This document shows, one piece after another, positions 1-36,946 of a DNA stretch of 36,946 nucleotides. The notes under the pieces are model-generated. The model saw only the letters and a program-made list of their open reading frames with translations. It did not search any database and was not told the origin of the DNA. Location: the NCBI GenBank assembly GCA_938015575.1, contig CALLPT010000150.1:1-36946 (forward strand), read 5' to 3'. The position numbers were made by a program, and so were the translations under genes. Source of the DNA: an uncultured Acidimicrobiales bacterium (GTDB lineage Bacteria > Actinomycetota > Acidimicrobiia > Acidimicrobiales > UBA10347). The first letter of the stretch is position 1, and every line of letters begins with the position of its first letter.

Positions 1-627
1 GGCGCTATTCGCAAGGCCGAGCGCCAGGTTGGCGTTCTGCTCCACGATCAGCATCGTCGTGCCCTCGTTCTTGTTGATCTCTGCGAACGTGCCAAACAGG
101 TCCTCGATGATGATCGGCGCCAAGCCGAGTGAGGGCTCGTCGAGCAACAGCAGCTTGGGGCGAGACATGAGTGCACGAGATACGGCGAGCATCTGCTGCT
201 CGCCGCCACTCAATGAGCCTGCAGCTTGATCCTTACGCTCCTTGAGCACCGGGAACATCTGGAACCAGCGGTCGATGTCATCGTCAACCTCGTTGTCGTT
301 GCGCACATAGGCGCCGACCTGGAGGTTCTCCAACGTGGACAACTCCGGGAACGTGCCGCGGCCCTGAGGGACGTGGGCAACGCCGCGCTGCACGATCAAG
401 CCAGTGTCGGCCTTGGAGATATCTTGGCCGTCGAGCGTGACTTCGCCGCTCGAGTTCACGATCGGCATATTGCAGATCGAACGAAGCGTCGTGGTCTTGC
501 CGGAGCCGTTGGCGCCCAGAATGACGCACACCTCGCCCTTGATGACCTCGATCTCGAGACCGCGGAGCACATCGACCTGGCCGTAACTGGCCACCAGGTT
601 CTTGACAGAGAGCATTACTTCGCTCAT
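1..627 (-). CDS. livF: ABC transporter ATPase, LivF type (partial, C-terminus off the left edge)
   Basis: This is one of the two cytoplasmic ATPases that power a branched-chain amino-acid-type (HAAT) ABC importer. About 209 residues are inside the window, starting MSEVMLSVKNLVASYGQVDV. Walker A is GANGSGKTT, the signature is LSGGEQQ and Walker B is LLLLDEPSLGLAP, followed by the LivF-typical switch region LIVEQN. The ATG (627-625) overlaps the TGA of livG in an ATGA, so the two are translationally coupled and livG is upstream. The permease and binding-protein genes would lie beyond the left edge. The family also serves urea, amides and other substrates, so the cargo is not fixed by sequence. 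Confidence 0.93.
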   Translation of the reverse strand, partial: MSEVMLSVKNLVASYGQVDVLRGLEIEVIKGEVCVILGANGSGKTTTLRSICNMPIVNSSGEVTLDGQDISKADTGLIVQRGVAHVPQGRGTFPELSTLENLQVGAYVRNDNEVDDDIDRWFQMFPVLKERKDQAAGSLSGGEQQMLAVSRALMSRPKLLLLDEPSLGLAPIIIEDLFGTFAEINKNEGTTMLIVEQNANLALGLANSA

Positions 628-1388
628 GCGGCCTCGCCTCCGAGGTAAGCGGCGATCACGTTGGGATCGTTGCGCACGACATCGGGGTCGCCGTCGGCGA
701 TCTTCTTGCCGAAGTTCAACACCACGATCTTCTCCGAAATGGCCATCACCATGCGCATGTGGTGCTCGACGAGCAGCACGGTCAGGTTGTACTTGTCTCG
801 CAGCGCCTTGATCACCGCCGCGAGCTCATCGACCTCGCTGTGGGTCAAGCCGCTGGCGGGCTCATCGAGCATGAGCAGTTTCGGGTCACCAATGAGCGCC
901 CGAGCGAGCTCGATGCGCTTCAACGTGCCAAACGGCAGGCCGGCAGCTGGATGGAACGCATGCTGATGCAGATCCAGTTCGTAGAGCGCGGCATAGGCCT
1001 TTTCGCGGAGCATGTCCTCTTCGGGCTTGTTGCCGGCGCGGAACATGGAGCGGACGAATCCGCTGGTCGTGTTTGCATGGCCACCGACCATCACGTTCTC
1101 CAAGACCGTCATGCCCGGCCACAAGGCCAAGTTCTGGAACGTGCGATACACGCCCCGCTGACTGATCTCATGCGCACCAAGAGCGGTGAGGTTGTCACCA
1201 CCAAAGTGCACCGAACCTTCGGTCGGGTCATAGATCCGGCTCACGACGTTGAATAACGTCGTTTTGCCGGCGCCGTTCGGACCGATCAAGCCACAGATTT
1301 GGCCCTCTTCGATCCCGAACGACAAGCCGTCCAACGCCACGATGCCGCCAAAGCGGACCGTGATGTCGGAGACGTCGAGCATTGCCAT
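624..1388 (-). CDS. livG: ABC transporter ATPase, LivG type
   Basis: This is the partner ATPase of LivF, 254 residues, the usual LivG length. Walker A is GPNGAGKTT, the signature-region variant is LPFGTLKRIELARAL as is common in LivG proteins, Walker B is LLMLDEPASGL, and the switch histidine region is LLVEHHM. The start at 1388 (MAMLDVSDIT) was chosen because a GGGGGA ribosome-binding site sits about 5-10 bases upstream. An in-frame ATG at 1466 would add 26 residues that do not look like the family. The gene is divergent from the adenosyltransferase gene at 1605. The 216-base gap between them must hold both promoters, but I see no convincing -35/-10 pair. Confidence 0.92.
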   Translation of the reverse strand: MAMLDVSDITVRFGGIVALDGLSFGIEEGQICGLIGPNGAGKTTLFNVVSRIYDPTEGSVHFGGDNLTALGAHEISQRGVYRTFQNLALWPGMTVLENVMVGGHANTTSGFVRSMFRAGNKPEEDMLREKAYAALYELDLHQHAFHPAAGLPFGTLKRIELARALIGDPKLLMLDEPASGLTHSEVDELAAVIKALRDKYNLTVLLVEHHMRMVMAISEKIVVLNFGKKIADGDPDVVRNDPNVIAAYLGGEAA

Positions 1389-1604
1389 TTCACATCCCCC
1401 AAAACTGTGTTGTGATTCCCCTCGAGCACAGGACTTGGCAGAGCCCTGTACCTGCTGATCGAACACTAGGTCATGGTCTCGGCGCGCGTGAAAACCTGGA
1501 CGCGGCTCGACTCGTCAATCGTCCAATGGAGGTTGGACACTGTGGTGAGTCACGGCAGCCTCAACGAACCGAGGCTGCACGCCGAAACCGAGAGGACCCG
1601 TGCT

Positions 1605-2213
1605 GTGAGCGACACATCTGATGAGGCCGAGGCGACCGAACTTGCTTCGGTCGAGGCGCCGCCGAGCGAGAATCCCATCCCGGCCGGCGGCGGTCGGGCC
1701 GACTCACTCGTGTTGGTCAACACCGGCGACGGCAAAGGGAAGTCGTCGGCCGCGTTCGGGGTGATGGTGCGCGGTCTCGCGATGGAGTGGAACGTGAGTG
1801 TTATCCAGTTCGTCAAATCCGGCGACTGGAAAGTCGGCGAAGAGAAGCTCGGTCGCCAGCTCGGTGTCGAATGGCACTCTGTCGGCGAGGGCTTCACGTG
1901 GGACTCGGACAACCTCGACCATGACAAGGCAATCGCGGCCCAAGGATGGGAACAAGCGGCCGAGATCATCAACCGGGGCGATCACAAGCTCGTCATCCTC
2001 GACGAGATCACTTATCTGATGAACTGGGGCTGGGTCGACAGCGATGCCGTGATCGAAACGATCCGGAATCGACCGGACCATGTCAACGTGGTCGCCACAG
2101 GGCGCGATGCACCCGACGCGCTCATCGACATTGCAGACACCGTCACCGAGATGGTCAAGGTCAAGCACGCCTACGACACCGGCATCCTGGCCAAACGCGG
2201 CATCGATTACTGA
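1605..2213 (+). CDS. cobO: Corrinoid adenosyltransferase, CobO/BtuR family
   Basis: It transfers the 5'-deoxyadenosyl group of ATP to reduced corrinoid in adenosylcobalamin synthesis or salvage. The family P-loop is clear (NTGDGKGKSSAAFG), followed by QFVKSGDWKVGEE, a WDSDN region and LVILDEITYLMNWGWV, ending MVKVKHAYDTGILAKRGIDY as in CobO proteins. The chosen GTG (1605) has GAGAGG 8 bases upstream and gives 202 residues, normal for the family. A GTG at 1542/1545 also has a good GGAGGT at 1528-1533 and would add 20-21 residues, so the start is uncertain. No other cobalamin gene is in the window. Confidence 0.88.
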   Translation: MSDTSDEAEATELASVEAPPSENPIPAGGGRADSLVLVNTGDGKGKSSAAFGVMVRGLAMEWNVSVIQFVKSGDWKVGEEKLGRQLGVEWHSVGEGFTWDSDNLDHDKAIAAQGWEQAAEIINRGDHKLVILDEITYLMNWGWVDSDAVIETIRNRPDHVNVVATGRDAPDALIDIADTVTEMVKVKHAYDTGILAKRGIDY

Positions 2214-2302
2214 GTTGCTGCGCAACGGCGCGATGTTAAACGGTCGGAAACTCGGGGCTCGGGGGAAGCGCGGCTGCGTCGGCGGGGTTTAGCGTTGGCG
2301 TG

Positions 2303-2992
2303 ATGTCTTCTGCTGCCCAGACCGTGCTCGTCGTCGACGACGAACCAATGGTTCGCGAGGTGCTGACCCGCTACCTGGAGCACGACGGGTTCACCGTCGT
2401 CGAGGCGGCCGACGGTGACGAAGCCGTCGCCAAGCTCGACGACGCACAACCCGACCTCGTGTTGTTGGACCTGATGCTTCCGAAGCGTCACGGCCTCGAG
2501 GTCCTGCGCCACGCCCGCACGATCGGCGATGTCCCGGTGATCTTGCTCACCGCGCTCGGCGACGAAAAGGATCGCGTCGCTGGGCTGGAACTCGGCGCCG
2601 ACGACTATGTCGTCAAACCATTCTCACCGCGCGAAGTCGCCGCCCGGGTTCGGTCGGTCCTGCGCCGGTCGACACCACCGGCGGGGCCGACGATGATCAC
2701 GTTCGGCGACGTTGTTGTGGACACCGGCCGTCGCCAAGTCGAACGCGCCGGCGAATCGGTCGAACTGACTCGACTCGAATTCGATCTGCTCGCTTATCTT
2801 GCCAGCCGCCCCGGACAGGTCGTCTCGCGCGATCAGCTTCTCGAGTCGGTGTGGGAGTCATCGGCGGAGTGGCAGGATCCGGCGACCGTGACCGTGCATG
2901 TGCGCCGTCTTCGCCAAAAGCTCGAAGTTGACCCGTCAGCGCCATTGCATCTCGTGACGGTCTACGGCGTCGGCTACCGGTTCGAGGCCTAA
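2303..2992 (+). CDS. Two-component response regulator, OmpR/PhoB family
   Basis: It is a DNA-binding response regulator of 229 residues. The receiver domain (about 1-120) has the acidic pair D12-D13, the phosphoacceptor D56 in LLDLMLP, the conserved Thr in LLTALGD and the Lys in VVKPFSP. The C-terminal winged helix (about 130-229) has LTRLEFDLLAYLASRPGQVVSR and ends VYGVGYRFEA, typical of OmpR/PhoB. The stop TAA shares its last base with the ATG of the sensor kinase (TAATG at 2990-2994), so regulator and kinase are made together. A GTG directly before the ATG (2300) is a possible alternative start. The regulon cannot be read from the sequence. Confidence 0.93.
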   Translation: MSSAAQTVLVVDDEPMVREVLTRYLEHDGFTVVEAADGDEAVAKLDDAQPDLVLLDLMLPKRHGLEVLRHARTIGDVPVILLTALGDEKDRVAGLELGADDYVVKPFSPREVAARVRSVLRRSTPPAGPTMITFGDVVVDTGRRQVERAGESVELTRLEFDLLAYLASRPGQVVSRDQLLESVWESSAEWQDPATVTVHVRRLRQKLEVDPSAPLHLVTVYGVGYRFEA

Positions 2993-4188
2993 TGCGCGTT
3001 CGCCTGGCCGCAGCATTCGCGGTGCTCGCCGCCGCGACTGCTGGTGCAGCCTGGCTCGGCACCGAGTTGGTGATGGCACCATCGGGGAGCGAACGGACCC
3101 GCCTCATCGCCATGTACGCGGCGATCGCATGCGTCGTGTTCGTGCTCGGCGTGTCCCTGGCCGGGTTGACCCGCCGTTCACTCAGCCGCCGCATTCTTGC
3201 GCTCAGCATCGCCGGGCCGCTGATCGTGGGAGCGATCACGATCTTCGGCGCGTGGTCGATGTTCATCTCGTCGCACGACACCCAGTTCGTCGTGATCTTG
3301 GCGGCCGCGGCCACCGCGCTCGCCGCCGGCCTGGGCAATGTTCTGATCGCGCCCCTGCTTCGGGACCTGGGCAAGATCAGTCGGACCGCCGAGGCCGTCG
3401 GCCGTGGCGAACTATCGGCGCGCACCGGGCTCGACCGCCACGACGAGCTCGGCGAGCTCGGACGATCGTTCGACGCGATGGCCGATCGAATCGAAGAAAC
3501 CACCCAAGCTCGCGAGCAGGTCGAGGAACAGCGAAGGTTCCTCTTGTCGTCGTTGAGCCACGACGCCAGGACCCCACTGACCGCGATGCGCGCCGCGCTC
3601 GAAGCGCTCGAAGACGGGCTCGCTCCTGATCCCCAGCGCTACTTGGCCTCGATCGGCCACGACCTTCGCTCCATCGAAGCGATCATCGAGAACATCTTCG
3701 TGATCGGCAAGCTCGAATCGGATCAGCTCCAGCCATTCATCGAAGAGATCGACCTGGCCGAGGTCGCGTCGGAAGCGGCGATGGCCATCGAGCCGCTCGC
3801 CCGCAAACACCAAGCAGAGCTGACCGTCGTGGTTGACGGTCCCGTGCCCGCACGCTGCGCCCGGATCGAGACCGAACGCATGATCGGGAACCTCTTGTCG
3901 AACGCGATCCGACACTCGCCGCCCGACGGTCGGGTCGAGGTCGTGGTCCTCAGCGACCCGCAGCCGACCGTGGCCGTGATCGACGAAGGCCCCGGATTCA
4001 GCGCACAGTTCGTGGATCGAGCCTTTGACCAGTTCGTGCGTGCCGACGATGCGCGCGAGCGAGCCCACGGCGGCGCCGGCCTGGGCCTCGCCGTGGTCAA
4101 GGGACTGGCCGAGGCCCAAGGGGGGCGCGCCTGGGCCGAGCCAGGTCCCGGTGGTCGGGTGAGCTTCGAGCTGCCCGCGCTGGCGTGA
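2992..4188 (+). CDS. Sensor histidine kinase with HAMP domain
   Basis: It is the membrane sensor partner of the upstream regulator, 398 residues. The N-terminal third holds about four hydrophobic segments (from LAAAFAVLAAATAGAAWLG to VVILAAAATALAAGLGNVL) with very short loops, so there is no large extracellular sensor domain; a signal in or near the membrane is inferred. A HAMP segment follows (SRTAEAVGRGELSARTGLDRH). The dimerisation/phosphoacceptor motif is SLSHDARTPLTA with His190. The ATPase domain shows the N box NLLSNAIRHSP, G1 VIDEGPGFS, and G2 GGAGLGLAVVKGLAEAQGG. It ends 16 bases before the convergent helicase gene. Confidence 0.93.
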   Translation: MRVRLAAAFAVLAAATAGAAWLGTELVMAPSGSERTRLIAMYAAIACVVFVLGVSLAGLTRRSLSRRILALSIAGPLIVGAITIFGAWSMFISSHDTQFVVILAAAATALAAGLGNVLIAPLLRDLGKISRTAEAVGRGELSARTGLDRHDELGELGRSFDAMADRIEETTQAREQVEEQRRFLLSSLSHDARTPLTAMRAALEALEDGLAPDPQRYLASIGHDLRSIEAIIENIFVIGKLESDQLQPFIEEIDLAEVASEAAMAIEPLARKHQAELTVVVDGPVPARCARIETERMIGNLLSNAIRHSPPDGRVEVVVLSDPQPTVAVIDEGPGFSAQFVDRAFDQFVRADDARERAHGGAGLGLAVVKGLAEAQGGRAWAEPGPGGRVSFELPALA

Positions 4189-4204
4189 GCGTGCGCTCAG
4201 CCGC

Positions 4205-5986
4205 TCACCATTCCGAACAGGTGCACTCCACCGTCTGATCGAGCGCCTGCCATTTGAACTTGACCGGCGCGCTGAGCGTTCCGCACCCGGTGCAGCTCAC
4301 CGCGAACCCGTCGCGCACGGTGACGACGACCACGGGTGACTCGCCCGTCGACAGCCGTTTCTTCTTGGGTTTGGGCTTGGCGAGCTCCGGGAGCGGCAGA
4401 CGTTCGACCTCGAGGTACGTGATCGGATCTTCGGGCTTTTCGGCAGGCGTGTCCGGGACCCGTTCGCTGATCCAGTCATGCAGCCACGTCTTGTTCGGCC
4501 ATTGCAGGTAATGGAGCCGTCCATACATGGCTTCGGTGCCGATGTCGCGTTCGAGGTCGGCGGCGACGTTGGCATCGCCGTCGTCGCTGTGAACGATGTC
4601 CCAGCGGTCGCTCTCGGTGCTCAGTATTCGCTTCGCGTTCACACGGATCGGGTCGCGGACTTCCGCGGGTCCGGACCAGTCCAGGAACTCAGCGACCTGG
4701 TCGAGTTCGGGCACACCGAAGATTCGGATCTTGTCACTGATGGCTTCGATCTCGTCGAGGAAACCGTCACGATCTTCGGTCGCGGTCGGATCTTCGAGCG
4801 TGTCGGCGGCGAAGAGGATGACGAAACGAGCACCGACGCCGGCTTCTTTTCGACGCAAGATGCGGCCCATGCGCTGGATCATCTGGCGGCGGGTCCGGCT
4901 GGCGCTGACGACGACGCCGAGGTTGGCGTTGGGGACATCGACGCCCTCGTCGAGAACTCGTGGTGCGGCGACCGCGTCGAGGTCGCCCGTGCGCAATCGT
5001 TCGAGGATGTCCTCGCGGGCCGAGCGGGGCGTGTCGCCGGTGATGATCTCGATGCTGAGCTCGGTGTCGAGTCGATTGATGGCGTGGTTGGCTGCCTTGA
5101 CCGTCTCGGTGAACACGAGCGAGCCGTTTGCCGTGGCGATCGTTGGGGCCAAGGTGGTCAGTGCCTTGTACTTGGCGGTGCTGTTCGCGACGATCTCGCG
5201 GCGCTTGCCGAGCGCATCGAGGTACTCGCGTGCGGCGCGCCCGTTGTCGCCTGCGTCTTGGTCGGCCAGATGCGCAACTGCGGACAGAAAGTCGGCAAAG
5301 TTCGTCGGCATCTTGGGGATGCTTCGCAGCACGCGGCGCGCGTCGACGAGCTGTTGCTCCGTCGCGACGTATTCGACTCGTTCGGCGCTATCGAGCGGCA
5401 CGCTCACAAAGGCCACTCGTGGTTGGGCACAGACGCCGTCGTCGATTGCGGCGGCGAAGTCATAGCGGAAACACACGCCGCCGAAATACGGAAGGATGAC
5501 CTTTTCGATCGCGTTGTCGCTTCGCTCGAGGGTCGCGGTGAGCCCCAAGCGCTCGCTGTACGCGCCGATCAGCGACTTGCGAAGCACGCCGCCGCCGAAG
5601 CCGTGGCACTCGTCGGCGACGAGCAGGCCTTGCTGGCCTTCGGGTGGAACCGGACGTTGGCTCGCTGCCGAGTGCCGGGTGGCCACCAGGATGTCGCAGG
5701 CGCCGGCCCGATCACGTTGGCTGTCACCGAGTCGACCGATTGTCAGATCGGGGAAGGCCGCGTTCAGGCGCTCGTACCACTGCGCAATGAGCACACGGGT
5801 CGGTACGACGACCATGACGAACAGGCCCCGGCGGTGCGCATCGGCAATGGCAGCAAGGGCCATGTCGGTTTTGCCGGAGCCGGTGACGGCTTCGACGACG
5901 CCTCGGCGGCCACAACCGAGCCACGCGGTGAGGGCGTCGAGCTGCCATGCATAGAGAAATCGATCTGGGCGGACGTCGGGGGTCAC
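4205..5986 (-). CDS. SF2 DNA/RNA helicase, XPB-like, with C-terminal zinc-binding cysteines
   Basis: This is an ATP-dependent superfamily 2 helicase of 593 residues. Motif I is VTGSGKTDMAL, Ia VVPTRVLIAQW, II ADECHGFG (a DECH rather than DEAD box), III LTATLER, IV SLVFTETV, V VDVPNANLGV and VI QMIQRMGRILRRK. The layout resembles XPB/Rad25-type and restriction-ResIII-type helicases. The extreme C-terminus has CTGC and CTC pairs that could bind a zinc ion. The GTG start at 5986 was chosen because GGAG lies 5 bases upstream; a TTG at 6022 would add 12 residues without a site. No nuclease or methylase is adjacent, so a defence role is not supported. DNA repair or RNA metabolism are both possible. 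Confidence 0.85.
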   Translation of the reverse strand: MTPDVRPDRFLYAWQLDALTAWLGCGRRGVVEAVTGSGKTDMALAAIADAHRRGLFVMVVVPTRVLIAQWYERLNAAFPDLTIGRLGDSQRDRAGACDILVATRHSAASQRPVPPEGQQGLLVADECHGFGGGVLRKSLIGAYSERLGLTATLERSDNAIEKVILPYFGGVCFRYDFAAAIDDGVCAQPRVAFVSVPLDSAERVEYVATEQQLVDARRVLRSIPKMPTNFADFLSAVAHLADQDAGDNGRAAREYLDALGKRREIVANSTAKYKALTTLAPTIATANGSLVFTETVKAANHAINRLDTELSIEIITGDTPRSAREDILERLRTGDLDAVAAPRVLDEGVDVPNANLGVVVSASRTRRQMIQRMGRILRRKEAGVGARFVILFAADTLEDPTATEDRDGFLDEIEAISDKIRIFGVPELDQVAEFLDWSGPAEVRDPIRVNAKRILSTESDRWDIVHSDDGDANVAADLERDIGTEAMYGRLHYLQWPNKTWLHDWISERVPDTPAEKPEDPITYLEVERLPLPELAKPKPKKKRLSTGESPVVVVTVRDGFAVSCTGCGTLSAPVKFKWQALDQTVECTCSEW

Positions 5987-6142
5987 GCAACTCCGATACT
6001 GGTTTGCCCGTGCGAAGGCCAAAAGGCCAAGGAGTCACGCTATCGGCCCGACATCATGGCTCCTTGGGTGGCGAGGCGATTGCGGCCACGAAGCCCACGA
6101 GGGTGCCTGTTCGCACGCGGGTCGGGCTTCTACGATCCAACG

Positions 6143-7261
6143 GTGCGTAAAGCTGCGGCGGCTGTCCTCTTGTGTTCGTTCATCGCCGTCGGATGTGCCG
6201 AGGCGTCGGCCCCCAACCTTGTCGCTGCACCGACCGGAGAGGTCGCGTCGACTGCGGCGCCCACGGCAACGGCCGTGCCTACACCCACTGCCACGCCGGT
6301 ACCGACCGCCACGCCGGTACCGACCGCCACGCCGGTGCCGACCGCCACGTCGGTGCCCACGGGAGCCGATGCAACCGAGCCGGCAACAGCATCGACTTCT
6401 GCTGCCGAACCGACGCCGACGGTTGTCGCCCGGGCGATTCGGTCCGAGACGGGTGTGATGCTGACGGTCACGACCGAGGGTCCGCCGTGGGAAGTCGTGA
6501 CTCCCTGCTTCAACACGACGACGATCGAGACAGGGTTAGCCCTCGCCGGCCCGGTCGATGTGCTCATCGATCCCGGCCACGGCGGCGAAGAATCCGGCGC
6601 CGTCGCCCCCAATGGTCTCCGAGAAGCCGATGTGAATCTGCTCGTCGCCGAAGCCCTCCGCAGTCGACTGCTCGACCAGGGCTACTCGGTCTTGATGACC
6701 CGCTACTCAGACCATCGCATGGCAATCCAAGCCAGGACTGCACTTGCGAGCGCGCTCGAGCCGCGTCTGTTCATCTCGATTCACCACAACGGCGGTTTTC
6801 CCGACCCCGTCGATCAGCCCGGCACCGAAGTCTTTGTCCAGTTCGGCGATCCCGAGAGCCGTCGACTCGGCGGGCTGCTGTGGGAGGAGATGCAGGACGA
6901 GTTCGCTGATCTCGACATTCCGTGGGTGGGCACCGACGCGCTCGGGGTGAGCTGGCGCCAGAACGAGTCGGGGACCGATCTCTATGGGATCCTTCGCCGT
7001 ACGCCCGAACTCGTCACCGTGCTCACCGAAGCGATGTACATGACGACCGAAGCCGAGGCGGCCTTCCTCGCAACCGACGAAGGCGTCGCGCGAGAAGCCG
7101 AGGCCCTGACCCGGGGGATCGTGCGCTGGTTCGATACCCAAGACCCCGGCAGCGGCCACATCGACGGCCTGATCTTTCGTGGGGACCTCGGTACCGGCGG
7201 CGGCACCGACGGCTGCGTGGACCCGATTTTGTCGATTTCGGCGCCGCGCGACGACGGCTAG
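6143..7261 (+). CDS. N-acetylmuramoyl-L-alanine amidase (Amidase_3), lipoprotein or secreted
   Basis: It should cleave the amide between MurNAc and the stem peptide in cell-wall turnover. The product is 372 residues. The GTG start gives a signal sequence (VRKAAAAVLLCSFIAVGC) with a lipobox-like AVGC, Cys18. A Thr/Pro linker of repeated PTATPV follows (about residues 30-75). The Amidase_3 domain (about 139-340) has zinc ligands in DPGHGG, in the Glu of LREADVN and in the His of ISIHHN, and the catalytic Glu in VLTEAMYM. There is no clear ribosome-binding site. It is divergent from the helicase and its TAG overlaps the end of the next minus-strand gene by 4 bases. Confidence 0.9.
   Translation: MRKAAAAVLLCSFIAVGCAEASAPNLVAAPTGEVASTAAPTATAVPTPTATPVPTATPVPTATPVPTATSVPTGADATEPATASTSAAEPTPTVVARAIRSETGVMLTVTTEGPPWEVVTPCFNTTTIETGLALAGPVDVLIDPGHGGEESGAVAPNGLREADVNLLVAEALRSRLLDQGYSVLMTRYSDHRMAIQARTALASALEPRLFISIHHNGGFPDPVDQPGTEVFVQFGDPESRRLGGLLWEEMQDEFADLDIPWVGTDALGVSWRQNESGTDLYGILRRTPELVTVLTEAMYMTTEAEAAFLATDEGVAREAEALTRGIVRWFDTQDPGSGHIDGLIFRGDLGTGGGTDGCVDPILSISAPRDDG
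6295..6360 (+). repeat. 18-bp tandem repeat in the amidase linker
   Basis: Three 18-bp units (6295-6312, 6313-6330, 6331-6348) differ from each other at no more than one base and are followed by a degenerate fourth. They encode PVPTAT units of the extracellular linker. The near-identity of the DNA, not just the protein, suggests recent slippage expansion. Confidence 0.9.
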
Positions 7262-7755
7262 CCGGTTGCCGGGGTTTGCTCGGCGAGGCGCCACAGCCCG
7301 CGTCCGAGCTTCTCGACCCGACCGGCGCGCTTCAGTCCCGACAGCGACAAGCTGACATCGTCGAGGGTGTCGTCTCGGCCACCGAGCGCGCACTGTTCAT
7401 GGATTGCGGACCGATCCATCGGCCCCGGGGCCTGACTCATGATTGTCGAGACGGCTTCGTTGCGGCTCATGGTCATCAGGTCGGTGACCGCTGGAGCAGA
7501 CGCCATCGCGATTCCGGGCGAGATCGGTACGACGCTGCCGTCGTTGATTCCGCCAAGCGCGGACACGGTGGCGCCACCCATTGCCGGCGTCAGACCACGT
7601 CGCTGGGCATAGGAACGCAAGCCGACCAGTTCGATCTCGATGCGCTTGGCGTCGTGTTCGAGGGTCGCCACGAGTTCACGGGCCATCCGCAACTCGTCAC
7701 GCGTCGTTGTCAGGTCCGCTTCGGCCTGCTCGATTGCGTCGGTGACGTTTTCCAC
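7258..7755 (-). CDS. Small coiled-coil / winged-helix-like protein, unknown function
   Basis: I do not recognise this 165-residue protein. Residues about 1-60 (VENVTDAIEQAEADLTTTRD onward) form a strongly charged predicted coiled coil. A Gly/Ala/Ser-rich middle follows. The last 70 residues (STIMSQAPGPMDRSAIHEQC through VSLSLSGLKRAGRVEKLGRG and LWRL) look like a winged helix-turn-helix. A DNA-binding or dimerising role is inference. The start is uncertain: GTG at 7755, or GTG at 7779 adding eight residues; neither has a good ribosome-binding site. An 18-bp palindrome lies 24 bases upstream of the chosen start. The stop overlaps the amidase stop in a shared CTAG. Confidence 0.65.
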   Translation of the reverse strand: MENVTDAIEQAEADLTTTRDELRMARELVATLEHDAKRIEIELVGLRSYAQRRGLTPAMGGATVSALGGINDGSVVPISPGIAMASAPAVTDLMTMSRNEAVSTIMSQAPGPMDRSAIHEQCALGGRDDTLDDVSLSLSGLKRAGRVEKLGRGLWRLAEQTPATG

Positions 7756-7778
7756 GGTGTGTGTCCGGTGTAGTGCCA

Positions 7779-7796
7779 CAAGTTGTAAGCAACTTG
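7779..7796. promoter_or_regulatory. 18-bp perfect palindrome, operator-like
   Basis: CAAGTTG-TAAG-CAACTTG is a perfect 7-bp inverted repeat with a 4-bp spacer, immediately upstream of the winged-helix-like gene. The ACTTG core recurs at 7801, 7817 and 7971, and in reverse at 7930. It looks like a transcription-factor operator, perhaps for autoregulation. This is inference from symmetry only. Confidence 0.5.
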
Positions 7797-7827
7797 CGAA
7801 CTTGGCGACATGGGCTACTTGCGAGTC

Positions 7828-8054
7828 CTAGCGTGTGCGCACGACGCGAGCTAGGTCGGTTGATCTGGAGGAGACTAGCACGACTAGTCATGACTAGCTA
7901 GCAAAAAAACTAGCTAGTGAACCAGCGGGCAAGTAGCAGGCCTGGCTCGCGGCTGCTAGTCGGGCGCGCAACTTGTGTGCCACACGCTGATTTCCGGCCA
8001 TTCGCGACGCCGTGCGTGGCCGGCCGTAGCAGCGCCTCAATCCAGGCCAACTAG
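7828..8054. repeat. CTAG-rich, repeat-rich non-coding region
   Basis: The 310-base gap between the gene at 7258-7755 and the Nudix gene has no convincing coding region. It holds ten CTAG tetramers, at 7828, 7851, 7875, 7884, 7894, 7898, 7910, 7914, 7956 and 8051; eight fall within 90 bases. At this base composition fewer than one would be expected by chance, and CTAG is normally avoided in bacteria. Three GACTAG units (7873, 7882, 7892) are spaced 9-10 bases apart, about one helical turn. Flanking 9-bp inverted repeats are nested around the cluster: 7777-7785 with 7969-7977, and 7814-7822 with 7929-7937. Confidence 0.85.
7893..7918. other. Perfect 9-bp hairpin with A-rich loop
   Basis: ACTAGCTAG (7893-7901), an eight-base loop C+7A, then CTAGCTAGT (7910-7918). 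It is a perfect stem but AT-rich for this genome and lacks a trailing T-run, so it is not a typical terminator. It could be a protein-binding cruciform or an RNA hairpin. Confidence 0.7.
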
Positions 8055-8065
8055 GGTCGGCGACC

Positions 8066-8554
8066 ATGTGGACGCTGAAACGCCCCGCCGCTCGCGTCGT
8101 GGTCCTTGACCGTGACAAGCGCATCTTCTTGATCAATGGTCGTGATCCTGCCGATGCGTCGAAGGAACCGTGGCTCGAGATCCCGGGCGGCGGTATCGAC
8201 CCGGGCGAGGACAGCGCGGTTGCTGTGGCCCGTGAGCTCTACGAAGAGACCGGAATCGAAGACGCGGAGATCGGCCCGGTGATCTGGGTGCAACACGTCG
8301 AGTTCGAATTCGGTGGCATCCACTTCGACAGCGACGAGAAGATCCACGTCGCTTGGTGCGATGGTGGCGAGTGGCGGCCGCGGCACCTCGAGTTTCTCGA
8401 AGCGCAGGCGTTCAGCGGTGCAGACTGGTGGTCGCTCGACGACCTGTTGGCGAGCGACAAGCCAGTTCTGCCGGTGCGTCTACGAGAATTCTTGCCGGAC
8501 ATCGTCGCGGGCAATCTTCCCGCTACCCCGATCGATATCGCCCCGGTTGAGTAA
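8066..8554 (+). CDS. Nudix hydrolase
   Basis: It hydrolyses a nucleoside diphosphate linked to another group; the substrate is not determinable. The 162-residue product has a complete Nudix box from G42 to I64 (GGIDPGEDSAVAVARELYEE then TGI), matching Gx5Ex7REUxEExGU, including the metal-binding REVxEE-type glutamates E57, E60 and E61. The N-terminal strand RVVVLDRDKRIFLIN is typical of stand-alone Nudix proteins. It starts just after the CTAG-rich region. Its end is convergent with the small membrane-protein gene, 57 bases away, with no obvious terminator between. Confidence 0.9.
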   Translation: MWTLKRPAARVVVLDRDKRIFLINGRDPADASKEPWLEIPGGGIDPGEDSAVAVARELYEETGIEDAEIGPVIWVQHVEFEFGGIHFDSDEKIHVAWCDGGEWRPRHLEFLEAQAFSGADWWSLDDLLASDKPVLPVRLREFLPDIVAGNLPATPIDIAPVE

Positions 8555-8611
8555 CCGGGTTTGCTGACGCTCGCCGTTGGGTGATGCGCCGCAGCTGGGA
8601 CGGCGACTCGA

Positions 8612-8890
8612 TCAGTGGCCGTCGGGCAAGCCGAGGTCGGCCCGGTCGGCTGCCTTGACGGCGTAGCCCACGATGATCGCGGGCAAAAGCAAGACGGAGC
8701 CGATCAGCAGGCAGGCAATGACGATCCAACCCCAGGTGTCGTTGAACCCGGTGAACAGGGCGATGAAGAACGCGATCATCGCGAGAAGAAACGCGGTGTA
8801 GCCGAGTCGTTTGCCGAGATCGGCAGCGCGGGAGAACTTGGCGCGGCGTTCGAGGATCGGATCGGAAGCAGCCGCGGGATGTTCGGTCAT
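8612..8890 (-). CDS. Small membrane protein with two helices, unknown function
   Basis: The 92-residue product has a charged N-terminal segment (TEHPAAASDPILERRAKFSR) and two strong hydrophobic segments, LGYTAFLLAMIAFFIALFTG and WGWIVIACLLIGSVLLLPAI. The start at 8890 has AGGATGG about six bases upstream and overlaps the glycosyltransferase stop as ATGA, so it is translationally coupled to that gene. An ATG three codons upstream (8899) is also possible. I do not recognise the family. Confidence 0.8.
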   Translation of the reverse strand: MTEHPAAASDPILERRAKFSRAADLGKRLGYTAFLLAMIAFFIALFTGFNDTWGWIVIACLLIGSVLLLPAIIVGYAVKAADRADLGLPDGH

Positions 8891-9915
8891 GTGAACCATC
8901 CTGCGTCATCGATGACCGCCTGGATGCGCACCATCGATGCTTCGATCGAGAACTTGTCGATCGCGAGCGCCCGGTTGGCGTCGAGCATGTCGTTGTCAGG
9001 GGCATCGACCAGCTGTCGGACCTCGTCAACCTGGTCGGGGCGGAACCAGGTGAAGCCGAGGGCGCTCAGTTCTTCGGCGACGGGATAGTTGCCGACGATC
9101 ACGGGTCGACGGTGGATGGATGCTTCGATTGGCGGATTCCCGAAGCCCTCCCAGAGCGAAGGGAACACGACGACGTCTGCGGCTGCGTAGATGTCGGGGA
9201 TGTGACCGGACGGTTGGCGGATGACCGGCACTTGCGAGGTGGACAGCAGCCAGTCCAGATGTGTCCCGTAGCCCTCTTCGGCTTCGCCGAGCAACCAGTA
9301 CACGCCGCCGAGCTCTTCGGCGAGGCGGAGGGCGAGGGGGATGTTCTTGCGTGGGATGGCTCGCACCGGGTGGGCGACAACGATGTCGTCGTCGGACACG
9401 CCAAGCTCGGCGCGGCTGGCGCTTCGGTCGCCGAAGTCCTCGTCGGTCCGGAACGGGTTGTAGATGGTGACGGCCTCGAAGCCGCGTGCTTCCATCTGGT
9501 GGCGGGTCAGCTCGTTGATGGTGACGTGGCGCCACATCGGATCGTGCATCGGGAGCTCATCGATGTGGCCATACCGGTCCCGCTGCCACGGCGGGTCGTG
9601 ATGATGCATGATCGCCGGCCGCCCCTTGAGGTACGAGCCGACGGCGCGGCTTGCCGGCAGGTTCATTGGGATGGTGCAGAGGTTCTCGACCACGACGAGG
9701 TCGACGTCGCCGAGTGCTCGGTCGAGATCGGCCGAGGTTGGCGCCGCTTTGGCGTCGATCGCCAACCCGGGGATGACATGATCGACAGGTCCCTCGCCAG
9801 CAACGGTGCGGACGTCGAAGCCGAGTTCGGTGAGGGCCTCGCCCCACCGGGCGGCGACGATACTGACGCCGTCGGAGAGTCCGAGGCGAAACGACACGAA
9901 TGCACAGGTCCTCAT
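8887..9915 (-). CDS. Glycosyltransferase, GT4-like (GT-B fold)
   Basis: The 342-residue product transfers a sugar from an activated donor to an unknown acceptor in the cytoplasm. The N-terminal half opens MRTCAFVSFRLGLSDGVSIV, the glycine-containing acceptor-domain start of GT4 enzymes. The C-terminal half has VAHPVRAIPRKNIPLALRLA and the donor-binding E-x7-E region VFPSLWEGFGNPPIEASIHR, then VIVGNYPVAEEL. It is the first gene of a two-gene minus-strand unit with the small membrane protein. It is divergent, 72 bases away, from a GH63-like hydrolase, which suggests the pair acts on related glycosides (inference). Confidence 0.85.
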   Translation of the reverse strand: MRTCAFVSFRLGLSDGVSIVAARWGEALTELGFDVRTVAGEGPVDHVIPGLAIDAKAAPTSADLDRALGDVDLVVVENLCTIPMNLPASRAVGSYLKGRPAIMHHHDPPWQRDRYGHIDELPMHDPMWRHVTINELTRHQMEARGFEAVTIYNPFRTDEDFGDRSASRAELGVSDDDIVVAHPVRAIPRKNIPLALRLAEELGGVYWLLGEAEEGYGTHLDWLLSTSQVPVIRQPSGHIPDIYAAADVVVFPSLWEGFGNPPIEASIHRRPVIVGNYPVAEELSALGFTWFRPDQVDEVRQLVDAPDNDMLDANRALAIDKFSIEASMVRIQAVIDDAGWFT

Positions 9916-9987
9916 GACGGCCGCCCTGGCACAGGAGCGGATCGCTCTGATGGAACCGAATACGTCACCACGCCGGACGGTAGCGCC

Positions 9988-11193
9988 ATGAACACCGAGC
10001 CCCCAGATCCCACGAGCCCAGATCCCACGAGCCCAGATCCCAGTAGCCCAGACCCAAGTAGCCCAGATTTGGCTGGTGCGGCGGCTGAGCTGCTGGAGCG
10101 GCATTGGCGCCCCGAGGGGTTCACGATGCCGAACGCGGCGACCTATCCCTGGCAGTGGTTGTGGGACTCGTGTTTTCATGCCCTCGTGTGGGCCCGTCTC
10201 GGCGATGGCCGGGCGGTCGTCGAGATCGAGAAGCTGTTCACCTATCAGACGCCGTCTGGGTTCGTGCCGCACATGAACTACCTGCCCGACCCCGATGCGG
10301 CGCTCGACGTCTGGGGTCGATCGGGTGCATCGACGATCACCCAGCCGCCGATGTATGGGCACGCGATCGCCGAGCTCGCTCGCTCCGGTGTGGCCGTGGG
10401 TGATGCGATCCTCGAAGCGGCCGAGCGTGGTTTGCGGTTCCTGTTCGAGCATCGTCGCCGATCGTCGTCGGGGCTGATCGAACTCGCGCATCCGTGGGAG
10501 TCGGGCTGCGATGACAGCGCCCGATGGGATGCCGCGATGCAGGGTCCGTGGAGTCGTGAGCGCTGGCGTGAGCACAAGTGGCACCTTGTCTCCACCGTCG
10601 TCACCGACGACGAGGGCGCAGCGATCGCCAACGATGCGTTTCCGGTCGCGTCGGTCGGCTTCAACGCGTTGGTCGCGTTCAATGCGTTCGAACTCGCTTC
10701 GGTGCGGGGCTCCGATGTATTGCACTCACACGCTTCAGCACTTGCCGAGCGCATCTCGTCGCGCTGGGACGATGACCTGCGCACGTGGGTTGATGACGGA
10801 GCCTTGGCGACGTCGACGGGTCGAACACGCACCGTCGATGCTCACTTTGCTCTGCTGGTCGACCCGGATCGAAATCACACCTCGATCGGGCTCGCGGACC
10901 TGATCGATCCGGCAGCCTTCGGTGCCGCGTATGGTCCGGCCGGCATCCATCGAGACGAGCCGACTCGCGACCCTCGCACCTATTGGCGCGGTCCTGCATG
11001 GCCACAGATGAGTTACCTGCTCTGGTTCGCCGCTCGGCGCCTTGGCGACGAGGCCGTTGCCGACGCGATCGCGTCCTCGCTCCGGGCGGGCGCCACGTCC
11101 TCTGGTTGGGCCGAGTTCTGGGAGCCGGACACGGGCGAGGGGCTGGGGGCGATCCCCCAGAGCTGGGCGACGGTCGCGCTCTTGGTGGTGTAA
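9988..11193 (+). CDS. GH63-type glycoside hydrolase, glucosyl-/mannosylglycerate hydrolase-like
   Basis: The 401-residue product resembles the (alpha/alpha)6-barrel enzymes that hydrolyse mannosylglycerate or glucosylglycerate. Family-like blocks are WQWLWDSCFHALVWARLGDG, HPWESGCDDSARWD (the Asp of this block is the likely acid), TYWRGPAWPQMSYLLW, and FWEPDTGEGLGAIPQSW near the end (the Glu is the likely base). These roles come from knowledge of the family and were not aligned here. The N-terminus (residues about 5-26) is a PDPTSPDPTS-type repeat that is not part of the fold. The start ATG at 9988 has only a weak site. Substrate assignment is tentative. Confidence 0.8.
   Translation: MNTEPPDPTSPDPTSPDPSSPDPSSPDLAGAAAELLERHWRPEGFTMPNAATYPWQWLWDSCFHALVWARLGDGRAVVEIEKLFTYQTPSGFVPHMNYLPDPDAALDVWGRSGASTITQPPMYGHAIAELARSGVAVGDAILEAAERGLRFLFEHRRRSSSGLIELAHPWESGCDDSARWDAAMQGPWSRERWREHKWHLVSTVVTDDEGAAIANDAFPVASVGFNALVAFNAFELASVRGSDVLHSHASALAERISSRWDDDLRTWVDDGALATSTGRTRTVDAHFALLVDPDRNHTSIGLADLIDPAAFGAAYGPAGIHRDEPTRDPRTYWRGPAWPQMSYLLWFAARRLGDEAVADAIASSLRAGATSSGWAEFWEPDTGEGLGAIPQSWATVALLVV
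10002..10068 (+). repeat. 15-bp tandem repeat at the 5' end of the glycosidase gene
   Basis: Units at 10002, 10017, 10032 and 10047, with a partial fifth at 10062, have consensus CCCAGATCCCACGAG. The first two are identical and later ones diverge. They encode PDPTS/PDPSS. The 15-bp period keeps the frame, so copy-number change would alter only the N-terminal tail length. Confidence 0.92.
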
Positions 11194-11257
11194 CGACCAC
11201 AGATGTGACGGTTCCGGCACAAATCGCGCGACAAACCGTGCCGACCCAGCGACTGGA

Positions 11258-11286
11258 TTGACACACCCACTACGGGGATCACATTT
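11258..11286 (+). promoter_or_regulatory. Candidate promoter for the BON-like gene
   Basis: A perfect -35 hexamer TTGACA (11258-11263) is followed 17 bases later by ACATTT (11281-11286), a weak -10. It lies about 75 bases upstream of the GTG at 11360 and is preceded by no other plus-strand gene closer than 11193. Confidence 0.45.
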
Positions 11287-11359
11287 CGGCACCGTTGCAT
11301 CGAGCCCGCCTGGCGGGGGCTCAGGTCCGGTCGTTTGCCGAAACATTTCGAGGAGAACT

Positions 11360-12436
11360 GTGGCATCGAACCATGAGCGCGCGCGCCAGCGCGGATCCAA
11401 AGCTAAGTCAACAGCGGCCAGGACTGCGGCGTCAGCTGGTGAAACCGTCACTGCGTCTGCTTCCACCTCGGTGGGCACGACCGCGACCACCAAGACGACA
11501 TCGATGGCCGGAAGAAAGGTCACGGGCTGGACCCAGTACCTGCCGCCAAACCGACGAGGCAAGTTTCCCTGGAAGCTCCGATGGCTTGGACTTGTCCCGC
11601 TCGGCCTGCTTGGGCTGTTGGGCGGCGGCTGGGCGTGGGACCACATGGAAGACGGACTCGACGAGCGGGCGCGAGCTCACCTGGCCTGCGAGGGCATCGA
11701 CGCGGACCGGCTCGATATGGACTGGAGCTATCGCGATGTCACCGTCGAGGGCGAGCTTCCCACCGGCATCACCGTCGATCGGTTGAAGCAGGTCATCGAC
11801 GGCGGTTCCGATGACGCCGCATGTCTGGCCAGGGCCGGCATCGATGCCGACGACGATCCTGGCGTCTACGACGTGAACGTGGCGGGGCTGACCGCTGCTG
11901 CGCCGCTCGTGGTGCCGGACCCCGAGCCAACCGCAACGCCGGTGCCCGAACCGACGGCAACGCCAGTGCCGGAGCCGACGGCGACGCCAGCACCGGAGCC
12001 GACGGCGACTGCGACCCCTGAACCCACGGCCACCGCGACGCCGGAACCAACGACGGTGCCGATCGCGGTCGCGCTCGACACGAGCGGCGGCTATGACGGA
12101 CGCACCATCACCCTGAGCGGCGTCGTTGCCTCCGAAGAACAACGCGAACGTCTGGTCGACGCGGCGGTCTCTGCCGTCGGCATCGACAACGTGATCGATG
12201 AACTCGAGATCGACGACACTCGCGCCGCCGACGGAAACGACGAGCTGGTCGGTGACCTGGCCCTGGTCGTCGGACTCTTCGGCAACGAGCTGCTCGAGGG
12301 CAGCGCCCAGCTCACCGACGGTGCGCTCACGTGGGATCTGCTGGCAGCGAATCCCGATATCGCGGCCGCGCTCAATCTGCCCGGCAGCGGAACGCTCGAT
12401 GCCGCCGAGGCTCGTGTCCCGCAGTTCACCGGATGA
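11360..12436 (+). CDS. Membrane-anchored protein with BON-like domains and Pro/Thr linker
   Basis: The 358-residue product has a basic, Thr/Ser/Ala-rich N-terminal tail (about 1-70), one transmembrane helix (about 74-93, WLGLVPLGLLGLLGGGWAW), then an extracytoplasmic region. Residues about 105-185 (VTVEGELPTGITVDRLKQVI) and about 235-300 (RTITLSGVVASEEQRERLVD, GIDNVIDELEI) resemble BON domains. They are separated by an EPTATPVP repeat linker (about 189-232). The layout recalls the BON part of mycobacterial ArfA but lacks a visible OmpA domain. The GTG start follows GAGGAG by 5-6 bases. It lies 80 bases upstream of the coiled-coil gene, probably in one operon. Confidence 0.7.
   Translation: MASNHERARQRGSKAKSTAARTAASAGETVTASASTSVGTTATTKTTSMAGRKVTGWTQYLPPNRRGKFPWKLRWLGLVPLGLLGLLGGGWAWDHMEDGLDERARAHLACEGIDADRLDMDWSYRDVTVEGELPTGITVDRLKQVIDGGSDDAACLARAGIDADDDPGVYDVNVAGLTAAAPLVVPDPEPTATPVPEPTATPVPEPTATPAPEPTATATPEPTATATPEPTTVPIAVALDTSGGYDGRTITLSGVVASEEQRERLVDAAVSAVGIDNVIDELEIDDTRAADGNDELVGDLALVVGLFGNELLEGSAQLTDGALTWDLLAANPDIAAALNLPGSGTLDAAEARVPQFTG
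11924..12055 (+). repeat. 24-bp tandem repeat encoding the EPTATPVP linker
   Basis: Five 24-bp units begin at 11924, 11948, 11972, 11996 and 12020, with a partial sixth at 12044. Each encodes an EPTAT-type octapeptide. They differ mostly at third positions, so this array is older than the amidase one. Confidence 0.88.
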
Positions 12437-12516
12437 GCACGCCGATGCCTCGCCCCGAAACCTCAATCGTCACTCGCCCTACCTCCACCAGCGCCACGGT
12501 CTGAAAGGACACCGCC

Positions 12517-15237
12517 ATGCCTCATTTCCTCGCCGAATACATCCTCCCGCTCCTCCTCGCCGCACTGTTCGGGCTCTTGCTCGGTTGGCTGCTGTGGCGT
12601 TGGCGGCGCCGCGGCCTCAAGGTCTCCGAGTACAACAAGCTGCTCGAATCCGAGACCACGTGGTCGACCGAGCGTGAAGGCCTGCGCTCGCAGACACTGT
12701 CGCTCCAGGGCGATCTCGATAGTTCCCGAGCTGCCGAGGCGAAGCTGCGAGCCGACTACGACGCAGAGCTCAATGCCCGCTCGGGTCTCCAAGCCGAGCT
12801 CGATGCGGCGAACGTGCAACTCAGTGCCCGCGAAGGTCTTCAAGGCGACCTCGATGCGACATTGGCTGCACGCGACGCGCTGCAGAGCGAACTCGATGGC
12901 GCCCGCTCGGCCAACACGAATCTGCAGAGCGAACTGGACGAAGCCCGCTCGGTCAGCACGAATCTGCAGAGCGAGCTCGATGCGAACGTGAGCCGTATCG
13001 CTGGCCTCGAGAGCGATGCTTCGCAGGTCACCGCGCTGCAGGCGAGCCTCGCCGCCGCAACTGCTCGTGCCGACCAGAGCATGGGTCTCCAGGGCGATCT
13101 CGATGCGGCCCGCTCGGCTCATGCCTCTCTCGAAGCTGATCTCGATGCGGCCCGCTCGGCTCATGCGAGCGTGCAGGGTGATCTCGATGCCGCGAACGCA
13201 GCGAAAGCGTCGCTCGAAGCAGATCTTGAAACCGCTCGTTCGACGCAGTCACGCCTCCAGGTCGAGCTCGACGAGGCCCGAAGCAATGCGGCATCACTCA
13301 AGGGTGACCTCGACGCCGCTCGCTCCAACGAAGCCTTGCTCAAGAGCGATCTCGATGCCGCCGTCGCCGGACGCGATGGAATGAAGGCCGAGCTCGATGC
13401 CAGCGTGAGCCGCATCGCCGGCCTCGAAGCCGACGTGTCGAACGGCGAAGGTCTCCAGGGCGAACTCGCGGCCGCGATTGCGGCGCAGGCTGCGCTTCGT
13501 GGTGATCTGAGCAACGCGACCGACGGCCAGGCGTCGCTGCAGCGTGAACTCGACGAGGCGAACAAGGCCCGAGCCTCCCTCGAGGCTGAGCTGAGCGCCG
13601 CCGGCGACGCTCAGCGCACGCTCGCCGAACAACTCGCCGCGGCCCAGGCGACGCAGGCGTCGCTCCAGAGTGACGTCGACGCTGCCGCCGACCTTCGTGC
13701 TCAGCTCGAAGCTTCGCAGGCCGCCCAGACGGCGCTGTCAGGTGACCTAGATGCGGCCAAGTCGGCTGAGGGTTCGTTGCGAGCCGAGCTTGATGCGGCG
13801 AAGTCGGCTGAGGGTTCGTTGCGAGCCGAGCTTGATGCGGTGAAGTCGGCGCAGACGGAGGCCGCCGGCCAGCTTGCCGCGGCAGTAGCCGCCCACACGG
13901 CGCTCCAAGGCGAACTCGATTCGGCCAACGCGACGCGGCTGAGTCTGCAATCCAACCTCGACGAAGCAGCCGACCTGCGAGCAGAGGTCGATGCGGCCAA
14001 GGCGGCTGAGGCTTCGCTGCGAGCCGAGCTTGATGCCGCCAGGTCCGGTGAGGGTTCGTTGCGAGCCGAGCTCGATGCCGCCAAGTCGGCTCGGGCGTCC
14101 CTGGCGGGTGAACTCGACGGAGCGAAAGCCTCCGAAGCGACGCTGCGGACCGATCTTGCGGCCGCCGTCGCCGCCAGGAGCCAGCTCCAGGCCGAGGTCG
14201 AACAAGCAGCCCAGCTGCGATCCGAGCTCGACGCTGCCCGCAACGGTCACCAGACGCTCGAAGCCGATCTGGCTGCGCTGCGCAACGAGCACGGCCGTTG
14301 CGGCCTCGAACACGAGTCGCTGCGGGCAGAGCTCGCCGCCGCCAAGGCCGACCTCGAAACGCAACGCAACGAAGCAGCGGCAGCGACGGCCACCGCGGCC
14401 GACGTCGCCAAGATGCAGGCCGAGCTCGACGCTCGCCAAGGACGCATCCGAGAGTTGGAACAGCAACTCGCTGCCCAACAATCTGCCGCAGCCAAAGCAA
14501 AAGCCGCAGCGGACAAGGCCGCAGCCGATGCTGCTGCCGCCGAAGCCGCTGCGAAGGCTGCCGAACCGGTCGCCTCTCTGGCGGCGCTCAAGGCCGGCGC
14601 ATGGAAGCAGGGCACCACGAAGCTCGGCACCCCTGGCGCCAATCACAAAGACGATCTGAAGCAGATCAGTGGCATTGGCCCGAAGATGGAGGATCTCCTC
14701 AACAGCTTCGGCATCCAGAGCTGGGAGCAACTTGCGGCGCTGAGCTCGGCCGAGGTCGCCACTGTCGACGGTGCGCTCGAAGAGTTCCCGGGTCGCATCG
14801 AGCGTGACGAGTGGGTCGCACAGGCGCAGGCGTTCATCAAGAACGGCCACCAGCCCGTTGACCGTGAGCCCCGGGTCCGCAAGGACAAGTCGGGCCGCAC
14901 GATCATCTCGGACTGGACCAAAGGTCAGACCAAACTCGGCACGCCGGGAGCTGGCCACAAGGATGACCTCAAGGTCGTCAATGGCATCGGCCCGAAGATG
15001 GAAGGCCTGCTCAATGGCTTCGGCATCACGAGCTGGGAACAGCTCGCCGCCTTGAAGAAGGCCGACGTCGCGACCGTCGATGCGGCGCTCGAGGACTTCC
15101 CCGGTCGCATCGAGCGCGACGAGTGGGTACCCCAGGCCAAGGACCTGGTCCGGCGGTTCCCGCTGACCGATCCCTACCACCGGCCGACCCGCAAGACGTA
15201 TCTCAATGCGTCTGACGATGACAACCCATGGGAGTGA
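12517..15237 (+). CDS. Long membrane-anchored coiled-coil protein with two C-terminal helix-hairpin-helix domains
   Basis: The 906-residue product has an N-terminal membrane helix (FLAEYILPLLLAALFGLLLG), an arginine cluster WRWRRRG, then about 600 residues of coiled coil built on a 14-residue (two-heptad) repeat of the type DLDAARSAHASLEA. An Ala/Lys-rich tract follows (about 645-685). The C-terminus holds two copies of an HhH-like domain (about 690-775 and 797-882), each with TKLGTPGA, HKDDLK, GIGPKME, LLN-FGI-SWEQLAAL and FPGRIERDEW. The ATG has AAAGGAC 6 bases upstream. HhH folds often bind DNA or proteins, so a tether of chromosome or scaffold to the membrane is possible but unproven. I cannot name a family. 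Confidence 0.85.
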   Translation: MPHFLAEYILPLLLAALFGLLLGWLLWRWRRRGLKVSEYNKLLESETTWSTEREGLRSQTLSLQGDLDSSRAAEAKLRADYDAELNARSGLQAELDAANVQLSAREGLQGDLDATLAARDALQSELDGARSANTNLQSELDEARSVSTNLQSELDANVSRIAGLESDASQVTALQASLAAATARADQSMGLQGDLDAARSAHASLEADLDAARSAHASVQGDLDAANAAKASLEADLETARSTQSRLQVELDEARSNAASLKGDLDAARSNEALLKSDLDAAVAGRDGMKAELDASVSRIAGLEADVSNGEGLQGELAAAIAAQAALRGDLSNATDGQASLQRELDEANKARASLEAELSAAGDAQRTLAEQLAAAQATQASLQSDVDAAADLRAQLEASQAAQTALSGDLDAAKSAEGSLRAELDAAKSAEGSLRAELDAVKSAQTEAAGQLAAAVAAHTALQGELDSANATRLSLQSNLDEAADLRAEVDAAKAAEASLRAELDAARSGEGSLRAELDAAKSARASLAGELDGAKASEATLRTDLAAAVAARSQLQAEVEQAAQLRSELDAARNGHQTLEADLAALRNEHGRCGLEHESLRAELAAAKADLETQRNEAAAATATAADVAKMQAELDARQGRIRELEQQLAAQQSAAAKAKAAADKAAADAAAAEAAAKAAEPVASLAALKAGAWKQGTTKLGTPGANHKDDLKQISGIGPKMEDLLNSFGIQSWEQLAALSSAEVATVDGALEEFPGRIERDEWVAQAQAFIKNGHQPVDREPRVRKDKSGRTIISDWTKGQTKLGTPGAGHKDDLKVVNGIGPKMEGLLNGFGITSWEQLAALKKADVATVDAALEDFPGRIERDEWVPQAKDLVRRFPLTDPYHRPTRKTYLNASDDDNPWE
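13096..13179 (+). repeat. 42-bp repeat in the coiled coil, first pair
   Basis: Units 13096-13137 and 13138-13179 share their first 28 or so bases exactly and encode DLDAARSAHAS plus three variable residues. They belong to a longer 14-residue periodic array that covers most of the gene. Confidence 0.85.
13750..13833 (+). repeat. 42-bp repeat in the coiled coil, second pair
   Basis: Units 13750-13791 and 13792-13833 differ at a single base and encode DAAKSAEGSLRAEL; a third, diverging copy starts at 13834. Related copies recur near 13990-14090. Such near-identity implies recent duplication. Confidence 0.9.
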
Positions 15238-15260
15238 CATCGACGCACTGATGCTCGAAG

Positions 15261-15306
15261 CGTGAATCTCCGGATGGCGTCGGTCAACGCCATCTTCACG
15301 CGGAGA
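15261..15306 (+). other. Mutually exclusive stem-loop element before the terminator
   Basis: GATGGCG (15273-15279) pairs with CGCCATC (15288-15294). Outside it, either CGTGAA (15261-15266) pairs with TTCACG (15295-15300), or TCTCCG (15267-15272) pairs with CGGAGA (15301-15306), each leaving the other arm partly bulged. It sits between the coiled-coil gene stop and the terminator. Confidence 0.5.
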
Positions 15307-15308
15307 AG

Positions 15309-15342
15309 GAACGGGCGCCTTCGGGCGCCCGTTCGTCTTTTT
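15309..15342 (+). terminator. Rho-independent terminator
   Basis: A perfect 11-bp stem GAACGGGCGCC / GGCGCCCGTTC (15309-15319 with 15324-15334) closes on a TTCG tetraloop and is followed by GTCTTTTT. It ends the BON-like / coiled-coil transcription unit and insulates the downstream operon. Confidence 0.95.
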
Positions 15343-15353
15343 CGGGTTCACCG

Positions 15354-15380
15354 TTGCTCGGCGCCTGCTCCCTTTACAAT
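15354..15380 (+). promoter_or_regulatory. Candidate promoter of the PLP / molybdenum-hydroxylase operon
   Basis: TTGCTC (15354-15359) and a near-consensus -10 TACAAT (15375-15380) are separated by 15 bases, slightly short. It lies directly after the terminator and about 70 bases before the ATG at 15450, in a locally AT-rich patch. Confidence 0.55.
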
Positions 15381-15388
15381 TTGTTAAG

Positions 15389-15424
15389 CCCAGGTCACGC
15401 TGGGTGCCGGGGCGGTTCCCGGCA
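15389..15424 (+). other. Two abutting hairpins in the operon leader
   Basis: CCCAG-GTCACG-CTGGG (15389-15404) is followed with no spacer by TGCCGGG-GCGGTT-CCCGGCA (15405-15424), 25 bases before the start codon. It could be a regulatory leader. It does not match a riboswitch class I can recognise. Confidence 0.45.
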
Positions 15425-15449
15425 ATAGCAAGCGAGAGAGCTGGAACAC

Positions 15450-16985
15450 ATGACGACCGACGCAGCCGAGACGACTTCGGGTTTGGCCGTATTTGGCGAG
15501 TTCGCCGAGGACGGCGCCGACGCGTACGCCAACGCGGTAACCCGATTCCGCGACAACCAGATCCTGTTGCCGACCTTCGCTCAGTTGCGAGATCCGTCAA
15601 CGATCCCCGCGTCGATCACGACATCGCTTGCCGGTGTCGAAAAGGATGCACCCGACGCCCGCAACCTGTTCCGCGTGCATTGGTTCAATGAGCATGCGGA
15701 CGCGCCGGGTGACAACTTCCCCGGGTTCGTCGATGTGCCGACCCATATCGAGCTCCCGTCGGAGCTGACGGGTGTTGACGCTCGCATCGTGTTGGCGTTC
15801 GGCAACCGTTTCCCGATGATTCGAGCCCACAAGGTGCTGGCGGCGTACTCGTGCCTGGCCGCTCGGCTCGTTACCGGCCGGTTCGACCCCATCAACAATC
15901 GTGCGATCTGGCCCTCGACGGGCAACTATGCGCGCGGCGGGATCGCCATCTCCAAGATCATGGGTTGTCGCGGCGTCGCGATCTTGCCCGAAGGCATGAG
16001 TCGCGAACGTTTCGAATGGCTCGAACGGTGGACCACGAACCCGAGCGAGGACATCATCCGCACGTTCGGCACCGAGTCGAACGTGAAAGAGATCTACGAC
16101 GCCTGCAACGAACTGTCGCTCGATCCAGCCAATGTGATCCTCAACCAGTTCAGCGAATTCTCCAACCACCTGGGCCACTACGCCGTCACTGGCCCGGCGA
16201 TGGAGACGGTGTTCAATCATGTCACCGCCGATCGTCCCGGCACGTTGGCCGCGTTCGTGTCGGCCTCGGGATCGGCAGGCACCCTCGGCGCTGGCGACTA
16301 TCTCAAGGACGAACACGGTGCCCGCATCGTTGGCGTCGAGGCGCTCGAATGCCCGACGATGCTGCACAACGGTTTCGGTGATCACGACATTCAAGGCATC
16401 GGCGACAAGCACATTCCGTTGATCCACAACGTCACGAACACCGACCTTGTCGTCGGCGTGAGCGACAACTCGACGAACCGTCTTGACGTGCTGTTCAACA
16501 CCCCTGCCGGCAAGCAGGTGCTCGCCGACCGAGGCGTCGCCCCTGCACTGGCGAACGCACTTGTCGACTTCGGCTACTCGTCGATCTGCAACACCCTCGC
16601 GGCAATCACGGCCGCCAAGGAATGGGGCCTCGGTTCCGACGATGTCATCATGTCAGTCGCCACCGACGGCAGCGATCTGTACAACTCTGACCGAGAGCGC
16701 GTCATGTCGACGCTGTATCCGGCGGGCTTCGACACTGCCGAGGCGAACGAGGCATTCGACAGCCAACTGTTGGGTTTGCCCACCGAGGCAATGCACATGG
16801 GCGAGGCCGAACGCAACCGGGTCTTCAACCTGGGCTACTTCACCTGGGTTGAGCAGCAGGGCGTCGACATCCCCGATTTCGAGGTCCGCCGCGATCAATC
16901 CTGGTGGAACGATCTACGTCCGCTGGTCGGTCAGTGGGACGAAATGATCGAGGGCTTCAACGCCGAGACCGGCGTCGAGCTCTGA
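15450..16985 (+). CDS. Fold-type II PLP-dependent enzyme (cysteine-synthase-like superfamily), substrate unknown
   Basis: The 511-residue product belongs to the tryptophan-synthase-beta/cysteine-synthase superfamily but is longer than cysteine synthase (about 310). The probable Schiff-base lysine is K128 in RFPMIRAHKVLAAYS. The substrate loop is WPSTGNYARGGIA, matching the SxGNxxxG type, and the PLP-phosphate loop is SASGSAGTLGAGDYL. VGVEALECPTML and SVATDGSDLYNS follow. The first 100 residues and last 90 are extra to the fold. It heads a four-gene operon with a second PLP enzyme and a molybdenum hydroxylase, so a catabolic role (deamination or elimination on an amino-acid-like substrate) is plausible inference. 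Confidence 0.8.
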   Translation: MTTDAAETTSGLAVFGEFAEDGADAYANAVTRFRDNQILLPTFAQLRDPSTIPASITTSLAGVEKDAPDARNLFRVHWFNEHADAPGDNFPGFVDVPTHIELPSELTGVDARIVLAFGNRFPMIRAHKVLAAYSCLAARLVTGRFDPINNRAIWPSTGNYARGGIAISKIMGCRGVAILPEGMSRERFEWLERWTTNPSEDIIRTFGTESNVKEIYDACNELSLDPANVILNQFSEFSNHLGHYAVTGPAMETVFNHVTADRPGTLAAFVSASGSAGTLGAGDYLKDEHGARIVGVEALECPTMLHNGFGDHDIQGIGDKHIPLIHNVTNTDLVVGVSDNSTNRLDVLFNTPAGKQVLADRGVAPALANALVDFGYSSICNTLAAITAAKEWGLGSDDVIMSVATDGSDLYNSDRERVMSTLYPAGFDTAEANEAFDSQLLGLPTEAMHMGEAERNRVFNLGYFTWVEQQGVDIPDFEVRRDQSWWNDLRPLVGQWDEMIEGFNAETGVEL

Positions 16986-16989
16986 TCGC

Positions 16990-18093
16990 ATGAGCGAGCT
17001 GGCTGGCGAGCAGAACCCGTTCATTCGCTATCGCGAACGCCTCGATTCGTACCAGGGCGCGGTCGCCGGTGGGTTGAGTGACGAGCGGTTCGTTGATCTC
17101 GTCGGCGAGCTCGACGACGCCGTGAAGTCCGTCGACGGTCGCGGCTTCCGCGTGACGCCGGTCATCGACGGCGCCGCAGTCGTGTCCGATGCGGCCCCGC
17201 ACCTGCGCGTGTCGGTCAAGGTAGACGCAGGCAATGTGTCCGGGTCACACAAGTCGCGCCACCTGTTCGGCGCGGCGCTCCACCTGTTGGTCGAGCGCGA
17301 ACTTTCCGGCAACGAGCTACCGGATCGTTTGGCGATCGCAAGTTGTGGCAATGCGGCGATGGGCGCAGCGGTGGTCGCACGCGCTCTGGACCGCACGCTC
17401 GACGTATTCGTGCCGACCTGGGCCGAGGCCAATGTCGTGGAAGCACTCGACTCGTTCGGCGCCACCGTCAATCGCTGCGAACGCCGTGAGGGCGAGGTCG
17501 GTGACCCGTGCTACCTGCGGTTCAAGGAAGCGGTGGCCGCTGGAGCGCACTCGTTCAGCGTCCAGGGCACAGACACGCCAACGACGTTCGATGGCGGTCG
17601 AACGCTCGGCTGGGAGATCGAGGAACAAGTCGCCACGCCGGACTCGCTCTACGTCCAGGTCGGTGGGGGAGCGCTCGCCACGTCGGTGGGAACGGCGCTT
17701 CCGACCGCCCGGCTCCACCCAGTCCAGGCCGAAGGCTGCGCACCGCTGGCGCGAGCGTGGGACCTTCTCGCTCCCGATTTCGACTTCGCTGCCGCGGCCG
17801 CAGACCCTGAGAAGTACATGACAGCCTGGGAGAACCCCCAGAGCTTCGCGACGGGGATTCTCGACGATGTCACCTATGACTGGTTGCCCCTGCTTCGCCA
17901 GACCGTGGCAAGCGGCGGATGGCCCATCGTCGCCCCCGAGGCCATGGTGCGAGACGCGTGGGATCTGGCGCGGAGCCGGACCGATGTGCCGGTCTGCTCG
18001 ACCGGTACGTCCGGCCTCGCCGGGCTTCTTGCCGAACCGCCCGCAACCGAGGAACATGTGGTCGTGATCTTCACCGGCGTGGACCGCAACTGA
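16990..18093 (+). CDS. Threonine-synthase-like fold-type II PLP enzyme
   Basis: The 367-residue product has the probable PLP lysine K88 in VSVKVDAGNVSGSHKSRHLF, the substrate loop ASCGNAAMGAA, the phosphate-binding loop VQVGGGALATSVG and a C-terminal CSTGTSGLAGLL. It differs from true threonine synthase at the lysine motif (SHKSRH rather than SFKDRG), so the reaction need not be threonine formation. The ATG lies 4 bases after the upstream stop, and its own TGA shares a base with the next ATG (TGATG), so the operon is tightly coupled. It is a distant paralogue of the preceding gene; a heteromeric or sequential partnership is possible. Confidence 0.8.
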   Translation: MSELAGEQNPFIRYRERLDSYQGAVAGGLSDERFVDLVGELDDAVKSVDGRGFRVTPVIDGAAVVSDAAPHLRVSVKVDAGNVSGSHKSRHLFGAALHLLVERELSGNELPDRLAIASCGNAAMGAAVVARALDRTLDVFVPTWAEANVVEALDSFGATVNRCERREGEVGDPCYLRFKEAVAAGAHSFSVQGTDTPTTFDGGRTLGWEIEEQVATPDSLYVQVGGGALATSVGTALPTARLHPVQAEGCAPLARAWDLLAPDFDFAAAAADPEKYMTAWENPQSFATGILDDVTYDWLPLLRQTVASGGWPIVAPEAMVRDAWDLARSRTDVPVCSTGTSGLAGLLAEPPATEEHVVVIFTGVDRN

Positions 18094-19607
18094 TGTCAGA
18101 CGTCGCAAGCAGGGCATTCGAACCCCATTGGGTGCAGCGCCCGGGCACAGCCGTCGGGCGCGTGCATCGGCCTACGACACAGCGGTCCGCGCTCGAGCTA
18201 TTTGCCGAAGACCCGACGCGTCGCTTGGTGGCGGGCGGAACCGACCTGGTCGTCGAGCTCGACCGTGACTCGGGACCGTCGGTGGAGCTGATCGACGTCA
18301 GCCGCATCGACCGGGCCCGTATCGTCGAATCCGGTCACCTCGACGGGCGAGCCCATCAGGTGCTCGGCCACGGCGTGACCCACAATCAGGTCGTCACGAC
18401 ACCGAGCCTGGTGGAGCGCGCGCTGCCGTTGGCCCAAGCCTGTCTCGAAATCGGTTCACCGCAGCTGCGCAACCGCGCCACGATCGCTGGCAACTTGGCA
18501 ACGGCGAGCCCGGCCAACGACTCGATTAGTGCGTTGTTGGCCTTGGACGCCCAGCTCCAACTGGCCCGCCTTGTCGATGGCGAGGTCGCCGAACGGATGG
18601 TGGGCATCGAAGACTTCTTCCTGGGCGTGCGCTCGACCGTGCTCGAGCCAGGCGAGATGATCGCCAGCATTTGGGTGCCCGAACCGCATGAACACCAGAC
18701 CGGCATCTGGGTCAAGGCCGGGTTGCGCAAGGCACAAGCGATCTCGGTCGTGCACTGCGGCATCAGCTTGGAGTTTGCATCGTCGTCGCGGGACTCATCG
18801 ATCGTTTCTGCCCGCATCGCGCTGGGGAGTGTGGCCCCAACGGTCGTCTTGTCGTCCGCCGCAGCCGATGCCTTGATCGGGCGTTCGCTCAACGACGACA
18901 CCATCGCCGATGCGGCGCGGGCCGCGGCTGCCAGCGTGCGACCAATCGATGACGGTCGGGCAACTGCGGACTACCGCTCCGCCACGGTCGAGACCGTCGT
19001 CCGCCGCGCGCTGGCATCGTTGGCTAGCGAAGACGAGCGCGGCCGCTGGCCGGCGCGGATACCCACGCTGGGCACCAACGCCCCCGCGACCTCGACCTCG
19101 ACCACGACCTCGACCTCGACCTCGACCTCGGCTTCGGTCATCGATGACCAGTCAGAAATACGCGTCGCGATCAATGGCAACGACATTGCCGCCGGCGGTG
19201 CCGCTTCGACGACCTTGCTCGACTGGCTGCGCGAACATGCCGGCACGGGGACCAAAGAAGGCTGTGCCGAGGGCGAATGCGGCGCCTGCACGGTGATGCT
19301 CGATGGGGCAGCAACCATGTCGTGCCTGACGCCCGCAGCCCAGGCCGACGGCGCTCGGGTCACGACGGTCGAAGGGCTCGCGGGCGACGCGCCACTCAGC
19401 GTCATGCAGCAATCGTTCGTCGATAACTTCGCGGTCCAATGCGGCTACTGCATCCCTGGCTTCGTCGTCTCGGCGACCGCACTGCGAGCTGAGTTCGAGG
19501 CACCGACCCGCGACGAGATCGAACTCGGGCTGTCGGGCAATCTCTGCCGCTGCACCGGCTACTACGCCATCCTCGAAGCCGTTCGTGCAACCGGAGGCAC
19601 CCAATGA
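18093..19607 (+). CDS. Xanthine-dehydrogenase-family FAD subunit fused to 2Fe-2S subunit
   Basis: The 504-residue product carries electrons from the molybdenum site to an acceptor. Residues about 1-310 are the FAD domain, with LVAGGTDLVVEL and NRATIAGNLATASPANDS. Residues about 325-345 are a Thr/Ser linker. Residues about 350-504 are the two-cluster iron-sulfur domain with all eight cysteines visible: C391, C396, C399, C411, then C450, C453, C485, C487. The order FAD then FeS is the reverse of the usual XdhA layout. Stop and next start overlap (ATGA), so it is coupled to the large subunit. Confidence 0.9.
   Translation: MSDVASRAFEPHWVQRPGTAVGRVHRPTTQRSALELFAEDPTRRLVAGGTDLVVELDRDSGPSVELIDVSRIDRARIVESGHLDGRAHQVLGHGVTHNQVVTTPSLVERALPLAQACLEIGSPQLRNRATIAGNLATASPANDSISALLALDAQLQLARLVDGEVAERMVGIEDFFLGVRSTVLEPGEMIASIWVPEPHEHQTGIWVKAGLRKAQAISVVHCGISLEFASSSRDSSIVSARIALGSVAPTVVLSSAAADALIGRSLNDDTIADAARAAAASVRPIDDGRATADYRSATVETVVRRALASLASEDERGRWPARIPTLGTNAPATSTSTTTSTSTSTSASVIDDQSEIRVAINGNDIAAGGAASTTLLDWLREHAGTGTKEGCAEGECGACTVMLDGAATMSCLTPAAQADGARVTTVEGLAGDAPLSVMQQSFVDNFAVQCGYCIPGFVVSATALRAEFEAPTRDEIELGLSGNLCRCTGYYAILEAVRATGGTQ
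19088..19129 (+). repeat. GACCTC hexamer repeat encoding the inter-domain linker
   Basis: Seven consecutive hexamers (one is GACCAC) encode alternating Thr-Ser between the FAD and 2Fe-2S domains. The tract is in frame and prone to slippage in multiples of two residues. Confidence 0.93.
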
Positions 19608-21847
19608 GTGTCGGATCGTCGCCTATCCGTTTCGATGCTGCGGCCAAGACCACCGGCGCTGCCGGCTACCCGGGTGATCGCCGTCCCGCCGATGCCTTGA
19701 TGGCAAAGATCGTGTTCACCGGCCAGCCGCACGCTCGGCTACGTTCGCTCGACCTGGGGGCCGCCGAGTCGGTCGACGGTGTCGTGGCGATCGTGACCGC
19801 CGCCGATGTGCCCCGCAACGAGTACGGCCTGACCAAGTTCGACCAGCCGGTTCTCATCGGACCAACCGATGATCCCAACGTCGCCGTCGACTGCACCATC
19901 AGCCGATGGGAGGCCGATCAGCTGTGCGTGATCGTGGCCGAAACGATCGAGGCCGCCGACCAGGCCATGGCGCTTCTCCAGGTCGAATGGGAACCGCTTC
20001 CGGTGGTGCCGGATCTCGACACGGCCCGCACTGACGAGCATCTGGTGCACCCCGAAGACGGCACCAACGCGTATCACCATCTCCGGATCCGGCGAGGCGA
20101 GACGGCGGCTGCCTTTGCCGATGCGGCCGTCGTGGTCGAACACACCTATGTCGTGCCCCATCAAGAGCACGCATATCTCCAGCCCGAAGCGGCGACGGCC
20201 TGGATCGATGAACTCGGCCGCACCACCGTCGAAGTCGCCGGCCAGTGGACACACGAGGATCAGGAACAGATCGCGCACGCGCTCGATGTTCCAGCCGACC
20301 AGGTGCGCGTGATCTACCCGGCGATCGGCGGCGCATTCGGTGGCCGCGAGGACATGTCCGTCCAGATCGCCCTCGCGTTGGCCGCTCGCAAGGTCGCCGC
20401 ACAGGGCATCGAACGACCCGTGTTCACCCAGTGGTCCCGCGAAGAGTCCATCATCGGCCACCACAAGCGCCACCGAGGCGAAATCCACGCCCGAACGGCC
20501 GCCGACGCCGACGGGCGGCTGCTTGCCGCCGAGGCCACGGTGTGGCTTGACGCCGGCGCGTACAACTACACCTCGAACAAGGTCTTGGGCAACGCCCACC
20601 TCAGCGTCGTCGGCCCGTACGAAGTCGCCAACGTGAGCGTGGACTCCTACGCCGTCTACACGACCACCGTGCCGGGTGGCGCGTTCCGTGGCTTCGGCGG
20701 CCCCCAGGGGGCCTTTGTCGCCGAGATGCAGATGAATCGCCTGGCAGCCGCGCTCGGCCTCGACCCGGTCGAGATCCGTCGACGCAATCTGGTGAGCGAA
20801 GGCAGCGTCGGCGTTACCGATGTGGTTCTGCCCGAGGGAGTCTCAGCACCGCAGGTCGTCGAAGCGTGCGCGGAGGCCGCTGCCTACGCGGAGCCCCTCG
20901 GCGACGGCGCCCCGTTCTCGCCGTTTGCATCGCTACCGCCATCGCCGGGAGCCGTGCGCCGAGGCCGAGGTTTTGCTGCCGGCATGAAGAACGTTGGCTT
21001 CTCGTTCGGCTTCCCCGAGCGCTGCGAGGCCGAGATTCACCTGCGAGGCGAGCCCGGTGACACCGATCCCAGCTCAGCTGACCTGTTCCACGCCGGCGCC
21101 GAGGTCGGACAAGGAGCGCATCAGGCTTTCCTCCAGATGGCTGCCGAAGCCGTCGGGCTTGAGGTCGATGCGGTGCGTGGCCATTTCAGCGACACCGCGT
21201 TTACCGGCGATTCGGGGAGCGCTTCGGCCAGCCGGCTGACGTTCATGGCCGGGAACTCGATCGTCGAGGCTGCCGCAGCCGCGGCCAAGGCGTGGGCCGA
21301 CGGCGATCGCCCGGCAATCGGTCATGTCCGCTACACGCCCCCGGCGACCGAGACGCTCGACCCCGAGACCGGTGCCGGACAGCCAAACTTCTGTTACGGC
21401 TACATGGCGCAGGCGGTCGAAGTGACCGTCGACATCGAAACCGGCCACCTCCGGGTCGACCGTGTGGTGTCCTGCCACGACGTCGGCCGAGCCATCAACC
21501 CCGAACTGCTCCGAGGCCAGATCGAGGGCGCGGTGGTGCAGGCCCACGGTTACACGCTGAGCGAGAACCTGCAGGTTGTCGACGGTGAGATCCGGAACCC
21601 ACGTTTTTCGTCGTACTTGATCCCTGGCATCGGTGATGTGCCCACGACGGTGGACAGCGTGGTGCTCGAGCTGGCAGATCCGTTGGGCCCGTTCGGCGCC
21701 CGCGGCGTGGCCGAGATGCCCTACATCACCTATGCGCCCGCGGTCGTCGCCGCAGTACACGATGCGACCGGCGTGTGGTTCGACGAGTTCCCGCTCACCC
21801 CGAGCCGGGTGCTCGCCGGTCTTCGCTCCGCAGGCGTCACCCGGTAG
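19604..21847 (+). CDS. Xanthine-dehydrogenase-family molybdopterin subunit
   Basis: The 747-residue catalytic subunit of a molybdenum hydroxylase. Visible cofactor motifs are GGAFGGRED (about residue 242), PGGAFRGFGGPQ (about 360), GAEVGQGAHQ and GARGVAEMP, whose Glu (about 703) is the expected catalytic base. The active-site loop is the XDH type and not the AYxCSFR of form I CO dehydrogenase. Together with the fused upstream subunit it forms a complete two-polypeptide enzyme. The substrate is likely an N-heterocycle or aldehyde, not determinable here. No Mo-cofactor insertion chaperone (XdhC) is in the window. The end overlaps the convergent hotdog gene by 11 bases. Confidence 0.92.
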   Translation: MSVGSSPIRFDAAAKTTGAAGYPGDRRPADALMAKIVFTGQPHARLRSLDLGAAESVDGVVAIVTAADVPRNEYGLTKFDQPVLIGPTDDPNVAVDCTISRWEADQLCVIVAETIEAADQAMALLQVEWEPLPVVPDLDTARTDEHLVHPEDGTNAYHHLRIRRGETAAAFADAAVVVEHTYVVPHQEHAYLQPEAATAWIDELGRTTVEVAGQWTHEDQEQIAHALDVPADQVRVIYPAIGGAFGGREDMSVQIALALAARKVAAQGIERPVFTQWSREESIIGHHKRHRGEIHARTAADADGRLLAAEATVWLDAGAYNYTSNKVLGNAHLSVVGPYEVANVSVDSYAVYTTTVPGGAFRGFGGPQGAFVAEMQMNRLAAALGLDPVEIRRRNLVSEGSVGVTDVVLPEGVSAPQVVEACAEAAAYAEPLGDGAPFSPFASLPPSPGAVRRGRGFAAGMKNVGFSFGFPERCEAEIHLRGEPGDTDPSSADLFHAGAEVGQGAHQAFLQMAAEAVGLEVDAVRGHFSDTAFTGDSGSASASRLTFMAGNSIVEAAAAAAKAWADGDRPAIGHVRYTPPATETLDPETGAGQPNFCYGYMAQAVEVTVDIETGHLRVDRVVSCHDVGRAINPELLRGQIEGAVVQAHGYTLSENLQVVDGEIRNPRFSSYLIPGIGDVPTTVDSVVLELADPLGPFGARGVAEMPYITYAPAVVAAVHDATGVWFDEFPLTPSRVLAGLRSAGVTR

Positions 21848-22595
21848 CGGGACGCACCCAGAACGAACGGGACCGGGCCACGACGGCACCATCGCGGTCG
21901 AACAGCATGGCGGCTGCGCCCCGCTTGCGGCCATCCCAATCAGGTGCATAATCGCCGGGCCAGGCCACCAGGGCGTAGTCGGTCTCGGCTTCGATGGGCG
22001 CGACGATGTCGACGGCGAACTGCACCGTGACCCCGCGACCGCCGTTCTGATCCCCGCTGTGCGACGTGAACCAGCCGCATGCGCAGTCGACGGCCATCCA
22101 CACCAGGCTCTCGTCGATGCGGCCGTCGACGGTGTGTGTTTCAGGAATGCGAAATGGCGTGGCCCAGCGCCCGTCGCCGAGCGGTCCGGCGTGGACCCTG
22201 AGCGACTCCGGCCCCGTTCCGCACGAGCAGCAGTGCGGCGCAGGGTGCTCGTCGTCGGTGAGCGGGAAGGCGGCGCGTGCCGCGTCGGCCGATGCGACGC
22301 TGACCGGCTCGGTGGCGGCGAAGTGCGAGTCCCAGCGGGTTGCCTCGAGGATGATCGTGTCGGGTCGCTGCGGGTCGACGAGCGTCCATCGGTCCCCGTG
22401 ATCGATGACCGCTAGGTCCGTCTCGAGCGGTAGCGGGCTGCGCAGCGCAATGCTCACGGGTTCGCCGATCGCTTGCTGGAGTTGGTAGCAGCCATAGCCG
22501 CCTTGGCCCATGCCGGTCTGGCCTTGGCGGGCGGTGGGAATGCGGAACGTGATCGACACGTCGCCATCATGCAGCCGGTCAATTCGCTGAACCAA
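21837..22595 (-). CDS. Hotdog-fold (thioesterase-like) protein
   Basis: A product of about 252 residues with two hotdog-like halves. The middle motif HCCSCGTGPESLRVH resembles the CFxCG-x-NPxGL motif of a thioesterase-like family. Then come FRIPETHTVDGRIDESLVWM, DCACGWFT and a C-terminal VVARSRSFWVRP strand typical of hotdog domains. An acyl-CoA thioesterase or a non-catalytic acyl-binding role is possible. The start is uncertain: TTG at 22595 preserves LVQRIDRLHDGDV, and GTG at 22559 is an alternative. It is divergent from the methyltransferase only 27 bases away, so their promoters must overlap the opposing genes. Confidence 0.65.
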   Translation of the reverse strand: MVQRIDRLHDGDVSITFRIPTARQGQTGMGQGGYGCYQLQQAIGEPVSIALRSPLPLETDLAVIDHGDRWTLVDPQRPDTIILEATRWDSHFAATEPVSVASADAARAAFPLTDDEHPAPHCCSCGTGPESLRVHAGPLGDGRWATPFRIPETHTVDGRIDESLVWMAVDCACGWFTSHSGDQNGGRGVTVQFAVDIVAPIEAETDYALVAWPGDYAPDWDGRKRGAAAMLFDRDGAVVARSRSFWVRPATG

Positions 22596-22622
22596 GCCGC
22601 GGCGAGCTGTAACAGTGTCACG

Positions 22623-23375
22623 GTGACCGACAAGCTGTGGACCGAGGTCCCTGAACTCGCCGCGGTCTACGACACCGAATGTGCCGGGCGCCGGGATCAT
22701 GATTTCTATCTGGCGCTCGTTGCCCGGTTCGACGCGCGAACGGTCGTCGATCTCGGTTGCGGCACCGGTGTCTTCTGTGTCGACGTTGCTGCCCGCGGCC
22801 GGACATCGATCGGTATCGATCCAGCGGAACCCATGTTGGATATTGCTCGCCGCCGCCCCGGCGGGGACCAGGTCGAATGGGTCCATGGAAGCGCCGCCGA
22901 CGGGCCGGCCGGCGCTGCGGAACTTGTCATCATGATGGGCCACGTCGCTCAGTACTTCGTCGACGACGATGCGTGGGCGTCGACCCTCGCGCATGTACAC
23001 CGCATGCTGGTTCCGGGCGGGCGTCTGGCCTTTGAGGTGCGCAACCCTGCGATTGACTGGGCGAGTCGTTGGACCCGCCAGAGCACCGAGAGCGCACTCG
23101 ACCATCCCGACGGTGGAACCTTTGACTCGTGGGTCGAGGTCGTCGATGTCGTAGGTCCGCCCGAGTCGTATCGCATGACCCACGAAGGCCATACGGTGCT
23201 GCCTGACGGGCGTCATCTTTCGGCCCGGGAGACGCTGCGGTTCCGATCCCGCGAGCAGATCGAGGCCACCTTGGCGGCGCACGGGTTCACGGTCGAGCAG
23301 GTATGCGGAGACTGGGATCACTCGCCCGTGCGCGCCGACAGCTTGGAGTTCATCTTCGTTGCAAAGCGCACCTGA
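22623..23375 (+). CDS. Class I SAM-dependent methyltransferase
   Basis: The 250-residue product has motif I VVDLGCGTGVFCVDVAARG, the acidic end of strand 2 in SIGIDPAEPMLDIARRR, and motif post-I/II regions VHGSAADGPAGAAELVIMMG and RMLVPGGRLAFEVRNPAIDW. It is a Rossmann methyltransferase of the UbiE/Tam type; the acceptor is unknown. The GTG start has no clear ribosome-binding site and was chosen because VTDKLWTEVPELAAVYD is the typical N-terminus before motif I. A gap of 58 bases separates it from the reductase-like gene, and the two may be co-transcribed. Confidence 0.85.
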   Translation: MTDKLWTEVPELAAVYDTECAGRRDHDFYLALVARFDARTVVDLGCGTGVFCVDVAARGRTSIGIDPAEPMLDIARRRPGGDQVEWVHGSAADGPAGAAELVIMMGHVAQYFVDDDAWASTLAHVHRMLVPGGRLAFEVRNPAIDWASRWTRQSTESALDHPDGGTFDSWVEVVDVVGPPESYRMTHEGHTVLPDGRHLSARETLRFRSREQIEATLAAHGFTVEQVCGDWDHSPVRADSLEFIFVAKRT

Positions 23376-23433
23376 CAACGATCGTTGGTTCACCTACGGT
23401 GTCGGGGCGGATCAGAGTCGGGGAGCAGGTGGG

Positions 23434-24909
23434 ATGGCTTCGGAACACGAACCTTCAGGTCAAGGAGTCGCGGCATCTGGCGTGGCGTGGCTACCTCGGT
23501 GTGAGATTGCATCGAAGCCCGTTGAGATCGAACGCGTGGGCGCGGCCGCGATCGAGGTCGAGCGGGCCCGGGTGCAAGACCGTGAGCTCTGGGAGGCGTT
23601 CGATCACCGCCTCGAGCGCGGTCTGAGCATGCTCGACACCCTTCGTTCCTCACACGTGGGCCTGGTGACAGACGCCGAGTTCGATCGCACCGAAACAGTG
23701 TTGCGCCGCGCCCACGCGGTGCACGGCGGTCTGGAGTCGGTCGAGCCGTTCGACTACGCCTTCGTCGTGCCGACACGCACGTCGACATGGTTCTACTCCG
23801 GCCCCCAAGGTGATGACCCCGCGCTCGTCGGCCGAGAGCTACTCGATCATCCAGGCATGGAGTATCGGGAAGAACTCGAGCAGACGATTCCCTTTGTGGA
23901 TCGGCTCGACCCACTCACGCGAACACAGCTATGCAGCGCGATCCCGCCGACGATCATCGACCGGTATGACGAGTCGCCGGCCGGATGCCGCGGTGCCATC
24001 GTCTATGCGCCGCTGACGATCGATCGGATCCTGTCCACGCCCGACCGTCGAACGCTGCGGGACATCGCCGTCGCAGAAATCGGCGCGGGACTCGACTTTG
24101 CCCAGCGGGTCGGCGGGGCGAGCTTTGCCGGGCTCGGAGCGTTCTTTCCTTCGCTCACTCGCTACGGCCGCCAACTGGAACGACCGGGTATGCGGTTGAC
24201 CACGGGGCATGCCGGCACGATCGCCATGATGGCCAAGACGCTGGAACGCATTCTTGGTGCGCCGGGCTACGAGGACTGTGTCGATATCGGCATCGTCGGC
24301 GCCGGAGCCATCGGCACGGCGACGGCCGACCACCTTGCGGCGACGACCGACCATCGCTTCGTCATCTTCGACACTGCCGTGGACGCGTCGAGACGACTCG
24401 CTGAACATCTCAACCAGCACTACGGCGATGGCCGTGCATCGACCGTCGACAGCATGCAGGGCGTGTGCGATGCCGTACGCGTGGTGATGGCGGCCACCAC
24501 CACGCCGGTTCCCTTCGACGAACTCACCGATGTCTCGGCATTGCATGGCCTCGTCATCGTCGATGACAGCGAGCCGGGGGCATTCAACGACGGTCGCTAT
24601 CGCGAGGCCGGCGCGCGACCCGTCGGGGTTGTCGGCGAGGTGCCGCTCGAACTCGGTCGGCGAACCAACGGCTTCAACTACGGCCGCGAGCTCGCGGCAC
24701 CGCACCATGTGTACGGGTGCGAGGCCGAGGTCAAGACGATGGCTGAACTTGGCCTGCAAGACGACGGCATCACCCGACGCGCCGAGCCGGCCGACGTTGC
24801 TTTCATCGCCGATTGCTTCGACCGGGTGGGTGTGCGGGCATCACCGCTGCAGCACCGCGGCGTGCTCGAGCTACTTGTCGACGACGCCGATGTGAACGAG
24901 TTGCTGTAG
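23434..24909 (+). CDS. Acyl-ACP-reductase-like / glutamyl-tRNA-reductase-like NAD(P)-binding protein
   Basis: The 491-residue product has a Rossmann motif VDIGIVGAGAIGTATADHLA at about residue 284. It is preceded by EIGAGLDFAQRVGGASFAGL, GAFFPS and RLTTGHAGTIAMMAKTLERI. This block resembles the FSSI...TTGNxHTA region before the dinucleotide fold of cyanobacterial fatty acyl-ACP reductase. The N-terminal 230 residues are longer than in that enzyme. Where the cyanobacterial protein has CLIIDGGYP, this one has GLVIVDDSEPG, so the active-site cysteine appears missing at that place. The ATG at 23434 follows GGAG by 8 bases. The reaction is unknown; the similarity is by eye only. Confidence 0.6.
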   Translation: MASEHEPSGQGVAASGVAWLPRCEIASKPVEIERVGAAAIEVERARVQDRELWEAFDHRLERGLSMLDTLRSSHVGLVTDAEFDRTETVLRRAHAVHGGLESVEPFDYAFVVPTRTSTWFYSGPQGDDPALVGRELLDHPGMEYREELEQTIPFVDRLDPLTRTQLCSAIPPTIIDRYDESPAGCRGAIVYAPLTIDRILSTPDRRTLRDIAVAEIGAGLDFAQRVGGASFAGLGAFFPSLTRYGRQLERPGMRLTTGHAGTIAMMAKTLERILGAPGYEDCVDIGIVGAGAIGTATADHLAATTDHRFVIFDTAVDASRRLAEHLNQHYGDGRASTVDSMQGVCDAVRVVMAATTTPVPFDELTDVSALHGLVIVDDSEPGAFNDGRYREAGARPVGVVGEVPLELGRRTNGFNYGRELAAPHHVYGCEAEVKTMAELGLQDDGITRRAEPADVAFIADCFDRVGVRASPLQHRGVLELLVDDADVNELL

Positions 24910-24917
24910 CGAGCGCC

Positions 24918-25976
24918 CTACGTTGTGGCGTGCGGGTGGTTCTCGTTGAGGCCCGCCCCGGTGATTCGCACCATCCTGGCGTTGGTGCGGAACTCTTCGA
25001 GGTTGGCGGCGTTCTGGTACGACATCGCGCTCTTGAGCCCAGCCATCAGCTCGTTGACCAACAGCCGCACAGAACCTCGGTAGGGGACCAGGCCCTCGAC
25101 GCCTTCGGCCGCGCGGTGCTCGAAGTACTCGTCGTCGAGTTCCTCGCCGGAGCGTTCGGCTCGCTTCTCTGCGGCTTCACGCGAGGCCATGCCTCGCACC
25201 CGCTTGAACAACCCGCGCTCGGTCTGCTCGACCTCGCCCGGCGCTTCTTTGGTGCCGGCGAACATCGAGCCGATCATGACGCTCTGCGCGCCGACAGCGA
25301 GCGCTTTGGCGATGTCGCCCGACGCACGAATGCCACCATCAGCGATGATCGGGACACCGCAACCGCTCTTCGCTGCCTCGGACACTGCGGTCAGCTGCGG
25401 TACTCCGACACCCGCAACCAGTCGGGTCGTGCACACCCCGCCAGGTCCCACGCCGACCTTGATGGCGTCGGCGCCGACTTCGGCCAGGTCAACGGCGCCC
25501 TCGGCAGTGGCCACGTTGCCGGCGATGATCTGGACTTCGGGACACTCGTCTTTGATGCGCTTGATGCCCTCGATCGCGTGCTCGGCGTGACCGTGGGCAA
25601 TATCGAGAACGACGATCGACGCCCCGGCCTCGGCACAGGCTCGCGTGCGGGTGATCATGTCATGGTCGGTGCCAATCGCTGCGCCGATCGTGCCGCCCTC
25701 GCTGGCCTCGTACGCCTTGCGTACTTCGGCTTGCATCGCGTCGATGGGCAGGAACCGGTGGATGATCCCAACGCCACCCATCTCGGCCATCGTGGCTGCC
25801 ATCTCCCAGCCGCACACGGTGTCCATGTTTGCCGCGAGCACCGGCGTGTCGAGCGAGATCGTGTTCGTGAGCTGCGAGGTGATCGAGACCTGCGAGCGGG
25901 AACGAATGCCGGAGCGTTGGGGGACAAGCAGCACGTCGTCGTAGGTGAGCGCGAGTGGCAGGGCATCGAGATTCAT
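24918..25976 (-). CDS. IMP dehydrogenase / GMP reductase family protein without CBS domains
   Basis: A purine-nucleotide oxidoreductase barrel of 352 residues. [26 protein letters not shown] and [11 protein letters not shown] (catalytic Cys182) are visible, followed by [15 protein letters not shown]. The C-terminus [15 protein letters not shown] is IMPDH-like, whereas the lack of a CBS pair and the length are GMP-reductase-like. The flap region ([26 protein letters not shown]) has features of both. I cannot decide the direction of the reaction. It is the last gene of the minus-strand run, 8 bases after the nitroreductase and 8 bases from the convergent reductase-like gene. Confidence 0.85.
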
Positions 25977-25984
25977 GAAGCGTC

Positions 25985-26638
25985 CTAGAGAAAGGTTGCG
26001 AACTCGTCGACCGGCGCCCGTTCGGACACCAGCGAGTTGATTGGATGGTCAAGGTTGGCTTTGCCGATGGCGACGCCGCAGAACAGCATGAGTTCTTCGG
26101 GTGCGCCGGTGAAGCTACGAACTTGTTCATGGGCGGCCGCCCAGGCTTCCTGCGGGCAGGTCTGCCAACCAGCTTCTTCGGCGAGCAGCATGAACGTTTG
26201 CAAGAACATGCCGAGGTCGCTCCACTGGGGCGGGCCGAGCTTGCGATCGACAAAGCAGAAGATGGCGGCCGGCGCACCGAAGAAGTCCATGTTTCGAGCA
26301 AACTGCTGTAGCCGTCCGGCCTTGTCGTCGCGGTCGACGCCGATCGTGGCGTACATCTGCTCGCCGACGGTGTAGCGACGCGTGCGGTATGGCTCCCAGA
26401 GCGACGGCGGATAGATGTCGTACTCCATCTCGCTGGTCGGTGCTGCGTCGGCCATGTGCTGACGAAATGCGGCCATCGACTCGCCATTGATGACGTAGAT
26501 CTCCCACGGCTGAAGATTCCCGCCCGAAGGCGCCCGGGAAGCGGCAGCCAAGAGGGCGGCGATTACGTCGTTGGAGATGGGATCAGCCAAGAAGTCGCGG
26601 ATGGTCTTGCGGCGCTGGACCGCGTCGCTGACGTTCAT
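25985..26638 (-). CDS. Nitroreductase family protein
   Basis: An FMN-dependent oxidoreductase of 217 residues. The N-terminal RRKTIRDFLADPISNDVIAA, RAPSGGNLQPWEIYVI and the late MLFCGVAIGKANLDHPINSL are typical of nitroreductase folds, with the phosphate-contacting Arg pair at the start and the SGGNLQPW flavin-binding loop. AGAAGGGGG lies about 6 bases upstream of the ATG. Physiological substrates of the family are broad (quinones, nitro compounds, deiodination, flavin chemistry), so no specific role is assigned. Confidence 0.88.
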   Translation of the reverse strand: MNVSDAVQRRKTIRDFLADPISNDVIAALLAAASRAPSGGNLQPWEIYVINGESMAAFRQHMADAAPTSEMEYDIYPPSLWEPYRTRRYTVGEQMYATIGVDRDDKAGRLQQFARNMDFFGAPAAIFCFVDRKLGPPQWSDLGMFLQTFMLLAEEAGWQTCPQEAWAAAHEQVRSFTGAPEELMLFCGVAIGKANLDHPINSLVSERAPVDEFATFL

Positions 26639-26674
26639 GCAGACCCCCTTCTGAGCTGTCGGAGCCCCTTGACG

Positions 26675-27160
26675 CTACTGGCTTTGGGGCGATTGGGCGA
26701 CGCTGGCGACAAGGCCCTCGGTGACCCGTTGCAAGTCGGCGGGTGTGAGCTCGAAGACGGCGTCGGGCGCGCCCGCGGCCGCCCAGATCCGGTCGTAGCG
26801 GAGCAGGTCTTCGTCGATGGCGACCCGCAGCGGCGACGGATGTCCACACGGCGGGATCCCGCCGATCGCGAACCCCGTGGCCGCCCGGCACTCATCGGCA
26901 TTGGCGCGCCCCAGCTTGGTGACCTCGAACAGCGGTGCCGCGCGCTTTTCGTCAACGCGGTTGGCGCCCGAGGTCAACACCATCACGAGCTCGTCGCCCG
27001 CCTTGAAGACCAGCGACTTGACGATCTGGCCGAGTTCGCAGCCGAGCGCGTCGGCGGCTTGCTGGGCGGTTCGGGTGTCTTCGGGAAACCGCTGAACGAC
27101 GACGTCGAGTCCGACCTCGGCGGCGGCACGGGTGAAACGTTCCGTTGCAGGGGTACTCAC
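26675..27160 (-). CDS. YbaK/EbsC-family aminoacyl-tRNA deacylase
   Basis: The 161-residue product should hydrolyse mischarged tRNA (Cys-tRNA-Pro or a similar substrate) as a trans-editing factor. Motifs are ELGQIVKSLVFKAGDELVMV with the conserved Lys, TSGANRVDEKRAAPLF, and the substrate-pocket GGIPPCGH. The GTG at 27160 is one base after the dienelactone hydrolase stop (TGA at 27164-27162), indicating coupling. A longer reading upstream would run antisense through the hydrolase and is not real. Confidence 0.88.
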   Translation of the reverse strand: MSTPATERFTRAAAEVGLDVVVQRFPEDTRTAQQAADALGCELGQIVKSLVFKAGDELVMVLTSGANRVDEKRAAPLFEVTKLGRANADECRAATGFAIGGIPPCGHPSPLRVAIDEDLLRYDRIWAAAGAPDAVFELTPADLQRVTEGLVASVAQSPQSQ

Positions 27161-27161
27161 G

Positions 27162-27854
27162 TCAGTCGATAGCGCCGAGCAGAGTAAGCGTGCGACCCCA
27201 GGCGACCTCGGTCGCTTCTTCGTTCCATGCGCCCATCGGGTTCTCTTCGTTGGTGAACCCGTGTCCGGTGCCCGGGTAGACGTGGAACACGCAGTCCTTG
27301 CCCGCATCGCGCAGTTGCTGGGCGAGTGCTTCGCACGCTTCGGGCGGGAAGAAGTCATCGGATTCAGCGAAGTGCCCTTCGATCTTGGCCTCGACGCCGG
27401 ACCAGTCGATCGAGTCGTCGCCGAGCGGTGCACCGTAGAACGGGGCGGCGACGCTGATCTTGGAGCCGCCGAGCGCGCAGAGTCGCAAGGTGAGCAGTCC
27501 GCCCATGCAAAAGCCCGTGACGCCAACCGTGGCACTCGAGCATGCGTCGTGGGCGAGCAGCACGTCGATGGCGCCCAACATGTCCTTGGCGGCGCGGTCG
27601 GGGGGCAGATTCGTCATGAGCTCACCCGCCTTGTCCATCTCGGTGTGCTCGGCCATCTCGCCGTGGTAGAGATCGGGAGCGAGCGCCGTGAACCCCTGCT
27701 CGGCCAGGCGATCGCAGACTGCCTTGATCTGGGGCACGAGCCCCCACCATTCCTGCAACACGATGACGCCCGGCCCGGAGCCGGAAGCGGGCGTTGCCAG
27801 ATACCCGCGTGCGTTGTGTCCATTCACGGGAAATTCGATCATCTCTGCGGGCAT
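27162..27854 (-). CDS. Dienelactone hydrolase family protein
   Basis: A cytoplasmic alpha/beta-hydrolase of 230 residues with the DLH-type Cys-Asp-His triad: Cys116 in VTGFCMGGL, Asp166 or Asp167 in ESDDFFP, and His198 in PGTGHGF. The Glu35 of VLQEWWGL is the residue that holds the thiol inactive in classical DLH. The ATG at 27854 has an excellent GAGGAGGA about 7 bases upstream. No other aromatic-ring-degradation gene is nearby, so the natural substrate is open. Confidence 0.9.
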   Translation of the reverse strand: MPAEMIEFPVNGHNARGYLATPASGSGPGVIVLQEWWGLVPQIKAVCDRLAEQGFTALAPDLYHGEMAEHTEMDKAGELMTNLPPDRAAKDMLGAIDVLLAHDACSSATVGVTGFCMGGLLTLRLCALGGSKISVAAPFYGAPLGDDSIDWSGVEAKIEGHFAESDDFFPPEACEALAQQLRDAGKDCVFHVYPGTGHGFTNEENPMGAWNEEATEVAWGRTLTLLGAID

Positions 27855-27885
27855 GGTTATTCCTCCTCGGGGACTCGTACCGAAG

Positions 27886-28767
27886 CTACTGCACCGCGAT
27901 CCCGAGCGTCCCAAGGAGTCGCTCTCCGATGGCCCGCATCACTGGCGCGGCGTCGCCAGCGGCGAGGTAGATCAAGGCGAAGTGGATAGCCCAACCACGG
28001 GCACGACGCCACGCATCGGCGTCGGCTCCCGCCTCGTGGCGGACAACATCGACGTGATCGGGCACCAGCATGAACGCGCCGGCCAGGTCGGTGGCCCGGT
28101 CGCCGGCACACACGTCGCCCCAGTCGATCACCGCGCTGAGGTCGCCGTGGTCCACGACCATGTTGCGAGTGTGTAAGTCACCGTGGAGCCACACGCGCTC
28201 GTTGGTCGTTGGCGCGCTGGCGGCTTCGTCGAATGCCGAGCGGACGGCGACCGCGTCGATCCGATCACCGAGTCGTGCGATCCGGTCGGCGACTGCATCG
28301 CGCCGCTCGACAAGCGGTCCGCCTCGGAATGGGTTCGCCGGCGCGTTCGTCGCGGCTTCGACATGCAAGCAGCGGAAGAAGGTTCCCAGTTTCGTGGCAG
28401 TGGCGCCAGGGGAAGCAAGCGGCGCGTTTGCGGCTTCGCTGCCGGCGTGCCAGGGGACGATCGACCAGACCCACGGGTAGTGGTTTGCCGGGCTCGGTCG
28501 TCCGTTGAAGACCGGCACGGGTATCGCGACATTGAGGAGCGGCGCGAGGGTCGGTAGCCACCGTTGTTCGTGGTGAATGAGTGGCTCGGCCACCGCTCGA
28601 TGGGGGAGTCGAACGATGAGGTCGTCTCCGAGGCGCCAGTTCGTGTTGTCCCAACCGGTGCCAAGCATCTCGATCGATTGCTCGGCCAGTTCGGGTGCTT
28701 GCTCACGTAACAGCGCGGTGACGACTGAGGCAGTGATGTCGATTTCGGGGCGTGGCCGGTCGGACAC
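27886..28767 (-). CDS. Aminoglycoside-phosphotransferase-like (APH) kinase family protein
   Basis: A small-molecule kinase of the APH/choline-kinase fold, 293 residues. The catalytic loop is VWLHGDLHTRNMVV and the metal-binding motif VIDWGDVCAGD. The N-lobe shows GTGWDNTNWRLGDDLIVRLP. The GTG at 28767 lies 3 bases downstream of the selD stop. Family members phosphorylate many metabolites, so aminoglycoside resistance should not be assumed. Confidence 0.87.
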   Translation of the reverse strand: MSDRPRPEIDITASVVTALLREQAPELAEQSIEMLGTGWDNTNWRLGDDLIVRLPHRAVAEPLIHHEQRWLPTLAPLLNVAIPVPVFNGRPSPANHYPWVWSIVPWHAGSEAANAPLASPGATATKLGTFFRCLHVEAATNAPANPFRGGPLVERRDAVADRIARLGDRIDAVAVRSAFDEAASAPTTNERVWLHGDLHTRNMVVDHGDLSAVIDWGDVCAGDRATDLAGAFMLVPDHVDVVRHEAGADADAWRRARGWAIHFALIYLAAGDAAPVMRAIGERLLGTLGIAVQ

Positions 28768-28770
28768 CGC

Positions 28771-29811
28771 TCAGCGCAGGTCGATGCCGGGCGCGCCAGC
28801 AGCGACGGAGCCGATCTTTCGAGCCGCATGATCCGATTGGGTCAACTCGGCCAGGACGGCCTCGGTGTGCGCCGGGTCAACCCCGAAGACCAGCCCGCCA
28901 GAGGTCTGCGCGTCGGCGACGATCCATTGAGCGACGTCGCCGTGGGAGCCGGGATCGAGCAGCTCACGATTGCTGTCGAGATTGCGTAGCGTGCCGCCGG
29001 GCACGATGCCGGCCTCGGCCAGCGCAACGGTGCCTTCGATCAGCGGGAGCGCTTCGAAGTCGATGGTGGCTCGAACCGCCGATTCGACGGTCATGCGGCC
29101 CAGATGGCCCAGCAGCCCAAACCCGGTGACGTCGGTGCAACCGGTCGCCCCGGCCGCCCGGGCGACTCGCGCCCCGACATCGTTGAGTCGCTGCATCGAG
29201 GCGAGCGCGCCCGCCGCGGCATCGGTCGGCGCCACATCGGCTTTGATCGCGGTCGTGATGATGCCGATGCCGAGCGGCTTGGTCAAAATCAAGTCCTGGC
29301 CGGCGACCAGACCTGCGTTGGTCATGACCTCGTCGGGGTGGACCATGCCGGTGACCGCCATGCCGTACTTGGGTTCGGGGTCGTCGATCGTGTGGCCGCC
29401 CACGACAACGAATCCGCCCGCGGCCGCGATGTCGCTTCCGCCAAGCAGTACTTCGCCGAGCAGATCGATGGGCAGTTCGTCCTTGTTCCAGCCAACCAGG
29501 TTGAGGGCGAACAGCGGGTGCCCACCCATCGCGTAGACATCGCTCACCGCGTTGGCGGCCGCAACGCGACCCCAGACGCGGGCGTCATCGACGACCGGGG
29601 TGATGAAGTCGGCCGTCGAAACGAGGGCGCGCTCGTCGTCGAGACGCCACACGGCCGCATCGTCACCGGTAGTGGCGCCGACGATCAATTCGGCAGCATC
29701 GGGTGTTGGCAAACGGCGCAGGACCTGCGCCAGCTCACGAGGAGCAATCTTGCAGCCTCAACCGGCGCCGTGACTGAACTGCGTCAGACGGAAGGCTTGC
29801 TCATCACCCAT
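28771..29811 (-). CDS. selD: Selenophosphate synthetase SelD with in-frame UGA (selenocysteine) at residue 18
   Basis: It makes selenophosphate from selenide and ATP, the selenium donor for selenocysteine and selenouridine. Reading from the ATG at 29811 gives MGDEQAFRLTQFSHGAG-U-GCKIAPRELAQV, where U is a TGA at 29758-29760. This is exactly the catalytic Cys/Sec position before the conserved GCK. Beyond it the frame stays open for 328 residues with classic SelD motifs: TGDDAAVW, TADFITPVV, AANAVSDVYAMGG, GGHTIDDPEPKYG, TKPLGIG and DVTGFGLLGH. Ordinary gene calling would start after the TGA (TTG at 29712) and lose the catalytic segment. The product is 346 residues, the family's normal length. 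The gene is 50 bases after the lipoprotein gene. Confidence 0.9.
29715..29731 (-). promoter_or_regulatory. Candidate bacterial SECIS hairpin of selD
   Basis: In the mRNA, 26 bases after the UGA, lies GGCGCAGGUCCUGCGCC, a perfect stem (GGCGCAG/CUGCGCC) with a GUC loop; opening one pair gives a GGUCC loop. The GCAGGUC core resembles the apical part of the E. coli fdhF SECIS. Bacterial SECIS elements sit inside the coding region just 3' of the UGA, where SelB binds. Confidence 0.65.
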
Positions 29812-29861
29812 GGGCGCAACCTATCCCGGCAGGTGGGGACGCGCCGATCGCGGTGGGGTAG

Positions 29862-30437
29862 TCAGATCCCGCTGTTGCGAACCGAATCGAGCAGCCGACC
29901 GCCTTGATCGGGAAACACGTAGCAGATGACCGCCCGGTCGCCGTCGTTGGTCCAGGCCTCGAAGGTTGGCACGACCGCGCCGATTTCGAGGGCTGACAGC
30001 ACGTAATCGTTACCGACGAACGCTTCGAACTCTTCGAGGCAGGTGATGTCCGCCCATCGCTCGAGCTCGTCATTGATCGGGTAGCTCGCTGACTCGCCCC
30101 CGGGATACTCCGTGCGGAAGTAGGCCTCGCGATCGTGTGGTCCGTTGCAGGACACGACGGTCGTGACCTGTTGCAGGAAATCAGACGCGTCGCGAAACAG
30201 GTACTCGTTGAAACAATCCCCGAAGTCGAGTTCCGACGGGTCGATCGAGGTCCCGGAGAGTTGCAACGGGTCATTCGGGTCGAACACGATCGCCGTTGGC
30301 GTCACCGCTTCGATCAAGACACTGAGATCGTTGCCGTCACCGCCGATGCCGTCCGAGCCGGAGCAGGCGCCACCGATCAGTGCCAGCGCGATCAGGCTTG
30401 AGCAGATGGACAGCAAGGTCCGCAGCGGCAGGTGCAT
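29862..30437 (-). CDS. Lipoprotein with septum-formation-like domain
   Basis: The 191-residue product has a signal sequence with lipobox ALIGGAC and a Gly/Asp/Ser-rich spacer. A cysteine-containing domain follows, with ELDFGDCFNEY, VTTVVSCNGPHDREAYF and ITCLEEFEAFVG, ending RAVICYVF. This pattern (GDC...V.C..HD.E...) matches the actinobacterial 'septum formation' domain. Two disulfides are likely outside the membrane. It is 46 bases downstream of the sortase gene in the same direction. A link to cell division is by family name only. Confidence 0.75.
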   Translation of the reverse strand: MHLPLRTLLSICSSLIALALIGGACSGSDGIGGDGNDLSVLIEAVTPTAIVFDPNDPLQLSGTSIDPSELDFGDCFNEYLFRDASDFLQQVTTVVSCNGPHDREAYFRTEYPGGESASYPINDELERWADITCLEEFEAFVGNDYVLSALEIGAVVPTFEAWTNDGDRAVICYVFPDQGGRLLDSVRNSGI

Positions 30438-30483
30438 GAGTGCAAGTGCAGCCGTGACGGCTGCGGGGTCGAGTCGTGGCTGG

Positions 30484-31902
30484 CTAGTAGCTCGGCAACG
30501 CCTGGTCGATGTTTACAAAACACGACCATAGGGCAGGGGCGAATGGCACCAGGCCGATCAGGTAGAGCGTCCACTTGCGATTCAGGCGCTGGCCGATGAA
30601 CCAGGCCGCGAGCCAGATGGCGCCGCCGGCGAGCCCCCACATGACCGCGGGGCGAATCTTGGTCGGGTCACCGTTGAGACCCTCGCCGAAGTCGTCATCG
30701 TTGAAGGGGGTCTGGGCCGAGGTCAACTCGACCTCATCGACAGATCCGGCGGCTTCGCTTTCGTCGAGTGCGTCGAGTGCCTCGGCCGCTTCGGTCTCTT
30801 CGGCCTCGACCACGTCGCCAGCTGCATCGGCGACTTCGCTCGTTGCTGCTTCGGCCCCGTCAGTCTCGGTCGTCGCATCGTCGGGAAGATCCGAGGCGTC
30901 CTCGGTGTCGTCGGCCCCGTCGATGGGGTTACCTTCGGCGTCGACGCTTGGGTCGTCGTCGGCGGCGACCTCGTCGCTCATGACCTGTTCGAGATCTTCG
31001 GCGGGAGCGTCGGCGACCTCGGAGCCGCGAGCTTCGTCTTCGGCGCCGGCGTCGAGTTCGACCGGTGCGAAGTCGACATCGTCGCCCCGCGGGATGGTCG
31101 GTGCCGGCTCGCCGACGAGTTCTGCCTGCACGATGATCCGCTGACGGGCGCTGTACTTGGGATGGCACGCGGTCAGCGTCAACAGGTTCTCGCCGCTCTC
31201 TTGGCCAAGTACCCACGTATCGCTCGGGCTCACGATGAAGTGTCCTTTGGCCGAGCCATCGGGAGCGATGTTCTCGCGCACCAAATAGGTGAAGGTTCCC
31301 TGGATCGTCTGGACAATGATCTCGTCGCCGGGGTTCAGCTCATCGATGCGGTGGAAGGGCGCCCCGTAGGTGGTGCGGTGGCCGGCGATGGCCGAGTTGC
31401 CGGCCTGACCCGGGTTCGGCGTGGAGCTGTAGTGGCCGGGGCCCTTACGCAGATCCTCGACGGATACGCCCGCCACCGTGATCTGATCCACATTGATTGC
31501 GGGGATCACGATGCGAGCGAGGCTGTCGCCCGGCTCCGGGTAGAGGGCTTCGAGCAGTTGGGGCGAGTACTCGATTGCTTCGGGAGCAGGCGCCTCGGGG
31601 GCGGCGGGGGCGTCGGCGGCTTCAGCATCGGACGCGGCGTCGTCGGTGGCTGATGGGTCGGTGCTGTCGGCCGCGGTCGGGGCCGTGTCCGTTGCGGCGG
31701 CGGTGAAGGTCGCTTCGACCTGCTCGGCCTCGACGGCCAGGCTCGAATCGAGGAGCTCCAAGAAGTCGTCCTCGAGCGACCCCTGCGCCGCTTGGTGCTG
31801 CAGGCCCGTGCCCCACAACTGATAGGCGACAAAGAGCAGAACGATGACGCCTGCGCTGATCAGAGCTCGTCCAATCGCTCCAAGTACCCGTGCCAATCTC
31901 AT
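30484..31902 (-). CDS. Class E sortase with acidic tail and C-terminal membrane helices
   Basis: A membrane transpeptidase of 472 residues. The N-terminal helix ends in VAYQLWGTG, typical of class E. The catalytic core (about 125-265) has His175 in AIAGHRTTYGAPF, Cys246 in LTLTACHPKYSARQR and Arg253. Before it is an Ala/Asp/Thr/Glu-rich spacer (about 60-110). After it comes an unusual, strongly acidic, low-complexity region (about 280-410) and two more hydrophobic segments (AVMWGLAGGAIWLAAWFIG and LYLIGLVPFAPALWSCF). Class E sortases usually end soon after the arginine, so the tail is extra. It is the first gene of the minus-strand run. Confidence 0.88.
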   Translation of the reverse strand: MRLARVLGAIGRALISAGVIVLLFVAYQLWGTGLQHQAAQGSLEDDFLELLDSSLAVEAEQVEATFTAAATDTAPTAADSTDPSATDDAASDAEAADAPAAPEAPAPEAIEYSPQLLEALYPEPGDSLARIVIPAINVDQITVAGVSVEDLRKGPGHYSSTPNPGQAGNSAIAGHRTTYGAPFHRIDELNPGDEIIVQTIQGTFTYLVRENIAPDGSAKGHFIVSPSDTWVLGQESGENLLTLTACHPKYSARQRIIVQAELVGEPAPTIPRGDDVDFAPVELDAGAEDEARGSEVADAPAEDLEQVMSDEVAADDDPSVDAEGNPIDGADDTEDASDLPDDATTETDGAEAATSEVADAAGDVVEAEETEAAEALDALDESEAAGSVDEVELTSAQTPFNDDDFGEGLNGDPTKIRPAVMWGLAGGAIWLAAWFIGQRLNRKWTLYLIGLVPFAPALWSCFVNIDQALPSY

Positions 31903-32078
31903 GCCGGAAAGTATGGACGCCGCTGGACGGCGCGTGGTCGCGGCTCACGGTTTCGACGCACAAACGAAACAAGAAGCGACGCACGGTGGGAATCGCCCCG
32001 GGTCGAGCCGTTCAATCCAGGTCCCGAGACCTACGCTCAGGGGACGACCCCGACCCCGACGGAGCCGTCGTCACACCC

Positions 32079-32747
32079 ATGGACCTCGCAGTAGAAGTAG
32101 ATCAAGCCGTCGTGCTGCTCGATCGCTTCCCCGCGCTCGCGCAACTCGATCTCACCTTGCCGGTCGGCTCGGTGAGTTTGATCCAGGGACCGAACGGCGC
32201 CGGGAAGACCACGTTGCTGCGCTTGCTGGCCGGCCTGGCCACGCTGGACTCAGGTTCAGCGCGAGTGCTCGGCTTCGACGTCGCGACCCAACGTCGACAG
32301 GTGCGGGCGTCGGTCGGGATGCTGTCGCCCGACGCAATGCTCTACGAAGACCTGAGCATCGACGAGAACCTTTCGTTCTGGGCGGCGCTCGGCGGGCACG
32401 GAACCGACGCGGTGGGTGCCGCGCTCGAACGGGTCGCCATGACCGGCGCCGCCGACCAGCCGGTCCGCAGCTTGTCGACGGGGCAACGACGTCGCGCTGC
32501 TCTTGCCGCGGTGGCCGTGCGCCGCCCGCGACTCTGGTTGCTCGACGAGCCCCACGCAGGCCTCGACCAGGCCGGACGCACCATCGTCGACGATCTCATC
32601 GGCGATGCGATCCGCGCCGGAGCCACGGTCATCGTCGCGTCGCATGAACTCGACCGCGTGCGCCCGCTGGCCACCCATGTGCTGACCGTCGCCGGTGGCG
32701 TCGTCCACCGGTCCGAAGTGCGCGAGGGCGGGAGCGCCCATGCGTGA
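32079..32747 (+). CDS. ccmA: Cytochrome c maturation ABC ATPase CcmA
   Basis: The ATPase of the CcmAB(CD) complex that releases haem-loaded CcmE. The product is 222 residues. Walker A is QGPNGAGKTTLLRLLAGL, the signature LSTGQRRRAALA, Walker B LWLLDEPHAGLD, and the switch His lies in VIVASHELDR. The ATG at 32079 was chosen as the first Met before the ATPase fold; no strong ribosome-binding site is visible. It is divergent from the sortase gene with 176 bases between. The identification rests on the following ccmB-F genes as much as on the ATPase sequence. Confidence 0.9.
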   Translation: MDLAVEVDQAVVLLDRFPALAQLDLTLPVGSVSLIQGPNGAGKTTLLRLLAGLATLDSGSARVLGFDVATQRRQVRASVGMLSPDAMLYEDLSIDENLSFWAALGGHGTDAVGAALERVAMTGAADQPVRSLSTGQRRRAALAAVAVRRPRLWLLDEPHAGLDQAGRTIVDDLIGDAIRAGATVIVASHELDRVRPLATHVLTVAGGVVHRSEVREGGSAHA

Positions 32748-33405
32748 AGTCTGGGCGGTCGCTCGCAAGGACTTGCGCATCGAATGGCGCTCCAAGGTCG
32801 TGGCGAGCCAGGTGCTGCCGTTCGCCGTGATCGTGCTCGTGCTCTTCGGGCTCGCCCTCGATGCCGACCGATCGACCTTGCGATCGTTCACCCCCGGTCT
32901 GTTTTGGGTCACGGTGCTGTTCGTCGCCATCTTGACCATCCAACGCTCGGTGTCGATCGAGACGGCGTCGTCGGCATTCGAAGCCTTGCGACTGTCCGGT
33001 GCGGCCGGCTGGAAGATCTTCGCCGGTAAGGCCCTCGCTGTCGCCGCGCAGCTGCTCGCGATCGAGGCCGTCATGTTGCTCGGCGTCGTCGTGCTGTATC
33101 GGTCGAGCTTCGAAGATCCCGTGCTGGTTGTCACAGCGGCATTGGCCGCGACCGTCGCGATCGCCACGGCCGGTAGCCTCTACGGCGTGCTGGCCGTTGG
33201 TATGGGTGTCCGCGACACAATCCTGCCGATGCTGTTGCTGCCCATTCTCGCCCCCGTGCTCGTCGCGGCCACGAGAGCCTTCGACGACGGGCTGAGCACG
33301 GCCGCCGTCAACGGTTGGGCCTGGTGCTCGCTGCTCGCCTGCTTCGCGCTTCTGTACGCAATCATCGGCGGCGTCGCCTATGCCGTCGTACTCGAGGATG
33401 CCTGA
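32740..33405 (+). CDS. ccmB: Cytochrome c maturation permease CcmB
   Basis: The 221-residue product has six predicted membrane helices. It starts MREVWAVARKDLRIEWRSKV, the CcmB-typical amphipathic lead before helix 1, and has LFWVTVLFVAILTIQRSVSI and ETASSAFEALRLSGAAGWKI. The ATG has GGAG 5 bases upstream and lies within the last codons of ccmA (8-base overlap); its stop shares a base with the next ATG. Confidence 0.92.
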   Translation: MREVWAVARKDLRIEWRSKVVASQVLPFAVIVLVLFGLALDADRSTLRSFTPGLFWVTVLFVAILTIQRSVSIETASSAFEALRLSGAAGWKIFAGKALAVAAQLLAIEAVMLLGVVVLYRSSFEDPVLVVTAALAATVAIATAGSLYGVLAVGMGVRDTILPMLLLPILAPVLVAATRAFDDGLSTAAVNGWAWCSLLACFALLYAIIGGVAYAVVLEDA

Positions 33406-34280
33406 TGGCTATCACCACTGCCCCGACCGACAAACCCGTCAAGCTCGTCGAACCAGGTTCGGGCACGGGGTCACGCACGTCTCGCATGCTCGGCGTCGCA
33501 TGTCTGGTCGGTGTCGCCGTGCTCATGGTGTTCGCGTTCGTTCTGACCGAAGCCGACCTGGTGCAACAAGACGTCGTCCGGATGATCTACATCCATGTGC
33601 CATCGGCGATCGCCGGGTACACGGGCTTCGTGATCACCGCGATCGCCAGCGTGATGGTGCTGTGGAAGAAATCGCTGTGGTGGGACATCGTGGCCGTCGC
33701 TGGTGCCGAAATCGGTCTGCTGTTCACCGGTCTCATGCTCGCAACCGGCGTGATCTGGGGACGCCCAACCTGGAACACCTGGTGGGAATGGGGCGACGTG
33801 CGGCTGATGACCTCGCTCATGCTGTTCCTGGTGTACGTGGGGTACCTCGCCTATCGGCGCGTCGTGCCTTCGGCCGAGGTGCGAGCGCGTCGCAGCGCGA
33901 TCATCGCCCTGGTTGGCGTCATCAACGTGCCGATCGTGAACCGGTCGGTCGAGTGGTGGGCGAGCCGCACCTTGCACCAGCAGTCAAGCCTCTCCGACGG
34001 CAAGCTCGAGGACCTCACGTTGTTCACACTGGCGATGGGCTTCGTGGTGTTCGCCATGATCTTCGCGTGGATGCTCATCCATCGATTCCGCATCGGCTGG
34101 CTCGAAGTCCAGGCCGACACTGTCGGCCTCCAGGCCGCGATGGCCGAACGCCGTGCCCAGATGGAAGCCGACATCGACGACGCCGTCGCGCATCCGGGCA
34201 TCGGCGCTGACACCAACGCCGACCCCAACAAGAGTGGCCCCGACGACAGCGGCCCCAATGAAAGAGGCGGTGCAGCATGA
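33405..34280 (+). CDS. ccmC: Cytochrome c maturation protein CcmC (haem handling)
   Basis: This membrane protein attaches haem to CcmE. The product is 291 residues, with six predicted helices. The periplasm-side tryptophan-rich WWD motif is WGRPTWNTWWEWGDVRLMTS, and candidate haem-ligand histidines flank it in IYIHVPSAIAGY and SRTLHQQSS. The C-terminal 60 residues are an added hydrophilic tail with Asn/Asp/Gly repeats (GADTNADPNKSGPDDSGPNE). The gene overlaps ccmB (TGATG) and ccmD (ATGA). Confidence 0.93.
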   Translation: MAITTAPTDKPVKLVEPGSGTGSRTSRMLGVACLVGVAVLMVFAFVLTEADLVQQDVVRMIYIHVPSAIAGYTGFVITAIASVMVLWKKSLWWDIVAVAGAEIGLLFTGLMLATGVIWGRPTWNTWWEWGDVRLMTSLMLFLVYVGYLAYRRVVPSAEVRARRSAIIALVGVINVPIVNRSVEWWASRTLHQQSSLSDGKLEDLTLFTLAMGFVVFAMIFAWMLIHRFRIGWLEVQADTVGLQAAMAERRAQMEADIDDAVAHPGIGADTNADPNKSGPDDSGPNERGGAA

Positions 34281-34453
34281 CGCACCTTGGCTACTTGATT
34301 GCCGGCTGGGGCATTGTCCTCGTGGCCATGGCGCTGTACGCGGTTTCGCTTGCCCGTCGAGGACGTGAGCTCAGCGCTCGAGTCCCGGCCGAGCGCCAAC
34401 GGTGGATGACGACACCCGACGACGCCGATACCGCAGGCTTCGTCCGATGAGCG
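34277..34453 (+). CDS. ccmD: CcmD-like small membrane protein
   Basis: This 58-residue gene is easily missed. It begins MTHLGYLIAGWGIVLVAMAL then YAVSLARRGREL, one membrane helix with a basic cytoplasmic end, as in CcmD, which stabilises CcmC-CcmE-CcmAB. Both ends overlap neighbours by ATGA (ccmC stop / start 34277; stop / ccmE start 34450), strongly supporting translation. Identification rests on position, length and topology because CcmD proteins are poorly conserved. Confidence 0.85.
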
Positions 34454-34995
34454 AACTCGATCTCACACCACGCGACATCGAAGCCTCGCTCGAGCGTCCT
34501 CGGCGCAAGCTGGTGCCGACGATCTTGCTCGTCGCCGTGATCGCCGGAATCGGATTTCTCCTGGTTCGCACGCTCGGCGACGCGGCCCTGTTCTTCTACA
34601 ACGCCGACGAGGCGGTCGAACGTCGAGACGAACTCGTCGATCAACGGTTCCGTGTCCAAGGCACCCCCTTTGGTGAGCCCATCGAGACCGAAGTCACCCG
34701 CAACGGGCGCACCGACGTCGGCGTTGTGTTCCCGATCCAGTTCGAAGGCGCCATCGTCGATGTCGTCCACATCGGTTCGCCGGCCGAACTGTTCCAACCC
34801 GGTGTCCCCGTCGTGCTCGAGGGCACGTGGACGGCAGGCCTGCCTCAGGGCGTGTCGTCGATCGAGGGCGGAGCCAACGACGGCTGGCACTTTGCCAGCA
34901 ACGACATGGTCGTCAAGCACGACAACGAGTACCGCAACGACAATCGTGAGCGGCTCAACGAAGCCGAGTCCGGCGGACAGTCGGCCACGCCGTGA
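34450..34995 (+). CDS. ccmE: Haem chaperone CcmE
   Basis: It carries haem covalently to the cytochrome c lyase. The 181-residue product has one N-terminal helix (LVPTILLVAVIAGIGFLLV) and a periplasmic OB-fold with FRVQGTPFGEPIE and PVVLEGTWT. The haem-binding His157 sits in VVKHDNEY with Tyr161 four residues later, matching the His-type HxxxY motif; some Gram-positive and archaeal CcmE use Cys instead. The ATG overlaps the ccmD stop. Confidence 0.93.
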   Translation, partial: SELDLTPRDIEASLERPRRKLVPTILLVAVIAGIGFLLVRTLGDAALFFYNADEAVERRDELVDQRFRVQGTPFGEPIETEVTRNGRTDVGVVFPIQFEGAIVDVVHIGSPAELFQPGVPVVLEGTWTAGLPQGVSSIEGGANDGWHFASNDMVVKHDNEYRNDNRERLNEAESGGQSATP

Positions 34996-35035
34996 GCATG
35001 TCGGTGACTGCCGAGACGCCAGCGCGGGCTCTTTC

Positions 35036-36946
35036 ATGAATGTTGCGCTCGGCGACGCGGGAGTCGTCATTGCGCTCGCGGCATCGATCGTTGGAGCGAT
35101 CACCATCATCGTGGCCCAGCGGTCGGGCGACGAGCGTCTGTTGCGCACCGGCGCCAAGGTTGCCTGGCTGGTCGTATTCGGCGCCGTGCTCAGCTTCGTG
35201 GCCCTTGAACGGGCATTGATCACCCGCGACTTCACGATGCGGTTCGTGTTCGAGAACGGCAGCCATCGCACACCACCGCTGTACAACTTCGCAACGGCTT
35301 GGGCGGCGCTCGAGGGCACGCTCGTGCTGTGGGGACTGGTGCTCGCCGGCTACCTAGGCGTCGTGTTGACGAAGTTCCGTACTCGCCTGGCCGACCCGCT
35401 CGTGGCGTGGGCCATCGTGGTCATGCTGGCGGTGTGTGTCTTCTTCTTCGGTCTCATGATCGGACCCGGTGACCCGTTCACCCGAGTCATCATTCCCGAC
35501 GGCTTCGTCGATGGGCCCGGGCCAAATCCGCTGCTGCAGAACAATCCACTCATGGCCGTGCATCCACCAATGCTCTACCTGGGCTATGTCGGGTTCACGG
35601 TGCCGTTCGCGTTTGCGCTCGCCGCACTCATCACCGGCAGGGTCGGCGAAGGCTGGTTGGTCGAGACGCGTCGCTGGACACTCTTCGCGTGGGGGTTCCT
35701 GAGCCTGGGCATCGTGCTCGGTGCCTGGTGGAGCTACGACGTGCTCGGTTGGGGTGGTTACTGGGGTTGGGACCCGGTCGAGAATGTGAGCTTCCTGCCG
35801 TGGCTGACCGGCACGGCCTATCTCCACTCGGTGATGATCCAAGAACGCCGGGGCATGCTGCGGGTCTGGAACCTGTCGCTGCTGTGCGCCACGTTCTCAC
35901 TGACCATCCTCGGCACCTTTATTACCCGCTCGGGTGTGCTCGAGTCGGTGCACGCCTTCAGCGAAGGTTCGATCGGTCCGATGTTCCTGGCCTTCTTCGG
36001 GCTCGTCTCGGTCGTGTCGATCGGGCTGATCGGCTGGCGAGGCGATCGACTTCGCGCCCCCGGACGCATCGATTCGCCGCTCAGCCGCGAAGGCTCATTC
36101 CTGGCCAACAATGTCGTCTTTGCGATCTTCGCGTTCGTGATCCTCTTGGGAACCGTGTGGCCGCTCATCGTCGAGGCGCTGCGCGACGAGCGCATCAGCG
36201 TCGGGGTGCCCTACTTCGAACGGATGACGATGCCCGTCGGCATGGTCCTGTTGTTCCTCATGGCCGTCGCTCCCGTACTGCCATGGCGCAAAGCGAGCGG
36301 TGAGCTGCTGCGCACTCGCCTGGAGTGGCCGGCTTGGATTGGCGTCGGGTCGATGGTGCTCGCGTTGGTCCTTGGCGGCCGCGGGCTCACCCCGGTGCTC
36401 GCGTTCGGGCTGGCCGGATTCGCCGGAGGCGCGGCGCTTCGCCAAATCGTTCTGGCAACCCGCCGCAACGGGTGGCGAGGACTCGTGGGACGGACCAATG
36501 GCGGCATGATCGTCCACCTCGGGGTGATCCTGGTCGCCGTCGCGTTTGCCGCCAGCAACAGCTACCTGCGCCAAAGCGAGTTCACGATCGAACAAGGCGA
36601 GACCATCGAGTTCGCGGACTCGACCTTCCGCTACGACGGCATCGAGATCGAGGACCGTTCCGAGAAACGCGTGACCGCTGCGCTCGTCACCGTCGACGGC
36701 GAACAGCTGCGTCCGGCCATCAACCAGTTTGTTGTCGGTACCACCATTGGAACTCCAGACACCCTCGGGGGGTTCACGCGCGACATCCAGATCGCACTCA
36801 TTGCGCTGCCCGACGAGACGGGCGAAGCGGTGGTCATCCGCGTCACGACCCAGCCGCTGATCGCGTGGCTGTGGATCGGGGGAGTGCTGATCGCGGTCGG
36901 CACCGTGTTCAGTGCGTTCCCGCATCGGATCCATCGACGGCCGATC
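35036..36946 (+). CDS. ccmF: Cytochrome c haem lyase subunit CcmF (partial, C-terminus off the right edge)
   Basis: A large polytopic protein that joins haem to apocytochrome c; 637 residues lie inside the window and the frame is open at the edge. The WWD-domain core GWGGYWGWDPVENVSFLPWL is at about residues 238-257. Conserved histidines are visible in MAVHPPMLYLGY, TAYLHSVM and MIVHLGVI. The start at 35036 is the first ATG that gives MNVALGDAGVVIALAAS, a typical N-terminal helix, 40 bases after ccmE. The expected ccmG/ccmH genes would follow beyond the window. Confidence 0.93.
   Translation, partial: MNVALGDAGVVIALAASIVGAITIIVAQRSGDERLLRTGAKVAWLVVFGAVLSFVALERALITRDFTMRFVFENGSHRTPPLYNFATAWAALEGTLVLWGLVLAGYLGVVLTKFRTRLADPLVAWAIVVMLAVCVFFFGLMIGPGDPFTRVIIPDGFVDGPGPNPLLQNNPLMAVHPPMLYLGYVGFTVPFAFALAALITGRVGEGWLVETRRWTLFAWGFLSLGIVLGAWWSYDVLGWGGYWGWDPVENVSFLPWLTGTAYLHSVMIQERRGMLRVWNLSLLCATFSLTILGTFITRSGVLESVHAFSEGSIGPMFLAFFGLVSVVSIGLIGWRGDRLRAPGRIDSPLSREGSFLANNVVFAIFAFVILLGTVWPLIVEALRDERISVGVPYFERMTMPVGMVLLFLMAVAPVLPWRKASGELLRTRLEWPAWIGVGSMVLALVLGGRGLTPVLAFGLAGFAGGAALRQIVLATRRNGWRGLVGRTNGGMIVHLGVILVAVAFAASNSYLRQSEFTIEQGETIEFADSTFRYDGIEIEDRSEKRVTAALVTVDGEQLRPAINQFVVGTTIGTPDTLGGFTRDIQIALIALPDETGEAVVIRVTTQPLIAWLWIGGVLIAVGTVFSAFPHRIHRRPI

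Follow-up and report, generated by a model that had tools for sequence, protein, structure and literature searches.

A stretch of 36,946 nucleotides from an uncultured Acidimicrobiales bacterium (the window, meaning the whole stretch that was analysed) contains an intergenic segment in which the tetramer CTAG is crowded together, and the question is what this segment does. It is flanked by a minus-strand gene for a 165-aa protein (7258-7755) and a plus-strand gene for a Nudix hydrolase (8066-8554). The initial annotation of the window left four options open for it: a multi-site operator, a replication or segregation site, a recombinase attachment site or a structured RNA.

An array of CTAG and related sites between two genes

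CTAG starts at 7828, 7851, 7875, 7884, 7894, 7898, 7910, 7914, 7956 and 8051. As the initial annotation had reported, ten copies thus fall within 227 bp (7828-8054) and eight within 90 bp (7828-7917), and the word is indeed scarce elsewhere. While about 26 copies are expected from the dinucleotides of the whole window, 18 were counted, only eight of them in the remaining 36.7 kb, which is about 3-fold below expectation outside the cluster. Such a density is not ordinary, a point on which the annotation had called for a check: among 300 dinucleotide shuffles, the maximum was three CTAG per 90 bp and four per 227 bp, and three CTAG within 52 bp or less occur at just two places besides the array in the bacterium's own 4.2-Mb assembly (G000). 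Judged by these three-CTAG clusters, the array is the densest CTAG cluster found in its own genome. The GC content of the element is 56%, compared with 66% for the window.

The array extends from 7777 to 7977 and holds 15 CTWG sites, nine of which are CTAG and six CTTG/CAAG, and its core is kept in six genomes. The conserved core GACTAGCACGACTAGTCATGACTAGCTAGC (7873-7902, plus strand) carries the CTAG at 7875, 7884, 7894 and 7898; it shows 0-3 mismatches in four relatives and is diverged in a fifth, G001. The three GACTAG units that had been described at helical-turn spacing start at 7873, 7882 and 7892, in steps of 9 and 10 bp. An A-tract spacer (7903-7909) leads from the core to the next CTAG pair; it is AT-rich in all six genomes and T-rich on the given strand in G001. 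The spacer lies within the perfect AT-rich hairpin noted previously, ACTAGCTAG-CAAAAAAA-CTAGCTAGT, which we located at 7893-7918. When site positions are counted from the first core CTAG, the first CTAG of its 3' arm CTAGCTAGT (7910-7918) lies near +35 in five of the six genomes, and G001 has CTTG at +32 and CTAG at +36.

Two pairs of 9-bp inverted repeats are nested around the core with almost one centre, again as first described. The outer pair, centred on 7877, consists of CACAAGTTG (7777-7785, minus strand) and CAACTTGTG (7969-7977, plus strand), each a CTTG-type site, and is not retained as a pair in G005. The arms of the inner pair, GCTACTTGC (7814-7822, plus strand) and GCAAGTAGC (7929-7937, minus strand), are both ACTTGC sites centred on 7875.5, and this pair is also found in G005. 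A further inverted repeat, CCTAGC...GCTAGG (7827-7855), surrounds positions -47/-24, and five of six genomes have a CTAG at -24 or -25; a CTAG at about +81 (7956-7959) recurs within 4 bp in all six.

The cluster of ten has to be reduced by one, as the tenth CTAG, part of CTAGGGT (8051-8057, plus strand), lies outside the array. By analogy with other actinobacterial promoters, we take TAGGGT at 8052-8057 to be the -10 box of a leaderless Nudix transcript. Five genomes carry TAGGGT, TAGGGT, TAGCGT, TAGCCT and TACCGT some 8-9 nt ahead of the Nudix ATG. A box of the form TAnnnT is present in G004 as well, where the Nudix gene lies away from the array, and this retention, together with the position before the ATG, fits a -10 box of a leaderless transcript. 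The segment 8051-8065 is thus probably the leaderless promoter of the Nudix gene.

Conservation beside one gene and the repeated word

The annotation had also asked whether the repeats persist in near relatives next to the homologue of the 7258-7755 gene. They do: the array stands directly upstream of this minus-strand gene in all six sampled genomes of the genus (G000-G005), and the core GACTAGCACGACTAGTCNNGACTAGCTAGC is retained even where the adjacent proteins share just 35-37% identity, the extremes among the genus homologues. Searching with the core pattern recovered the same element in G002, G003, G004 and G005, as one copy per genome with 0-3 mismatches. In G001, a CTAG cluster lies directly upstream of the homologous gene with the core diverged and its first CTAG lost. 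Outside the genus, 391 genomes sampled from the order gave no core match with up to three mismatches allowed, nor was the core seen in viral contigs. The array thus occupies a conserved position upstream of a regulator-like gene, once per genome, as for a dedicated target.

The neighbour on the far side is less constant. In four of the six genomes (G000, G005, G003 and G001), the divergent Nudix gene directly adjoins the array, which separates it from the 7258-7755 gene. A P450-like gene stands between the Nudix gene and the array in G004, and a long helicase-like gene follows the array in G002, with no Nudix match within the 19.7 kb examined; both labels were read off the initial residues of the translations rather than obtained by library search. 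Since the array stays with the 7258-7755 gene when the far-side neighbour changes, gene order indicates that it belongs with this gene and not with the Nudix gene. On the near side of the locus, a gene for an XPB/Dnd-restriction-like helicase (4205-6022, minus strand) has similar counterparts of 593-632 aa on the same side in G005, G002, G003 and G004.

To define the repeated unit, we compared word counts over the six arrays. ACTAGC occurs 26 times against 2.8 expected and ACTTGC 13 times against 1.2, so a repeated ACTWGC motif is present above chance; GACTAG (22 against 1.5) and AACTTG (10 against 0.7) are enriched as well. Among the 25 CTTG-type sites of unambiguous orientation, A precedes in 17 and C follows in 17, and these flanks match those of the CTAG sites. 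Between species, CTAG, CTTG and CAAG replace each other at +39, +47 and +57, as is expected for protein sites and not for paired stems. The repeated unit therefore looks like ACTWGC rather than CTAG alone, and the CTAG words seem to be variants of a single word that a protein binds. Most species retain the core positions 0, 9, 19, 23 and 35, as well as the sites near -24 and +81. Sites outside the core show only modest positional coincidence between distant species (most P 0.03-0.9), and helical phasing over long range gives a weak signal, with a best period of 11.25-12 bp in each species.

A predicted coiled-coil/winged-helix protein and a proposed multi-site operator

The gene at 7258-7755 is both a candidate binder and a candidate target of the array. 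The model of its 165-aa product (pLDDT 78, pTM 0.44) consists of an N-terminal helix or coiled coil of about 50 residues (2-52), a linker (59-89) that is predicted to be disordered, and a C-terminal winged helix (96-160). About half of the invariant residues fall in the predicted recognition helix and wing (D..SL.L.GLKR.GR......G.W). Fold matches of the winged helix (Foldseek, VIA) include Fur/Zur, linker histone, Z-alpha and Rok and are all generic, and family libraries returned only a sub-threshold AbiEi-type match. Relatives with the same layout are sparse in the class and phylum, and the more remote ones in the phylum showed no such array upstream. Small proteins with a comparable, coiled-coil/winged-helix-like layout are scattered in actinobacteria under no named family (L035, L036, L037, L079-L081). 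A sigma-70 scan, which covers few promoter types, recognised no promoter for the 7258-7755 gene. Two other elements considered in the region were set aside: one weak minus-strand terminator-like site, whose T-tract switches strand in G001, and a leader peptide from the ATG at 7889, which is not conserved among relatives.

Of the four options, the multi-site operator is favoured because of the oriented ACTWGC repeats, the conservation by the same gene in all six genomes and the retention when the other neighbour changes, while a genus-wide structured RNA is unsupported and an attachment site unlikely. With a probability of roughly 0.6, we interpret the array as an operator on which the adjacent coiled-coil/winged-helix protein assembles to regulate its own gene and perhaps the Nudix gene too. 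The element would act as double-stranded DNA, with about 12-15 ACTWGC-like copies in both orientations, and would form the control region of the adjacent gene. Its conserved core has four CTAG, spaced by steps of 9, 10 and 4 bp, and leads into the AT-rich spacer and more sites. The winged helix would read ACTWGC and the N-terminal helix would join subunits, so that molecules bound in succession along the array (with 9-12 bp from site to site in the core) could assemble cooperatively into one nucleoprotein complex. This complex may repress or tune the promoter of the 7258-7755 gene in an autoregulatory manner, and where the Nudix gene stands opposite, its promoter could be controlled as well.

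The nearest functional likeness seems to be Rok of Bacillus subtilis, a xenogeneic silencer. Rok has an oligomerising N-terminal part and a linker before its winged helix, and such a layout of coiled coil, linker and winged helix fits the prediction for the 165-aa protein. The C-terminal winged helix of Rok prefers the words AACTA/TACTA and binds AACTT poorly, and Rok acts genome-wide on AT-rich regions in a host whose core genome is depleted of the preferred word (PMC6212790). Common to both cases are the C-terminal position of the winged helix, which is predicted here, and the depletion of the word in the host genome, and the words preferred by Rok resemble the ACTA with which ACTAGC begins. 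In contrast to the poor binding of AACTT by Rok, about a third of the array sites are of the CTTG type, and the structural match to Rok is one among many generic ones. We do not claim membership, because sequence homology was not found: a profile search of PDB sequences with the 165-aa protein gave no Rok at E<=1.

BldC of Streptomyces, a small winged-helix protein, binds cooperatively to a variable number of short repeats spaced by 9 bp at actinobacterial promoters (PMC5859096). It differs in that it has no coiled coil and recognises AATT-N4-C head to tail at many targets, whereas the present sites occur in both orientations in one array. The RdfS/Xis directionality factors are oligomeric winged-helix proteins with an N-terminal helix and bind their own promoter (PMC11963761), although RdfS has no consensus motif. 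BldC and RdfS together provide precedents for the assembly of winged-helix proteins on DNA of this sort. Operators that adjoin their regulator are familiar elements; the ACTWGC motif, the site density and the protein family appear to be undescribed. If the operator reading is right, an apparently uncharacterised actinobacterial protein family comes paired with a candidate word and a natural 12-15-site array, which makes its function directly testable. In addition, a word that the rest of the genome avoids is clustered and preserved at a single control region, and this pattern may serve to locate operators in lineages that are uncultured.

Competing explanations and other operator-like sites

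A structured RNA, either a leader or a small RNA with the CTAG words in its hairpins, is an unlikely reading, and one for which the folding data point in both directions. Folding energy is below that of dinucleotide shuffles in all six genomes (z -1.3 to -5.1), but most of this excess vanishes when the CTWG words are held fixed, with G002 retaining one strong extra hairpin. Five of the six pairs in the inverted repeat around -47/-24 have changed on both sides, and RNAalifold proposes 32 pairs, 13 of them with a both-side change, yet its covariation term is unfavourable (+0.86), and the two core hairpins show no compensatory change and are broken in G005, G004 or G001. Moreover, single-sequence folds differ for each species and each strand, the strand preference is not consistent, and no Rfam match reached the gathering score. 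Taken together, two fold nulls, pair counts and per-species pairing probabilities support no common fold for the RNA that the annotation had considered. We keep this reading as a rival because the compensatory-change test, with six sequences from four lineages, has low power. The 15-bp hairpin of G002, TAGCTCTTCATGGCT/AGCTATGAAGAGCTA (L013), which also counts in favour of an RNA, sits ahead of the core, at a distance of about 58 to 20 bp, and is far stronger than in other species.

It is likewise improbable that the array is a segregation, replication or chromosome-architecture site of iteron or centromere type, which the adjacent winged-helix protein would bind in the way TubR binds tubC. As with TubR-tubC and other arrays at centromeres, a gene for a protein of DNA-binding type adjoins a repeat array; here the protein has a long N-terminal helix, and the array of short repeats, present once per genome, has an AT-rich spacer. 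Unlike those systems, the locus has a chromosomal setting and no motor gene: the neighbours examined (amidase, XPB-like helicase, Nudix, membrane protein and others) include no motor NTPase, partner ATPase/GTPase or replication gene. In addition, gene order on the chromosome is conserved around the locus, nothing typical of a plasmid or phage was noted, and viral contigs lack the core.

We consider it similarly improbable that the array is an operator for another, unlinked regulator. Other genomic CTAG palindromes adjoin ArsR- and TetR-like genes, so several regulators use CTAG operators; however, the array follows the 7258-7755 gene and not the Nudix gene, and the searches revealed no further array of the sort that might be expected for an unlinked regulator. 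Somewhat more doubtful still is a genus-specific nucleoid or chromosome-architecture protein that nucleates on the single ACTWGC array and spreads along or bridges DNA, in a Rok-like or centromere-like manner without a known motor. If true, it would mean a dedicated chromosomal array for a genus-specific DNA-spreading or -bridging protein. A recombinase attachment site or mobile-element end is very unlikely: nested inverted repeats with many short sites do resemble attP arms, and a winged-helix protein that acts as an excision factor binds both attP and its own promoter (PMC11963761), but there is no integrase among the neighbours examined and no element near the array, which keeps the same place, with conserved gene order around it, as one copy in each of six genomes.

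Ordinary CTAG operators resemble the array proposed here as a multi-site operator in that CTAG is kept at operator-like sites of a CTAG-avoiding genome, but they are single palindromes as opposed to 12-15 sites over 200 bp. One such palindrome, CTAGAACGATCACTC...GAGTGATCGTTCTAG, precedes a TetR-like gene in both G000 (C69:3493-3533) and G005 (L070 near 1194; L069 near 1117) and is a probable TetR operator. Another site, TCTAGTTTGYACTAGA, conserved in G000 (C64:17188) and G005 (L071 near 1589; L068 near 1525), is flanked by an ArsR-like gene and a gene divergent from it and is a probable ArsR-type operator. A wider regulon drawn from other CTAG pairs of the own genome was rejected, as the two pairs examined adjoin these ArsR- and TetR-like genes, with orthologues in G005. 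Finally, CTAGAGTTAGCACTCTC-N-GAGAGTGCTAGC occurs at G001:C28:10729, G002:C3:197487 and G005:C444:7508 and resembles the CIRCE heat-shock operator (HrcA).

Follow-up and report, generated by a model that had tools for sequence, protein, structure and literature searches.

Evidence that an uncultured Acidimicrobiales bacterium encodes a selenocysteine-containing selenophosphate synthetase

The selenocysteine (Sec) form of selenophosphate synthetase (Sec-SelD; TIGR00476 / PRK00943) is described as ranking second in size among prokaryotic selenoprotein families, and conversions of Sec to Cys within SelD have been published. A Cys-type SelD is represented by PDB entry 3u0o. As for the signal that recodes UGA, the bSECIS model, as summarized in PMC13188914, gives bacterial SECIS elements a stem of 4–16 bp located 16–37 nt from the UGA, a loop of 3–9 nt with a G at loop position 1 or 2, and an energy of ≤ −7.5 kcal/mol.

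Here we describe a selD gene in the window (the whole 36,946-nucleotide stretch of DNA that was analyzed), which belongs to a metagenome-assembled Acidimicrobiales genome of 4.2 Mb in 393 contigs (~80% complete, 2.25% estimated contamination) whose close relatives with names are Ilumatobacter and other Acidimicrobiia bins. The encoded protein resembles Sec-SelD in its whole-length match, in the SHGAG[U/C]GCK motif, and in the presumptive Sec at the catalytic position; it does not differ from that family, and only the lineage is newly sampled. It aligns with 3u0o over residues 4–324, in register through the active site, where 3u0o has Cys at the position of codon 18 and the window's SelD would have Sec. 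Compared with the bSECIS model, the window adds a short hairpin that lies 3′ of the UGA and 5′ of the apical stem (Table 1).

Table 1. Features of the selD locus, in window coordinates
Feature	Positions	Strand	Basis or remark
selD, 346 codons, UGA read as Sec (predicted) at codon 18, terminal stop TGA	28771..29811	-	translation, family match
In-frame TGA, predicted Sec codon 18, SelD catalytic position	29758..29760	-	translation, 3u0o alignment, homologue column
SECIS-like apical hairpin GGCGCA-GGUCC-UGCGCC, 6 bp, GU in loop	29715..29731	-	comparative
Shorter second hairpin, between UGA and SECIS stem	29734..29748	-	conserved in Sec-SelD, not Cys-SelD

The selD reading frame and its catalytic UGA

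Translation of the minus strand from the ATG at 29811 to 28774 reads MGDEQAFRLTQFSHGAG-U-GCKIAPRELAQV..., with the TGA as codon 18 inside SHGAG-U-GCK and 328 residues downstream of it until the terminal stop, itself a TGA (28771–28773). The protein scored 369 bits against NCBIfam model TIGR00476 (curated cut-off 125), covering model positions 1–309 of 311, and contains the Pfam domains AIRS and AIRS_C. A preliminary description, made from the letters of the window, had placed a TGA at codon 18 from this ATG, at the site of the catalytic Cys or Sec and with SelD sequence on both sides in one frame; translation, the family match and 3u0o all bear this out. It had also anticipated that ordinary gene calling would truncate the protein to a non-catalytic form, and an ORF call without recoding indeed returned only 28771–29712 (313 aa, TTG start at 29712), in which the active site is lost.

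Taken at face value, the product given by this mechanical caller would mean that the UGA is a true stop, ending a 17-codon leader and leaving a SelD without its catalytic residue. We consider this very improbable. In 12 relatives compared with the window, the ten codons 5′ of the TGA differ by 3–5 synonymous and 0–1 non-synonymous changes; the sequence 5′ of ATG 29811 is saturated with differences, spread equally over the three codon positions. Judged from these substitutions, the ten codons are under in-frame purifying selection as the SelD N-terminus, and the stretch is therefore translated in the selD frame, for which ATG 29811 fits as the start. Moreover, every Cys homologue reads through the codon-18 position, and the genome carries the Sec machinery described below.

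To place the codon among its homologues, we compared 61 SelD genes taken from related genomes. At the Sec column 39 of them, including that of the window, have TGA, the other 22 have TGC or TGT, and there is no third kind; an in-frame UGA at the catalytic Cys position is thus kept among orthologues in 39 genes, and the alignment of homologues suggested in the preliminary description yields Sec or Cys at codon 18. Since the sequence is a metagenome assembly, and TGC or TGT is one base away from TGA, the TGA might in principle reflect faulty sequencing or assembly, or a Cys codon that has recently mutated to nonsense; a sequencing error was named at the outset as something that would undo the reading. 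However, other genomes of Actinomycetota supply 38 more SelD genes with TGA in the same column, so that the codon is not there by chance, and it is accompanied by a covarying hairpin that is mostly absent from Cys forms. An error or recent mutation is thus hardly credible.

Two further loci of the window were noted. An APH family phosphotransferase gene (PF01636; 27886–28767, minus strand) starts 3 bases past the selD stop; it falls far under the cut-offs of named resistance enzymes and is therefore probably an ordinary kinase. About 7 kb from selD, two adjacent plus-strand genes (17919–21847) encode a xanthine-dehydrogenase-type molybdenum hydroxylase, as an FAD/2Fe-2S subunit and a molybdopterin subunit. 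In some bacteria, such hydroxylases can contain a selenium cofactor that depends on SelD.

Hairpins downstream of the UGA

The loop of the apical hairpin begins 32 nt 3′ of the UGA, and the hairpin has an energy of −11.3 to −13 kcal/mol. Its GGUCC loop, 6-bp stem, distance and energy all lie within the bacterial SECIS limits given in PMC13188914. Taken by itself, the window sequence is unexceptional: a 6-bp hairpin is common enough for its codons (synonymous null 0.09–0.13), and a 49-nt fold gave z = −1.09, which has no significance. The evidence for the hairpin is therefore comparative. An Rfam scan of the window returned no match. Across 19 relatives, 98.2% of the cells of the stem are paired, and the column pair 33–43 occurs as GC, CG and UA, which is a compensatory pattern. 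At least five of the six stem pairs are present in 38 of 39 Sec-SelD genes versus 3 of 10 Cys-SelD genes sharing the GAGC motif (Fisher p = 1e-5, a value that treats related sequences as independent), and the GU of the loop is invariant among Sec-SelD. Against a synonymous-codon null, stem pairing reached Z 13.5 in Sec forms and Z 1.4 in Cys forms, where Z ignores shared descent. Together, these comparisons argue that compensatory changes have preserved the SECIS-like hairpin among Sec-SelD genes and that most Cys-SelD genes have lost it.

The Sec and Cys forms are also ordered on the SelD tree. With the Sec column masked, the label Sec or Cys changes 4 times on the tree of the 61 sequences, versus 18.2 times for shuffled labels. 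Several Cys-SelD groups nest inside Sec-SelD, on a tree with moderate support and some long branches that are unsafe, and this agrees with the published Sec-to-Cys conversions. Three Cys-SelD genes retain most of the SECIS-like pairs (L081, 6 of 6; L069, 5 of 6; L078, 5 of 6), and their hairpins are likely remnants of such a conversion, by analogy with reports of SECIS remnants in other families (PMC1794560).

What is less usual about the locus is its second conserved hairpin, which is confined to Sec forms. It occupies columns 13–27 after the UGA (5 bp, ~15 nt); in the window's copy four of the five pairs form and the outermost is broken. Sec forms have on average 4.46 of 5 pairs against 3.51 under the synonymous-codon null (Z 8.2), and Cys forms 3.00 of 5 against 2.87 (Z 0.7), both Z values ignoring shared descent. 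RNAalifold, given 39 Sec sequences and no structure, recovered both helices with pair probabilities of about 0.84 and 0.97; neither was found when it was run on 10 Cys sequences. A limited literature search found no published description of this second hairpin.

We suggest that the second hairpin may compact the long 32-nt spacer. The GU of the loop lies at +37/38 in selD versus +23/24 in the formate dehydrogenase alpha gene (fdhA) described below, and the difference is about the length of the extra hairpin. By folding up the spacer, the 5-bp hairpin would bring the SelB-binding GU loop in space to about where the single-hairpin SECIS of fdhA puts it. It is a tentative proposal that selD genes in this part of Actinomycetota are recoded through a two-hairpin SECIS of this kind, and we give it somewhat less than even chances.

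Selenocysteine machinery and further UGA-containing genes

The genome encodes the components expected of a Sec-decoding organism. selA (contig C68, 2685–3983; TIGR00474, 385 bits vs cut-off 268) is followed directly 3′ by selB (C68, 3980–5710; TIGR00475, 286 bits vs 242), and one tRNA-Sec with anticodon tca (UCA) scores above cut-off (C88, 10538–10629; 65 bits vs 47). Weaker matches to the tRNA-Sec model on C115, C269 and other contigs (30–47 bits) lie below cut-off and were excluded as selC. There are no tRNA genes within the window, and in the ~80% complete bin we found neither a second selD nor a match to the ybbB profile TIGR03167, which would mark the selenouridine trait. The distribution of selD, selAB, selC and fdhA over four contigs of a metagenome bin counts against the reading of the gene as Sec-SelD, although two genomes of the same genus (G001 and G004) each hold selD-UGA, selB, selC and UGA-fdhA together.

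Among 41 related genomes, 13 have a UGA-containing SelD gene. In all 13 the tRNA-Sec score exceeds its cut-off; the SelB score does so in 12 and falls just under the cut-off in the thirteenth (230.6 vs 242.25). Near-complete genomes without a SelD match have no SelB above cut-off either, and selB and selC also occur in several Cys-SelD genomes.

Further selenoproteins were sought in the SelD, molybdopterin-oxidoreductase and UGSC families, and three more UGA candidates emerged from the genome, one formate dehydrogenase alpha and two UGSC-family proteins. Contig C164 ends in the formate dehydrogenase alpha fragment, which has TGA in SCNRTUHAPSV. Close matches occur in 12 genomes; all 12 keep this TGA, and in each a hairpin of at least 5 bp comes after it, formed around CGGUCUG (GGUCU loop). 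PDB formate dehydrogenases align at the TGA, the best being the HDCR subunit FdhF, with Cys in the alignment. UGSC selenoproteins are known in marine metagenomes (PMC2398784); the two matches to the UGSC (seleno)protein family score 108.5 and 51.5 bits, below the cut-off of 125, and in both genes the TGA is the U of UGSC (AYGHUGSCT on C116, GMGCUGSCT on C206). The C206 gene has a 6-bp hairpin with GU in the loop downstream of its UGA, and the C116 gene only a weak one.

The C206 gene (L102; 1402–3144, plus strand) joins its UGA-containing UGSC domain, in frame, to a long C-terminal region of no named family, and possibly encodes a fusion selenoprotein of ~581 residues. Downstream of the UGSC-family gene on C116 (L101; 1288–2055, plus strand), a frame resembles, by eye, the C-terminal region of L102, so that the two loci look like split and fused versions of one pair.

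These results support the earlier proposals that the organism decodes UGA as Sec and has further hidden selenoproteins: the recommended genome search found selA, selB and selC together with UGA-containing fdhA and UGSC-family genes, and the opposite outcome, absence of selB and selC alongside a second intact Cys-type selD, was not what we encountered. The remark that Sec decoding is patchy in Actinomycetota needs qualifying; among these relatives within the phylum such decoding is no rarity, with SelB above cut-off in 26 of the 41 genomes. Reading of the UGA as another amino acid such as Trp, by near-cognate readthrough or reassignment, is exceedingly unlikely, for we found nothing specific in its favor, the terminal stop of selD is itself UGA, the recoded codons fall at known Sec sites of SelD, formate dehydrogenase and UGSC proteins, and a tRNA-Sec with UCA is present.

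Proposed mechanism and meaning

Judged from the observed frame and its conservation, the compensatory changes in the hairpin, the Sec machinery and the further UGA-containing genes, selD almost certainly encodes a Sec-containing selenophosphate synthetase. Following established bacterial Sec biology, a ribosome arriving at the UGA of the selD mRNA would be met by SelB, bound to the apical hairpin with GU in its loop and bringing Sec-tRNA-Sec (UCA). Residue 18, which lies in the protein's mobile N-terminal active-site loop, would then be Sec and would act in place of the catalytic Cys. Selenophosphate, the product of SelD, would supply SelA for the making of Sec-tRNA-Sec. A formate dehydrogenase and, probably, two UGSC-family proteins would draw on this Sec-tRNA-Sec, as would SelD itself, which would thus depend on its own product.

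The finding of a Sec-SelD is well supported yet ordinary in kind, since the family is already well known and common. A limited literature search found no publications on selenoproteins in Acidimicrobi*. The use of selenocysteine by this Acidimicrobiales lineage is very probable. Gene calling without recoding will mis-annotate the selD, fdhA and UGSC genes of the lineage. Novelty may lie in the conserved recoding signal with two hairpins, a signal that would offer a test case for the tolerance of SelB toward a 32-nt spacer.
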